Shown here piece after piece: positions 1 to 52,273 of a stretch of DNA of 52,273 bases. This DNA is from an uncultured Veillonellaceae bacterium. Its GTDB lineage: Bacteria; Bacillota; Negativicutes; Selenomonadales; Selenomonadaceae. Numbering within the stretch: the first letter of the stretch is position 1; the number at the start of each line of letters is the position of its first letter. The position numbers were made by a program, and so were the translations under genes. The stretch lies in the NCBI GenBank assembly GCA_945949525.1, contig CAMFES010000005.1:1-52273 (forward strand), in the 5' to 3' direction. Under the pieces are notes generated by a model. It was not told where the DNA came from. It ran no database searches and worked only from the letters and a program-made list of their open reading frames with translations.

Positions 1-53
1 CTCGCGACCCCCACCTTGGCAAGGTGATGCTCTACCAACTGAGCTATTTCCGC
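1..53 (-). tRNA. tRNA-Gly(GCC), 3' part cut by window edge
   Basis: The sequence is identical base for base to positions 83-135 of the complete neighbouring gene. It contains the 5' acceptor strand, D arm, anticodon arm (loop TTGCCAA, anticodon GCC) and the start of the T arm; the rest lies outside the window. Six bases separate it from the CCA end of the complete copy, so the two form a tandem pair that is probably co-transcribed on the minus strand. Confidence 0.93.
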
Positions 54-59
54 ATAATA

Positions 60-135
60 TGGAGCGGAAAACGAGACTCGAACTCGCGACCCCCACCTTG
101 GCAAGGTGATGCTCTACCAACTGAGCTATTTCCGC
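60..135 (-). tRNA. tRNA-Gly(GCC), CCA encoded
   Basis: Read on the minus strand the gene folds into a full cloverleaf. The 7-bp acceptor stem is GCGGAAA/TTTCCGC, the D arm starts GCTCAGTTGG, the anticodon loop is TTGCCAA (GCC, glycine), and the T arm contains TTCGAGT. The discriminator is T (position 63) and CCA is encoded at 62-60. It is 76 nt long including CCA. Confidence 0.96.
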
Positions 136-230
136 ATATTTCCTATGTCTTTCAGCGCTCTGCGCGACTGACAAGGAATATAATACTACTTTCCCCCATC
201 CATGTCAACACTTTTTTATAAATTTTTCTA

Positions 231-276
231 AAAAAATAAAAAAAATGGAAGAAGCCTTTTACAGCGGCCTCTTCCA
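231..276 (-). terminator. Rho-independent terminator after copA
   Basis: On the minus strand the hairpin GGAAGAGGCC / GGCTTCTTCC (275-266 with 256-247, one G-U pair, 9-nt loop) is followed by a run of T broken by few other bases. It lies about 40 bases past the copA stop codon and points the same way. Confidence 0.85.
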
Positions 277-318
277 CCCTACATATACACCTCTAATCAG
301 CACGCAAATCGCTGACAA

Positions 319-519
319 TCACACCAGCTCATAACCTGCTTCGGCAATCACCGTCTTAAATTCTGCCAAAGAAATGTCCCTGTCAGCTTCTACAATGGCA
401 GTCTTATTTTCCAAATCCACCTCCACAGAAGCCACGCCATCCATTTTGCTCAGCGCATCATGCACATGCTTCTGGCAATGCATGCACATCATTCCTTCAA
501 TCCTCAGCTCTTTTTTCAT
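319..519 (-). other. possible internal translation start giving free CopZ
   Basis: Inside copA and in frame, an ATG at 519 is preceded on the minus strand by a purine-rich GGAAAGGA (537-530), 10 bases upstream. The product would be a 66-residue protein starting MKKELRIEGMMCMHC, the size and shape of a stand-alone copper chaperone. The sequence shows the site; actual initiation here is an inference. The alternative is that this is the relic of a copZ gene fused to copA after loss of a stop codon. Confidence 0.45.
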
Positions 520-3051
520 CACAAAATCATCCTTTCCAGCTCTGCAGTCACACCTGCATTTATTTTCATCTGCTTCAGCAGCTTTATCTGCTTCGGCAGC
601 TTTATTAGCTTTATTATCTTTATTAGCTCTATTAGCTTCATCAGCCATCGACAAAATGCGCACTCCGCCAGCAGGCTCCCCGCTGCTTTCGGCCCCCTCA
701 AAGGCAGCCTCGGAAAATCTGAACCGCTTCAGCCGCAGGGCATTCAGCACCACGCACAGGCTGCTCATGCTCATAGCCGCTGCCCCAATCATCGGGGACA
801 GCTTCAATCCGAAAGCAGGGTAAAACACCCCTGCCGCCAAAGGAATGCCAATAACATTATAGAAAAAAGCCCAAAACAGATTTTCCTTGATATTCCTAAT
901 CACCGCCCGGCTCAGGGCAATCATGTCAGCAATCTGCCGCAAATCGCTGCCCACCAGCACCACATCCGCACTTTCCATGGCAATATCCGTACCTGCCCCC
1001 ACGGCAATTCCCACGTCAGCCCGCACCAGTGCCGGAGCATCATTTATGCCATCACCTGCCATTGCCACCACGCGCCCCTTGTCCTGCTGCTCACGAACCA
1101 GCCGTTCCTTATCCTGGGGCAGCACACCGGCAAATACCCGATCTATGCCTGCCCGCCTAGCCACCGCCTGCGCCGTTAGCCGGTTGTCGCCGGTAATCAT
1201 TACCACATCCATGCCGGAGCTTCTCAAAAGCTCCACAGCCTGTCGGCTGGAGCCTTTCTCCCTGTCAGCCACGGCAAAAATCCCCAGAAGGCAATTCTCA
1301 CCAGCCGCCAGCAGGACGGTTTTTCCCTCACCGGATAGCGCATCCATGCGGTATCTGTACGCCGATACATCAAAACCGCGGTTCTTCATGTACTCCTCAT
1401 TGCCCACAAAAAACCGCTCATTTCCCAACACAGCAGAAATGCCCATGCCGGGTTCATTGGCAAAATTCTCAAAGTGGAGCAGCTCTATCCCCTGTTCCTC
1501 GGCCAATGCCACTATGGCCTGCCCCAGCGGGTGCTGGCTTGCCTGCTCCACAGAAGCCGCCTTCTGCAAAAGCTCCCGAAAATCACCCTGGCACAGCACA
1601 TCCGTCACCCTTGGACTGCCATTGGTTATTGTCCCGGTCTTGTCCAGCATGACGGTATCAATTCCCCTGGCCCGTTCCAGAATTTCCCCGGACTTAATCA
1701 GGATGCCCCGCTCTGCCCCCTTGCCGGTTCCCGTCATAATCGCCACCGGCGTCGCCAGCCCCAGCGCACACGGACAGGAAATCACCAGCACGGAAATCGC
1801 CGCCGAAAAAGCAAATTCCACGCCGTACCCCAGCATCAGCCAGACAATGCCGGTCACAAGGGCAATACCGATAACAATCGGCACAAAAACCCCGGAAATC
1901 CTGTCCGCCAGCTTGGCAATAGGCGCCTTGGTGGCACCGGCCTCATCCACCAGCCGTATAATCTGGCTGATGGCGGAATCAGCTCCCACCTTTTCCGCCC
2001 GGAAGCGTATATAGCCGTCCAGATTGATAGAAGCGGAAATCACCCTGTCCCCCGCCTTTTTCTGCACGGGCAGGGACTCACCGGTAATCGCCGACTCGTC
2101 CAGGCTGGCACTTCCCTCAATCACTACACCATCAGCGGCAATACTGCCCCCCGGCCTCACAATCACCTCATCCCCCGGCACCAGCTCATCGGCTGCAATC
2201 TCCACCTCGCTGCCATCACGCACCACAAGGGCAGTTCTGGGCACCAGCCCCATCAGCCGCCTCAGCGCCTCCCCCGTGCTGCTCTTGGCACGGGCCTCCA
2301 GATATTTGCCCACCGTAATCAGCGTCACAATCATACCTGCCGACTCGAAATAAAGGCTTTCACTGTAGGCCTCCACCAGCTCCCAGTCACCGTGCCCCAT
2401 GCCCCAGCTCATGCGGAAAATGGCAAATACGCCAAAAACCGCCGATGCAGCGGCACCTATGCCCACCAGGCTGTCCATGTTTGGCGAGCCCCTGAAAAGG
2501 CTGCGGAAGCCATTGACAAAATACCTGCGGTTCAGTGCCAGAATCGGCACACTCAGCAAAAGCTGGGCAAATGCCGAAGTCACAGCATTTTCCCTGCCAT
2601 GAAAAACCTCCCTGAAGCCATCCCAGGGCACCAGTCCAAACCACTCTGCCAGCATGTGGTGCATGGCTATATACATCAGCGGCACCAAAAAAGCAGCCGA
2701 CCAGACCAGACGTCTTCTCAGCCCGGAAGCTTCCCTGCCCAGGGCATTCCCCAGGCTGTTGTCCGTATCGCTTCCCATGCCTTTTCTCGAAGCCTCCACG
2801 CCGTTACCGCCTGTCCCTCTGCCATTTCCTTCACCGGCATCTGCCAAAGCGGCCCCATAGCCTGCCCTTTCCACCGCCGCCACAATCTCTTCCGCAGTCA
2901 GCAGCTTTTCATCATATTCTATCTGCATGCTGCCGGTCAGAAGATTCACCACGGCATTTTTGCAGCCCGGCAGTCCGTCCACCGCCTTCTGTACCCTGGC
3001 GGAGCAGGCGGAACAGGTCATGCCGCTGACCACATATTTTTCCTTTTTCAT
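319..3051 (-). CDS. copA: Cu(+)-exporting P1B-type ATPase with a C-terminal CopZ-like domain
   Basis: This inner-membrane pump expels Cu(I) at the cost of ATP. Domains in order: an N-terminal heavy-metal-associated domain (GMTCSAC, residues ~10-16), a membrane block, the actuator loop with TGES, the metal-binding transmembrane CPC motif (SCPCALG, ~426), the phosphorylation motif DKTGT (~467), the nucleotide-binding HP (SQHPLG) and GDGINDAP. After the last helices comes an Ala/Asn/Lys/Glu-rich linker of imperfect repeats and then a second metal-binding domain of 66 residues (GMMCMHC), which resembles the free chaperone CopZ. The start at 3051 is chosen because GAGG lies 5 bases upstream; an in-frame ATG at 3075 has no ribosome-binding site and overlaps a palindrome. 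At 910 residues it is longer than usual for the family because of the linker and extra domain. Copper specificity is inferred from CPC. Confidence 0.93.
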   Translation of the reverse strand: MKKEKYVVSGMTCSACSARVQKAVDGLPGCKNAVVNLLTGSMQIEYDEKLLTAEEIVAAVERAGYGAALADAGEGNGRGTGGNGVEASRKGMGSDTDNSLGNALGREASGLRRRLVWSAAFLVPLMYIAMHHMLAEWFGLVPWDGFREVFHGRENAVTSAFAQLLLSVPILALNRRYFVNGFRSLFRGSPNMDSLVGIGAAASAVFGVFAIFRMSWGMGHGDWELVEAYSESLYFESAGMIVTLITVGKYLEARAKSSTGEALRRLMGLVPRTALVVRDGSEVEIAADELVPGDEVIVRPGGSIAADGVVIEGSASLDESAITGESLPVQKKAGDRVISASINLDGYIRFRAEKVGADSAISQIIRLVDEAGATKAPIAKLADRISGVFVPIVIGIALVTGIVWLMLGYGVEFAFSAAISVLVISCPCALGLATPVAIMTGTGKGAERGILIKSGEILERARGIDTVMLDKTGTITNGSPRVTDVLCQGDFRELLQKAASVEQASQHPLGQAIVALAEEQGIELLHFENFANEPGMGISAVLGNERFFVGNEEYMKNRGFDVSAYRYRMDALSGEGKTVLLAAGENCLLGIFAVADREKGSSRQAVELLRSSGMDVVMITGDNRLTAQAVARRAGIDRVFAGVLPQDKERLVREQQDKGRVVAMAGDGINDAPALVRADVGIAVGAGTDIAMESADVVLVGSDLRQIADMIALSRAVIRNIKENLFWAFFYNVIGIPLAAGVFYPAFGLKLSPMIGAAAMSMSSLCVVLNALRLKRFRFSEAAFEGAESSGEPAGGVRILSMADEANRANKDNKANKAAEADKAAEADENKCRCDCRAGKDDFVMKKELRIEGMMCMHCQKHVHDALSKMDGVASVEVDLENKTAIVEADRDISLAEFKTVIAEAGYELV

Positions 3052-3069
3052 AATAACCTCACACAAACC

Positions 3070-3097
3070 GTACATAATATGTACATCACTTTGTCAA
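3070..3097 (-). promoter_or_regulatory. copA control region: palindrome and -35-like element
   Basis: A perfect 7+1+7 inverted repeat, GTACATAATATGTAC (3070-3084), sits 18 bases upstream of the copA start. It contains TACA...TGTA half-sites like the CopY 'cop box', but with a 5-base instead of a 2-base spacer. On the minus strand a TTGACA (3097-3092) precedes it, so a bound repressor would cover the -10 region. No copY or csoR gene is in the window, so the regulator is unknown. Confidence 0.5.
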
Positions 3098-3342
3098 ATT
3101 CTGAAAACAATTATCGTTATTACTATATTACCAAAAAGCGACGCTGTCAATACGGAAGCCATATTCACGCCTTACAACCCTATGCCTGCCACCACGGCAC
3201 CCTAAAACATAATTTCCTGTACTGCAAATTAAAATGTTGCTTATTTACACGTTTGATATTAAAATAGGTAATAGAACAAAGTTCTTTCCAAATATTCAAA
3301 CAATAAAACATAAAATATCATGGATTAATGGAGCGTAACATC

Positions 3343-4260
3343 ATGGATTTCTTACTAAAACTAATAAAAAAAGTATTCTCCCTTGTGGCCCATACCGCCC
3401 TGACCATAGCAGGATCTTTCGTCATGCTGGTCAGTCTGGGCGGCTTCCTCACGGGGGAGATTCTGGGCGGTAGCATCGTACTGGCCATCGGCCTTATCAT
3501 GACAGCCATCGGCACCCGCAGCCTCTGGTATCCAAAATACAAGGAAAATCAGGCCGAAAAGAAGCAGCTGCAAAACATCCAAAGCACCTCTCTCGAAAAT
3601 GACTCCGCACAGCCTGTCAACGACTTTGCCCAGGACAGCTATCAGAAAGCAGTCAATGACTTCAACGCACTGAACGGTATTATCCGCCAGCTACAAGATC
3701 AGGAGCTGACTGAGCAGCTAAAGAAAATGCAAGGGATTGCCTTGCAAATGATAAACTATATGAAAAGTCATCCCGGCAAAATCGGAATGGCAGACCAGTT
3801 TATCAACTACTATCAGGACAGGGCCGTGTCCCTGTCAAAGCAGTTTCTGGAATTTGAGCAGATGGGGCTGAACACGCCGGAAATTGCTAAAATCAAGACA
3901 AAGACAAAACGCACCCTGGAATCCTTTGACGAAGCCTACGAGGCCCAGTTCAGCCGCATGCTGACCGACAAGATGCTAGAGGTGGAGTCGGAGCTGAAGG
4001 TAGCTGAGCAGATTATGTCTGATGCCGGCATTCAAAACACCTCTGAAACGCCTAGAAAAGCTGCAGCCAGAACAAATGCCGGAGGGCATGACACAGCGGA
4101 TACACAGGCCGCATACAGCAGGGAACTTCCAGACATCACGCTGGAAAACAATCCCTTCAGCATTGACCGCCCCTTTGACATCGGCGAGCCTGTCGATGAA
4201 TATCCCTGTAGCAACAGAAAAAAAAGAAACAGCCGACCAAGAGGACGCTTCCAAAAATAA
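3343..4260 (+). CDS. XpaC-like membrane protein
   Basis: This is a 305-residue protein with two hydrophobic segments near the N-terminus (residues ~9-60) followed by a long, charged, mostly helical cytoplasmic part. This layout, and its position directly upstream of a TelA homologue, match the XpaC ('5-bromo-4-chloroindolyl phosphate hydrolysis') family, which pairs with TelA/YaaN in Bacillus. Its biochemical role is not established. The start at 3343 has GGAG 9 bases upstream (3330-3333); the ATG at 3328 lacks a good site. The C-terminal ~90 residues are low-complexity and end in a basic RKKRNSRPRGR stretch. It probably forms a two-gene operon with the next gene (27-base gap). Confidence 0.7.
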   Translation: MDFLLKLIKKVFSLVAHTALTIAGSFVMLVSLGGFLTGEILGGSIVLAIGLIMTAIGTRSLWYPKYKENQAEKKQLQNIQSTSLENDSAQPVNDFAQDSYQKAVNDFNALNGIIRQLQDQELTEQLKKMQGIALQMINYMKSHPGKIGMADQFINYYQDRAVSLSKQFLEFEQMGLNTPEIAKIKTKTKRTLESFDEAYEAQFSRMLTDKMLEVESELKVAEQIMSDAGIQNTSETPRKAAARTNAGGHDTADTQAAYSRELPDITLENNPFSIDRPFDIGEPVDEYPCSNRKKRNSRPRGRFQK

Positions 4261-4287
4261 AATCACCAACAGGAAAGGATGAATATT

Positions 4288-5439
4288 ATGTCAGAAATTA
4301 ATCTCGATGATCTGCTGAAAGCAAAAGCACAGGAAAATACTGCAGCTGCCGCCCCTGTGGCAGTCATCGACCAGCAGCAGGAAATAATGCAGGTAACACA
4401 GCAGACAGAGGCCCTGACACCGGCAGAGCGCCAGCAGGTTGATGAAATCAAAGCAAAAATTGACCTGACCAATTCCGGCTATGCCCTGCAGTTCGGCTCC
4501 GGTGCCCAGAAGAATATGGCGGATTTCTCCGACAGCCTGCTGTCCCAGGTACGCACCAAGGACAGCGGACAGGTAGGCGAGCTGCTGACGGAGCTTTCGG
4601 GGAAAATCAACGAATTCAGCCGCAAGGAATCCGACAGCTTTGTCAAAAAGCTGCCCCTTATCGGCTCGCTGGTCAGCAAGGGGGAAAACCTGATTTCCTC
4701 CTACGAAAAGCTCTCCACAAAGGTTGAAAAAATCCAGTCAGAGCTGGAGAAGTCCAAAACCACCATGCTGAAGGACATAACCCTCTTTGACGCCCTCTAC
4801 CAGAAAAATCTTGAATACTTCAAGCATCTGGAGCTTTATATCCGCGCCGGTGAGGAAAAGCTGCAGGAAATGCGCACCACGGTGCTGCCAAAGCTCCGGG
4901 CCGATGCCGCCGCCTCCAGCAATCCTATGGCCGGACAGGTAGTCAGCGACTTTGAGAGCAACGTTGACCGCTTTGAAAAAAAGGTACATGACCTGAAAAT
5001 CAGCAAGACCATCGCCATACAGACCGCCCCGCAGCTCAGGCTCATCCAGAACAACGACAAGATTCTGGTAGAGCGGGTGCAGAGCGCCATCTACAACGCC
5101 ATTCCCCTGTGGAAGAACCAGATTGTCATCGCTCTGGGCCTCACCCGTCAGCAGAATGTCCTGCAAATGCAGCGTGCCGTTTCTGACACCACCAACGAGC
5201 TTTTGAAGCGCAACGCAGAAATGCTGAAAATCAATTCCATCGAAACTGCCAAGGAAAACAACCGCAGCATTGTGGACATTGATACCGTGAAAAAGGTCAA
5301 CGATGACCTGATATCCACCATTGAGGAAACGCTGAAGATTCAGCAGGAGGGACGTCAGGCGCGCCAGATCGCCGAGCAGGAGCTTTTGCAGATAGAGAAC
5401 CGCCTGAAGGAAACCCTGCTGGCCAACATCAACCGTTGA
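4288..5439 (+). CDS. TelA-family toxic-anion-resistance protein
   Basis: A 383-residue soluble, almost entirely helical protein matching the TelA family (tellurite and other toxic-anion resistance, also linked to cell-envelope stress). Recognisable stretches are the N-terminal 'LTPAERQQVDEIKAKID', the central 'PLIGSLVSKGENLISSYEKL' and the C-terminal 'AIYNAIPLWKNQIVIALGL', which are typical of the family. The start at 4288 is set by AGGAAAGG nine bases upstream; the ATG at 4279 overlaps that site. It lies downstream of the XpaC-like gene and is followed by a strong terminator. The family role is known only from resistance phenotypes, so the substrate is open. Confidence 0.88.
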   Translation: MSEINLDDLLKAKAQENTAAAAPVAVIDQQQEIMQVTQQTEALTPAERQQVDEIKAKIDLTNSGYALQFGSGAQKNMADFSDSLLSQVRTKDSGQVGELLTELSGKINEFSRKESDSFVKKLPLIGSLVSKGENLISSYEKLSTKVEKIQSELEKSKTTMLKDITLFDALYQKNLEYFKHLELYIRAGEEKLQEMRTTVLPKLRADAAASSNPMAGQVVSDFESNVDRFEKKVHDLKISKTIAIQTAPQLRLIQNNDKILVERVQSAIYNAIPLWKNQIVIALGLTRQQNVLQMQRAVSDTTNELLKRNAEMLKINSIETAKENNRSIVDIDTVKKVNDDLISTIEETLKIQQEGRQARQIAEQELLQIENRLKETLLANINR

Positions 5440-5487
5440 CCCCCTGCCAGTCCCATCAATCATCAGAAATACCATAAACAGCAAAAA

Positions 5488-5518
5488 CCCCCTGCCGCAA
5501 GACAGGGGGAAATTTTTT
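5488..5518 (+). terminator. Rho-independent terminator after telA
   Basis: A perfect 7-bp stem CCCCCTG / CAGGGGG with an 8-nt loop (5488-5509) is followed by AAATTTTTT. It lies 48 bases past the TelA stop codon and immediately before the end of the opposite-strand tRNA-Thr. Confidence 0.9.
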
Positions 5519-5519
5519 A

Positions 5520-5595
5520 TGGAGCTGGTAGCCAGAATCGAACTGGCGACCTTCGGGTTACGAATCCGATGCACTACCGACTGTGCTATACCAGC
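5520..5595 (-). tRNA. tRNA-Thr(CGT), CCA encoded
   Basis: On the minus strand the acceptor stem is GCTGGTA/TACCAGC and the D arm is GCAC..GTGC. The anticodon loop is TTCGTAA (anticodon CGT, reading ACG threonine) and the T arm is CCAGTTCGATTCTGG. Discriminator T is followed by encoded CCA (5522-5520). The anticodon stem has one A-C mismatch next to the loop. Confidence 0.93.
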
Positions 5596-5708
5596 ATATC
5601 AAAATCAAAAACGCACGCACAAGGCGAAAAAAACACACTGACCTGAAAATCAGCACATTGCTTATTATAAAGCCTAACCATGAAATATGTCAATACAGAA
5701 AATGACAA

Positions 5709-5737
5709 TTAACGAAATTACAGAAATATGATATAAT
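5709..5737 (+). promoter_or_regulatory. sigma-70-type promoter, probably for the TauE/SafE gene
   Basis: A TTAACG (5709-5714) lies 17 bases before TATAAT (5732-5737), which has an extended -10 TG one base upstream (5729-5730). The leader to the next start codon would be about 170 bases. It includes AAGGGAGG at ~5767-5774 with no start codon nearby, and a GGAGG...CCCTCC hairpin. Confidence 0.6.
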
Positions 5738-5845
5738 GGCAGAGCTGAATTTATACAACAAATCGAAGGGAGGAAGTCGCGCCCTCCTGCCGCATATACA
5801 AGCCTGATATACAAGCCTGACATGAAATGCACATATACAGCACGC

Positions 5846-5893
5846 AGGTACAAGCAGATACAAGCAAGTACAATCAAGTATAAGCAGGCAGGC
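5846..5893 (+). repeat. degenerate 10-bp tandem repeat in a leader
   Basis: About four units of the form GTACAAGCAG (GTACAAGCAG, ATACAAGCAA, GTACAATCAA, GTATAAGCAG) run directly up to the region before the permease start. Two further 'ATACAAGCCTGA' copies lie at ~5798-5821. The array may affect leader structure; no function is evident. Confidence 0.6.
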
Positions 5894-5913
5894 AGATGGC
5901 GTGATGATAGCTG

Positions 5914-6672
5914 ATGATTTTTCTTGCCATGCTTCTTTTGGGCATAATTATAGGCTTTGTGGGAGCAGGAGGTGCAGGCGTAACCATTGCCCTGCTGGTG
6001 GTTGGCTTTGACGTGCCGATGCATGCTGCTCTGGCGGTGGCCCTTGCCTCCATGATATTTACCACCCTGTCGGGAGCCTACAGCCATTTCAGGGAGGGCG
6101 AGGTGGTAGTCAAGACCGGAGCCGTACTGGGCATTGGCGGCATGCTTGGTTCCTTTGCCGGGGCCAACGTATCCCTCATGCTGGATGAGGAGCTGGTACG
6201 CTACATGACCAGCTACATCATGCTGCTTTCCGCCGTACTGCTCTACCTCAAGGTATATCAGTCCGACTGGCTGAATTCCCTCTTTCACTTTCCTGACCAC
6301 CTGCTGGAAGGGAAAAAGCTCTACACCTACGGCCTGCTGGCCGGTACTGTCAACGGCTTCATCTCCGGTGCCTTCGGCATAGGAGCCGCCGCCTTTATCC
6401 AGCTGACACTGCTGATTATTTTCGGCGTGCCGCTGATACAGGCCATCGGCACCTGCATGATGGTCATCCTGCCTATTTCCGTAGCAGGAGGCCTCGGCTA
6501 TCTCCTGCAGGGGCAGCTGGACTTCAGCATCTTCCTGCAGACCCTGGCAGGGCAGTTCATCGGCGCGTATCTGGGTGCCAAGCTCACCCACCTGTCCCCC
6601 CGCCCCATTCTCAAATTCTCTATTGTTGCCATGAGTACCGCCGGAGGCGTAGTCCTGCTGTTCGGCAAGTAA
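5914..6672 (+). CDS. TauE/SafE-family (DUF81) membrane permease
   Basis: A 252-residue integral membrane protein with about eight hydrophobic segments. The N-terminal GFVGAGGAGVT and the central NGFISGAFGIGAAAF are the two related half-repeats typical of TauE/SafE proteins, which are thought to export sulfite, sulfoacetate or other organosulfur anions. The substrate cannot be read from sequence. An in-frame TAG at 5908 limits the start to ATG 5914 (or CTG 5911). The ribosome-binding site is weak, which with the long leader hints at translational control. It is monocistronic: tRNA-Thr lies upstream on the other strand and a terminator follows. Confidence 0.87.
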   Translation: MIFLAMLLLGIIIGFVGAGGAGVTIALLVVGFDVPMHAALAVALASMIFTTLSGAYSHFREGEVVVKTGAVLGIGGMLGSFAGANVSLMLDEELVRYMTSYIMLLSAVLLYLKVYQSDWLNSLFHFPDHLLEGKKLYTYGLLAGTVNGFISGAFGIGAAAFIQLTLLIIFGVPLIQAIGTCMMVILPISVAGGLGYLLQGQLDFSIFLQTLAGQFIGAYLGAKLTHLSPRPILKFSIVAMSTAGGVVLLFGK

Positions 6673-6681
6673 GCAAAGCAA

Positions 6682-6729
6682 AAGCTGCCCCATGTATCTG
6701 AAGCACAGATACACACGGCAGCTTTTTTT
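6682..6729. terminator. bidirectional terminator
   Basis: The stem AAGCTGCC / GGCAGCTT (6682-6689 with 6717-6724) encloses a second perfect stem GTATCTG / CAGATAC. The plus strand continues with seven T. On the minus strand the stem is followed by TTTTGC, so it can also serve the convergent gene ending at 6743. Confidence 0.88.
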
Positions 6730-6742
6730 GCGTTATTTTTTA

Positions 6743-7768
6743 TCATGCATTGCCACAGGCCCTATTGCACAGGTCCACCAGCTGCCATTTATTTTCCAGC
6801 TCATGCCCCTCAACAAAGGCCTTGATAGAGCCAATCAGCGCAGCAGCATCTTCAAAATCGCCAGCAATTACGGCATTTCCAGTATTTCCAGTATTTTCAT
6901 CACCAGCCGATGATTTTTCCAGATATCTCTGCAAATAAGCCTGCAAAAGCTCTCCTGTGCGCTTGTATTTTGACAGTCCGGCCACAGGCTCATCCTGCAA
7001 GGCGTAGCCAATCAGGGTACCAGCAAGCCCTGTCCATGCCGCTCCCTCCGATGCCTGCAGCAAATCCGCCAGCTTCGTCCGCTTGATAACTGTAATGGCC
7101 GAATACTCCGGCATGATTTCATTCTGCCATCCCTCATGCAGCAGCCAGTCACGCATTTCCTGATTTTCCGGCTTCAGCATGCTGACAGCATGAATCCTGC
7201 CCCACCCCTTCAGCTTTTTTGCCAGCTGAAAATACATCCTGTTGGCATCCTCATAAGCCCCCAGGGCAAACAGGCAGAACAGCGTCAGCTCCTCGCAGGC
7301 CGCCAAGGTCAAAAGAATTTCCTTCAGCTCCTCATCCAGCTCCCTGTCCAGCACCTCAAGAAGCGTCAGGGCAAACTTTACAGACTCAATATCACGGCTC
7401 TTTAAAAGCAAAGTCATGGCAAACTGCCCCAGCCTGTCAGGGGCCAGCTCCCCGGCATGCTCATAGGCCCATTCCTGCACCTTGTCCATAACGGGCAGCA
7501 TGACAATCCCTTGGGCAAAATACGTAATCAGGGCGTTGGCTCCATCCTCAAAACGACCATCAGAAGCCAGCTTCAAGGCCTGCTCCAGCATTGTAATATC
7601 CGTATTGCCGGCAGGCCCCATATAATACCTGATTGTGCCATCAATAGCGCCGTCGGCAAACTGCCGCCCATCCTGCAGCCTTTCCCGCAGCACAAAGCCC
7701 TCCGGCATGATCCCCTCAGCCGTCATGGCCTCTTTAATGTGCTCGTAAATAGATTTCTCTTCCGCCAT
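6743..7768 (-). CDS. uncharacterised helical protein
   Basis: This 341-residue soluble protein is not one I recognise. It has no signal peptide and no membrane segment. The body is predicted to be helical with repeated Leu/Ala-rich segments (for example LLEVLDRELDEELKEILLTLAACEELTLFCLF), suggestive of a tetratricopeptide- or HEAT-like repeat fold; this is an impression, not a match. The start at 7768 is chosen because GGAGAGGG lies 8 bases upstream; the in-frame GTG at 7786 overlaps that motif. It is a single gene convergent with the TauE/SafE gene. Confidence 0.8.
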   Translation of the reverse strand: MAEEKSIYEHIKEAMTAEGIMPEGFVLRERLQDGRQFADGAIDGTIRYYMGPAGNTDITMLEQALKLASDGRFEDGANALITYFAQGIVMLPVMDKVQEWAYEHAGELAPDRLGQFAMTLLLKSRDIESVKFALTLLEVLDRELDEELKEILLTLAACEELTLFCLFALGAYEDANRMYFQLAKKLKGWGRIHAVSMLKPENQEMRDWLLHEGWQNEIMPEYSAITVIKRTKLADLLQASEGAAWTGLAGTLIGYALQDEPVAGLSKYKRTGELLQAYLQRYLEKSSAGDENTGNTGNAVIAGDFEDAAALIGSIKAFVEGHELENKWQLVDLCNRACGNA

Positions 7769-7819
7769 TTTCAAAACCCTCTCCACTAAATTTTTCCGTC
7801 ATTCCCCCAGGAACAACAT

Positions 7820-7850
7820 AAGCGGCACAGCCATCATGACCGTACCGCTT
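7820..7850. repeat. inverted repeat between two minus-strand genes
   Basis: AAGCGGCAC / GTACCGCTT (7820-7828 with 7842-7850, one G-U pair) forms a 9-bp stem. It lies just past the stop of the amino-acid permease on the minus strand, so it may end that transcript, but no T-run follows. Confidence 0.55.
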
Positions 7851-7880
7851 ATATTATACACTATTACATAGCGTTAGACA

Positions 7881-9233
7881 CTATTTTCCAGTTTTCCTTT
7901 TCCGCACCCGGTAGCTGATATAGAGAATCAGCAACCACACAGGCAAGGCCCACACAGCCATCTGCATATCAGGAATCTGGTACATCATGAAGATTACCCC
8001 TGCCAGAAAAGCCAGGCAGAAATAATTCAGCCACGGATACAGCCAGGAGTGAAAACGGGGAATCTGATGCCCCGTCCGCTCACAATACTGACGGAATTTT
8101 ATATGTGTCATAGTGATGGAAACCCAGTTGATAACCGCGGAAATAATCACCACTGCGAACAGGTACATAAACACCTGGCTCGGAAACAGGTAATTCATGA
8201 TGACGATAATGAACGTTATGGCTGATGAAATCAGAATCCCCGCCACCGGCACGCCCCGCTTGGAAACCCTGTGCAAAAGTGCCGGGGCATCCCCCTTGTC
8301 TGACAGGCCGTAAAGCATGCGTGAGTTGCTGTAAATCGCGGAATTGTAGACAGAAACCGCCGCAGACAGCACCACCAGATTCAGGATGTGTGCCGCCGCC
8401 GGAATCCCCACATTATCAAAAATCTGCACAAACGGGCTCGCCTCCATGCCCACCTGGTTCCACGGCCACAGGCACATGAGAATGAACATGGTGCCCACAT
8501 AAAAAATCAGGATACGCCAGATTACCTGATTGATAGCCTGAGGAATGGACTTGTCAGGATTTTCCGCCTCCCCGGCAGTAATACCCAGAAGCTCAATGCC
8601 GCCAAAGGAAAACATGACCACCACGCATGCCATCATCAGCCCCCAGACGCCGTTAGGCAGATAGCCCCCATGGGCCCAGAGATTGCTCATGCACTCCGGG
8701 AACCCCGCCGGATTGCTGAACACCAGAAAGCCCCCCAGCACGATCATGCTCAAAATCGCCACGACCTTGATGAGAGCCATCCAGAACTCCGTTTCACCAT
8801 AAGCCTTTACGTTAAAGAGGTTGATTGCCGTAATAGCCACAAGGCAGATAAGAGCAGAAAGCCACTGAGGCACATCAGGCAGCCAGTAATTCACATAAAT
8901 GCCCACCGCCGTCAGCTCGGCCATGCTTACCATAATATAACAATACCAATAATTCCAGCCGGATAAAAACCCCGGAAAATCCCCCCAGTATTTGGTGGCG
9001 TAATAACTGAACGAGCCGGACACAGGCTCATCCACAGCCATTTCCCCCAGCATGCGCATGATAAAATAAATCACCACGCCGCCAATCAGGTAAGCCAGCA
9101 TCACCGACGGCCCCGTCAGTGAGATGGTTGAGGCCGAACCATAAAAAAGCCCTGTTCCGATAGCACTGCCCAGCGCCATCATCTGCAGGTGCCTGTTCTT
9201 CAGCCCACGCCTCAGTTCCTTTTTTTCTTCCAT
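7881..9233 (-). CDS. amino-acid permease of the APC superfamily (AAT family)
   Basis: A 450-residue permease with twelve likely membrane segments. The N-terminus carries the amino-acid transporter family signature (RHLQMMALGSAIGTGLFYGS, the 'GxAIGTGLF' helix-1 break that binds the substrate backbone), followed by GGVVIYFIMRMLGEMA and VSGSFSYYA. The closest familiar members are AroP, ProY, GabP and CycA, which are proton symporters for aromatic amino acids, proline, GABA and alanine; the substrate cannot be decided here. Start 9233 has GGAGG 9 bases upstream; the ATG at 9254 has none. The gene stands alone, with a DnaA-box-rich intergenic region upstream. Confidence 0.92.
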   Translation of the reverse strand: MEEKKELRRGLKNRHLQMMALGSAIGTGLFYGSASTISLTGPSVMLAYLIGGVVIYFIMRMLGEMAVDEPVSGSFSYYATKYWGDFPGFLSGWNYWYCYIMVSMAELTAVGIYVNYWLPDVPQWLSALICLVAITAINLFNVKAYGETEFWMALIKVVAILSMIVLGGFLVFSNPAGFPECMSNLWAHGGYLPNGVWGLMMACVVVMFSFGGIELLGITAGEAENPDKSIPQAINQVIWRILIFYVGTMFILMCLWPWNQVGMEASPFVQIFDNVGIPAAAHILNLVVLSAAVSVYNSAIYSNSRMLYGLSDKGDAPALLHRVSKRGVPVAGILISSAITFIIVIMNYLFPSQVFMYLFAVVIISAVINWVSITMTHIKFRQYCERTGHQIPRFHSWLYPWLNYFCLAFLAGVIFMMYQIPDMQMAVWALPVWLLILYISYRVRKRKTGK

Positions 9234-9272
9234 ACATATTCCTCCAGTACACACAAAAATATATGCTATTTT

Positions 9273-9406
9273 TGTGGATTATCTGCATAACTTATCAACA
9301 GAAAAGGATAAATTGTGGATAAAATAGTGCATAACCACCTGCTGTCTGCCCTTGTCTGTATAAATCCCCATTTTTCTGTGGATAAATTAAGTTGCGATGT
9401 TGATAA
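9273..9406. promoter_or_regulatory. cluster of DnaA-box-like 9-mers
   Basis: Five 9-mers match TTATCCACA with at most one change in 134 bp. Two are perfect on the minus strand (9322-9314 and 9385-9377). Two are TTATCAACA (9292-9300 plus, 9406-9398 minus), and one is TAATCCACA (9281-9273 minus). They occupy the gap between the divergent permease and the 142-residue gene. No dnaA, dnaN or rpmH is nearby. They could titrate or respond to DnaA; binding is inferred. Confidence 0.6.
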
Positions 9407-9418
9407 TTATAGCATAAT

Positions 9419-9447
9419 TTGTCTCTTTGTCCAACTGCTGGTATAAT
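9419..9447 (+). promoter_or_regulatory. sigma-70-type promoter for the 9499 gene
   Basis: TTGTCT (9419-9424) and TATAAT (9442-9447) are 17 bases apart, with an extended -10 TG at 9439-9440. It starts 13 bases past the last DnaA-like box, so DnaA bound there could influence it. Confidence 0.7.
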
Positions 9448-9498
9448 ATATACAACATAAATACAGTATTCATAAATCATAGGAAGGAGCCTTGACCC

Positions 9499-9927
9499 AT
9501 GGCTGATACAGACAAAAACGCTGCCGGTGACGATGTCGCCAGACAGCTCATAGAAACGCCCCACGGCGTGCAGGAAAGCATCAAGATGGATTTGCTGGAG
9601 ATGATTCAGGAGGGTGCCGATCCCTTTGAAATCATCTATGCCGTGGCCAAATATCTGGAAGCTGCTTCTGCCGAGCGTGGCTATGCCCAGCACATAATTG
9701 ACAATATCCATACCATTTACGGCATGGCCCTGGGCAATAAAAAACCGCTGGAGGACGAAATCAGTGAGCTGAATATTCGCCGCCAGCGCATTCAGGATTA
9801 TCTTGACACTACCAAAAAAGATGACACCGTCACCGAAGAGGAGCGGGCCCGCCTTAATTTCTCCATCAAGGCACATCAGCGCAAAATTGAGCGCCTGAAG
9901 GAGCTTCTGGCAAAAACAGAAAAATAA
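9499..9927 (+). CDS. small uncharacterised coiled-coil protein
   Basis: This 142-residue acidic, soluble protein is one I do not recognise. The first half is globular-looking (DLLEMIQEGADPFEIIYAVAKYLE). The second half is a likely coiled coil from about residue 88 to the end (EDEISELNIRRQRIQDYLDT ... RKIERLKELLAKTEK). GGAAGGAG lies about 10 bases before the ATG. It has its own promoter. Its last codons lie inside a 38-bp sequence repeated at 11221, and its original terminator appears to have been split by the insertion of the Rpn genes. Confidence 0.82.
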   Translation: MADTDKNAAGDDVARQLIETPHGVQESIKMDLLEMIQEGADPFEIIYAVAKYLEAASAERGYAQHIIDNIHTIYGMALGNKKPLEDEISELNIRRQRIQDYLDTTKKDDTVTEEERARLNFSIKAHQRKIERLKELLAKTEK

Positions 9928-9947
9928 CCCGCACAAAAACAGGTATT
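9910..9947 (+). repeat. left copy of 38-bp direct repeat flanking the Rpn insert
   Basis: These 38 bases are identical to 11221-11258. They cover the last codons and stop of the coiled-coil gene and the left half (AAAAACAGGTATT) of a terminator stem whose right half now lies 1.3 kb away, at 11295-11307. Flanking bases differ on both sides. Confidence 0.9.
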
Positions 9948-10007
9948 ATCGTATGAATTTTCGCTATACATATTTTCGAGAAATATATTCCCTTACTGGC
10001 AAATATA

Positions 10008-10016
10008 TGTTATAAT
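10008..10016 (+). promoter_or_regulatory. extended -10 promoter element for the Rpn gene
   Basis: TGTTATAAT fits TGnTATAAT, 35 bases before the TTG start. No clear -35 is visible (TTCCCT at 17-base spacing), as is usual for extended -10 promoters. Confidence 0.55.
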
Positions 10017-10051
10017 ACATATATACGTTTTTTGCAGAGGGAGGGATTACA

Positions 10052-10912
10052 TTGACTACTATGGAGGAAATCAAGGCACAGGCTCGATATGCCATCAAAT
10101 ACAAGCTGCGCCTGATTGATGATGAATTCATGCGCAAAGTTTTTGAGGGACATGACGAATGTGTAGAACTGGTACTAAAAATTGTGCTGAACAAACCTGA
10201 TTTAAAGGTTATTTCCAGCCAAGTGGAGTACAACATCACAAACCTGCAAGGGAGAGAAATACGCCTTGACATCAGGGCTGTATTTGATGGTAAAATAGTG
10301 AATATAGAAATTCAGCGCGCTGATAGCGGTGCAGGCATCAAGCGGGCCAGGCGCAACAGCAGCTATATGGATGCCGATCAGGAAGACATTGGCCAATATG
10401 GCGAAAACCTTGCAGAAACTTATGTTATTTTCATTACAGAAAAAGACAAATTCAAGCATGCGTTGCCTATGTATCATATTGAACGCTGCATTATGGAAAC
10501 TGGCCAGACTGCGGATGATGGCGCCCATATTATCTATGTCAATGGTGAATACCGCGGTGATGATGCCGTAGGCAGGCTGATGCACGACTTTTTCTGCACA
10601 CAGGCGAAAGATATGCACTATCCTGTCCTGGCAGAGCGTGTCCGTCAATTCAAAGAAAGCGATAAAGGAGTGAGCGACATGAGCAAGATTTGGGATGAAC
10701 TTTTAGAAAAGAGCAAGGAACTCGGTCTTTATGAGGGCGAGCGCCAGGGCAGAATCGAGGGCGAGCGCCAGGGCAGAATCGAGGGCATTAACAATATAAA
10801 TGCACTGAACAACATGCTCATTAAAGCCGGACGCTTGGATGATCTGACTCGTGCCACCACAGATCCGGATTATCAGAAAAAGCTTATGGCTGAACTTCTG
10901 CCATCTGCATGA
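10052..10912 (+). CDS. Rpn-family PD-(D/E)XK nuclease (transposase-like)
   Basis: The 286-residue protein belongs to the Rpn / 'PD-(D/E)XK nuclease family transposase' group, which cuts DNA and promotes RecA-independent recombination. The nuclease core shows the family motif with Asp in REIRLDIRA and ExQ in KIVNIEIQRAD (about residues 68-91). The C-terminal part (from ~residue 210) is a separate small helical domain carrying a doubled GERQGRIE unit. The start is TTG at 10052, with GGGAGGG 6 bases upstream; ATG 10061 is badly spaced. A second ribosome-binding site inside the gene precedes the C-terminal domain. The stop overlaps the ATG of a duplicate of that domain (ATGA). In E. coli, Rpn nucleases are inhibited by such internally started C-terminal products. 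Confidence 0.88.
   Translation: MTTMEEIKAQARYAIKYKLRLIDDEFMRKVFEGHDECVELVLKIVLNKPDLKVISSQVEYNITNLQGREIRLDIRAVFDGKIVNIEIQRADSGAGIKRARRNSSYMDADQEDIGQYGENLAETYVIFITEKDKFKHALPMYHIERCIMETGQTADDGAHIIYVNGEYRGDDAVGRLMHDFFCTQAKDMHYPVLAERVRQFKESDKGVSDMSKIWDELLEKSKELGLYEGERQGRIEGERQGRIEGINNINALNNMLIKAGRLDDLTRATTDPDYQKKLMAELLPSA
10679..10912 (+). other. internal start: possible antitoxin-like C-terminal product of Rpn
   Basis: In frame inside the Rpn gene, AAAGGAG (10664-10670) stands exactly 8 bases before ATG 10679. The site is stronger than that of most genes here. Translation would give a 77-residue protein starting MSKIWDELLEKSKELG. Internal translation of this kind is described for E. coli rpn genes, where the short product blocks the nuclease; applying it here is an inference supported by the site's conservation in the duplicate. 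Confidence 0.6.
10736..10783 (+). repeat. 24-bp tandem repeat, two identical units
   Basis: Two perfect copies of a 24-bp unit encode GERQGRIE twice. The downstream duplicate of this domain has only part of one unit, so copy number differs between paralogues. Confidence 0.9.
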
Positions 10913-11208
10913 GCAAGACTTCTGGCAGAAAGATATGCACTATTCTATCATATCCTGTCCTGGCAGAGCGTGTCCGTCAATTCAAGGAAAGCGATAAAGG
11001 AGTGAGCGACATGAGCAAGATTTGGGATGAACTTTTAGAAAAGAGCAAGGAACTCGGTCTTTATGAGGGCGAGCGCCAGGGCATTGACAGTATAAATGCA
11101 CTGAACAATATGCTCATCAAAGCCGGACGCTTGGACGATCTTACTCGTGCCACTACAGATCCGGATTATCAGAAAAAGCTTATGGCTGAACTTCTGCCAT
11201 CTGCATAA
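10909..11208 (+). CDS. stand-alone duplicate of the Rpn C-terminal domain
   Basis: The frame from ATG 10909 overlaps the Rpn stop by ATGA and encodes 99 residues. From residue 15 on it is almost identical to the end of Rpn (YPVLAERVRQFKESDKGVSD and onward to ELLPSA). The nuclease core is missing. The same strong internal site is kept (AAAGGAG 10996-11002, ATG 11011), giving a 65-residue product that lacks one repeat unit. Most DNA differences from the first copy are silent, which suggests selection on the protein rather than decay. It is either a free inhibitor gene or a recent remnant of a tandem duplication; I favour a working gene from 11011. Confidence 0.65.
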   Translation: MSKTSGRKICTILSYPVLAERVRQFKESDKGVSDMSKIWDELLEKSKELGLYEGERQGIDSINALNNMLIKAGRLDDLTRATTDPDYQKKLMAELLPSA

Positions 11209-11220
11209 GCAAGACTGCTT

Positions 11221-11258
11221 GCAAAAACAGAAAAATAACCCGCACAAAAACAGGTATT
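11221..11258 (+). repeat. right copy of 38-bp direct repeat flanking the Rpn insert
   Basis: Identical to 9910-9947. It here precedes the intact right half of the terminator, so this side keeps the ancestral junction. Together the pair brackets about 1.27 kb carrying Rpn and its C-terminal duplicate. Confidence 0.9.
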
Positions 11259-11310
11259 GACCACATGCGCCGTCCTTTCGGACGAAACACGTGCCAATAC
11301 CTGTTTTCTT
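11245..11310 (+). terminator. Rho-independent terminator, ancestral to the 9499 gene
   Basis: AAAACAGGTATTG pairs with CAATACCTGTTTT (right arm 11295-11307) around an inner CGTCC/GGACG stem, followed by CTTT. It now ends the Rpn unit. Confidence 0.8.
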
Positions 11311-11381
11311 TGCCGTAAAATCAAGGCTGGCTTGCCGTATCAATTCACCCCGGCCTCTTCCGCCCTGCCATTTCCACGTCG

Positions 11382-13193
11382 TCACTGCCGCTTTTTTTCA
11401 TACAGCACGCCGCTGTAAATACGCTTCATTGGCTCATACTCATCACTTATAACACTATACCTCGCTTCGTAGGAGGATGATGTCACGCCGATGGCATCAA
11501 AAATCGTATGCATCAGATAATCCGTACGGTACGGCCTATGCACAGCGCCCTTGATTCTCGCCCAGACATCGGGATTTTGTTCCCTGTATCCGGAAGATGC
11601 CCAGACGATGAACGGCACCTCAACCATGTGACGGCTGCCCTTTTCCTCCGATGTATGCCCGGCAAAATCCCCGGTGTCATACACATCCATACCATGGTCG
11701 GAAATATAAAAAACTATCGCATTCCTGTCCTCAAAGCGGCGTATGATTTCATCCACCACATAATCGTTATAATACACGGCATTGTCATATTCGGCCTGCA
11801 GCTTCTTCTGCTCGTCATTATCCCCCGGCTCATCATCAGCCGTAAACTTTGCAAAGGACTGGGGATACCGGCGCCAAAAATTCTCATGGGTTCCCTCCAG
11901 GTGGATGGTATAATACTGCTTTGGCTGCTGATTGGCCTGCAGATAATCCTCCAGCGGCTGCAGCAGCTTTTCATCATACTCGGCAACAGCCACGCCGCCA
12001 CCGGCAGCACTACCGGAAATATGCAGAAAATGGCATGTATCGGAGCGCTGTGCATAATATCTGTCAAAGTTTCCCCAGCGCCCCACCGGCTCCTGATTGG
12101 AAAGCCACACGGCATAATACCCTGCCTTGCGCAAAATATCAATCATATTGGGATACTTATACCACCATACATTTTCATCCCGCTCCTTCGTCGACGTGTT
12201 GAACACAATGGACATCACGTTTGCCGTGCCGTTTCCGCAGGATATAGTATCATCAAAAACAGCCAGCTCCCCCCTGGCATTGCGCTCCTTCAAATGAGGT
12301 GAGGTATCCAGATGGTAGCCATAGAGGCTCATGTGATTTCTGTCCGTAGATTCTCCCAGAATAAATACCACATAGGGAACCTGCCGCGTCCCGGCATCAA
12401 CAAGCTCCTGGTCGGCCAGCTGGTCCAGTGCGGCATAAACAGTTTCCTCATCTCCCATATTGGCAACGCCAAGCAAAAAATCATGGGTAATGCGCAAAAT
12501 ATTCAAATGGCTGTAGGCCGTATCAAAAAAGATGCTCTTGCGAACAAACTCCATATCCCTGCCCACTCCGGTATATTTTACGTAGCTCTGTACCCCCATA
12601 ATCACGTTGCTGACCAGGGCAAAAAACAGCGTAATGCACATCAGGCGGCAGCCCCGCCTGCCCAGGCTGTGCCTTCTGACAAAAGCCGCCAGCCCCGCAC
12701 AGGCCGCAGCCGCCAGCAGCAATGCAACACACACCTGTGGCTTATACACGTAGGTTTCCAGAAACTCCATTGCCGTGCTGGGGTCTGTTCCCATCAAAAT
12801 CATCAGCTTGGAGGTATCCAGCAAATCCTCATACTGATACATGATAAACCAGTCCGCAACACAGGTCACTCCGGCATATCCCAGCAGCATAAAAGCGCAC
12901 AGATACTTCATCCACTTCCATCTAAAGCCATGAAAAAAGCATGCCAGCAGAAAAATCCACAGCACCCCCGGCAATAAATTCACCAGGCTTACAGCCACCC
13001 GCCGCCATGGCGCCAGACTGCCGTTGACCAAAAAATAAGCGCCTGCCACGCTGGAGTTAAACACAAACAGCCAGCAAAACAGGCTGCGCTGCTGCTCAAA
13101 CACATCGGACAGCCTGCCAAAAAGCCACCGTCCTGCCTGCCTCAACCTGTTCCCAGCCCCAAAAGAAAAACAACATCTCAATCTAAATCCCAA
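11382..13193 (-). CDS. phosphoethanolamine transferase, EptC/CptA-like
   Basis: An inner-membrane enzyme of the alkaline-phosphatase/sulfatase superfamily that moves phosphoethanolamine from phosphatidylethanolamine to lipid A or core sugars. The N-terminal third holds about five membrane helices. The periplasmic catalytic domain shows the nucleophile motif LGESTDRNHMSLYGY (Thr of EST as nucleophile), HLEGTHENF, and the metal site SDHGMD followed by GHTSEEKGSRHMVEVPF. Start: TTG 13193, with CAGGAG 9 bases upstream. The open frame extends to 13292, but that stretch contains the terminator of the previous gene, so it is not coding. About 603 residues is normal for the family. The gap to the upstream hairpin leaves no room for a promoter, so expression may depend on read-through. 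The acceptor substrate is unknown. Confidence 0.85.
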   Translation of the reverse strand: MGFRLRCCFSFGAGNRLRQAGRWLFGRLSDVFEQQRSLFCWLFVFNSSVAGAYFLVNGSLAPWRRVAVSLVNLLPGVLWIFLLACFFHGFRWKWMKYLCAFMLLGYAGVTCVADWFIMYQYEDLLDTSKLMILMGTDPSTAMEFLETYVYKPQVCVALLLAAAACAGLAAFVRRHSLGRRGCRLMCITLFFALVSNVIMGVQSYVKYTGVGRDMEFVRKSIFFDTAYSHLNILRITHDFLLGVANMGDEETVYAALDQLADQELVDAGTRQVPYVVFILGESTDRNHMSLYGYHLDTSPHLKERNARGELAVFDDTISCGNGTANVMSIVFNTSTKERDENVWWYKYPNMIDILRKAGYYAVWLSNQEPVGRWGNFDRYYAQRSDTCHFLHISGSAAGGGVAVAEYDEKLLQPLEDYLQANQQPKQYYTIHLEGTHENFWRRYPQSFAKFTADDEPGDNDEQKKLQAEYDNAVYYNDYVVDEIIRRFEDRNAIVFYISDHGMDVYDTGDFAGHTSEEKGSRHMVEVPFIVWASSGYREQNPDVWARIKGAVHRPYRTDYLMHTIFDAIGVTSSSYEARYSVISDEYEPMKRIYSGVLYEKKRQ

Positions 13194-13216
13194 TCCTATA
13201 ATCTCCTGTCCACACA

Positions 13217-13255
13217 AACAAAAAACGCCGCCATGCAGACAAAGCCCACGGCGGC
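13217..13255 (-). terminator. terminator or attenuator between the LysR-like gene and eptC-like gene
   Basis: On the minus strand the hairpin GCCGCCGTG / CATGGCGGC is followed by TTTTTTGTTT. The ribosome-binding site of the transferase starts only about 15 bases further on, so partial read-through may control that gene. Confidence 0.8.
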
Positions 13256-13298
13256 ATTTATACAACACATAAAAGCTCCCGACCCGGCCCAAAAAGCA

Positions 13299-15269
13299 TC
13301 AGGCCATGTCAGACAAGGATTCCGAAATACGATAGAACCTCTGAATCGCAGATACAAAGCTGCTAAGCTCATCAGAAACCCACTTGCGCTCGTTGATGGA
13401 AATCATCGCGCCGACACTGCAGTTCTTGATATCAGTCTTCAGCCTTATCAGCGTGCCATCGGCCAGCTCCTTCTCAACAGCATATCGCGGCAGGACAGCC
13501 ACCCCCATATTGCAGACTATACGGGACTTGATAGCCTCGATATTCTTCATTATGGTAGTTTCTCCCATCACAATATTCTTCCTGCTGAGGTAAATATTGG
13601 AAAGGCGCTCATACACGCCATCCTGGTCAAAACAAATCAACGATACATCCTTTTTCTGGTTGCCGGTAATAAAATCCCGGTCAGCCTCCGCCATGTATGG
13701 CGAACCAACCAGAACCAGCGGTATGGACATCAGCTTCTGGGTAGAAATCAGCGGATTTTTCACCGCATTATAATGGATCCCCACATCCAGCACACCGGAA
13801 GCCACCTTGGTAGTAACCTCAACGGAGTTATACACATTCATGGACACCCTGATATTCGGGAATGCCTTGCTGAACTCCTTCAAAAACTCCGGCACCCTGT
13901 ACATCAGCAGGGTTTCAGGAATACCCACATTCAGCGTAGCAGTAACAGGCACTGTTCCGAGCCTTTCCTCCTCAGCATGGCGGTAGCCCACATTCAGGGT
14001 GGCGGTATCCGGCGCTGACCCGGCTCCCTCCGCAGGCTCTGCCTGCATGCCGTAGTAATCCTCCTGCGCCTTGACATACCGTGCATAATCGGAACGCTTC
14101 AGCAGAGGATTAATCGGCTTGAATTTGCCAGTCAGCTTCTTGATAGGGCTTTCCTCACCAGCACTCTTGCCAGCCGGATCCAGCATCTCAATCATGTTGC
14201 TCCTTGAAGCCCCCTTCAGCAAAGAGCTTAAAAATGCTGAAATGCCACCAGAAGAACCCGCTGACCTGCCACGAGGTTCCTTGACCTCCTGAGCCGCCAC
14301 CGGCTCATCATACTGCGACCACTGGCTTGCCCTGCCGGACGCCCCCTGAGCGGTCGCACCACTATCCGCACTATGTGGTTCATCGACCACCATCCTCGGC
14401 GGCTCATTGTCCTGCACACGATGCGGTGGTTCATTGGTAACCACATATAAAGACGGCTCTCCCATCTGCTTGCCGTTCTCGCCACCGCGCACGCGGTGGG
14501 AGCCGTCGACTACCAGACGAAGCGCCTCCTTGCCCTCCTTCGGCTGTGCCTTGGCAGCCTCCGGCTTGCTGGCCTCACCGCCAGCCGCCAGCCTGAGCAA
14601 TGCACCCTCCTTTTCGGACTGCACCTGCTCCGACATGGCCTGAATCTCCTGCATAGCACGTGCCGCCTGAGCCTTCATGGCCTGGGCCTCCTGCATAATA
14701 CGCGCCGCCTCAGCCTTCATGGCCTGAGCTTCCTTCAGAGCCTGCGCCTCCCTCTTGGCACGCTCTGCCTCAGCCTTCATGGCCTGAGCTTCCTTCAGAG
14801 CCTGAGCTTCCTGCATGGCACGCTCTGCCTCAGCCTTCACGGCCTGAGCCTCCTTCAGAGCCTGAGCCTCCTGCATGGCGCGCTCCGCCTCGGCCTTCAT
14901 GGCCTTGGCCTCACGAATGGCCTCCTGAGCCGCCCGCTGCATGGCACCAGCCTCCTGGGATGCCTGCTGCAAAACAGCCTCAGCCTCTACCGCCTGCTGC
15001 AAAGTCTCTTCCTCTGGCACCAGCTGCTGTACATCCCCTATCTCCTGAGATGCCCCCTGAACAGCAGCCTCCTCCTGCGCGGTCACAGCTGCCTCATCCA
15101 CAGCCTCTGCTACCTGCACCTGCTCCGATATAGTGGCTGTCATGGTCTGCTCATTGACCTGGATATTTTCCTGTTCTGTTGTGCTTTCACAGCCCGACGA
15201 CCTGCGGCGTTTTCTCTTACCACTGGCAAGCTGACATGCTGTGCCCAAAATAGTGTCAGCATAAGTCAT
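13299..15269 (-). CDS. coiled-coil repeat protein fused to a LysR effector-binding domain
   Basis: The 656-residue protein has an odd build. Residues ~1-30 end in a basic cluster (KRKRRRSSG). Residues ~35-215 are Ala/Glu/Gln-rich, with three near-identical 20-residue repeats (KAEAERAMQEAQALKEAQA) that should form a coiled coil. A disordered Gly/Pro/Ser linker follows to ~415. The last ~210 residues look like the periplasmic-binding-type effector domain of LysR regulators (TATLNVGIPETLL, FPNIRVSMNVYNSVEV, GVLDVGIHYN). There is no winged-helix DNA-binding domain, so it is not an ordinary LysR regulator. TATLNVG occurs twice 27 residues apart, once as an apparent false start. The ATG has only a weak GGGG site. 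The function is unknown; a ligand-sensing scaffold is possible. Confidence 0.8.
   Translation of the reverse strand: MTYADTILGTACQLASGKRKRRRSSGCESTTEQENIQVNEQTMTATISEQVQVAEAVDEAAVTAQEEAAVQGASQEIGDVQQLVPEEETLQQAVEAEAVLQQASQEAGAMQRAAQEAIREAKAMKAEAERAMQEAQALKEAQAVKAEAERAMQEAQALKEAQAMKAEAERAKREAQALKEAQAMKAEAARIMQEAQAMKAQAARAMQEIQAMSEQVQSEKEGALLRLAAGGEASKPEAAKAQPKEGKEALRLVVDGSHRVRGGENGKQMGEPSLYVVTNEPPHRVQDNEPPRMVVDEPHSADSGATAQGASGRASQWSQYDEPVAAQEVKEPRGRSAGSSGGISAFLSSLLKGASRSNMIEMLDPAGKSAGEESPIKKLTGKFKPINPLLKRSDYARYVKAQEDYYGMQAEPAEGAGSAPDTATLNVGYRHAEEERLGTVPVTATLNVGIPETLLMYRVPEFLKEFSKAFPNIRVSMNVYNSVEVTTKVASGVLDVGIHYNAVKNPLISTQKLMSIPLVLVGSPYMAEADRDFITGNQKKDVSLICFDQDGVYERLSNIYLSRKNIVMGETTIMKNIEAIKSRIVCNMGVAVLPRYAVEKELADGTLIRLKTDIKNCSVGAMISINERKWVSDELSSFVSAIQRFYRISESLSDMA
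14701..14900 (-). repeat. 60-bp tandem repeats in the coiled-coil region
   Basis: Three full 60-bp units (14701, 14761, 14821) and a partial fourth are highly similar, and encode 20-residue repeats of the LysR-domain fusion protein. A 42-bp variant follows on the lower-coordinate side. Such in-frame arrays can expand or contract. Confidence 0.92.
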
Positions 15270-15314
15270 AACAACAACCCCAATACCTAAAAATAGATGA
15301 AAATACTTTCTTAT

Positions 15315-15343
15315 ATTTTAATAAACTATAACCAATATGTCAA
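15315..15343 (-). promoter_or_regulatory. promoter for the LysR-domain fusion gene
   Basis: On the minus strand TTGACA (15343-15338) and TAAAAT (15320-15315) are exactly 17 bases apart, about 45 bases before the ATG. Confidence 0.75.
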
Positions 15344-15383
15344 ATGATGAAGTTAATCATATTTAAATATTTTTCTCTCTTTT

Positions 15384-15423
15384 TTGTGAATTGTGACGAA
15401 AAAGCATCCGTATAATATCACAA
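15384..15423 (+). promoter_or_regulatory. possible promoter/operator upstream of the tadG-like gene
   Basis: TATAAT (15411-15416) is preceded by two TTGTGA copies (15384-15389, 15391-15396) and overlapped by TCACAA (15418-15423), their inverse. This direct-plus-inverted TTGTGA pattern looks like an operator around a -10 box. No good -35 spacing is seen. The leader to the gene would be ~140 bases. A second AT-rich possible -10 lies at 15519-15529. Confidence 0.4.
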
Positions 15424-15560
15424 ATGCACAATGGCAACCCTCTTTTCCACTACCCATGACTAAGCAAAATTTTCCATAAAAATAGAACTAAAGCCTATTC
15501 AACTTTTTGTAAATTTAGTATACTATATTATGGTAGGGATTATACAAAAAGGAGGATGTA

Positions 15561-16946
15561 ATGATGTTAAACGTACTCAGGCGCGTTGCAGACTATATCC
15601 ATGCACAGCGCCAAAAAGGGCAGATTCTCGTCTTCACGGCAGTGCTTCTGCCGCTGGTCATTGCCGCCACCGGCTTTACCGTGGACTACGGCAACATGTA
15701 TCTCACCAAATCAAAGCTGCAGAATGCGGCTGACGCGGCAGCCATAGCAGGAGGCTGGGCCTACTGCAACAACGGCAACTCCAAGACCGTTGCCGATGCC
15801 GCCGCTGAGGATTCTGTCAAGACAAACATGTCCGAGGTGACAAAGGAAAATCAGAGCTACAAGGTAGGAACCAATCAGAAGGGGGATGTTTTCTACAAGG
15901 CCGAGCTGAAATCCCAGGTGCCAATCTACTTCCTCAGCTATTTCAGCGATATCGGGGATTCCACCGAAATCCGCGCGGACAGCACCGCCAAGATTTCCAA
16001 ATCCTCCGGCGGCAGCTCCAGCGGCAATGCACCACTGTTTGACGCGCTCTTTAAATTCAGTGATGGCGGCTTCCGCTCCATCAACGCCAATCAGAATCCT
16101 GATAATATGACCGTTTCCCAAATCAAGGAATCTTCCTTCTATCAGGGCAGGGTTGTTGCTGTCGGTGAGGATGCAGACAGCGCCAAGCACTACACCCATG
16201 AGCTGCTCCAGCCATCCGTGCTGAAGGATTTTCCTGAAAACACCGTACTCAGCGATATCGTCTACAAAAAGGACGAAAACGGCAACTACGTTGTGGATAA
16301 GAATGGCAACAGGGTACTGAGCGATGATTACGACAAATACTGCAACGATATAGAGGCCGACCCTGACGGCGATTTGTCCGCAGAGATGAATGCTATTTTA
16401 GCCGCCGCTGAAGGCAAATCCATCAACGATACCTCCGGCAATCAGATTAACCTGAGCAAATACGGCACCGGTGAATGGGCTCAGTACGACTATATTTACA
16501 ACGATCAGGGCATCAACCCGGACATTGTCATTGATGGCAACCTGCCTGCCAAAAAGGATGAATATGGCAACGATGTACCTCTGTACATTATCGTGGACAG
16601 TAGCCAGAATGCCAAGATGAGCGTAAAGATAAATATGTCTGATACCAGCCGCCCTGTTGTACTGGTCTACACTGGTACCAACCAGCTGAACATCGAAGCC
16701 AACAACTCCACCTTCCGGGGAGCCATCTGCGCCCCGAATGCCTATGTTCACATGAACGATCAGGGCCTGAATTTCTTCGGTTCCATAGTGGGCAAGGGCA
16801 TTGAAATCACCGGCAAGGGCAGATATGAACAGACCAAAATCGGCGGTGGTTCCGGAGGCACTACCACTACCACCGGCGGCGGCACCTCCTACGATGTAAG
16901 CCTGGGCAGCAGCGACGATGACGACGCCATCAGCTGGGACAGCTGA
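15561..16946 (+). CDS. TadG-like pilus-associated protein
   Basis: A 461-residue protein, with one N-terminal membrane segment (residues ~20-42) inside a pilin-like leader (QKGQILVFTAVLLPLVIAAT) followed by DYGNMYLTKSKLQNAADAAA. That is the signature of the TadE/G-type 'Tad' N-terminal domain, whose members are minor pilins anchored in the inner membrane. The large periplasmic part has no von Willebrand domain. Its end (STFRGAICAPNAYVHMND, FFGSIVGKGIEI) resembles the beta-helical C-terminus of surface proteins that carry this leader. A Gly/Thr-rich tail and an Asp-rich end follow. GGAGG lies 5-8 bases before the paired ATGs at 15561/15564. It faces the main tad operon tail to tail. Confidence 0.82.
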   Translation: MMLNVLRRVADYIHAQRQKGQILVFTAVLLPLVIAATGFTVDYGNMYLTKSKLQNAADAAAIAGGWAYCNNGNSKTVADAAAEDSVKTNMSEVTKENQSYKVGTNQKGDVFYKAELKSQVPIYFLSYFSDIGDSTEIRADSTAKISKSSGGSSSGNAPLFDALFKFSDGGFRSINANQNPDNMTVSQIKESSFYQGRVVAVGEDADSAKHYTHELLQPSVLKDFPENTVLSDIVYKKDENGNYVVDKNGNRVLSDDYDKYCNDIEADPDGDLSAEMNAILAAAEGKSINDTSGNQINLSKYGTGEWAQYDYIYNDQGINPDIVIDGNLPAKKDEYGNDVPLYIIVDSSQNAKMSVKINMSDTSRPVVLVYTGTNQLNIEANNSTFRGAICAPNAYVHMNDQGLNFFGSIVGKGIEITGKGRYEQTKIGGGSGGTTTTTGGGTSYDVSLGSSDDDDAISWDS

Positions 16947-17008
16947 TGTAACATCGGCAACATGCTGAATATACAGAAAAGATGCTGTAAGCAAACTACA
17001 AAATAAAC

Positions 17009-17054
17009 AAGCAATAAAAAAGCTGTTCCATTCGGAACAGCTTTTTTATTGCTT
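17009..17054. terminator. bidirectional terminator between tadG-like gene and tad operon
   Basis: A perfect 21-bp inverted repeat with a 4-base loop (ATTC) spans 17009-17054. The arms carry an A6/T6 run, so each strand reads as a GC-rich hairpin followed by TTTTTT. It serves the plus-strand gene ending at 16946 and the minus-strand operon ending at 17053. Confidence 0.95.
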
Positions 17055-17433
17055 ACTTGGTCGCCGCATCAACCATATCTGCCACCTGCAGCCTTGCTCC
17101 CGACCTTATGCCGTAGCGATCTATGGAGCCTGTTGGCAGCTCCAGCACAGCCCATGCCCTGCGGTCAAAGGAAGCGCTGATGCCAATCCATGGCCGGACA
17201 TGCCTCACGCACTTCACCACCTCATAATCCTTAGTAATATACACCACATCTATGGCAAACCGCATAAACATCATGTGGATGCTGGTACAGGGGGCAATCA
17301 GCAGCCCTGTGCCCATAGGCAGGCTCTGAGGGCTTCTCAGCATCAGCCCCCGCAGCCTGGATAAAAAAGTATCAGCAACCTGAACACAAAGCTCAGGCTG
17401 CTGACCATGCAAAGTCAAACCTATCGTTTTCAT
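17053..17433 (-). CDS. DUF192 family protein
   Basis: A 126-residue protein matching DUF192. The family core is visible as SRLRGLMLRSPQSLPMGTGLLIAPCTSIHMMFMRFAID (residues ~24-61), then DVVYITKDYEVV and AVLELPTGSIDRYGI. The function of the family is not known; genes of this kind are often next to tad pilus clusters. It is the last gene of the minus-strand tad operon, 85 bases after tadC, and its stop codon touches the terminator arm. The ribosome-binding site is weak. Confidence 0.85.
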   Translation of the reverse strand: MKTIGLTLHGQQPELCVQVADTFLSRLRGLMLRSPQSLPMGTGLLIAPCTSIHMMFMRFAIDVVYITKDYEVVKCVRHVRPWIGISASFDRRAWAVLELPTGSIDRYGIRSGARLQVADMVDAATK

Positions 17434-17518
17434 ATCATTTCTACTGCTATAATATCAAATATTAAATATCAGCTGTCAGCTTCCGCACCTTCATCCTTCT
17501 ATACTGCCTGTGCTTCCA

Positions 17519-18459
17519 TTACTTCAAGAAGTTCTTCATCATGGACAGCAAAGACGGCATGAGAACTACCACGAAAATAGCCGGGAAGATAAACAGCACC
17601 AGCGGGAAAATCATCTTGACCGGAGCCTTCATGGCCTCCGCCTTGATGAGCTGCCTGCGGCGCTCACGCATGTTCACCGCCTGGTTGCTCAGGGTCTTGC
17701 CGATGCTGGTGCCCAGCCGCTCCGCCTGGATAATCGCCGTCACAAAGAGGTTCACATCCTGTACCTCGCACCTCTCTCCCATCAGCTTCAGTGCCTGCCT
17801 GCGGGGCAGGCCCATGCGGATATCATCCAGCATGTGGTCAGCCTCCTCAATCAGCGGCCCCTCCATGCGCTCCACAATGCGCCGCAGTGCCGCATCAAAG
17901 GACAAACCGGCCTGCACGCTGACGCACAAGAGATCCAGCACCTCCGGCAGCTGCTTCTGAATCATCTTTTGACGCTTTTGAGCCAGTATCCTCAGCACCA
18001 TCCACGGGATAGTGCCCCCCATGGCCGCTCCCAGCAGTATCACCATCATGGACTGAACTGCCGCCAGATGCTGGGCATGGCTCACATAACGGATAGAGAA
18101 AAACAATCCTGCCAGCAGTGCCACCACCCAAAATATAGCGTACAGCTGCACAGACCAGACCTTTGCCTTGCCGGCAGAGGCTATCTTCTTCTCCAGCTTC
18201 CTGGACCACTCCGCCGGTGCCATGTTTGTAATAGCCCGTCCTATGCTGTTCTCCAGCGGCATGATGACGCGCTCCCGGAAAGGGGTAACCCCTTCCTCCG
18301 TCTTCTTCATCCGCCTTCTGGCAGAGGCCCGCGCAACGTCCTCCTCGATGGACTTCAGGCGCTCATTTATTTCCTGCTGCGGCACGATCTTTGACTTGAT
18401 TACCCCGAACAGCACCAGGAATACAAAGCCCGCCACCGCCAGGGCAAATAATACCTTAA

Positions 18460-18463
<4 letters not shown>
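17519..18463 (-). CDS. tadC: Tad pilus inner-membrane platform protein TadC
   Basis: This 314-residue type II secretion F-domain protein forms, with TadB, the inner-membrane platform on which the TadA ATPase acts. It has an N-terminal membrane helix, a cytoplasmic part with PEVLDLLCVSVQAGLSFDAALRRIVERM (the F-domain signature), and two C-terminal helices (FPLVLFIFPAIFVVVLMP). Start and stop overlap tadA by ATGA, so translation is probably coupled; AAGGGG lies 9 bases before the ATG. It is called TadC rather than TadB because of its place directly after tadA and the arrangement of helices. Confidence 0.92.
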
Positions 18464-19875
<1,412 letters not shown>

Positions 19876-19889
19876 CCTTTACCACTCCT

Positions 19890-20351
19890 TTAGCTGCCGG
19901 AGGCCTCTGCCTTTGCCCTCACATCTGAATACATGCTGTATTTAATCTGCATGCCGTTGCCGACCTTCTTCCCCAAAATGTTCGTAACCGCATAGGCGAT
20001 AGAGCTGTCAGGGTTGAACTTCGCCTCGGCTGTCACATCCACATTCTTGGTAGTGGCATTGTACTTTACATTTAGGTAGGACGTGTTAATCTTGTCCCCC
20101 TTTACCGGCTCCCAGATATAGATATCACTTACCAAGGCCACACCGGTAGAACAGTTCTTGATTACGGCTGTATATTCATCATCAGTCTTCTTCATGGAAG
20201 CCTCATGGGCCACACTGCGGACTGTATTGCTCATAGTCAGATAATCGCTGAATGCAAGACCAAAATAAACAATTCCCATAGAAATCAACAAAAAAAGAGG
20301 CAACACCACAGCAAACTCCACAATGCCCTGTGCCTTCTGCCTTTTCAACAT
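19890..20351 (-). CDS. tadE: TadE-like minor pilin
   Basis: A 153-residue pseudopilin with an N-terminal leader ending in KRQKAQGIVEFAVVLPLFLL, followed by a ~110-residue extracytoplasmic domain. TadE proteins are processed by the prepilin peptidase and act as minor pilins. The start at 20351 (GGGAGG 8 bases upstream) gives the short basic leader MLKRQKA; an upstream in-frame ATG at 20420 would place an unlikely 23-residue extension that overlaps the upstream hairpin. It is 14 bases ahead of tadA. Confidence 0.88.
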   Translation of the reverse strand: MLKRQKAQGIVEFAVVLPLFLLISMGIVYFGLAFSDYLTMSNTVRSVAHEASMKKTDDEYTAVIKNCSTGVALVSDIYIWEPVKGDKINTSYLNVKYNATTKNVDVTAEAKFNPDSSIAYAVTNILGKKVGNGMQIKYSMYSDVRAKAEASGS

Positions 20352-20402
20352 ACAACTGCCTCCCTGCAATAAAAAGTAAATATAATCACCAATTATAGAT
20401 GT

Positions 20403-20432
20403 ACCGCCTGTGATATCCACATCACAAGCGGT
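20403..20432 (-). other. hairpin between pilin and tadE genes
   Basis: ACCGC(ct)GTGAT / ATCAC(aa)GCGGT forms two stacked 5-bp stems. No T-run follows on the minus strand, so it is more likely an mRNA processing or stabilising structure (or weak attenuator) that would keep pilin transcripts more abundant than downstream ones. This role is inferred. Confidence 0.5.
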
Positions 20433-20463
20433 CCACCTACAACCATGATAAAATTAGAAACCA

Positions 20464-20670
20464 TTACAAATTTGCCAGCCAGGATTGCAATACTCCGGTG
20501 ACATACGCAAACTTACCATGCACAGCCTCTTCTATCGGGCTATCACCGGGCAGACCGATTGCCACTGCCAAAGCCACCATAAAGGCCAGAATCAGTGCGT
20601 ACTCCACGATGCCCTGAGCCTTCTGGTTTCCGTGGCAAAGCTTCATCAAGATATCACGCCACACAGCCAC
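20464..20670 (-). CDS. second Flp-type pilin
   Basis: A 68-residue Flp/Fap pilin. The short leader MAVWRDILMKLCHGNQKA is followed by QGIVEYALILAFMVALAVAI, the membrane-spanning helix with the conserved Glu-Tyr pair (+5/+6 if cleavage follows Ala), and a ~28-residue tail. The start is GTG at 20670, with AGGAGGGG 6 bases upstream. It shares its core with the first pilin, but its tail (GDSPIEEAVHGKFAYVTGVL) differs, so it may be a minor or alternative pilin. Confidence 0.88.
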   Translation of the reverse strand: MAVWRDILMKLCHGNQKAQGIVEYALILAFMVALAVAIGLPGDSPIEEAVHGKFAYVTGVLQSWLANL

Positions 20671-20709
20671 GCATGTCCCCTCCTACGACAAACAAATCTA
20701 GCACAAATA

Positions 20710-20919
20710 TCAGGTTCCAGAAGAAGCAACGCTGTTAGCCTTGTTGATCTGCTCAGTAGTAGTGCCAAATACAGAGCTGATAGCACTCTGCAGACCGCCA
20801 TCGCTGGTCAGAACAACTGCCAGAGCTACTACGAAAGCAAGGATCAGAGCGTACTCTACGATGCCCTGTGCCTTCTGGCTCATGTAACGGTTTTTGAGAT
20901 GGGTAAGAATAGTGAACAT
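20710..20919 (-). CDS. flp: major Flp-type pilin
   Basis: A 69-residue Flp pilin. The leader MFTILTHLKNRYMSQKA precedes QGIVEYALILAFVVALAVVL, and the mature protein ends with a Ser/Thr/Asn-rich tail (TTTEQINKANSVASSGT), typical of the major subunit. The start at 20919 has AGGAGG 7 bases upstream, the best ribosome-binding site in the operon, as expected for an abundant pilin; the ATG at 20925 overlaps it. Unusually the pilin sits in the middle of the operon, after tadB, not first. Confidence 0.92.
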   Translation of the reverse strand: MFTILTHLKNRYMSQKAQGIVEYALILAFVVALAVVLTSDGGLQSAISSVFGTTTEQINKANSVASSGT

Positions 20920-20988
20920 AATCATTCCTCCTATAAATAAATGAATAAAATAATATGTTAGCGCCGCCAGGCGACGTCATAACCAAAG

Positions 20989-21984
20989 CTACATATCTAT
21001 ATCAACAATCTTCTTGATGGCGATGCACCCCATCAAAATCATGACCAGGGCCCCGCCTACAGCCATGCGGCCATAAGGCTCATTGAACAGCGGGTCAAGA
21101 TAGTTTGGATTTATCGCGTTGAGCAGTCCTGCCAGTGCAAAGGGCAGAGCCACCAGTATCAGGCCGGACATGCGTCCCTGAGCTGTCAGGGCGCTGACCT
21201 CACGGCGCATGCGGATGCGCTCGTTGATGGTTTCGCTGATGACATCCAGAATCTGAGCCAGATTTCCGCCCACCTGACGCTGTATCAGCACGGCAGACAC
21301 CACCAGGTTGAAGTCAGGGCTCTGCACCCGCTTGGTCATGTTGTTCAGGGCCTCCTCCAGGGGCATGCCCACATTCACATCACGAGCCACCTTGCTAACC
21401 TCCAGCCGCACCGGGTCGCTCATCTCCGTGGCCGTATGCTCCAGTGCCTGCATAAAGCTGAAGCCGGCACGCAGGGCATTGGCCACCATGCTGAGCATAT
21501 CACCCAGCTGATTCATAAAGGCGGCCTTACGCCGCTGAATCGTAATGGACAGGGCTGCCATACAGCCCAGCACGCCCCCGATAAAGCCAAAGAACAGCAT
21601 GGAGAGCTTCAAGGTCAAAAGCCCCAGCACGATGCCCGTCAAAAGCCCCACTATCAGCATGATAACCTGAAACTCGGAGCCTAATAGCGGCCAGGCGGCC
21701 TGCTGCATCTTCAAATCAAAGCTGTTATCCTTCTGAAAAGCGCTGACCCTCTCGGCGATGGTTCTGATAACCAGCCTGCCCCGCTCTGTCAGGGACTGGC
21801 CGCGCCTTCTCTTCTTTCTTCCATCATCCGCAGTGTTGTTCAGGCTGCCGTCCACGCCGGAGAAATAAGCCATGCGGTTCTGCAGGCTGTCCTCCTTTGA
21901 TTTCATCCTCCGCAGGAGAAAGAGGGCAAAGCCGAACACTGCTGTTGCTGTCAGGACAGCAATCACAAAATTAAGTATTACCAC
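20989..21984 (-). CDS. tadB: Tad pilus inner-membrane platform protein TadB
   Basis: A 331-residue type II secretion F-domain protein with an N-terminal helix (VIAVLTATAVFGFALFLL), two central helices and two C-terminal ones. The F domain reads QLGDMLSMVANALRAGFSFMQALEHTATEM. It partners with TadC in the inner-membrane platform. The start is GTG at 21984, inside the last codons of the upstream ATPase gene (7-base overlap), so translation is likely coupled. A 69-base AT-rich gap separates it from flp, where an extra promoter for the pilins could lie. Confidence 0.92.
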   Translation of the reverse strand: MVILNFVIAVLTATAVFGFALFLLRRMKSKEDSLQNRMAYFSGVDGSLNNTADDGRKKRRRGQSLTERGRLVIRTIAERVSAFQKDNSFDLKMQQAAWPLLGSEFQVIMLIVGLLTGIVLGLLTLKLSMLFFGFIGGVLGCMAALSITIQRRKAAFMNQLGDMLSMVANALRAGFSFMQALEHTATEMSDPVRLEVSKVARDVNVGMPLEEALNNMTKRVQSPDFNLVVSAVLIQRQVGGNLAQILDVISETINERIRMRREVSALTAQGRMSGLILVALPFALAGLLNAINPNYLDPLFNEPYGRMAVGGALVMILMGCIAIKKIVDIDM

Positions 21985-23108
21985 TTAGCACCACGCCCTG
22001 TATCATTTTGATGAATAATTATATCGGCCAGAGAGTTTATGCTGCCGGCAAACTGCCCCTCCGGCTCCAAATCCAGAGCCATCTGGCCGTTGTCCGCCGC
22101 CTTGGATACCATCATGTAGGCGTTTGGCACCAGCACATCCACATCGTAGTCAATGGCATCGGATATCTTCTCCTGTGCCTCCTTGTTGCACGGCACTACA
22201 CGGGTGAACACCACCCGCACCCTGTCCTCGAAGTCATCCCAGGCCTCAAAGACATCCAGTGAGCGCTGGACATGCTTTATCTCATAGCCGCCATTCAGCA
22301 TGGCCATCACGTAGGTGTAATCACTCATCTCCGCGGCGGCAATGGATGTAGGGTTGAACCCCGGCGGCACATCCACCAGCACGTATTTAAAGGCCGCCTT
22401 GGCCATCTTGATGACGGCCTCCAGATTGGAGATGCTTACTCTATCAATAAGGCTGGGCTTCTTGGTGCCGCAAAGCACGGAAACCTTGTCTGTAACCTTC
22501 GTAAAATAGGAGCGCAGATCCAGAGGTGACAGGAATCTGGCATCCCGCGCCGCCTCCACAATGGTACTCTGTGGCTCCAGATTGAAGAACACCGCCATAT
22601 CGCCAAACTGCAAGTCCGCATCGATGATGCCCACCCGCTCCCCGGTCATTCTTGACAGGGCTATGGCCAGATTGGAGATAACCGTGGTCTTGCCGCTCTT
22701 GCCCTTGGGGCTGAAGAAGGTAATCACCTTGGAATCCAGCTGCATGCCGCTCTGGGCATAGGTCATGAGGGCTTCCCTCAGGCTGTTGTAGGTAAAGGGC
22801 TTTATCAGATAGCCGCTGGCACCGGCCTGAATGTAGTGGCTGGTCTTGTCCGCCAGCCATTTCTCACCTGTACATATGATGGCCGCGTGGGGAAAGGCTC
22901 CCGTAAACTCCCGCAGCTTCTCTGTAGCCCCCTCCACATCAGTATCAAACAATATGATGTTGGGGTTGAAAACCTTGCCCTGCCCCAGCGCATCACCGCT
23001 GCTCTGGAACCTGGCGGCCAGCTCCATGTCCGGCGCAGTTTCGATAACCTTGGACAGCTGCTCCAGCATCAGGCGGTCATGCTCCACCAGCATTATCTTG
23101 TATTGCAT
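21978..23108 (-). CDS. tadZ: TadZ/CpaE-type ATPase with receiver-like N-terminus
   Basis: The 376-residue protein has a receiver-like N-terminal domain (MQYKIMLVEHDRLMLEQLSK, ILFDTDVEG, GASGYLIKPF) followed by a ParA/MinD ATPase domain. The receiver keeps the alpha/beta pattern with Asp at the expected place (FDTD). The ATPase has a deviant Walker A, SPKGKSGKTT, with both lysines, then DADLQFGD and LVDVPPG. TadZ/CpaE proteins localise the Tad machine at the cell pole. AGGAGG lies 9 bases before the ATG. It follows a second, more divergent ATPase of the same family. Confidence 0.88.
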   Translation of the reverse strand: MQYKIMLVEHDRLMLEQLSKVIETAPDMELAARFQSSGDALGQGKVFNPNIILFDTDVEGATEKLREFTGAFPHAAIICTGEKWLADKTSHYIQAGASGYLIKPFTYNSLREALMTYAQSGMQLDSKVITFFSPKGKSGKTTVISNLAIALSRMTGERVGIIDADLQFGDMAVFFNLEPQSTIVEAARDARFLSPLDLRSYFTKVTDKVSVLCGTKKPSLIDRVSISNLEAVIKMAKAAFKYVLVDVPPGFNPTSIAAAEMSDYTYVMAMLNGGYEIKHVQRSLDVFEAWDDFEDRVRVVFTRVVPCNKEAQEKISDAIDYDVDVLVPNAYMMVSKAADNGQMALDLEPEGQFAGSINSLADIIIHQNDTGRGAKW

Positions 23109-23121
23109 TGTAGCCTACCTC

Positions 23122-23979
23122 CTAATGAAACAGCTTGGATAACCAGCCATTCTGACGCTTGCCGGAATACTCCGTATTGGCGCTCTGATATATGGTCTGC
23201 TTGAAATCAGCATTCTCTTTATAGACACGATTCGTATAGCGGGAAATCAGTACCCTGATTTCCTTGGCCAGCACGTTGTCCGAACCGCTGAGGGCCAGGG
23301 GCACCCCGGTGACGATGGACTCACTGGCTGACTGGAAGTCATTGGGCAGTACATGGTAGAACCCCTGCCCCAAAAGCCGCTCCACATCATCCATGGATAT
23401 CCTTGTCTTGGCATCACTGCGGTTGAGAACAAGACGAATCTTGTTGGTATCATAGTTCAGTGTCTTGACGGTATCGTTGCCCATCTTCATGTTCTTGATG
23501 GTGGGAATAAAATCCACAACCCCCAGGAATGTAACGATGGTACTCAAATCCAGCATGGCCAGGTTCAGCACGCTGAACATGCTGGTGGTGTCCACAATCA
23601 CATAGTCGTACATGAGGCGCAACCGCTCAATCAGCTTCTTGCAGTCCTCCACCGTCACGTTGTAGGCATCCTCCATCGGCTCCGGTGACGGCACCACGTC
23701 AAAGGAAACGGTGCCGTAACGGTAGGTTGTCAGCTGATCCTTCAGTGACGCATCAGGATTTCTCTTCATCACATCGATAATGTCCTTGATGGAGCGCTCA
23801 AAGGGCAGCTTCAGATAGTTGCACACATCGCCAAACTGCAGGTCGTAGTCCGCCAGACACACCCGATATCCCTGACGGGCCAGCTCCGAGGCCATATTTA
23901 CACTAATCAGCGTCTTTCCCACAGAGGAAGCAGTGCTGAAAAATGTTAACACTACACCACTAATATTCTCTTCAGGCAT
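23122..23979 (-). CDS. second CpaE-like ATPase with degenerate P-loop
   Basis: A 285-residue MinD/CpaE-like protein without the receiver-like domain. The P-loop reads FFSTASSVGKTLIS: GKT is kept, but the signature lysine of the MinD/ParA deviant Walker A is missing. LADYDLQFGD and YVIVDTTSMFS correspond to the switch I and Walker B regions. ATP may be bound but hydrolysis or dimer activation is doubtful. It lies 13 bases upstream of the intact paralogue, suggesting the two work as a pair. GGGAGG is 6 bases before the ATG. Confidence 0.8.
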   Translation of the reverse strand: MPEENISGVVLTFFSTASSVGKTLISVNMASELARQGYRVCLADYDLQFGDVCNYLKLPFERSIKDIIDVMKRNPDASLKDQLTTYRYGTVSFDVVPSPEPMEDAYNVTVEDCKKLIERLRLMYDYVIVDTTSMFSVLNLAMLDLSTIVTFLGVVDFIPTIKNMKMGNDTVKTLNYDTNKIRLVLNRSDAKTRISMDDVERLLGQGFYHVLPNDFQSASESIVTGVPLALSGSDNVLAKEIRVLISRYTNRVYKENADFKQTIYQSANTEYSGKRQNGWLSKLFH

Positions 23980-24009
23980 AATCGGCCTCCCTTTTCTTCA
24001 TAATATCTG

Positions 24010-25629
24010 TCAGTCTGCCTCCGGCAGTACAGGCCTCTCGGCCACCTCTACGGCCTTGATGGCAGCTTCCTTTTCAGCTTTCTCTTTAGCTGCCTTCTCC
24101 GCGTCAATCTCCGCCTGAGCCTTCTCTATCCAGCTCTGCTTCTTTGGCTGGTCAGCCTGCTCACCGGCATCAGCCACAGCAGCCTTATCTGCCTTGGCCT
24201 CTGCCTCAACAGCAGCATCGGCCTGCTTCTCCTCTACAGGCTTAGTGGCAGCCTTGGCAGGCTGATTCGCCTTCTCAGCGTCAATCTCCGCCTGGGCCTT
24301 CTCCACCCTGCTCTGCTTCTTCTCAACAGGCTCCCTGGTAGCCGGATCGCTCGGATAGATATCCTTCATATCCTCCAGCTCACGCTTATGCTCGTCCAAG
24401 GTGTTGAACATTCTCTCACTGCCCTTGACAGGGTCGTTGCTGTTCACAATGGTCGGCGTAATCAGAATCATCAGCTCACGCTTATCCTTGGAGGTGGAGG
24501 TGTGCTTGAAGAACTCGCCGATAATCGGTATGTCACCCAGCAGAGGAATCTTGCTGATGACCTTGCTCTCATCGCTGTTCATCAGGCCGCCGATAGCCAT
24601 GGTCTGGCCAGTAGGCACCGTCAGCACGGTGTTGGCCTTTCTGGAGGTGAGGCCAGGAATCTTGCCGGCAGTGGTGGACACGGCTACTGCGTTGTTGATG
24701 CCGCTCACCTCGGCCTGCACGGTAGATGTAATCTTATTCTCATGGTCAACGGTCGGCTTGATGTTCAGGCGGATGCCATAAGGCTTCCACTCAACAGATA
24801 TCTCGCCGTCCTTGCTGGTGGGTATCGGCAGCTCGCCGCCGATGAGGATTTCTGCCTCCTCACCGCTCAGGGTAGTGATGTTCGGGCGGGAAAGCACGCG
24901 AATCTTGCCGTTCTTCTCCAGTGCCTGAATCATGAAGTTTACGTCCATAAAAGGATGCCCGGTCAGGTCATAGACGGTTTTGCCGCCGTAGAACTCACCC
25001 ACGTTGCCGAAGGTGATGGTATGTGCCCCTTCATCTATACCGGCGTGGTTGGCATACTTGATGCCCAGGTCACGCTCGTCAGTATTGTTGATATCAATAA
25101 CCAGCGCCGCCAGGTTTACCATGGTCGGGTTCTTCATCTGAATCAGGTTGACGATGTTGTCCTCGGAGGAGTACACCTTGGCTATGCCCATGGCGTTGTT
25201 CATCTCGTACTGATTCTCCACCACGCCCTGCAGCACCAGCTTGTCCCCTACCTTGGCCACCTGCACGCCATCCAGTCCCATGGACTGCTTGATGAACTGT
25301 GCCGTAGCTGTATCTGTGTTGCACACGGATACGACAAAATCCTGACGCATGCCGTTGTCGCTCCACACGGAAAGGCTGGTGGAGCCCAGGGCCTTGCCCA
25401 CGATGTTCAGCTTGGTTCTGTCCAGCACCACCACATCGGCGATGGCAGGATTGGCAACCGTTACCCTGGTAATGGGGGAATAGCCCGCCTGATAAAGATA
25501 GGACTGGTTTATCTCTATCCATATAGGCTGTGCTGCCAGCGCAACAGCGTTGGCAGCAATAATGGCCATGGCCATTATTGCGCAAACATATATTCTTATG
25601 TGTTTTTCAAATCTTGCAGCCATACTCAT
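24010..25629 (-). CDS. rcpA: Tad secretin RcpA/CpaC with repeat-bearing tail
   Basis: The 539-residue outer-membrane secretin forms the channel through which the pilus leaves the cell. It has a signal peptide (IRIYVCAIMAMAIIAANAVALAA), an N-terminal domain of the CpaC type (PIWIEINQSYLYQAGYSPIT...VANPAIADV), a BON-like middle, and the secretin core (NGKIRVLSRPNITTLSGEEA, GKIPGLTSRKANTVLTVPTGQ, IPLLGDIPIIGEFFK, ELMILITPTIV). A ~130-residue charged tail follows, carrying two near-identical EKAQAEIDAEKA repeats. Such a tail is not usual for the family. GGGAGGG lies 10 bases before the ATG. Its presence implies an outer membrane. Confidence 0.93.
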   Translation of the reverse strand: MSMAARFEKHIRIYVCAIMAMAIIAANAVALAAQPIWIEINQSYLYQAGYSPITRVTVANPAIADVVVLDRTKLNIVGKALGSTSLSVWSDNGMRQDFVVSVCNTDTATAQFIKQSMGLDGVQVAKVGDKLVLQGVVENQYEMNNAMGIAKVYSSEDNIVNLIQMKNPTMVNLAALVIDINNTDERDLGIKYANHAGIDEGAHTITFGNVGEFYGGKTVYDLTGHPFMDVNFMIQALEKNGKIRVLSRPNITTLSGEEAEILIGGELPIPTSKDGEISVEWKPYGIRLNIKPTVDHENKITSTVQAEVSGINNAVAVSTTAGKIPGLTSRKANTVLTVPTGQTMAIGGLMNSDESKVISKIPLLGDIPIIGEFFKHTSTSKDKRELMILITPTIVNSNDPVKGSERMFNTLDEHKRELEDMKDIYPSDPATREPVEKKQSRVEKAQAEIDAEKANQPAKAATKPVEEKQADAAVEAEAKADKAAVADAGEQADQPKKQSWIEKAQAEIDAEKAAKEKAEKEAAIKAVEVAERPVLPEAD

Positions 25630-25632
25630 CTA

Positions 25633-26655
25633 CTAAAAACCCTCCCTGCTCACCGCTGTTCCGCGAATCACCTCTATGCCGCCGCTTCTAGGCGCCGTGT
25701 AAACCGGGCTGGAAGCAGGTGCAGGTGCAGGAGCCGGTGCCGGTCTGCTGAAGCTGCCGACAGCAGGACGGCTGACACCTGTATCAGCCTTCTTCGGTGC
25801 CTGTACACTGGAATAATGAACATATTTGGTATCTGTAGTAAACTTGTCCCGTGGCTTGTACGGACGCAGGGTCAGGTACAGGGTACCCTCCTGGGCCTCC
25901 GTTACCAGCTTCAGAGCCTCCTCCGGCCTCAGGGCCAGGGTAGCCGTGGCCAGCTTGTCCATGGCCTTGGTCTTGGCCTTTTCTGCGCTGACATTCTCCG
26001 ACTGCTGGGCATCCTTGCCGTCGCCCTGCTTGCCGTCCTTGTTCTCGTCCTTCTTGTCAGCAGCCTGCTCCTTCGGCACGCTGGTCTGGGAATCAGTAGC
26101 CTTGTTGATGGCCAGCAGCAACACATCCTGCAGCACGATGCGGCCGCTCATCTTGTCGCCGTTCTTGGAGATGATCATGACATCCACGAAATCCCCCGGC
26201 TGGGCAAAGCCGGCTACGCCCGTCACATCGGAAATACCGATGGAAACTGCGCGGCAGTTAGGCGGTATATCTCCCGTAAAGCCCGCCATGCTGATGTCCA
26301 TCAGCACCTTGCGCTTGGAAACGATATCGTCCTTCATAATCTGAACCTTGGCCGGCCTGTTGACAACGTCCGTCACATCGCTGACCGCATCGGCAGGTAC
26401 CAGGTGCGCCGGCATTTCACGAACCTCCAGCATACCTTCCTTGATGATGGTCTTTGGCGCTATGTCCTGCTTGGCCACAACCACATGCACGGTATCCACC
26501 GGAACCGTCTTTTCCTGCTTTGGTTCATTGTTATTCAGCGTAACAAAAACCAGCAAGCCCAGCAGAAGGCTCGCCGCACCTGCCAGCATCACCCAATGCC
26601 GGTAGGTAATCTTTTCCGAAAGTTCACGCAAACTCTTGGAAAGCTTTGGCAACAT
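25633..26655 (-). CDS. rcpC: Tad pilus assembly protein RcpC/CpaB
   Basis: A 340-residue periplasmic protein anchored by one N-terminal helix (WVMLAGAASLLLGLLVFVTL). The SAF domain is seen in VVVAKQDIAPKTIIKEGMLEVREMP, followed by the RcpC/CpaB part (ISMAGFTGDIPPNCRAVSI, GFAQPGDFVDVMIIS). A Lys/Asp-rich insertion (~residues 205-235) and a Pro/Ala tail (PAPAPAPAPAS) are extra. RcpC supports secretin assembly and gating. It is the first gene of the operon and lies 3 bases from the secretin gene. The start is ambiguous: AAAAGGA favours ATG 26655 over the ATGs at 26664/26661. Confidence 0.88.
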   Translation of the reverse strand: MLPKLSKSLRELSEKITYRHWVMLAGAASLLLGLLVFVTLNNNEPKQEKTVPVDTVHVVVAKQDIAPKTIIKEGMLEVREMPAHLVPADAVSDVTDVVNRPAKVQIMKDDIVSKRKVLMDISMAGFTGDIPPNCRAVSIGISDVTGVAGFAQPGDFVDVMIISKNGDKMSGRIVLQDVLLLAINKATDSQTSVPKEQAADKKDENKDGKQGDGKDAQQSENVSAEKAKTKAMDKLATATLALRPEEALKLVTEAQEGTLYLTLRPYKPRDKFTTDTKYVHYSSVQAPKKADTGVSRPAVGSFSRPAPAPAPAPASSPVYTAPRSGGIEVIRGTAVSREGF

Positions 26656-26852
26656 ATTCATCATTCCTTTTCCCCATACTCAAATGACCTGCAGGCCCTC
26701 TTCCGCCTACATCCACGCATATCGCCGCAGCCGCGCGGGCTGCAGCGAAAACGGTAAGAAGCTGCCGCACGCCACCCACAAATAAAAGCTCCCTCTCTCT
26801 GCAAAAAGGCTTTTAAATCTTCCGAGCATGTTTTATAATATCTACTGTATAT

Positions 26853-26880
26853 ATAATAGCATTTTTTTAAACGGTGTAAA
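26853..26880 (-). promoter_or_regulatory. promoter of the tad pilus operon
   Basis: On the minus strand TTTACA (26880-26875) and TATTAT (26858-26853) are 16 bases apart. The leader to rcpC would be about 190 bases and includes a GCAGCC/GGCTGC hairpin (~26730-26745). No other feature was found in 26665-26852. Confidence 0.6.
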
Positions 26881-26927
26881 GGGACTTTCGTCCTTATTTT
26901 TGGTCATATTCAATGAGGTGTGAAATA

Positions 26928-27608
26928 ATGAAAAGCGGGTTTTTTACAATTATACTGTTCGTTTTTTGTTTTTTGGTGGGTCTTTTGTCTAGCTGGCTCA
27001 ACATTCTCTTTCAGGAAAATTCCAGAGAATTGTCTTTTCCGTTCAAGCCACATCCCGCCTGGCAGATGCGCAGCCTGAAAATAATCATGGCGGCTTTTCT
27101 CTGCCTTCTGCTGATGAAATATTGCCTGGCAGGCACGCTTCCTGCATACAAGCTCTGCCACGCCACGACAGGAGAAGCCTTTTTCTTCGCTATCTACGCC
27201 GCCTTTCTGCTGACCATGTTCTGCAGTGATATGGAGCAGCAGGTCATCTTTGACAAGCAGCTGGCACTTTTTGCTATTTTCGGTCTGCTGCACTGCCTGC
27301 TCTTCACCGGCACATGGCTGCAGCAGGCAGGCTATGGCCTGCTGGCGGGCTTTGCCTTTCTGCTGCTGGCCGTCATTACCCGCGGCGGCATCGGCGGCGG
27401 CGATATCAAGCTGATCGCCGCCCTGGGCCTGTGGCTGGCCCCTGCCGCCTTGAAGCTCACCGCTCTGGGAGGCATCATCATCGGCGGCGTCTGGGCGTTG
27501 CTGGCGATTCTCCTCACCAAAAAGAGCCGCAAGGATTTTATTCCCTACGGCCCTTCCTTCATTATCGCAGCACTTATTTCCTATATGCTGTTCCTGCCTG
27601 CCGGCTGA
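26928..27608 (+). CDS. tadV: prepilin peptidase (A24 family, TadV/CpaA-like)
   Basis: A 226-residue inner-membrane aspartyl protease that removes the leaders of Flp, TadE and TadG-type prepilins. Six or more hydrophobic helices are visible. The two catalytic aspartates are in MFCSDMEQQVIFDK (~residue 100) and in the GxGD motif GGIGGGDIKL. It lacks the N-terminal methyltransferase domain of PilD. GAGGTG lies 7 bases before ATG 26928; the ATG at 26913 overlaps that site. It is transcribed away from the tad operon from the shared upstream region and is convergent with the EAL gene. Confidence 0.92.
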   Translation: MKSGFFTIILFVFCFLVGLLSSWLNILFQENSRELSFPFKPHPAWQMRSLKIIMAAFLCLLLMKYCLAGTLPAYKLCHATTGEAFFFAIYAAFLLTMFCSDMEQQVIFDKQLALFAIFGLLHCLLFTGTWLQQAGYGLLAGFAFLLLAVITRGGIGGGDIKLIAALGLWLAPAALKLTALGGIIIGGVWALLAILLTKKSRKDFIPYGPSFIIAALISYMLFLPAG

Positions 27609-27615
27609 GCCGCTC

Positions 27616-29340
27616 CTAGAGCAGCTTTTCAAACTCCGCCGCCGTCATTGGCTTGGCAAAGTAAAAGCCCTGCACGCACTGACAGCCGATTTTCTTCAAA
27701 AATTCAGCCTGTTCCCTGGTTTCCACACCCTCTGCAATCGTCTGCATCTTCAGGCTATGAGCCATCTGCATGATTGCAGACAGAATATTGCCTCCCTTGG
27801 CAGAATGGTCTGAACTTTTTAGAAAACCCATATCCAGCTTCAAGATATCTATCTGGATATCCTTTAGCATATTCAAAGATGAGTAACCGCTGCCAAAATC
27901 GTCCATCAGGATGGTAAATCCGGCATCGCTGAGCTGCTTCGTCATGCTGATAATCTGCTCCGGGTCCTCGGTATAGGCGCTCTCCGTAATCTCCAGCTCA
28001 AGATACCGCGGCGGAAGGTTGTACCTGCTGCGCAGGCTCACCAGATGGCTCACCAGCTTCGGGTCGTACAGGTCAATCCTGGACACGTTGACGGAAACCG
28101 GCCGCACATAGCGGCCCTCGTCCAGCCATTTGCGCAGATAGCGGCAGGTTTCCTCCCAGATGAACTTGTCCACCTCGTAGACAAAGCCGTTGTTTTCAAA
28201 CACGGGAATAAAGTCGCCGGGGGAAATAAACCCGTTGTCCCGGCTGTTCCAGCGCACCAGTGCCTCCGCCCCTATGATGGACTCGTCCTGCAGGTTGTAC
28301 TTGGGCTGCAGATAGATGGCGAACTCCTTGTTTTCGATGGCCCGCTCCATAGCGTTGATGATTTTCTGCTCCTTCAGCACCTGCTGGCGCATTGCCTCGT
28401 CATACTCGCAGTAAGGGGTCTTGAAATTCCCCTTGGCCTTCCAGAGAGCCATGTTGGCCCTGTCGCACATGACGCTGATAGGCAGGCTCTTGTCATCGAT
28501 GCGGTACAGACCAAAGCTCAGCACGGTGCGGTGGTTCAGGGCAAAGCTGTCCGCCATCATCTGCATGGTGTTGATCATGCGCCGGGAATCGCCCTTGCCC
28601 GCCTCATAGCACACCACGAAATTATCGGCGTAAAGCCTGCCGCTGACACAAAGCGGCAGGTTTATTTCCTTCAGAAACCGGCCGATGTACCTGAGCAGCT
28701 TGTCGCCTACAGCCTCGCCAAACAGGTCGTTCAGCACCTTGAACCGCTCGATGTTGATGCGCAAAAGGTCAAAATCCGTGTCCGGATTTTCCTGCAGCAT
28801 TTCCTGGGTCTTGTCATAAAAGGCCTGCTTGTTGTAGATGCCCGTCAGCTCGTCATAGGTGTTCAGGTATTCAGCCGCCCGGCCGCTTACCTTGCCGGTG
28901 CTGACCATGCGAAAGGTGTTTTCATGCCGGTAGTCCCGGTAGATGTGTATGCCGGTAATAACAGGGCAGTCGTTGTCCCGGCATCTGTACATGACAATCA
29001 TGTTGAGGAATATGAGCCTTTTGACTTTTGTACACGTTAAAATCATCCTGGCTATCACCGAGGCACCCTCGTCGTTAGGACTGTACCTGCATTTGCACCT
29101 GTTCAGCTCCAGCGGTGCCAGCCGCTCATACTGCCTGCTGAGAAACTGCCTCACGTTCCAGCTGCCCCGGACATAGTTGATGTGCAGATGGCTGTACGCC
29201 ACCACATCCTCATCCAGAAGCATGGCCAGACCTCCCACGCTTCCGTCCCGCAGATACTCCTTGATTAAATTTTTTGTCAGCTGAATCAGCTCGCCCTGTT
29301 TCATGCCTGTACCTGTATCTGTACCTACACCTACACCCAT
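27616..29340 (-). CDS. c-di-GMP phosphodiesterase with degenerate GGDEF domain
   Basis: About 574 residues in three parts. The N-terminal ~140 residues resemble a SnoaL/NTF2-like sensory fold (low certainty). A GGDEF-type domain follows (DELTGIYNKQAF ... NIERFKVLNDLFGEAVGD), in which the active-site motif is YADNF, so it should not make c-di-GMP. The C-terminal EAL domain is intact: GAEALVRW (~357), ELEITES, DDFGSGYSSL, KLDMGFL, AEGVE and QGFYFAKP, so it should hydrolyse c-di-GMP. The start is ambiguous: ATG 29340 has GGGGGA 4-5 bases upstream, while ATG 29361 overlaps a TATAAT-like promoter box. The first codons are a short hexamer repeat (GVGVGTDTGTG). It is convergent with the prepilin peptidase gene, 7 bases apart. 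Confidence 0.88.
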   Translation of the reverse strand: MGVGVGTDTGTGMKQGELIQLTKNLIKEYLRDGSVGGLAMLLDEDVVAYSHLHINYVRGSWNVRQFLSRQYERLAPLELNRCKCRYSPNDEGASVIARMILTCTKVKRLIFLNMIVMYRCRDNDCPVITGIHIYRDYRHENTFRMVSTGKVSGRAAEYLNTYDELTGIYNKQAFYDKTQEMLQENPDTDFDLLRINIERFKVLNDLFGEAVGDKLLRYIGRFLKEINLPLCVSGRLYADNFVVCYEAGKGDSRRMINTMQMMADSFALNHRTVLSFGLYRIDDKSLPISVMCDRANMALWKAKGNFKTPYCEYDEAMRQQVLKEQKIINAMERAIENKEFAIYLQPKYNLQDESIIGAEALVRWNSRDNGFISPGDFIPVFENNGFVYEVDKFIWEETCRYLRKWLDEGRYVRPVSVNVSRIDLYDPKLVSHLVSLRSRYNLPPRYLELEITESAYTEDPEQIISMTKQLSDAGFTILMDDFGSGYSSLNMLKDIQIDILKLDMGFLKSSDHSAKGGNILSAIMQMAHSLKMQTIAEGVETREQAEFLKKIGCQCVQGFYFAKPMTAAEFEKLL

Positions 29341-29481
29341 AATATCCCCCGTCTGCATCAATATACTATTATATATACATTATATACATTTTACGTTATT
29401 GCGGGCTTTTTTTCAATCATGAAATGCCCTATTTGAACAAAATTTTTATTTTATGACAATTCTGCCGACAGGGGGCACAAA

Positions 29482-29536
29482 TAAGAAGCGGGGACCAGTA
29501 AAGGGCTGTTCTGCCTGTACTGTTCCCCGCTTCTTA
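29482..29536 (-). terminator. strong hairpin after the 3D-domain gene
   Basis: A 19-bp nearly perfect stem (29482-29500 with 29518-29536, arms AAGAAGCGGGG / CCCCGCTTCTT) begins about 25 bases after the stop of the minus-strand gene. Only a weak T-rich stretch (TTCTTATTTG) follows. The rest of 29341-29560 shows just AT-rich promoter-like boxes for the EAL gene. Confidence 0.6.
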
Positions 29537-29560
29537 CTGTCTTATAACAGTTATCCGGTA

Positions 29561-30337
29561 TTAATCGAGTATGTATACTTCTACTGAACGGCGGCCAAAG
29601 TTGATTGCCTCGCCGTAGCTTTCCATGCACAAATCTATTTTATTTCCTCGGATAGCTCCGCCCGTATCGGCAGCCACTGCAGTTCCGTAACCCGGAATAT
29701 ACACTCTGGTGCCCAGCGGAATCACGTCAGGATCTACTGCTACGATGCCTCGCTGCGCAACAGCTCCTGTGGCGGTAATGCCTGCCCCATTGCCGTCAGT
29801 CGGCAGGTAGGCACTAGCCTCCATTGATATACAGGCTGCGTAGGCCATCTCACCATGATTGGTGCTGACAGTGTTTTCTGCCTTGGGCGGTGCCACCGGA
29901 ACATCCTTTACATGAATGTTCATGCCGGTTACAACAGCTGCATCCAGCCCGTAATTGACCTCGTAACCATTACCTACATAGCCATAAGGCTCCAAAATCT
30001 CCCCTACGGTAGATTTGCAGGTTAAAATTGTTTCTTTATTGCCATTGTATTCTATGACTACAGGCACGGCGCGCTTGACAGTCAGCACCTGGTTGCCCTT
30101 GTCATCCTCTGAAAACGCGTATTCATCGCCCTCCAGCATAGCTATCCCTGCCTGACTGAGAATGTTGGCAGGTACCTTATAAGGTGTATTCAGCTCAAGC
30201 TGCTGGCCATCAACCGCTATTGTCACATGCCTGTTAGAAATGAAGCCGGAAAGCATCATTGTTCCACACATGATGCCGACACTGATAGGATACCGGACGT
30301 CCCTTCTGCATCGGACATATAGTTTCTTTAAGGTCAT
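29561..30337 (-). CDS. YabE-like DUF348 and 3D domain cell-wall protein
   Basis: The 258-residue exported protein has an N-terminal hydrophobic segment (YPISVGIMCGTMMLSGFIS), a DUF348 ubiquitin-like repeat (HVTIAVDGQQLELNT... and the region around VKRAVPVVIEYNGNKETILT) and a C-terminal 3D domain. The 3D domain has the three signature aspartates in VAVDPDVIPLGTRVYIPGYG, AADTGGAI and GNKIDLCM. 3D domains share the double-psi barrel of the lytic transglycosylase MltA, so peptidoglycan cleavage is likely. The G5 domain of larger YabE/RpfB proteins is missing. AAGGGGG precedes the ATG. Its position after metG-tatD matches yabE of Bacillus. Confidence 0.87.
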   Translation of the reverse strand: MTLKKLYVRCRRDVRYPISVGIMCGTMMLSGFISNRHVTIAVDGQQLELNTPYKVPANILSQAGIAMLEGDEYAFSEDDKGNQVLTVKRAVPVVIEYNGNKETILTCKSTVGEILEPYGYVGNGYEVNYGLDAAVVTGMNIHVKDVPVAPPKAENTVSTNHGEMAYAACISMEASAYLPTDGNGAGITATGAVAQRGIVAVDPDVIPLGTRVYIPGYGTAVAADTGGAIRGNKIDLCMESYGEAINFGRRSVEVYILD

Positions 30338-30367
30338 TTAATACCCCCTTATGTAATTATGTGTGCT

Positions 30368-30396
30368 ACTATATCATAATATTGTTCAACTGTCAA
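30368..30396 (-). promoter_or_regulatory. promoter for the 3D-domain gene
   Basis: On the minus strand TTGACA (30396-30391) and TATAGT (30373-30368) are exactly 17 bases apart, about 30 bases before the start codon. Confidence 0.78.
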
Positions 30397-30462
30397 ATTT
30401 CAAAGTGTTTATTCTCCACTTTTGAGGGCATTTTAGCTGATTTGAACGCGATAGAAAGTCAG

Positions 30463-30495
30463 AAGTGGCGGGACTTTTGGGACGCCCCGCCACTT
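30463..30495 (-). terminator. hairpin after tatD
   Basis: A perfect 10-bp stem AAGTGGCGGG / CCCGCCACTT (30463-30472 with 30486-30495) lies 35 bases after the tatD stop on the minus strand. Only CTGACTTTC follows, so termination may be incomplete. Confidence 0.55.
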
Positions 30496-30528
30496 TGAGA
30501 AAATTTTGCATATTTTTTGCGTATGTTA

Positions 30529-31389
30529 TCATAATCTGCCGTACAACTCCTGGGCATTGCTGGTAGTCTGCAGGGCAACTTCATCAAAAGATACCTGCCT
30601 AAGCTCCGCCAGCTTTGCCGCCACATGGTACACATAGGCAGGCTCGTTGCGCTTGCCCCGCATTGGCACAGGAGCCATGTAAGGGCAGTCCGTTTCCACC
30701 AGAATCCGCTCCAAGGGCAGCCGCTGCACAATCTCCGGCAGCTTTGCGGCATTTTTGAAGGTCAGGGGGCCGTCCACCCCGATGAACCAGTCCAGCTTCA
30801 TCAGCTCCTTTGCCATCTCCAGACTGCCGGAGTAGCAGTGCATCACGCCTCTGACATCCCTGGCTTCCTTTTTGAGAATTGCCAGCGTATCCCCGTGAGC
30901 CTCACGGTCATGGACACAGACAGGCAGATGAAGCTGCCGGGCTATATCCAGCTGGCGGATGAAGATTTCCCGCTGCAGCTTCCTCTGCTCCTCGTCCTTC
31001 ACCCAGTAATAATCAAGGCCAATCTCGCCGATAGCCACCACCTTCGCCTCCTGTGCCCAGCCAGCCAGCATATCCTCATCAGCCTGAGTCATGAGGCGGG
31101 CCTCCTCCGGATGGATGCCTACGCCCGTGTATACCATGTCGTACTGCTTGGCCATGGCCACGGAGCGGGCGGAGGACTGGATGGAATCCCCCATGTTGAT
31201 GATGGCCAGCAGTCCGGCCTCCCCGGCCCTGGCCAGCATTTCCTCCCTGTCCTCGTCAAACCTGTCCACATCTATGTGGGCGTGGGTATCCACCAGCAGG
31301 TGGGAAGCTGTGCCTTTTGCAGCAGCGGCTTTTGGCTCATCGGCCGCCAAAAAGGCAGATAAATCCTGCACGATTTCTATTTTGCTCAT
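30529..31389 (-). CDS. tatD: TatD-family metal-dependent hydrolase
   Basis: The 286-residue TIM-barrel enzyme of the TatD deoxyribonuclease family acts on DNA ends and peroxide-damaged DNA. Metal ligands are visible: DTHAHID (~35), GEIGLDYYW (~122), HDREAH (~158), HCYSG (~183) and ETDCPYMAP (~232). The first ~30 residues (IEIVQDLSAFLAADEPKAAA) are an extension not usual for the family. The ribosome-binding site is weak (GGTGAG), and it follows metG after 10 bases, so the two form an operon, as in Bacillus (metS-yabD). Confidence 0.92.
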   Translation of the reverse strand: MSKIEIVQDLSAFLAADEPKAAAAKGTASHLLVDTHAHIDVDRFDEDREEMLARAGEAGLLAIINMGDSIQSSARSVAMAKQYDMVYTGVGIHPEEARLMTQADEDMLAGWAQEAKVVAIGEIGLDYYWVKDEEQRKLQREIFIRQLDIARQLHLPVCVHDREAHGDTLAILKKEARDVRGVMHCYSGSLEMAKELMKLDWFIGVDGPLTFKNAAKLPEIVQRLPLERILVETDCPYMAPVPMRGKRNEPAYVYHVAAKLAELRQVSFDEVALQTTSNAQELYGRL

Positions 31390-31399
31390 TTTGCTTTTC

Positions 31400-32941
31400 T
31401 CACCGTACCTCGATGCGCGGGAACAGCTGCTGTGCCTGGCCGATGTGCATACCGGCAGGAGTGCCGCCCCACTGCTGCATGTCAGCCAGGCGCAGGTCGG
31501 CTATGGTGCCCGGCAGGTTCAGCTGCTGCCATACCTTTTCAGCTGTGGACGGCATATAAGGCATAATCAGGCCGCTGATGATGCGCAGGGCCTCCACCAG
31601 ATTGTACATGACATTGGCCAGCTCCTGCTTCCTGGCCTCATCCTTGGCCAGCGCCCACGGCGCAGTTTCATCAATGTATTTATTGGCCCTGCTGATAAAT
31701 GCCCAGACTGCCTTGATGGCATTGCTTATCCTCATGCTGCTCATGTCCTCATCAAAGGCCTTGACGGCGGCCATGGCGTCTGCAATCAGGGATTCGTCAA
31801 TCTCTGAACGCCCCTCCGGCGCCAGGACAACGCCCTGCTGGAATTTACCTACCATGCTCAAGGTGCGGTGCAAAAGATTGCCCAAATCGTTGGCCAAATC
31901 GGAATTGATGCGCTGGATAAGGGCATCACGGGAGAAGTTGCCGTCCTGTCCCAGAATGATTTCCCTGAGCAGGAAATAGCGGATGGCATCTGCTCCGAAC
32001 TCCTCAATCAGCCCGATTGGGTCAATGACGTTGCCCACGGACTTGGACATCTTGCTGCCGTCCACCACCAGCCAGCCATGGCCGAATACCTGCTTTGGCA
32101 GCGGCAGATCCAGAGCCATGAGGATACAAGGCCAGATGATGGAATGGAAGCGCACAATCTCCTTGCCCACCAGATGGATGTTGGCCGGCCAGTATTTATT
32201 GAACTTTTCTGCATCGTCCAGATAACCGATAGGGGTCAGGTAGTTGGACAGGGCATCAAACCACACATAGATGACGTGCTTTTCATCAATCGGCACAGGA
32301 ATGCCCCAGTCAAAGGAGGTGCGGGAAATGCACAAATCCTCCATGCCCTGCTTGATGAAGTTAATCATCTCATTGCGGCGGGAAACAGGCTGGATGAAGT
32401 CAGGATTTTCCTCAATGTACTGCAGCAGGCGGTCAGCGTACTTGCTGATTTTGAAGAAGTATGCCTCCTCCGATACCTCCTGCACCGGGCGATGGCAGTC
32501 AGGGCAGCAGCCCTTCTCATCCAGCTGATGCTCCGTCCAGTAGCTTTCGCATGGAGTGCAGTAGAGGCCTGTGTAGGAACCCTTGTATATGTCACCCTTG
32601 TCATAAATGCGGCGGAAGATTTCCTGCACGACCTTTTCGTGGCGCTTTTCCGTGGTGCGGATAAAATCGTCATTGGAAATGTTCAGCATTTCCCAGAGGT
32701 GCTGAAAGCCTGCCACGATAGGGTCCACGTATTCAATAGGAGTAATCCCCTGCTCCTCCGCCTTCTGCTGGATTTTCTGGCCATGCTCGTCACTGCCGGT
32801 CAGGAAAAATACATCGTCACCGGCCAGCCGGTGAAAGCGTGCCACCGAGTCTGCAATGGTGGTGCAATAGGCGTGGCCGATGTGCAGCTTGGCGCTGGGA
32901 TAGTAGATTGGGGTAGTGATATAAAAACTTTTGTTGCTCAA
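31400..32941 (-). CDS. metG: methionyl-tRNA synthetase
   Basis: A 513-residue class I aminoacyl-tRNA synthetase that charges tRNA-Met. HIGH is present as KLHIGHAYC (~20), and the zinc knuckle as CTPCESYWTEHQLDEKGCCPDC (about residues 126-147, shown as CxxC...CxxC). KMSKS appears as SKMSKSVGN (~297) and a helical anticodon-binding domain follows. It ends at ~513 without the C-terminal tRNA-binding (Trbp111/EMAP) domain that many Firmicute enzymes have. The start is TTG, with AGGAGG 8 bases upstream. No T-box is seen in the upstream region, which instead holds a palindromic element. Confidence 0.96.
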   Translation of the reverse strand: MSNKSFYITTPIYYPSAKLHIGHAYCTTIADSVARFHRLAGDDVFFLTGSDEHGQKIQQKAEEQGITPIEYVDPIVAGFQHLWEMLNISNDDFIRTTEKRHEKVVQEIFRRIYDKGDIYKGSYTGLYCTPCESYWTEHQLDEKGCCPDCHRPVQEVSEEAYFFKISKYADRLLQYIEENPDFIQPVSRRNEMINFIKQGMEDLCISRTSFDWGIPVPIDEKHVIYVWFDALSNYLTPIGYLDDAEKFNKYWPANIHLVGKEIVRFHSIIWPCILMALDLPLPKQVFGHGWLVVDGSKMSKSVGNVIDPIGLIEEFGADAIRYFLLREIILGQDGNFSRDALIQRINSDLANDLGNLLHRTLSMVGKFQQGVVLAPEGRSEIDESLIADAMAAVKAFDEDMSSMRISNAIKAVWAFISRANKYIDETAPWALAKDEARKQELANVMYNLVEALRIISGLIMPYMPSTAEKVWQQLNLPGTIADLRLADMQQWGGTPAGMHIGQAQQLFPRIEVR

Positions 32942-33014
32942 AATGTTTTCCTCCTAAAAAGTATATTTATGTAAAATTAAAATCATGCCGAGGGATATGG
33001 TATATACACGGCGG

Positions 33015-33064
33015 TATACACAGCAGCATACTCGGCGGCATACACAGCGGCATACTCGGCGGCG
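33015..33064 (+). repeat. 12-bp tandem repeat
   Basis: About four units alternate between GCATACACAGCG and GCATACTCGGCG, so the array can also be read as two 24-bp units. It runs directly into the left arm of the palindromic element at 33059. Confidence 0.85.
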
Positions 33065-33202
33065 ACAGGCATATACCATCGCAGGCACGCTCTCGCTGCT
33101 AATTGAGCCTAGCGGAACTAAACTCATTCATCGCCTGACGGCTCGAATTCGTTAAGTACCGAGGCTCAACAAGCACCTGCTTATGGTATATGCCGACGCC
33201 GC
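33059..33202 (+). repeat. palindromic intergenic element, copy A
   Basis: Outer arms GCGGCG and GGCATATACCAT pair with ATGGTATATGCC and CGCCGC (33059-33079 with 33183-33202). An inner stem TTGAGCCT / AGGCTCAA encloses a loop with ATCGCCTGACGGCTCG. The unpaired stretch CACGCTCTCGCT is shared with copies B and C, although the arms differ. It fills the gap between metG and rsmI and holds no gene. Confidence 0.82.
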
Positions 33203-33269
33203 TCAGCAAGCATATATCCGAAATGACACACCATAACCGCCGTTGCATTATTGCTCTCACTATACCGGA

Positions 33270-33352
33270 TTTTCAGCCTGCAATAAAAGAGTACAGCCAG
33301 GTGCCGGAGTGGAAAAAGTTTATTGCACCAGCTTTTCAGCCTGCAATAAAAG
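33270..33352 (+). repeat. 20-bp direct repeat at the rsmI 3' end
   Basis: TTTTCAGCCTGCAATAAAAG occurs at 33270-33289 and 33333-33352. The second copy is inside the last codons of rsmI (LLLQAEKL), so the first looks like a duplicated 3' end fragment. Confidence 0.85.
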
Positions 33353-34186
33353 GTTGTATATATCCCTGCGGCTCATGTTGAGGGTCTTGGCCGCCTGGCG
33401 CATGGCTTCTTTGCGGGGCATGCCGTCTGCCTCCAGCTTTGCTACCAGCTCTACGGGATTGGCAGGCGCAGCTTCCTCGTCGGCAGCTGCAGTGCTGCTG
33501 TCAAAGCCGCTGACGATGAGGACAAACTCACCTCTCGGCTCATGCTCCTGATAATAGTCACAAAGCTCGCCCAGGGTGCGGCGGTTGAACTCCTCATAAT
33601 GCTTGGTCAGCTCGCGGGCAGCAACTGCCGGGCGCATATCCCCCAGAGCCTCCCTCAGCTGCCCCAGGGTTTCCCTGAGATGGTGGGGGGCCTCATAAAA
33701 AATCAGCGTTTCGGGACTGCATCTGATGCGCTCCAGCAGCTCCCGCCGCTTTTTGGCCGATTTGGGCAAAAAGCCGTAAAAGGTAAAGGCCGTAGTGTCC
33801 AGCCCGGAGCATATCAGGGCTGACAGCGCCGCATTGGCTCCCGGCAGGGGGCTGACCTCTATTCCTGCTTCAATGGCCAGCTGTGCCAGATGCGCCCCCG
33901 GGTCGGATATACCTGGCAGTCCCGCATCACTGACACAGACCACCGTGGCGCCGGCCAGCATTTTCTCCACCAGCTCCGGCCCCCTGGCCAGCTTGTTATG
34001 CTCATGGTAGCTGACCGCAGGCGTATGTATATCATAATGGGACAGCAGCTTTCTTGTGTGCCGGGTATCCTCGGCGGCAATCACGTCCGCTTCCCCCAGC
34101 ATGCGCACGGCCCTGAAGGTCATATCCTCCAGGTTGCCTATAGGCGTAGCCGACAGGTAAAGCCTGCCCTTTTTTTCTTCCGTCAT
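33320..34186 (-). CDS. rsmI: 16S rRNA (cytidine-1402 2'-O)-methyltransferase
   Basis: A 288-residue SAM-dependent enzyme of the tetrapyrrole-methylase fold that methylates the ribose of C1402 in 16S rRNA. Signature stretches: LYLSATPIGNLEDMTFRAV (~10-28), AEDTRHTRKLL, VSDAGLPGISDPGA, PLPGANAAL, FYGFLP and EAPHHLRETL. The C-terminus has the helical domain LEADGMPRKEAMRQAAKTL. AAGGGCG lies 8 bases before the ATG. It is the Bacillus yabC counterpart, 40 bases downstream of the yabB-like gene. Confidence 0.95.
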   Translation of the reverse strand: MTEEKKGRLYLSATPIGNLEDMTFRAVRMLGEADVIAAEDTRHTRKLLSHYDIHTPAVSYHEHNKLARGPELVEKMLAGATVVCVSDAGLPGISDPGAHLAQLAIEAGIEVSPLPGANAALSALICSGLDTTAFTFYGFLPKSAKKRRELLERIRCSPETLIFYEAPHHLRETLGQLREALGDMRPAVAARELTKHYEEFNRRTLGELCDYYQEHEPRGEFVLIVSGFDSSTAAADEEAAPANPVELVAKLEADGMPRKEAMRQAAKTLNMSRRDIYNLLLQAEKLVQ

Positions 34187-34225
34187 AGCATCGCCCTTCT
34201 ACATTATAATATCGTAATAAGTTCT

Positions 34226-34990
34226 CTACATATTGTATATATCCAGAATTTCTCTGGTGTAGCTGCCGTCAGCCTCGTGAACAATCAGCGGCAGCTCAGC
34301 CTTCATGCCTCCTGGCGCGGCTCCTGCCACCCCCTCGAGCAGCATGAGGTTGGAGGGCTTGTCAGGCTTGGGCTGAACCAGCTGCAGCCTCTTGACCTGT
34401 ATCTGGTTCTCCGCCATGGCCACAATGATTTCTCCCAGCCGCTCCGGCAGATGCACCATGGCAAACCGCCCCCGGAATCTGAGCAGGTATCTGGCCGCCC
34501 TGACCACATCCTGCAGTGTAGCCGTCACCTCATGCCGCGCCCTTGCCACCCCGTCCAGGCTGTTCAGCTGTCCCTGATTGACGGGACGATAGGGCGGATT
34601 GGCAATCACGCAGTCAAAGCTCTCCGGAGGGTAAAGCTCCCTGATGGTTCTGTAATCCCCCAGGGATACGTGAATTTTTTCCTGCAGGCCGTTCAGCTCC
34701 ACGTTGCGCTTTGCCAGCTCCGCCATGACAGGATTTATTTCCACGGCGTGAATCTCCTTCACCTCATCGGCAATGAGGAGGGGCATGACCCCTGTGCCTG
34801 TGCCCAGGTCAAAAACACGCCAATGCTTCTTGTAGCGTGGATAATGGGCCAGCAGCACCGCATCCAGCGAAAAGCAGAATTCCTTTTTGTTCTGAATAAT
34901 GCGGCGGCCGCTGCACAAAAGGTCATCCAGGCGCTCGTCAGGGGACAGCCTCGCCGCCACCTGTTCCCAGTCCTGCACAATATCAGCCAT
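34226..34990 (-). CDS. tRNA1(Val) (adenine-37-N6)-methyltransferase-like (YabB/TrmN6)
   Basis: A 254-residue Rossmann-fold methyltransferase. SAM-binding motif I is FDLGTGTGVMPLL (~60-72), motif II is AVEINPVM, and the catalytic NPPY motif for amino-group methylation is IANPPYRPV (~130). Its end carries KPDKPSNLMLLEG, as in TrmN6/YabB proteins. Start and the stop of ricT overlap as TGATG, so the two are translated together. The tRNA target is inferred from the family and the conserved position between ricT and rsmI. Confidence 0.9.
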   Translation of the reverse strand: MADIVQDWEQVAARLSPDERLDDLLCSGRRIIQNKKEFCFSLDAVLLAHYPRYKKHWRVFDLGTGTGVMPLLIADEVKEIHAVEINPVMAELAKRNVELNGLQEKIHVSLGDYRTIRELYPPESFDCVIANPPYRPVNQGQLNSLDGVARARHEVTATLQDVVRAARYLLRFRGRFAMVHLPERLGEIIVAMAENQIQVKRLQLVQPKPDKPSNLMLLEGVAGAAPGGMKAELPLIVHEADGSYTREILDIYNM

Positions 34991-35820
34991 CAGACCATGT
35001 CCTCGCTGTCCTTCTCGATGATATCCTCCCAGGAGGCCACGATGGTCTTGCGGTCATCCAGAAGAATCGTCGCGGAGCGGCGCTGCATGTTCAGATTGAT
35101 AACCTTGCCCTCTCCCTCAGCCGTAATGACCTTGCTGCCCTGGGCAGGCGGCTTTATCTTTCTGCGCTGCTTCTTGTTGCCGCAGTAGCAGTGATTCTCG
35201 TATTTCAGGCAGCACATGAGCCTGCCGCAGATGCCGGAAATCTTGGTAGGATTCAGGGAGAGGTTCTGCTCCTTGGCCATGCGGATGGACACAGGCTCAA
35301 ACTCCCCAAGGAAGCTGTGGCAGCAAAGAGGCCTGCCGCAGCAGCCGATGCCCCCCATCAGCTTGGCCTCATCCCGGACGCCAATCTGCCTAAGCTCGAT
35401 GCGGGTGCGGAAAATAGCCGCCAAATCCTTGACCAGCTCACGGAAATCAATGCGCCCGTCAGCGGTGAAATAGAAAATAATCTTGTTTACATCAAAGGTA
35501 TACTCCACATCCACCAGCTTCATAGGCAGGCCATGAGCTGCAATCTTTTCCTCGCAGATGCGGAAGGCATCGTCCCGGCGGCGCAGATTGTCCGCCACCT
35601 TGGCCTTGTCCGCCTCGGTGGCGATGCGCTGTACCTCCTTCAATGGCAGAACCACATCGCTGTCCGGCACCTCCCTGGGGCCGATGACCGCCGTACCGAA
35701 CTCAATGCCCCGGGCCGTTTCTACAATAACGTTATCATTCAGCTTGATGTCCAGCTTGCCCGGACTAAAATAATATATCTTCCCGGCCCGCTTGAAGCGA
35801 ACCCCTACTACTGTCTGCAT
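34990..35820 (-). CDS. ricT: PSP1-domain protein RicT/YaaT
   Basis: A 276-residue cytoplasmic protein with the PSP1 domain. In Bacillus RicT works with RicA and RicF, carries Fe-S clusters and guides RNase Y in mRNA processing. The cysteine set is clear: IGCCGRPLCCHSF (~157-170), GICGRLMCCLKYENHCYCG (~196-214). GGAGG lies 5 bases before the ATG. It is 18 bases after holB and overlaps the methyltransferase gene. RicA and RicF genes are not in the window. Confidence 0.94.
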   Translation of the reverse strand: MQTVVGVRFKRAGKIYYFSPGKLDIKLNDNVIVETARGIEFGTAVIGPREVPDSDVVLPLKEVQRIATEADKAKVADNLRRRDDAFRICEEKIAAHGLPMKLVDVEYTFDVNKIIFYFTADGRIDFRELVKDLAAIFRTRIELRQIGVRDEAKLMGGIGCCGRPLCCHSFLGEFEPVSIRMAKEQNLSLNPTKISGICGRLMCCLKYENHCYCGNKKQRRKIKPPAQGSKVITAEGEGKVINLNMQRRSATILLDDRKTIVASWEDIIEKDSEDMV

Positions 35821-35838
35821 TTATTCCTCCATATCTCA

Positions 35839-36843
35839 TTATGCAACTAAAGCATTTAACCTTATAAAAAAGCCCTCAAGGCAAAGCTGCAGGCTGACAT
35901 TGCTCCTCAGCCGCTTCTGATACTCCTGCACCAGCTTTAAAAGCTCCAGCAGGCGGGCTGGCGGATACCTGTCCAAAAGGGCTGTCAGCCTGTTCAGCTC
36001 CGACCTGTTGTACAGGGGCAGCTCACTGCCGCTGTACAGCACCAGCAAATCACGGTATATCATGGCAACAAAGCCCAGCCACTGAATCAGCTGCTCACGG
36101 CTGCAGCCGGACAGCTCCTTGGCCAGCTGCAAAAGCTCCTCCACGGACAGCCTGCCGCTCCTTTCGGTCAGGGTCAGGGCCTGCCGGTGCAGCTCCTGCA
36201 CCTCCGGCTCCCGCAGGGACATGGCCCTGGCGGCACTGCCGTCGGCTATATCCGCCAGCCGCCCGGCCTCCGCCTCCTGCAGTCCCTGACGGCAGAGAAC
36301 CTCCTGCAGCTCATCATGCTGCAGAACACCGAACTCCACCCGCATACAGCGGGAAACAATCGTATCCAGAAGAGCCGCCGGGGCACTGGTCAGCAGCATG
36401 AACACCGCCTGTCCCGCCGGTTCCTCAATGGTCTTCAGCAGGCAGTTGGCTGCCGCCTCGTTCATCTTTTCAGCCTCGTGGATGATGACCACCCTGCGCT
36501 GTGACAAAAGTGGCACTCTGGCAATTCCCGCCTGCAGCTCCCTGACCGCCTCAATCTTGATGCTTTTGGCTGCCTTGCCGGAGCTTTCCGGCCGGAGCTG
36601 GAAATAATCGGGATGGCTGCCCCCCGCCAAAGCATGGCAGGCGGGGCAGCGGCCGCAGTGCTGCCCCGCTGATGGCTCATGGCACAACAAAACAGCTGCC
36701 AGTGCCTCCGCAGTCATGGCCTTTCCCACTCCCTCCGCACCGCAAAATAGCATGGCATGAGGTATGCGGTCCTCCATCTGCAGGGTCTGCAGCCGTTTTA
36801 TCAGTTCGCTGTGTCCGACAATATTCTTCCACTGTGTGTTCAT
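35839..36843 (-). CDS. holB: DNA polymerase III delta' subunit
   Basis: A 334-residue clamp-loader ATPase-like subunit. Visible are the delta'-type N-terminus (IVGHSELIKRLQTL), the modified P-loop GAEGVGKAMTAEAL, the zinc module HCGRCPACHALAGGSHPD (~64-80), the inactive Walker B region VVIIHEAEKMNEAAANCLLKTIEEP and the SRC motif (TIVSRCMRVEF), which serves as the arginine finger for its neighbour. The C-terminal domain is divergent, as usual. Start ATG 36843 shares one base with the yaaR stop (TGATG). Confidence 0.93.
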   Translation of the reverse strand: MNTQWKNIVGHSELIKRLQTLQMEDRIPHAMLFCGAEGVGKAMTAEALAAVLLCHEPSAGQHCGRCPACHALAGGSHPDYFQLRPESSGKAAKSIKIEAVRELQAGIARVPLLSQRRVVIIHEAEKMNEAAANCLLKTIEEPAGQAVFMLLTSAPAALLDTIVSRCMRVEFGVLQHDELQEVLCRQGLQEAEAGRLADIADGSAARAMSLREPEVQELHRQALTLTERSGRLSVEELLQLAKELSGCSREQLIQWLGFVAMIYRDLLVLYSGSELPLYNRSELNRLTALLDRYPPARLLELLKLVQEYQKRLRSNVSLQLCLEGFFIRLNALVA

Positions 36844-37289
36844 CACATATACAAATCCACCAGCATGCCGCGGATAGCGTCATGGCTGGCCACAATATCC
36901 AGCTGCTTTGTCTGCCCCAGCCGTATTTTCTCCGCCATGCTTTCCAGTTCCCTGTCGATTTTTCTCACGGTGGTGTACACCTTCTGGCGCCCCATGCGGT
37001 CCCAGCCCGCCTGGGTGTTGACTGCATACATCTGGGAAACCACGGTGCCTACAAAATTTTTAATCAGGCTGCGGTAGGACTTCAATTCATCATAGGTAGG
37101 CGTGTTGGTCAGCTTCTGCCCCTGTGCGTCAATCTCCTCCAGCATCTGCTGCAGCTGCTCACGGGTCATGCTGTCCTGCTGATCCTCCAGCTCCGAGGCA
37201 AAATCCGAATCAAGGGATGCCGCCCTGTGCCCCGTTTCCGGACTGCGGGCAGCCAGCGTCGGCCTGGCCCCTAAACCATCTATCTTCAT
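36843..37289 (-). CDS. yaaR: YaaR family (DUF327) protein
   Basis: A 148-residue helical protein of the DUF327/YaaR family of unknown role. The conserved part is LLEEIDAQG-like (QQMLEEIDAQGQKLTNTPTY) followed by YRSLIKNFVGTVVSQMYAV, RKVYTTVRKIDRELE-like and LGQTKQLDIVASHDAIRGMLVDL. The start at 37289 has GGGGG 5-6 bases upstream; ATG 37301 has no site. It is the first gene of the minus-strand block with holB, ricT, yabB-like and rsmI. tmk and yaaQ, which precede it in Bacillus, are missing here. Divergent from serA. Confidence 0.88.
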   Translation of the reverse strand: MKIDGLGARPTLAARSPETGHRAASLDSDFASELEDQQDSMTREQLQQMLEEIDAQGQKLTNTPTYDELKSYRSLIKNFVGTVVSQMYAVNTQAGWDRMGRQKVYTTVRKIDRELESMAEKIRLGQTKQLDIVASHDAIRGMLVDLYM

Positions 37290-37406
37290 AAAAACCCCCA
37301 TCGTCTAAAACACTCTACAATAATCTAACCTAAATTATAGTAGTTTTTTTGCCGAAGTGCAATTCATAAAGGAAAAAAGTAAAATGCGTATTTCTGAAAA
37401 ATACAC

Positions 37407-37435
37407 TTGACTTTTCGTGAAGTATAACATATAAT
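37407..37435 (+). promoter_or_regulatory. promoter of the T-box-serA-serC unit
   Basis: TTGACT (37407-37412) and TATAAT (37430-37435) are exactly 17 bases apart, placing the transcript start just before the T-box stem I. Confidence 0.88.
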
Positions 37436-37441
37436 GCCTTT

Positions 37442-37697
37442 ATCGCGATGAAATACAAAAATATCCTAACTCGATGAAGAGGAAAAGGCTGTGTTTTCGA
37501 TGCCAGAGAGCCGGCGGCTGGTGTGAGCCGGTGTGAGAAGGGCAGCTGTCCGCCTCGGAGGGGCCGACGATGAGCCGGACGGGTCAGCCCGATACAGCGA
37601 GCTGGAGTTGCGCCACCAGCAGGCGGCGTGATTTGGGTGGTACCGTGGAGTATATTGCTTCACCCCAATGCGGGGTGGAGCTATTTTTATTTTTAGG
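37442..37697 (+). promoter_or_regulatory. T-box leader, probably serine-specific
   Basis: The T-box sequence GGGTGGTACCGTGG (37635-37648) sits 3' of a long structured leader with the stem I landmarks AGAGAGCCGG and TGTGAGCCGG. The terminator GCTTCACCCC / GGGGTGGAGC (37657-37666 with 37672-37681), followed by TTTTTATTTTT, competes with the antiterminator that contains the T-box. In the internal loop of stem I, between GAGG and CCTC, the 3' side reads CTGTCCG, so the specifier is probably TCC (Ser). Uncharged tRNA-Ser would then switch on serA-serC. Confidence 0.9.
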
Positions 37698-37707
37698 AGG
37701 ACTAAGG

Positions 37708-39291
37708 ATGAAGGTTTTAATTGCAGATGGCGTTTCCCAGATGGCGGTAGACATTTTGAAGGATGAATTTGAGTGCGATGTAAGGGACAAGCTGCCGGCC
37801 GAAGAGCTTTTGGCTATTATCCCTGATTATGATGCGCTGATTGTGCGCTCTGCCTCCAAGGTTACAGCCGAGGTTATTGCGGCTGCCAAGAATCTGAAGA
37901 TTATCGGCCGTGCCGGTGTGGGCGTGGACAACATTGACGTTGCCGCCGCCACCGACAAGGGCATTATCGTTATCAACTCCCCTGGCGGCAACACCATCGC
38001 CGCCACCGAGCACACCTGTGCCATGATGATGTCCATGGCACGTCATATCCCGATTGCCAACGAAACCCTCCAGAAGGGCGAGTGGAACCGCAAGAAGTAC
38101 ACCGGCGTTGAGCTGAAGGGCAAGACCCTGGGCGTTATCGGCATGGGGCGTATCGGCAGCGGCGTGGCAAAGCGCGCCCTGGCCTTTGATATGAAGGTTA
38201 TCGGCTATGACCCGTACATCAACGAGGAGCGCTGCAAGGACATGGGCGTGACTGTAGGCACCTTTGACGAGGTAGTGGAGAAGTCCGACTTCATCACCGT
38301 ACACATGCCTCTCACCGACACCACCCGCGATATGATCAACAAGGATGTCATGGCCCGCATGAAAAAGGGCGTGCGCCTGGTAAACTGCGCCCGCGGCGGC
38401 ATCATCAACGAGGCTGACCTCCGTGAAGCTGTGCTGTCCGGCCAGGTGGCTGGTGCAGCTGTGGATGTATTCACCAGCGAGCCTATTCCTGCCGACCATC
38501 CTCTGCTGGGGGTTCCTGGTATCTATGTAACCCCACATCTGGGCGCCTCTACTGTTGAGGCACAGATCGGTGTTGCCGTGGATGTGGCACAGGGCATCAA
38601 GGCCGCCCTCAACGGTGAGCCTGTCATGACCGCTGTAAACATGGCACCTGTTTCCAAGCAGGTTATGAACGTCATCACCCCTTACTTCGAGCTGGCGGAG
38701 CGCCTGGGCTGTGCGGTACGCGCCCTGGCTGACGGCGCCATCAAGAAGCTGGAAATCACCTACAACGGCGAGATTGCCGACGTGAACACCAAGATGGTCA
38801 CCACAGCCGTTATCAAGGGCATGCTGGATTCCGAGATGGAAAAGACCGTCAACTATGTCAACGCACCTGGTCTTGCCAAGGAGCGTGGCCTGAAGGTCAA
38901 CGAAATCAAGGACAAGGATACAGAGCGCTTTGCCAACATCATCACCGTTACCGCCTACTCCGGTGACAAGTCCGTCAGCGTACAGGGCACCCTCTTCGGT
39001 GACAAGGGACGCATCATCAAGATTGACGACAACCGCGTTGACCTGGCACCGCAGGACTGCATCCTCATCTGCCCACACATCAACCGCCCGGGCGTTATCG
39101 GCCAGGTAGGCTCCATCATGGGAGCTGCCGGCGTGAACATCTCCGGCATGCAGGTGGGCACCACCAGCGTAGAGGGCACCAGCCTGATGATTCTCACTTT
39201 GGACAAGGATGTACCAAAGGATGTTATCAAGCTGATTACCTCCATGGACGGCATTTTCGGCGCCAAGGTTATCGTATTTGATGCCAACTGA
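37708..39291 (+). CDS. serA: D-3-phosphoglycerate dehydrogenase
   Basis: A 527-residue enzyme that starts serine synthesis by oxidising 3-phosphoglycerate with NAD. Long-form type: catalytic domain ([19 protein letters not shown]), NAD-binding [17 protein letters not shown] (GxGxxG, ~145-160), catalytic Arg in [10 protein letters not shown] (~235), Glu, and His in TPHLGAST (~282). An ASB domain and a C-terminal ACT domain ([20 protein letters not shown], ~452) follow, the latter for feedback control by serine. AGGAGG lies 7 bases before the ATG and the T-box terminator just upstream; the open frame reaching back to 37570 overlaps the T-box and is not used. Confidence 0.97.
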
Positions 39292-39376
39292 GCTTGACCA
39301 CATATAACCGCATATAAATAAATGCATATAGCTTGCAATACAATTAGTATAAGATGATATTTAGGAGGTTTTCATT

Positions 39377-40468
39377 TTGGAAGCAAATCGTATTTATAAC
39401 TTTAACCCTGGTCCTTCCATGCTGCCGTTGGAGGTGTTGAAGGAGGCACAGGCAGAATTCCTGAATTTCCAGAACACCGGCATGTCCATTCTGGAAATCA
39501 GCCACCGTGCCAAGGCTTATGACGAGGTTCACAATCAGGCCAAGGCCGACATCCTTGAACTGATGGGGCTGGGGGATGACTACGAGGTGCTGTTCGTGCA
39601 GGGCGGCGCCAGCATGCAGTTTGACATGGTTGCCCTGAACTTTGCCTCTGCAGAAAAGCGCGGCAACTACGTTCTCTCCGGCAGCTTTGCCAGCAAGGCC
39701 TACAAGGAGGCTGAAATCCTGGGCCGCGGCTATGTGGCCGCCTCCAGCAAGGATGTAAACTTCAAGCACATCCCGACTCAGGAGGAAATCAAGCTCAGCG
39801 ATGATGCCGCCTACCTCCATGTCTGCTACAACAACACCATCTTCGGCACCGAGTACCACTACATCCCGGAAACCGGCGATGTGCCTCTGATTGCCGATAT
39901 GTCCTCCGATATTCTGTCCCGTCCGCTGGATTTCTCCAAGTTCAGCCTGATTTATGCCGGTGTGCAGAAGAATCTGGGGCCTGCCGGTGTGGCACTGGTG
40001 GTAGCAAGGCGCTCCATGCTGGAGAAGAGCCCTGCCGACCTGCCGACCATGCTGCGCTATGACACCTACTACAGCAAGAACTCCCTCTACAACACCCCGC
40101 CAGCCTTCGGCATCTACATGGTAGGCAAGGTTGCCAAGTGGATTAAGGCACAGGGCGGCCTGGAGGCTATGGCTGAGCGCAACAGGAAGAAGGCGGCTCT
40201 GGTCTATGATGCCATCGACAACAGCAACGGCTTCTATGCTGGTCATGCTGACAAGGACAGCCGTTCCTTCATGAACGTTACCTTCCGCCTGCCTAGCGAG
40301 GAGCTGGAGAAAAAGTTCGTTGCCGAGGCTCTTGAGAACCAGCTGGGCGGCGTAAAGGGTCACCGCTCCGTAGGCGGCATGCGCGCCTCCATCTACAACG
40401 CCATGCCTTATGAGGGATGCGAGAAGCTGGCTGACTTCATGGAGAAGTTCCGCAAGGCCAACGCCTAA
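39377..40468 (+). CDS. serC: phosphoserine aminotransferase
   Basis: A 363-residue class V PLP-dependent aminotransferase for the second serine-synthesis step (glutamate and 3-phosphohydroxypyruvate to phosphoserine). Family marks: YNFNPGPSMLPLEVL at the start, FVQGGASMQFDMV, NNTIFGTEY, ADMSSDILSRP and the PLP lysine in YAGVQKNLGPAG (~195). The end GGMRASIYNAMPYEG is diagnostic. The start is TTG at 39377, with AGGAGG 8 bases upstream. It follows serA by 85 bases without a terminator, so the T-box should control both. No serB is seen. Confidence 0.96.
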   Translation: MEANRIYNFNPGPSMLPLEVLKEAQAEFLNFQNTGMSILEISHRAKAYDEVHNQAKADILELMGLGDDYEVLFVQGGASMQFDMVALNFASAEKRGNYVLSGSFASKAYKEAEILGRGYVAASSKDVNFKHIPTQEEIKLSDDAAYLHVCYNNTIFGTEYHYIPETGDVPLIADMSSDILSRPLDFSKFSLIYAGVQKNLGPAGVALVVARRSMLEKSPADLPTMLRYDTYYSKNSLYNTPPAFGIYMVGKVAKWIKAQGGLEAMAERNRKKAALVYDAIDNSNGFYAGHADKDSRSFMNVTFRLPSEELEKKFVAEALENQLGGVKGHRSVGGMRASIYNAMPYEGCEKLADFMEKFRKANA

Positions 40469-40500
40469 GCCCTGACAAGATTATAAGCAAATTATAAGCA

Positions 40501-40548
40501 AACAAAAAATGTGGGTCTGCACCGGGCAGGCTCACATTTTTTGTTGTT
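40501..40548. terminator. bidirectional terminator between serC and the DUF4127 gene
   Basis: AACAAAAAATGTG...GTCTGC pairs with GCAGGC...CACATTTTTTGTT around a small loop (40501-40520 with 40527-40546). Both strands end the GC stem with six T, so it serves serC and the convergent minus-strand run. Confidence 0.92.
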
Positions 40549-40572
40549 TCTATGAAAACATTGTATTCAGGC

Positions 40573-42210
40573 TCAGAACTGCGGATAGCATTCAAACAGC
40601 CTGTTCCAGGGCATAGTCACCTTTATCTGCTTGATATCCACAAACTGCGGCAGGTTCCATCTGGCAAAGGTCTGCAGGCGCAGTGTAGCCGAGGCCTCGG
40701 TCTGGGCCCGCTTTTCGTTGAGATTGCCGCCGCTGCCATTTCCCTTGAAATAGCCAAGGGTGGCAGAAAGGTTCTGACGCACGTTGGCCTGATAGCCCCA
40801 GTCCTCCAGATACCTGGTATACAAAAGGCGCTTGCGGCTTTCATCCGACATCCGCGGCATCAGCATTCCCTGCCCCAGCACGAAGCCGGTGCTGTTGGTA
40901 GGGGTGTTCCAGCCGGAGTAGGCCTGCAGCCTGAACAGCAGCTTTTTGTCCCTGAGAGCGGCCATCAGGGCATTGTCCGAGCCGTTGGCAAAGGCTATGT
41001 CGGCAATTCCCACAGGGCGCCCCTCCGCCAGCTCCTCTTCCACCATGCCCATGAAATATTTGGTAGAAAACCTGCTTTTCTCCGTATTCTCGGCATCATT
41101 GGCCTCATAGGTTTCCCCGTTGGGATTGGTGTTCACCAGCAGCACCAAATCCGCCCTGGAAGGCGTGGTCACGTACACACCTCCGGCCATGATTACATGG
41201 GAGCGGATGGTTCTGTCGATGGCCTCGTCAGAATATGATGGCACAACCCGCGCTCCTTCACCTATGTTGTAGCGCACATGAACAAAGGGCATCACAGACT
41301 CCAGGTCATTGACGGCCCTGGTCAGAAGAAGCATGCCAAACTCATCTATACCGGCCATGTTGTTGAACCGCGTCCTGCCCAGCTCCTTGCCATATTCGCT
41401 GAGCCAGCGGCTCTCCCTGTGGGTCTGGGAATAGGGCGCATTATCATCACGCCCCAGGCAGAAGTAGGAAAAGGTGCCCGACTTTGCCAAATCAATCATG
41501 GCCTTGTTGACGGCCAGATTCTTGTTGCGGCGGCTCATCCAGTCATCGATGGCCTCCTGGGGCAGAAACTCCGTCAGAAACTTCAGCTCCTTCTTTTCCC
41601 GCTTGGTCAGGCCCTCTACCTCTTCCTTGTCCTTCAGGGCCGTGTAGCGGAAAATATCTGTGCCGTAGCTGAAATAATAACCCGGCTCCTCACTGCCTGA
41701 TGCCTCACCGGTACGCGGTGTCCTCATAATCGAGGAAAAAACATACATGGGTACCTTGGGATGGGAATCCTTGAACTCCTGGAACCTCTTCACCCGCTCC
41801 AGAAGGGTATTCTGGGCGATATGATGCTTTCTTGAGCCCACCAGGCTGCCGTAAATCATGGAATCCCCGGATATCACCACGGCCTTGATGCCTGGCAGGG
41901 GCTTGTATGGCGGCTTCTTGTCCTTTTTGTGGGGCACGGTGGTATTGTCCTCCAGCCACTGCCACAGCTTGTCCGCATCCCCTATATTGTTCTTGCTGCC
42001 CAAAAGCTCATCCGGCGGCACCACCACCTTGTAGCCCAGCTGACGTATGGTGTCAGCCGTTTCCACATCGGAAATCGGCCTGTTGTCGTGGGGGATATAC
42101 ACGATTGTTCCTTTGTCCCTCGGCGCTTCCTTCTTCTTGGCTGCGGCCATTCCGCTGCAGGCCGTCAAAAAAAGCACCAGGCACAGCAGCAGCACTGCTA
42201 TCTTTTTCAT
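40573..42210 (-). CDS. DUF4127 family lipoprotein
   Basis: The 545-residue protein has a lipoprotein signal peptide (MKKIAVLLLCLVLFLTACSG, lipobox LTAC with Cys18). The mature part matches the DUF4127 family by IVYIPHDNRPIS near the start, VVISGDSMIYGSLVGSR, FSSIMRTPRTG, GRDDNAPYSQTHRE, AGIDEFGMLLLTRA and NTPTNSTGF. Its function is unknown; Asp/His-rich motifs suggest a metal-dependent enzyme. It overlaps the previous gene by ATGA. It is the last gene of the minus-strand run 46408-40573. Confidence 0.87.
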   Translation of the reverse strand: MKKIAVLLLCLVLFLTACSGMAAAKKKEAPRDKGTIVYIPHDNRPISDVETADTIRQLGYKVVVPPDELLGSKNNIGDADKLWQWLEDNTTVPHKKDKKPPYKPLPGIKAVVISGDSMIYGSLVGSRKHHIAQNTLLERVKRFQEFKDSHPKVPMYVFSSIMRTPRTGEASGSEEPGYYFSYGTDIFRYTALKDKEEVEGLTKREKKELKFLTEFLPQEAIDDWMSRRNKNLAVNKAMIDLAKSGTFSYFCLGRDDNAPYSQTHRESRWLSEYGKELGRTRFNNMAGIDEFGMLLLTRAVNDLESVMPFVHVRYNIGEGARVVPSYSDEAIDRTIRSHVIMAGGVYVTTPSRADLVLLVNTNPNGETYEANDAENTEKSRFSTKYFMGMVEEELAEGRPVGIADIAFANGSDNALMAALRDKKLLFRLQAYSGWNTPTNSTGFVLGQGMLMPRMSDESRKRLLYTRYLEDWGYQANVRQNLSATLGYFKGNGSGGNLNEKRAQTEASATLRLQTFARWNLPQFVDIKQIKVTMPWNRLFECYPQF

Positions 42211-42998
42211 TTGGCTTCATTTACCTCCTGTGTATTGCGGCGAAGCAGCAAATCCAGAGCTGCCACCTGAATCTCCTGGGGAATGTTCAGCCTCGTTTCA
42301 AACATGATATAGCCATCATGGGGCACGGCATTTTTTATCTCCAGCATATCCAGAAGCCTGTAGCCCTTGATTTGTGCTTCTGCCAGTTCCGACTGCTCCA
42401 GGGCCTTCCTGCAGTCCACCGTAATATAATTGCCCTTGACCGTGGTGGGCAGGCTTTCGCCCAAATCAAATTTGCCAAACAACTTCTGAGCCATGGACAT
42501 GGAAATACGTGAAAAGAACCACGAGGCAAGCCCATGGTCCTTCAATGCTCTCTCCTTGACGCGATAGGTTACGTGGGAATCCTCTGTGTTATGCACAAAC
42601 TCCTCAATGGTGCCGGAGAACTCCAGCCTGCCCATCTTCCTTGTGTTGGCAAAAATCTCCAGCCTGCCGTTTTCCCTGGAGGTCAGGCGCAGCTCCGTCA
42701 CCGGCAGCTCCACAGCCTTCCCGGCCTCCGTACTTTTCATATTTTCCGTGTTTTCTGCATCTGCCGGATTTTCTGTCACTTCCGCATTTTCCGGATTTGC
42801 CAGCAGCCTCTCGGCAATGGCCTCATTGATTACCGAATCCGGCACGGAAACCTTGCCCTGCATGATTTCCCGCAGTGTTTCATTGCTCCACGTATGCTGT
42901 ATTATCTTCCAGGCCGGCTGATAATCCTCTACAGCCTCCGAGATGCTTTCCGCGCTGATGCCCGGAAAATACTCGGCTATAATTGCCGGCATATCCAT
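42207..42998 (-). CDS. uncharacterised protein
   Basis: I do not recognise this 263-residue protein. It has no signal peptide or membrane helix. Residues ~67-95 form a low-complexity Asn/Glu/Ala stretch (NPENAEVTENPADAENTENM). The rest is mixed alpha/beta with VTELRLTSRENGRLEIFAN, TYRVKERALKDHG and ITVDCRKALEQSELAEAQIKG. The last may be a lipid- or ligand-binding beta sheet, but that is a guess. AGGTGA precedes the ATG. Its stop overlaps the DUF4127 start, so the two are coupled and may work together. Confidence 0.75.
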   Translation of the reverse strand: MDMPAIIAEYFPGISAESISEAVEDYQPAWKIIQHTWSNETLREIMQGKVSVPDSVINEAIAERLLANPENAEVTENPADAENTENMKSTEAGKAVELPVTELRLTSRENGRLEIFANTRKMGRLEFSGTIEEFVHNTEDSHVTYRVKERALKDHGLASWFFSRISMSMAQKLFGKFDLGESLPTTVKGNYITVDCRKALEQSELAEAQIKGYRLLDMLEIKNAVPHDGYIMFETRLNIPQEIQVAALDLLLRRNTQEVNEAK

Positions 42999-43050
42999 AA
43001 TTCATCACCTGTCCCATACTATCCTGCTAATGCCCGTCAACACCTGTCCG

Positions 43051-43854
43051 TCAGCTGAACCAGCGGCTGAAGCCGGTCTTTTTCTTTGCGGGAGCCGCTT
43101 TTTTGGCCGGGGCCGCCGCTGCGGACTTTTCTTCGCGCTTGTCGCCTGCCTCGTCAGCGTCCTTATTCTCCTGCTCGTGGCCGCTCTCACGAACAGCCTG
43201 CCACAGGCGGCGGGCATCGCGATACAGCTTGTCATCGGCCACAGGACTGCAATTTTTTTCATCCACCAGGCGGCTGAGGTACAGCACAGCCTTGTCGCGT
43301 ATCCCCAAATCGGCATACAGCGCCCCTATCAGGTACATGACCATGCTGTCTGTCAGTGTATCAATCGGATATCGCTCTGTTTCCAGGGAGCGCACATAGA
43401 GCTTCAGCGCCCTGTCTATGTATACCATTTCCTTTTCCCTGTTGCCGGACAGCCTGTAAATCCACGCCAGCCGGAGGGTAATACCGGCCCGCCTGGCCAG
43501 CGGTGCCTTCAATATCTCGGCACAGAACAGGGCCAGCTTGACAGCCGCAATACCATCCGGCACATCGCGCTCCTCATGAAAATCAAAATGCACGTTTTTT
43601 TCAACCAGGGCGTTGCCCATCAGCTCCCGCCTGCTCATAGGCATGGCTGTCAGGAACACCTTTTCATCCGCGGCAAAGCCACAATGCTCACACACCCAGA
43701 TATGGTACAGATACGGGTCAAAATCACGATAGTGGCAGCAATAGTCGTTATCCACCTGGGTTGCCACCAGCCGCGATTTTACCTTGACCACCCTGGTGCT
43801 TTTGCCGCAAACAGGACAGTTTTTCTCCACTACAAAAGTAAACTCTGTCGACAT
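43051..43854 (-). CDS. DUF2225 protein with zinc-ribbon-like cysteines and TPR-like repeats
   Basis: The 267-residue protein matches DUF2225. The N-terminus has CPVCGKST (~13) and WVCEHCGFAADE (~53), likely one zinc site. A helical tetratricopeptide-like part follows (~90-200: AGITLRLAWIYRLSGNREKE, LIGALYADLGIRDKAVLYLSR). The C-terminal ~50 residues are an Ala/Lys/Glu-rich tail ending in KKTGFSRWFS. The family's function is unknown. GAGG lies 6 bases before the ATG. It belongs to the metA-containing minus-strand run. Confidence 0.87.
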   Translation of the reverse strand: MSTEFTFVVEKNCPVCGKSTRVVKVKSRLVATQVDNDYCCHYRDFDPYLYHIWVCEHCGFAADEKVFLTAMPMSRRELMGNALVEKNVHFDFHEERDVPDGIAAVKLALFCAEILKAPLARRAGITLRLAWIYRLSGNREKEMVYIDRALKLYVRSLETERYPIDTLTDSMVMYLIGALYADLGIRDKAVLYLSRLVDEKNCSPVADDKLYRDARRLWQAVRESGHEQENKDADEAGDKREEKSAAAAPAKKAAPAKKKTGFSRWFS

Positions 43855-43872
43855 GATAACCTCTTCCTGCCT

Positions 43873-44508
43873 CTACTCATTATCCTCCGGCCTGTCCGGC
43901 TTGTGGGCCTCCCGATAGGCCTCCTGGGCCTCTGCCAGCTGCGCCTTCAGCGCTTCATCCAGATCCCCCTTGGTGCGCTCGGCCAAAATCAGCTGGTTGC
44001 GCATGGCATAGTCAATAACCCTCTCATAGAATCTGCCATCCAGGCTCTTTTCTGACAGCTCCTCCAGGCTGACCTCCAGATCCGGCTTAACCACCTCAAT
44101 AGTCGTCCATGTAGAATCCAGATAATCCACCTCCCGCACGCTCACCTTTTTTTCAGCCAGATTGATGACCAGGTACTCCGAAACCCCTACAAAATCCTCA
44201 AACCCTGCCAGGGACTTGCCATTCCAGCGGCGCTTGGCCACCACATCGTTTATCATCACATCATCAAAGGTCTTTAGCACGGGAACTACCAGCAGATTGG
44301 TATCAAGGTTCCCCTCGGCATCAATTTCATAGCATATCTGCTGCTTGTTGAAAAAATAGTTGGTCCGGGCGGAGGACTGCACCCAGCGAAAAATATCCTC
44401 CGGCACATACGGCGACGCCTCAGCCTGACTTATCGTATTTGTACAATTTGCACAAAAGGAAAAGCTCAAGAGAGCCGCCCCTGCAACCAGCAAACGCTTA
44501 TAATTCAT
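43873..44508 (-). CDS. uncharacterised secreted protein
   Basis: A 211-residue protein with a clear signal peptide (MNYKRLLVAGAALLSFSFCANCTNTISQAEA, cleavage likely near SQAEA). A lipobox is not convincing. The mature part is ~180 residues with the pattern FVGVSEYLVINLAEKKVSVREVDYLDS. A similar pattern is found in short secreted proteins of this group, including the one encoded at 45509. The C-terminus is a charged helix (LDEALKAQLAEAQEAYREAH). The start at 44508 is set by GGGTGAGG; the frame open to 44550 has no site. Confidence 0.78.
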   Translation of the reverse strand: MNYKRLLVAGAALLSFSFCANCTNTISQAEASPYVPEDIFRWVQSSARTNYFFNKQQICYEIDAEGNLDTNLLVVPVLKTFDDVMINDVVAKRRWNGKSLAGFEDFVGVSEYLVINLAEKKVSVREVDYLDSTWTTIEVVKPDLEVSLEELSEKSLDGRFYERVIDYAMRNQLILAERTKGDLDEALKAQLAEAQEAYREAHKPDRPEDNE

Positions 44509-44525
44509 TAACCTCACCCTGTCTT

Positions 44526-45467
44526 TTAAATATTGTCCTGATAGCGGCAAAGACTGTCCAGCTCATAAGGAGTTTCCTGATAGACATAGTAGTTCAGCCA
44601 GTTGGAAAACAGCAGATTTGCCACCGAGCGCCAGCGCACCACAGGCGGCCGGGACGGGTCATCATCAGGATAATAATTCTTCGGCACGTTGACATTCGGC
44701 ATGCCTGCCGCCATATCCCTGTCATATTCTTCCTTTAGTGACAAAGGGTCATACTCTGCATGGCCGGTAATAAAGAACTGCCTCTGCTCCAGGTTGGCAA
44801 TAGCGTACACCCCGGCCTCATCATCCGACTCCGCCAGAATCGTCAGCTCCTCTATCTTTTCAACGTCCGACCTGCGTATCTCCGTGTGCCGGGAATGAGG
44901 CACATAGAACTCATCATCAAAGCCTCTGAACAACGGCTCATTCTGCTGGCAGAGATGATGCTTGAACACGCCAAATATCTTGGGAGCCACATAATACTTT
45001 GGGATGCCATAATGGTAATACAGCCCCGCCTGGGCTCCCCAGCAGATATGAAAGGTGGAATACACATGGCTCTTGCTCCACTCCATGATTTCCGAAACCT
45101 CTTCCCAGTAGGCTACATCCTCAAAGGGCATCTGCTCCACCGGCGCCCCGGTGATGATGAAGCCGTCGTATTTTTTGTGCCGCACCTCGGCAAAGGTGCC
45201 GTAAAACTCCGTCAGATAATCCTGGGATGTATGGGTCGGCACATAGGACTCAGTATAGATAAAATCCACCTCCACCTGGAGAGGCGTGTTGCCCAGCAGG
45301 CGCAGCAGCTGGGTTTCCGTTACCTGCTTAACCGGCATCAGATTCAGAATCAAAAGCCGCAGGGGGCGGATGTCCTGACTGTAGGCCCTGTCTGAATCCA
45401 TGATAAAAATATGTTCTTTTTCCAGAATTGCCGCCGCCGGCAAATCATTTGGTATCTTAATCGGCAT
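44526..45467 (-). CDS. metA: homoserine O-acetyltransferase (MetA type)
   Basis: The 313-residue MetA-family enzyme activates homoserine for methionine synthesis. The catalytic Cys is in [10 protein letters not shown] (~142), the His in ITGHAEYD (~235) and the Glu shortly after. The residue that selects the acyl donor lies in [12 protein letters not shown]: Glu after GAPV (~111) marks enzymes using acetyl-CoA, whereas E. coli-type succinyl enzymes have Gly there. The activity is therefore called acetyl rather than succinyl, by family knowledge. GGGGAG lies 9 bases before the ATG. No SAM riboswitch or T-box was seen nearby. Confidence 0.94.
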
Positions 45468-45508
45468 TTATATTAACTCCCCATATTTACATGATTTCCT
45501 ACCACAGC

Positions 45509-46408
45509 TCAGCGGCTGATGGATTCGTAATCATCCAGGCTGTACCTGTGTACCCATTTCATGTGGGAATTCTCGTAGGTACGCAGCTGGGTCAGCTCCT
45601 TCTCATCGTTTGAGCCCTTCGCTATGGCATGATATGCCCCGTCCGTTTCCCTGTCCGTATAATCCTTCCAGCCTTCGCGGGCATTCCAGTGCTGGTAGCG
45701 GACAATCTTGCTGGTGTACTGCGGGATATTGATGGCCTTCTTCAAAAAGCGTATCTCTATAACCTCGCCGCTGGCAGACTTGCACTCCTGCCACTCCCAG
45801 AAGATAATATTCTCGCCATTGACCCGCATGGTAGTCGTGTCCGCCATGCAGTTCACATAGCTGCCGCCGGACAGGCGATCCTGCCACAAAAGCAGCCATC
45901 TGTCCGATGCACCGCGGCGATCCACCTCGCCCATGCCGAAGACACTATCCACAATGTAGGCATAAAAATCCTCGTCAAACTCCTGAGAGTTCATCTCCTT
46001 GTACTTTAACGGCTGATACTGCTTGCTCCACAGCTTCACGCCATTCTTGTCGTAAAAGGTTTCGGTCAGATAGGCCAGCACCCTTGTCTGCGGGCATATC
46101 TGCACGGTTGCCAGGCTGTACGCCAGATCATTCGGCCTGATATCCTTTATGCCGTAATTGTCCAGGGTTTCCTTGGCTCCCCCGTAGCTGTAGGTGGTTT
46201 TGGTCACGGCCGTAATTCTGGTGGCAATGCCCCCGAATGCTTCCTGTACCTTTACCTTTGAAGTATCAAAATACTTTGTATAGTTGTTATCCGAAGATAT
46301 CCAATACCAAGAATCGGCTGCTGCCTCAGCCGTGCTATGCATGACAGTGCTGCACATAGCCATAGTCAGGAATAAAACAGCTGAAAAAATAGAAAAACAG
46401 TACCTCAT
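45509..46408 (-). CDS. uncharacterised secreted protein
   Basis: I do not recognise this 299-residue exported protein. It has a signal peptide (MRYCFSIFSAVLFLTMAMCSTVMHSTAEA, cleavage likely after AEA). The mature N-terminus WYWISSDNNYTKYFDTSKV and the later GENIIFWEWQECKSASGE resemble 'surface-adhesin E-like' or DUF4468-like secreted beta-rich proteins common in Negativicutes; this is a pattern impression only. GAGGG lies 7 bases before ATG 46408; the frame extending to 46468 has no site. It is the first gene of the metA run, 41 bases before metA. Confidence 0.78.
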   Translation of the reverse strand: MRYCFSIFSAVLFLTMAMCSTVMHSTAEAAADSWYWISSDNNYTKYFDTSKVKVQEAFGGIATRITAVTKTTYSYGGAKETLDNYGIKDIRPNDLAYSLATVQICPQTRVLAYLTETFYDKNGVKLWSKQYQPLKYKEMNSQEFDEDFYAYIVDSVFGMGEVDRRGASDRWLLLWQDRLSGGSYVNCMADTTTMRVNGENIIFWEWQECKSASGEVIEIRFLKKAINIPQYTSKIVRYQHWNAREGWKDYTDRETDGAYHAIAKGSNDEKELTQLRTYENSHMKWVHRYSLDDYESISR

Positions 46409-46595
46409 GACAACACCCTCTTTTCCAAAAATATATCCCTTTAGCACATACTGCGTATATAAAAACATATACTTTGATTATTTTATCATATTTCGCCAAT
46501 CTTTACCACATTTTGTATGTGGGGAAATTTCAGTTTTCCGTAGTGGTTGTTTGTTACTTTGAGCATATACTGATGTAATTTGTTATTTCGTAAGC

Positions 46596-46781
46596 TCTGT
46601 TCAGACATAAAAAAGGGACAGGTAGCGGTAGTACCCATCGAAAACACGCTCTCGCTCCTCATTGTGCCTCGCGTTACTAACATTCATCTATCGCCTTTGG
46701 CTCTGATGAATGAAGTAACGAGGCACAACAAAGGTTTTCTATGGGTACATACCGCACCTGTCCTTTATTGATCTGAACAGA
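46596..46781 (+). repeat. palindromic intergenic element, copy B
   Basis: Outer arms TCTGTTCAGA, ACAGGT, GTACCCAT and GAAAAC pair with GTTTTC, ATGGGTAC, ACCTGT and TCTGAACAGA. The inner stem TTGTGCCTCG / CGAGGCACAA and the stem ATTCATC / GATGAAT enclose a loop with ATCGCCTTTGGCTCT. CACGCTCTCGCT lies in the 5' internal bulge. It is intergenic between two minus-strand genes. Confidence 0.85.
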
Positions 46782-46847
46782 TACAACATAATAATCAAAC
46801 GATACTCCATTAGTATGATGCTATAGCAACTAATCATACTCTACGGA

Positions 46848-46904
46848 AAGCCTGAAAAAAAGGGGGGAGGGAGGGCTGGCGAAGCTTGATACTGCCAGCC
46901 GCTG
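46848..46904 (+). repeat. G-rich hairpin repeat, copy 1
   Basis: AAGCCTGAAA, then a G-rich run (GGGGGGAGGGAGGG), then GGCTGGC...ACTGCCAGCC forming a 7-bp hairpin. It is about 85% like the reverse complement of 49739-49792. The G-run could form a quadruplex. The remaining bases of 46409-46961 are AT-rich and show no gene. Confidence 0.8.
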
Positions 46905-46961
46905 TACAAACTATGGCAAAAATGGGGGTTTATATACCCATATCGAAAATATGTAACAGCC

Positions 46962-48152
46962 TTAAATGCTTAATACTTCCCCATCCTGCAAAACAACAAC
47001 ATTACTGTCAGGAAAGAGCTGTTTCATTTTTTGTGGCGCATCTGTATGCATAGGTATAATCACATCTGGCGACAATTGCTCCGCAAAATGACGAATATCC
47101 TCCGCAGAAGCATGACCGCTGGTATGCAGCTTCTCCCAGTTCCCTGCCAGTGTCAGGAATTCCGGCAGATTACTGCCCTGCTTATTGATGTAGCCATCCC
47201 ACATTGAATAGAGCAAAATACTCTTTGACCTGTCAAATTTCCTAATGATGCGCTCAAAGATCGGATTGGCACGGACGAATATAAGTCCCCCAGCTTTCTG
47301 AATCTTCGACAAAATATTATCATCATAATAGAGGAGCTTGGGCATCTTCTTCCCTTTACGGCCAAATACGGCTTTTATCAGGCCATACTGATATATGTCA
47401 CTGACGCAATACTTCCCGTCAGGAACGGCATCGGCAAAAGCGGAAATTCTGTCCACATTGGTAGTCGCACACAACACAAATACATATTTATATTTCTTTA
47501 AATACATCACTATGCGTCGTGCCAGTTCACCTTCCGGAGTGAAATTGCCTGCCGTACGAGATATAGTCGTGCCCTCCGTGACCAAAACATCTACCTTTTT
47601 TACGTTACTAATAATATCTTTCATATCATCTGTACGCATACCGTGCAAACGAAAATCCCCAGTATAAAGGACACGCCTGCCTGCCGCTTCGATCAAAAAC
47701 ATGTAGCTGTCACAAGCAGAATGGTCTGCTCTGAAAGGAGTAATCACCATATCGCCGAAACTCAAACGCTCACCACTAGCAAAAGTTCTGATACTATCCA
47801 ATCGGCTGTGAAGAGCATAATTTTGAGGTTTAGTACGCTTGGAAGACATGACCATGATGTCCTTCGCCACTTCCCCAGTATACAGAGGAAGCTCCGGACG
47901 AACCCGCTCCAGCTGTCCCACATGGTCACCATGATAGTGGGTAAACAGCACGGCATCGCAACGGCCATTGGCATCCGTTACACCGGAAATATGCAAAGGC
48001 GCCGAAACAAAATCATCATCCAGCGAAAGCTCATCTCCCATATCAATAATAACGCGAGCATTCTCCGTAGCAAACTCCGCCGCCATACCGCCAATCTGGT
48101 GCGTCCCCCTATGAATACAAAAGTTTAATCCTTTTTGATTTCCACTCCGCAT
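46962..48152 (-). CDS. MBL-fold, beta-CASP-like metallo-hydrolase
   Basis: The 396-residue protein is related to RNase J-type nucleases. The N-terminus HRGTHQIGGMAAEF resembles the 'GGxxEIG' start, the zinc site is FTHYHGDHVGQLE (HxHxDH, ~75), a further His lies in FRADHSACDS, and Asp in YTGDFRLHG. The beta-CASP end motif is HTSGHASAEDIRHFAEQL followed by VIIPMHT. Residues that bind two zinc ions appear complete. It is shorter than RNase J (~550) and lacks its C-terminal domain. Start ATG 48152 has GAGAGG 6-7 bases upstream; TTG 48167 is the alternative. It is 16 bases after a PD-(D/E)XK-like gene, and both are AT-rich for this window. Confidence 0.85.
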   Translation of the reverse strand: MRSGNQKGLNFCIHRGTHQIGGMAAEFATENARVIIDMGDELSLDDDFVSAPLHISGVTDANGRCDAVLFTHYHGDHVGQLERVRPELPLYTGEVAKDIMVMSSKRTKPQNYALHSRLDSIRTFASGERLSFGDMVITPFRADHSACDSYMFLIEAAGRRVLYTGDFRLHGMRTDDMKDIISNVKKVDVLVTEGTTISRTAGNFTPEGELARRIVMYLKKYKYVFVLCATTNVDRISAFADAVPDGKYCVSDIYQYGLIKAVFGRKGKKMPKLLYYDDNILSKIQKAGGLIFVRANPIFERIIRKFDRSKSILLYSMWDGYINKQGSNLPEFLTLAGNWEKLHTSGHASAEDIRHFAEQLSPDVIIPMHTDAPQKMKQLFPDSNVVVLQDGEVLSI

Positions 48153-48168
48153 CCCAGACCTCTCCAAA

Positions 48169-48906
48169 TTATTCTTTCATCTCATGAAGAATAGAAATTT
48201 TATATTCACCATTTTCCTCACGCATGGACAACACTTCCACTTTTAATTCATCTAGTAACTTATGCAAAATAGGGTATTCATTATAATCACTGTACTGGCA
48301 GCTATTTTCAAACACCAGCGCACTGGCTCTTACTATCCTCTCATTCTCAGGCATCTCCAAATGACATCCATCATTAAAGTCTTTTATCAATTTTACTTTA
48401 TTCACTGTTTGAAAATAAGTATATACTTCCAAGATACAGCGAAGCATGGTCTCTGAATTTTCCTGCTTTTTCAACTCTAGAATACGTAAGTTTTCGCCAT
48501 TATACGCCAAAAGGTCTATCTTACCGGCTTCATCGCCCTGAACATTTTTCAATGGTGTCTGATAATCTATGATTTTTCCAATTACGTCATATCCTTCACT
48601 GTTTTGCCAAGAAGAATACATACTCATCGCTACTGTTTCTTCACGATCTGACTTCCCACTACAGTCACCATTATGTGTACTGATACAATAAGTTTTCTCC
48701 CTGGTTATTTGTTTAATTCCATTTTTATACTCTTTAATCTTATCTAGCAAAAATTGTGCAATAAACTCGGTGTAAGAAACACCAGTATTCTTGATATGCC
48801 CTGTATTTTTCACAAAATTCTCTTTATAAAATAGCGATGGCCTCTTCTTCAAAGCCTCATTACACATATCCTTAACTTCTGTCTCTGTGTACACGAAATC
48901 ACTCAT
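48169..48906 (-). CDS. PD-(D/E)XK nuclease-like protein
   Basis: A 245-residue soluble protein not assigned to a named family. The sequence EAGKIDLLAYNGENLRILEL (Asp, then Glu-x-Lys in LELKKQ, ~128-148) is the D...ExK core of the PD-(D/E)XK nuclease fold, followed by a helix (CILEVYTYFQTVNKVKLI) as in restriction-like enzymes. No methyltransferase or specificity gene is near. The base composition is clearly AT-richer than the housekeeping genes, suggesting transfer. It is first in a two-gene operon with the MBL protein. GGGAGG lies about 8 bases before the ATG. Confidence 0.75.
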   Translation of the reverse strand: MSDFVYTETEVKDMCNEALKKRPSLFYKENFVKNTGHIKNTGVSYTEFIAQFLLDKIKEYKNGIKQITREKTYCISTHNGDCSGKSDREETVAMSMYSSWQNSEGYDVIGKIIDYQTPLKNVQGDEAGKIDLLAYNGENLRILELKKQENSETMLRCILEVYTYFQTVNKVKLIKDFNDGCHLEMPENERIVRASALVFENSCQYSDYNEYPILHKLLDELKVEVLSMREENGEYKISILHEMKE

Positions 48907-48934
48907 TAACTTTTCCTCCCAAAAATAAATTTAT

Positions 48935-48962
48935 ACCATATTGATCTAATTGCACTCTGCAA
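48935..48962 (-). promoter_or_regulatory. possible promoter of the PD-(D/E)XK-MBL operon
   Basis: On the minus strand TTGCAG (48962-48957) and TATGGT (48940-48935) are 16 bases apart, ~30 bases before the start codon. A TGGTATAAA extended -10 alternative overlaps it. Confidence 0.45.
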
Positions 48963-49108
48963 GTACCTAATAGTCAAATAAAGCTTTCAGTTGTGTAAGT
49001 AAATTGAAATTTGTATCATTGTTCACTAATCACTTTTGTGCTAAAATACACCTGTTGATGGAATGAACCGTAACAGTATAAATACATTACTTAGTGGAGG
49101 TAATTTGC

Positions 49109-49672
49109 ATGGAATACACAAATTTTCAGGTGGGAGAAAAATTCCCCCTGCCTATCAAAAATCAGGGGGACGGGGGACTTTTTCAGATAGATGCCAACGG
49201 CTGCATGTTCATCCTGCAGCTTAGCAAAACTGATGTGATTGCCACAGAGGCATTTCGCACCGGCAAGCTGGAGCTGGGACTGTATGAGCAGGATGGCATC
49301 TTGTTCCTTCTGTACAAGATTGACGGCATCTTCAAGGAGGGCTGGGGAGATTGCCCACTAGGCGTTCAGCTGTTGCCGCCGGGATTGAAGCCTATTCTGG
49401 AGGATTTGCAGGAACCTGTACTGCACATGTATCTGGTGGATACCAATCTGCAAATTTTGCTGGCACAGCGCACGGTAGAGCTTTCAGAAGAATTTTTCAG
49501 CCAGCTGCACAAATCCGTAAAGGCACAGCTGGAATCCTCCATGACACCGGGAGCTTTTGTGACCGCCCTGCAAAAAATCTGGGGACAGCATTCCTCCAAA
49601 GACATGAGCGAAAATCTCATTGTTCATCAATCAGTGGAAATGAAAATCCCACCAATGACACCACGACATTAA
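49109..49672 (+). CDS. uncharacterised protein in the accessory patch
   Basis: I do not recognise this 187-residue soluble protein. It begins MEYTNFQVGEKFPLPIKNQG and has two alpha/beta segments (GCMFILQLSKTDVIATEAFR, GILFLLYKIDGIFKEGWGD). After ~residue 95, helices follow (LSEEFFSQLHKSVKAQLESS). The start at 49109 has GTGGAGG 8 bases upstream; the in-frame GTG 49094 overlaps that site. It is divergent from the PD-(D/E)XK gene and is followed by a 575-base repeat region. Its composition is closer to the host than that of the two nuclease-like genes. Confidence 0.78.
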   Translation: MEYTNFQVGEKFPLPIKNQGDGGLFQIDANGCMFILQLSKTDVIATEAFRTGKLELGLYEQDGILFLLYKIDGIFKEGWGDCPLGVQLLPPGLKPILEDLQEPVLHMYLVDTNLQILLAQRTVELSEEFFSQLHKSVKAQLESSMTPGAFVTALQKIWGQHSSKDMSENLIVHQSVEMKIPPMTPRH

Positions 49673-49738
49673 TTGCAGTTTGCACAAGGGAGCTGTCAGA
49701 CAAGCAATAGCAAATATTCTATGGGCGGAGCGGCAATG

Positions 49739-49792
49739 CAACGGCTGGCAGTTAAAAGTTTCGCCAGCCTCCCCCTCCCCCATTTCAGGCTT
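49739..49792 (-). repeat. G-rich hairpin repeat, copy 2
   Basis: Read on the minus strand it matches 46848-46904: AAGCCTGAAA, GGGGGAGGGGG, GGCTGGCGAAACTT, ACTGCCAGCC. It lies in inverted orientation relative to copy 1, on the far side of the accessory genes. Confidence 0.8.
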
Positions 49793-49850
49793 GCTCGTAA
49801 AATACTGTTTGTTGCCAGAGCGAAATATAAGAGATTGCTGATAAGTAGGC

Positions 49851-50183
49851 GGGGAGCTGTCGCAGGATTGCAACTGTTAGAAGATTATTTAATGGGCGGT
49901 TGACTTTATAAGCAGATTTGTGAAAGTTTTGTGTCAGACCTAGTAAAGAGTATCAGGGCATGTACCATTCGCATGGCACTTAGACGCGCCTCGGTGCTTA
50001 GTGATACGCGAGCCGAAGGCGAAGCGTGAACTTAGCATCCGCTAGGCGTGGATAGTAGCGCGAGCGTGCCTGCGATGGTACTGCCCTGATGCTCTAAAAA
50101 AGGTCTGACCGTAAGTTTATACATATCAATGAAAAAAGTAACCGCCCATGGGACATTTGCTATTATTTACCTAACAGCTCCCC
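49851..50183. repeat. 333-bp nested palindrome containing element copy C
   Basis: Outermost arms are GGGGAGCTGT and ATGGGCGGTT (49851-49904) against AACCGCCCAT and ACAGCTCCCC (50139-50183). Inside lies copy C, 49933-50109, with arms GTCAGACC, TATCAGGGCA and GTACCAT against ATGGTAC, TGCCCTGAT and GGTCTGAC. On the minus strand copy C shares a 19-base identity with copy A starting TACCATCGCAGG, plus GCCTAGCGGA and TTCGCCTTCGGCTCG. A further GGGAGCTGT...ATGGGCGG copy lies at 49689-49728. No gene is supported in 49673-50248. Confidence 0.82.
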
Positions 50184-50248
50184 TGCACTAATCTCCAAAA
50201 CTTTCATATCTCGCCAAAGTGACATACAAGCACTACGACAAACTGAAA

Positions 50249-50881
50249 TCACTCCGCATATATTGTCAGCACATCAGGCACCTCAGTGATAAACCACTGC
50301 TTTGCTGCCTTGCCGATGGTTTTGGTGGTGGTTGCATCAATGGCCCCGCTCAATACCATGCCCATCAGCGGCACGCTCTTCCCCACTACCTTGCCGGTCA
50401 GCTTCACGGCCGCCTTCTGCGCCGCCTTTTCCAGCACGGCAGAGGTCAGCTTATTGACAACCTTGGAGCCTAGCGCGCACAGCATCAGGGCCTTTTTTAC
50501 CTTCTCATCCTCCAGCTTCCAGCCGCCCATCAGGGCGATGGCAGCCGCCATGCGCATCTGCAGCAGGGTACTGCTGACAAGATTTATCGGCAGGGTCATT
50601 AGCCCGCCTGCACCCGTGGCAGCTCCTAAAAGACCAGTCTTCACCTGATAATCCTTGACCAGCCTGTCAGCACGCTCTTCCAGCGTACCGCTTTTGGCAA
50701 GATATTCCCTGGCCAGCTCCTCCGCGCTGTCCAGTCCCGGCAAATCCGCATTGGCGGCCATTTTGTACGCCCAGTCCAGTATCAGCGAATAGCTGCCGGC
50801 ATCACCCTTCAGCACATCATTCATCCAGTTTGCCGCCTGATTAAAGCCCGGCAGGCTCGAAAAATCCAGCTTCATATACAA
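50249..50881 (-). CDS. EcsC family protein
   Basis: A 210-residue protein resembling the EcsC family (known from the Bacillus EcsABC region; role unclear). Marks are the N-terminal helix WMNDVLKGDAGSYSLILDWAYKMAAN, then LVKDYQVKTGLLGAATGAGGLMTLPINLVSST with its Gly-rich amphipathic segment, and GKVVGKSVPLMGMVLSGAIDATTTKTIGKAAK near the end. There is probable membrane association but no clean transmembrane helix. The start is ambiguous between TTG 50881 and ATG 50875; GGAAGGG fits the former, GGCGG the latter. Confidence 0.8.
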   Translation of the reverse strand: MYMKLDFSSLPGFNQAANWMNDVLKGDAGSYSLILDWAYKMAANADLPGLDSAEELAREYLAKSGTLEERADRLVKDYQVKTGLLGAATGAGGLMTLPINLVSSTLLQMRMAAAIALMGGWKLEDEKVKKALMLCALGSKVVNKLTSAVLEKAAQKAAVKLTGKVVGKSVPLMGMVLSGAIDATTTKTIGKAAKQWFITEVPDVLTIYAE

Positions 50882-50931
50882 TACCGCCCTTCCAGCGCAA
50901 CCTAATACATCATTTCCGGCATCCCTGTCAA

Positions 50932-51783
50932 TCAGCCCAGAGGAACCATTATCCGCTTTCTATGGTCAAAGGTCATGCCCTCGGTATAGCCGAACTGCTT
51001 TACATAGTCAATGGCCTCGTCAATATAGCTGCCGCAGTCCTCCGGCTTGTGAGAATCCGAAGAGGTAATAATCGGCAGCTGATACTCCGCCGCAATCCTC
51101 ATAAAATCAGGATACGGTGAAATCTCCGCAATAGGGTAGCGGTAAAATGTCCCCGTATTCACATCAATGCCCATGCCTGCCTTTTTCAATGCCTCTGCCG
51201 CCCTGACCAGATAAGGGGTCACATCAAAGTCCGGCAGAAATTTGTACAGGCGCAAATTGAATGGATGCCCCAGCACATCATACAGCCCTCCGGCGCAAAG
51301 CTGCTCTATCTCCTGGGTATACCACTCATAAATATCACGCAGGGAGTGCCTGCTCCACTCATCCTTGATTTCGACGGAATCATAGGCCCAGCCCCTGATA
51401 AAGTGAATAGAGCCGATGACATAATCAAAATCATACCTGTCCAGAATCTCCTTTACCTTGGCCTGATTCTGGAAATTGCACACCTCGATGCCGGTCTTTA
51501 CCTTGTAGCCTAGCTCCCTAAGCTGCGCCATAAAAGCAAAATAATCATCCAGCGTGTGCTTGAACTTGTTCTTTTTCAGCCACTTCTGCTGAAAGCTGCC
51601 CACAAAGGAATCATCCAGTATCAAATCATCATAATAAAGCTGTTCAAACTCCGGAAATGTATGAGTATGCTCGGAGATGCCGATTTCGTCCAGGCCTCTG
51701 GCCGCAGCCGCCTCGAAGAAGCCCTTGACCCAGTCCACCTCATAGTCGCCATACTCAAAATGCATGTGATAATCGTATTTCAT
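50932..51783 (-). CDS. PHP-domain phosphatase, HisJ-like
   Basis: The 283-residue metal-dependent PHP-domain enzyme resembles histidinol-phosphatases (HisJ/HisK). Metal-binding motifs are DYHMHFEYGD (~5-14), GISEHTHTFPE (~37), TGIEVCNF (~98), IGSIHFIRGW (~123), DVLGHPFNL (~170) and ITSSDSHKPEDCG (~248). Histidine synthesis is the usual role, but no his genes are near, so another sugar or nucleoside phosphate is possible. The start at ATG 51783 has GAAGG about 7 bases upstream; TTG 51789 overlaps it. Confidence 0.88.
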   Translation of the reverse strand: MKYDYHMHFEYGDYEVDWVKGFFEAAAARGLDEIGISEHTHTFPEFEQLYYDDLILDDSFVGSFQQKWLKKNKFKHTLDDYFAFMAQLRELGYKVKTGIEVCNFQNQAKVKEILDRYDFDYVIGSIHFIRGWAYDSVEIKDEWSRHSLRDIYEWYTQEIEQLCAGGLYDVLGHPFNLRLYKFLPDFDVTPYLVRAAEALKKAGMGIDVNTGTFYRYPIAEISPYPDFMRIAAEYQLPIITSSDSHKPEDCGSYIDEAIDYVKQFGYTEGMTFDHRKRIMVPLG

Positions 51784-51850
51784 TCTCAAACCTTCTTTTT
51801 TATCAAGCCCATCTCCAGTGCCATGTCTGACACCCGCAGAAAACGCCCCG

Positions 51851-52273
51851 TCAAATCAGCCCCTGACGAATGAACTCCTTAATCTGCTCCATTACGCCAT
51901 GCTCCGCGTTGCTCCTGCACTGGAATCTTGCTACCTTCTTCAAGTCAGGATGTGCATTGGCCATGGCATAGCCATAGTAAACCTCCTGCATCATCTCATA
52001 ATCGTTCATATAGTCACCGAAGGCCGCACATTCCTCCGGCTTAAAGCCGAATTTTTCCTGTACCTTGCGAACCGCCCAGCCCTTGTTAGCCTCCGGATTC
52101 AGGTAATCGACCCACACATTGCTGCTGAGGGTGCGGTGCAGATAGGTGTCCAAATCAGACATTGGCTCCCAGATATTTTTTACGGAATCCTCTTCCTCAT
52201 TGTCGGCGAGGGCCAGCTTGATAAAATCATCATCAATATCCTCAAAGCTGTCCACATACTCAGCCTGGGTATA
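51851..52273 (-). CDS. Cof-type HAD phosphatase, C-terminal part (cut by window edge)
   Basis: The frame is open to the right end of the window, so at least 140 C-terminal residues are present and the N-terminus is outside. The HAD-IIB (Cof) features are motif III lysine in LNPEANKGWAVRKVQEKFG and motif IV Asp pair in AAFGDYMNDYEMM, followed by YAMANAHPDLKKVA. The N-terminal catalytic Asp motif is not visible. These enzymes dephosphorylate small sugar phosphates or flavin precursors. The GTG at 52255 is internal, not a start. It ends 68 bases before the PHP gene start, and the two may be co-transcribed. Confidence 0.9.
   Translation of the reverse strand, partial: YTQAEYVDSFEDIDDDFIKLALADNEEEDSVKNIWEPMSDLDTYLHRTLSSNVWVDYLNPEANKGWAVRKVQEKFGFKPEECAAFGDYMNDYEMMQEVYYGYAMANAHPDLKKVARFQCRSNAEHGVMEQIKEFIRQGLI

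Follow-up and report, generated by a model that had tools for sequence, protein, structure and literature searches.

Organization of the rpn locus

We analyzed a 52,273-nucleotide stretch of DNA (the window) corresponding to contig C5 of a 2.1-Mb draft metagenome-assembled genome that is 83% complete. The locus described here is almost certainly an RpnL/RpnS system – a gene for a full-length Rpn nuclease (RpnL) that contains a shorter internal gene (RpnS) – accompanied by a paralogous, free RpnS gene. Its features are all on the + strand:

9904..9947, +, left 44-bp direct repeat, formed by the 3' end of a 142-aa gene together with half the terminator
9962..10051, +, upstream region of the rpn module, defined by alignment and common to the C4 paralogue and G009:C97, with a TATAAT-like box at ~10012
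10052..10912, +, RpnL, full-length Rpn/PD-(D/E)XK nuclease of 286 aa with a TTG start (alternative ATG at 10061)
10664..10670, +, ribosome-binding site (AAAGGAG) serving the internal start, read from the sequence, 8 nt ahead of the in-frame ATG 10679
10679..10912, +, intragenic RpnS, a predicted 77-aa antitoxin within rpnL, with a Shine-Dalgarno (SD) sequence, an in-frame ATG and a C-terminal domain with 4-residue repeats
10733..10780, +, direct-repeat family D3 within the intragenic RpnS, made up of two identical 24-nt units (EGERQGRI)
10909..11010, +, ATGA overlap and leftover nuclease-end sequence before the free RpnS; a 99-aa open reading frame is possible from 10909, without an SD
10996..11002, +, ribosome-binding site (AAAGGAG) serving the free RpnS, read from the sequence
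11011..11208, +, free downstream RpnS of 65 aa, copied in tandem from the 3' end of rpnL, its repeat helix 12 aa shorter
11215..11258, +, right 44-bp direct repeat, running into an intact terminator hairpin (11247-11307)

The original prediction named the large gene an Rpn nuclease, and profile matches and conserved catalytic residues bear this out. RpnL matches PF12784 above the gathering score (E 7.6e-7) and TIGR01784 at 48.4 bits (E 1.1e-12), slightly below the 52.1 cut-off. Because E59, D73, E86, Q88, R98 and I126 are invariant in an alignment of about 66 homologues, the nuclease core looks intact, and the catalytic residues of the Rpn-family PD-(D/E)XK domain (D73, E86, Q88) are all present. 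Judged by RpnL, the closest named relatives come from contigs of a metagenome-assembled Selenomonadaceae genome. A search of PADLOC-DB 2.0.0 with RpnL gave no match, and a PHROG search added little for this locus.

The internal start and the intragenic RpnS

Zhong et al. 2023 (PMC10327210) described RpnL as a toxic DNA nuclease that is bound and blocked by RpnS, the product of an internal start. RpnS is dimeric, and RpnL and RpnS form a 2:2 complex; specificity depends on how many four-residue repeats the RpnS helix carries, a number that varies (PMC10327210). One extra repeat in RpnC abolishes neutralization, which is restored when both partners carry the repeat (PMC10327210) – a rule that derives from this one Rpn protein. 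Protection against phage was reported for the plasmid-borne RpnP2 (PMC10327210).

The internal start proposed for the window was read correctly: AAAGGAG stands 8 bases ahead of the in-frame ATG at 10679. AAGGAG at the same 8-nt distance is kept in four close relatives (C4, G009:C97, G009:C57 and G004:C20). The 4-residue repeats begin ~18 residues past the internal methionine, and lengths vary by multiples of 4.

We gathered Rpn loci first at family and then at class level, yielding 125 and later 174 distinct RpnL. Of the 125 genes, 88 have an in-frame ATG preceded by an SD of 5 nt or longer in the C-terminal domain (taken as the C-terminal 35-150 codons), vs 10 with one in the nuclease body (Fisher p = 1e-25). 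Counted per ATG, such SDs precede 116 of 647 in-frame C-terminal ATGs, 32 of 532 out-of-frame C-terminal ATGs and 10 of 408 ATGs in the body. This concentration of strong-SD in-frame ATGs argues that the internal start is a feature of the Rpn family in the Selenomonad lineage too. The antitoxin-type start originally proposed at 10679, from which the 77-residue product is predicted, is supported.

Tandem duplication within the locus and probable insertion of the rpn module

The 3' end of rpnL is tandemly duplicated over ~322-332 bp, from about 10606. The duplicate aligns as two blocks, 10619-10751/10951-11083 (99% identity) and 10782-10931/11078-11227 (93% identity), whose spacing shifts from 332 to 296 nt owing to a 36-nt gap. 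At the protein level this gap removes 12 residues from the free copy (65 vs 77 aa), or three 4-residue repeats (1.5 GERQGRIE units), while the N-terminal 23 and C-terminal 38 residues are identical in the two RpnS sequences. Over 65 aligned codons the copies differ by five silent and two replacement changes (dN 0.013, dS 0.13), as well as by one silent change upstream (10654) and their stops (TGA/TAA). Both replacement changes fall on the branch of the free copy when G009 is used as the reference. These few differences hint weakly at selection on the free copy in the window, which is probably a translated, selected protein; its product would start at 11011.

Much of what was originally predicted for the duplicate agrees with these data: AAAGGAG and an ATG are retained at 11011, most differences between the copies are silent, and the presumptive inhibitor domain appears to have been copied into a gene of its own. 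As with ypaA of E. coli, a paralogous C-terminal domain gene lies directly downstream with its own SD (AAAGGAG at 8 nt). The suggestion that the free copy is coupled to the nuclease stop by ATGA fared less well. The tetranucleotide is present at 10909-10912, but it requires that the RpnL stop has changed from A to G (the corresponding stop is TAA in the G009 orthologue and in the free copy), and the start it contains is without an SD. Because the free RpnS has its own SD before 11011, stop-start coupling is unneeded; we rejected it, and the ATGA is probably incidental.

The AlphaFold model of the free RpnS is all-helical with a mean pLDDT of 68; confidence is moderate in both models obtained (mean pLDDT 68.3 and 69.5). 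Foldseek searches with them did not return 7TH0, the three-helix dimer of RpnA S, and fold searches gave no usable match. A family profile matched 7TH0 only weakly (E 0.16).

An empty site at G004:C17 carries the counterpart of the 142-aa gene (9499-9927) followed directly by the terminator, with the rpn gene absent; the 44-bp sequence is present there in a single copy, vs two copies flanking the module in the window. In alignments, homology to other rpn copies starts near 9962. The tandem duplication probably postdates insertion of the module, because the sequence past the RpnL stop (GCAAGACTTCTGGCA) still resembles the end of the gene. We did not find the same duplication in a second genome; G009:C97 and the paralogue C4 are both without a free copy.

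Of 163 rpn loci, 18-20 are flanked by exact direct repeats 17 nt or longer, vs none in shuffled flank pairings, where the longest was 14 nt. Other repeat-flanked loci include L121, L150, L215, L103 and L234. The published statement is that rpn genes are without target-site duplications. We considered whether such repeats signal autonomous transposition and rejected the idea: they are present at some rpn modules but are heterogeneous, consisting of terminators, gene ends, dispersed repeats and tandem arrays.

Further rpn loci occur in the same genome. C28 (RpnL followed by a free RpnS 12 aa shorter) and C2 (an L-S-L-S array) show the arrangement and repeat mismatch seen in the window, though in Rpn subfamilies other than that of the window. 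At C28 (L017, 1835-4169), two opposite-strand genes separate RpnL from the free copy; judged by eye from their translations, they resemble a nucleotidyltransferase/HEPN toxin-antitoxin pair. At C2 (L015, 1184-3429), the two RpnL have near-identical nuclease domains and unequal repeats, with internal RpnS lengths of 57 and 77 aa and a distinct free RpnS after each RpnL. C4 (L014, 1282-2256) is a paralogue of the window RpnL (89%) that carries many more GERQGRIE units. These units are near-exact 24-nt DNA repeats, pointing to slippage as the source of repeat-number change.

Free RpnS copies and their repeat numbers

Free RpnS copies have been described downstream of rpnE (ypaA/rpnES) and rpnC (rpnCS), and the ypaA protein (RpnES) is expressed in E. 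coli (PMC10327210). The E. coli work that the original prediction referred to exists, and the free copy is less novel than it first seemed, since such copies are already described there. The window locus adds another example of this known arrangement; what is new here are the internal-start enrichment counts, the purifying selection on free copies and the repeat mismatch between RpnL and free RpnS. The text of Zhong et al. 2023 (PMC10327210) offers no explanation for the existence of free copies, and our literature search, mostly of journals open without subscription, found no later papers on them.

E. coli rpnE-ypaA resembles the window locus in that a free RpnS with its own SD comes after an RpnL containing an internal start, and in that the free copy differs in its 4-residue repeats. 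The direction of the difference is reversed: K-12 ypaA carries KLEG once more than RpnE, whereas the free copy in the window has fewer repeats. K-12 RpnE is annotated as inactive, in contrast to the window RpnL with its retained catalytic residues, and the free start lies 12 nt after the RpnL stop for ypaA vs 98 nt in the window. Unequal repeat number is also found between E. coli rpnC and its downstream rpnC S (in N3, Nissle 1917, STEFF_1, O145 and AZ153), although these free copies have another N-terminus (MEIKTRRETRQTLAQW) and are more diverged. At E. coli rpnE loci without a free copy (L253, L254, L256, L258), RpnE carries the tail of ypaA, which suggests either recombination between the copies or an ancestral state.

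A survey of other rpn loci for C-terminal duplicates, as the original prediction had proposed, showed that 13 of 174 distinct RpnL are followed within 2.5 kb, and in the same orientation, by a free copy that is similar and full-length. Among pairs of RpnL and free copy with at least 90% identity, pooled pN/pS is 0.16; older pairs (dS 0.4-1.8) give omega values of 0.07-0.33. These low values argue that free copies across Rpn loci are kept as proteins under purifying selection, with the caveat that detecting copies by similarity pushes dN/dS estimates down.

For repeat number, we made 16 Selenomonad comparisons of RpnL with its free copy at an identity of at least 65%, omitting L015, L122, L150, L180, L188, L208 and L217 for low or partial similarity. 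Repeat number differs in 15 of the 16, by -12, -8, -4, +4, +8, +12 or +20 residues – all multiples of 4 – while the domain outside the repeats is 67-99% identical. The sole matched pair, L165, is an exact duplicate that may have arisen very recently or be an artefact of assembly. All 12 E. coli allele pairs, K-12 included, are likewise mismatched (rpnE/ypaA 7/7, rpnC 5/5), two of the rpnC differences by our count not being multiples of 4, which brings mismatched pairs to 27 of 28 overall.

This frequency does not amount to an excess that would indicate active diversification. Nearest-neighbour RpnL pairs differ in repeat number equally often (91 of 111; Fisher p = 0.47), and 43% of permutations of the rpnE pairings are without any match. 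The mismatch may therefore reflect simple repeat instability. Free copies are nevertheless not tied to the repeat number of the adjacent RpnL, unlike what would be expected of a cognate antitoxin.

In the window, the difference between the free copy and the adjacent RpnL is 12 residues, where the RpnC rule calls for equal repeat number. Being three repeats shorter, the free copy is thus predicted by the published rule not to neutralize its neighbour. The original prediction that the copies differ in the number of GERQGRIE units holds; of the two consequences it envisaged, altered pairing specificity gains support from the one-repeat result for RpnC, whereas an effect on dose is made less likely by the 12-residue mismatch.

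Possible roles of the free RpnS

We favor a reading in which RpnL is a DNA nuclease toxin of anti-phage type encoded by a gene-within-gene locus. RpnS made from 10679 would dimerize through the repeat helix of the RpnL C-terminal domain and block the nuclease; by construction, this 77-residue protein would always be repeat-matched to RpnL. The later tandem duplication of the 3' end would have created, as in rpnE-ypaA, a second RpnS gene that begins at 11011 and is served by a ribosome-binding site of its own. With the same flanking helices and three fewer repeats, the 65-residue product would not pair with the adjacent RpnL and would most likely serve as an antitoxin for earlier, sister or incoming RpnL alleles with fewer repeats. 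The gene may also act as a recombination donor able to swap the C-terminal domain of RpnL. We put the probability of this whole statement – an RpnL/RpnS locus whose free copy is both an antitoxin of another specificity and a recombination donor – at roughly 55%; translation of the RpnS products, dimerization, the lack of cross-neutralization and the spare-specificity role are its conjectural steps.

The free copy might instead supply an extra dose of cognate antitoxin that blocks the adjacent RpnL despite its shorter helix. The shared SD, the identical 23 N-terminal and 38 C-terminal residues, the expression of the ypaA protein (PMC10327210) and the purifying selection on free copies are all in keeping with such a dose effect, but a mismatch of one repeat was enough to end neutralization by RpnC (PMC10327210) and repeat numbers are unequal in 27 of 28 pairs, and we regard it as unlikely. 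It is quite unlikely that the free copy has no function and is only what a recent tandem duplication and slippage during replication left behind, now heading for loss: free copies elsewhere combine low dN/dS with high dS, retain their SD and start, and have arisen repeatedly and independently. Decay of this kind would nonetheless agree with the restriction of the free copy, among close relatives, to the locus of the window genome (G009:C97 and C4 are without one), with the loss or fusion of free copies in E. coli strains, and with a mismatch that equals general repeat variability.

A role as competitor, in which imperfect heterodimers with the intragenic RpnS or RpnL weaken or sharpen inhibition and so tune RpnL activation, draws on the identical flanking helices of unequal repeat length and on the dimeric RpnS and 2:2 complex (PMC10327210). 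It is highly improbable, since the published mismatch experiments suggest that interaction is lost (PMC10327210).

Extending the spare-specificity reading to the family is tentative and somewhat doubtful. Free RpnS genes in general would then be selectively kept but non-cognate, with repeat-number specificities other than that of the adjacent RpnL. They would guard against RpnL alleles of former, sister or incoming origin, and the intragenic pair could switch specificity without self-poisoning. If free copies are indeed maintained yet mismatched to their neighbours, K-12 ypaA included, they would be more than additional antitoxin. They would then offer a test bed for specificity switching in a gene-within-gene pair whose parts must change together – and the window locus, with identical flanks and helices three repeats apart, provides a clean pair.
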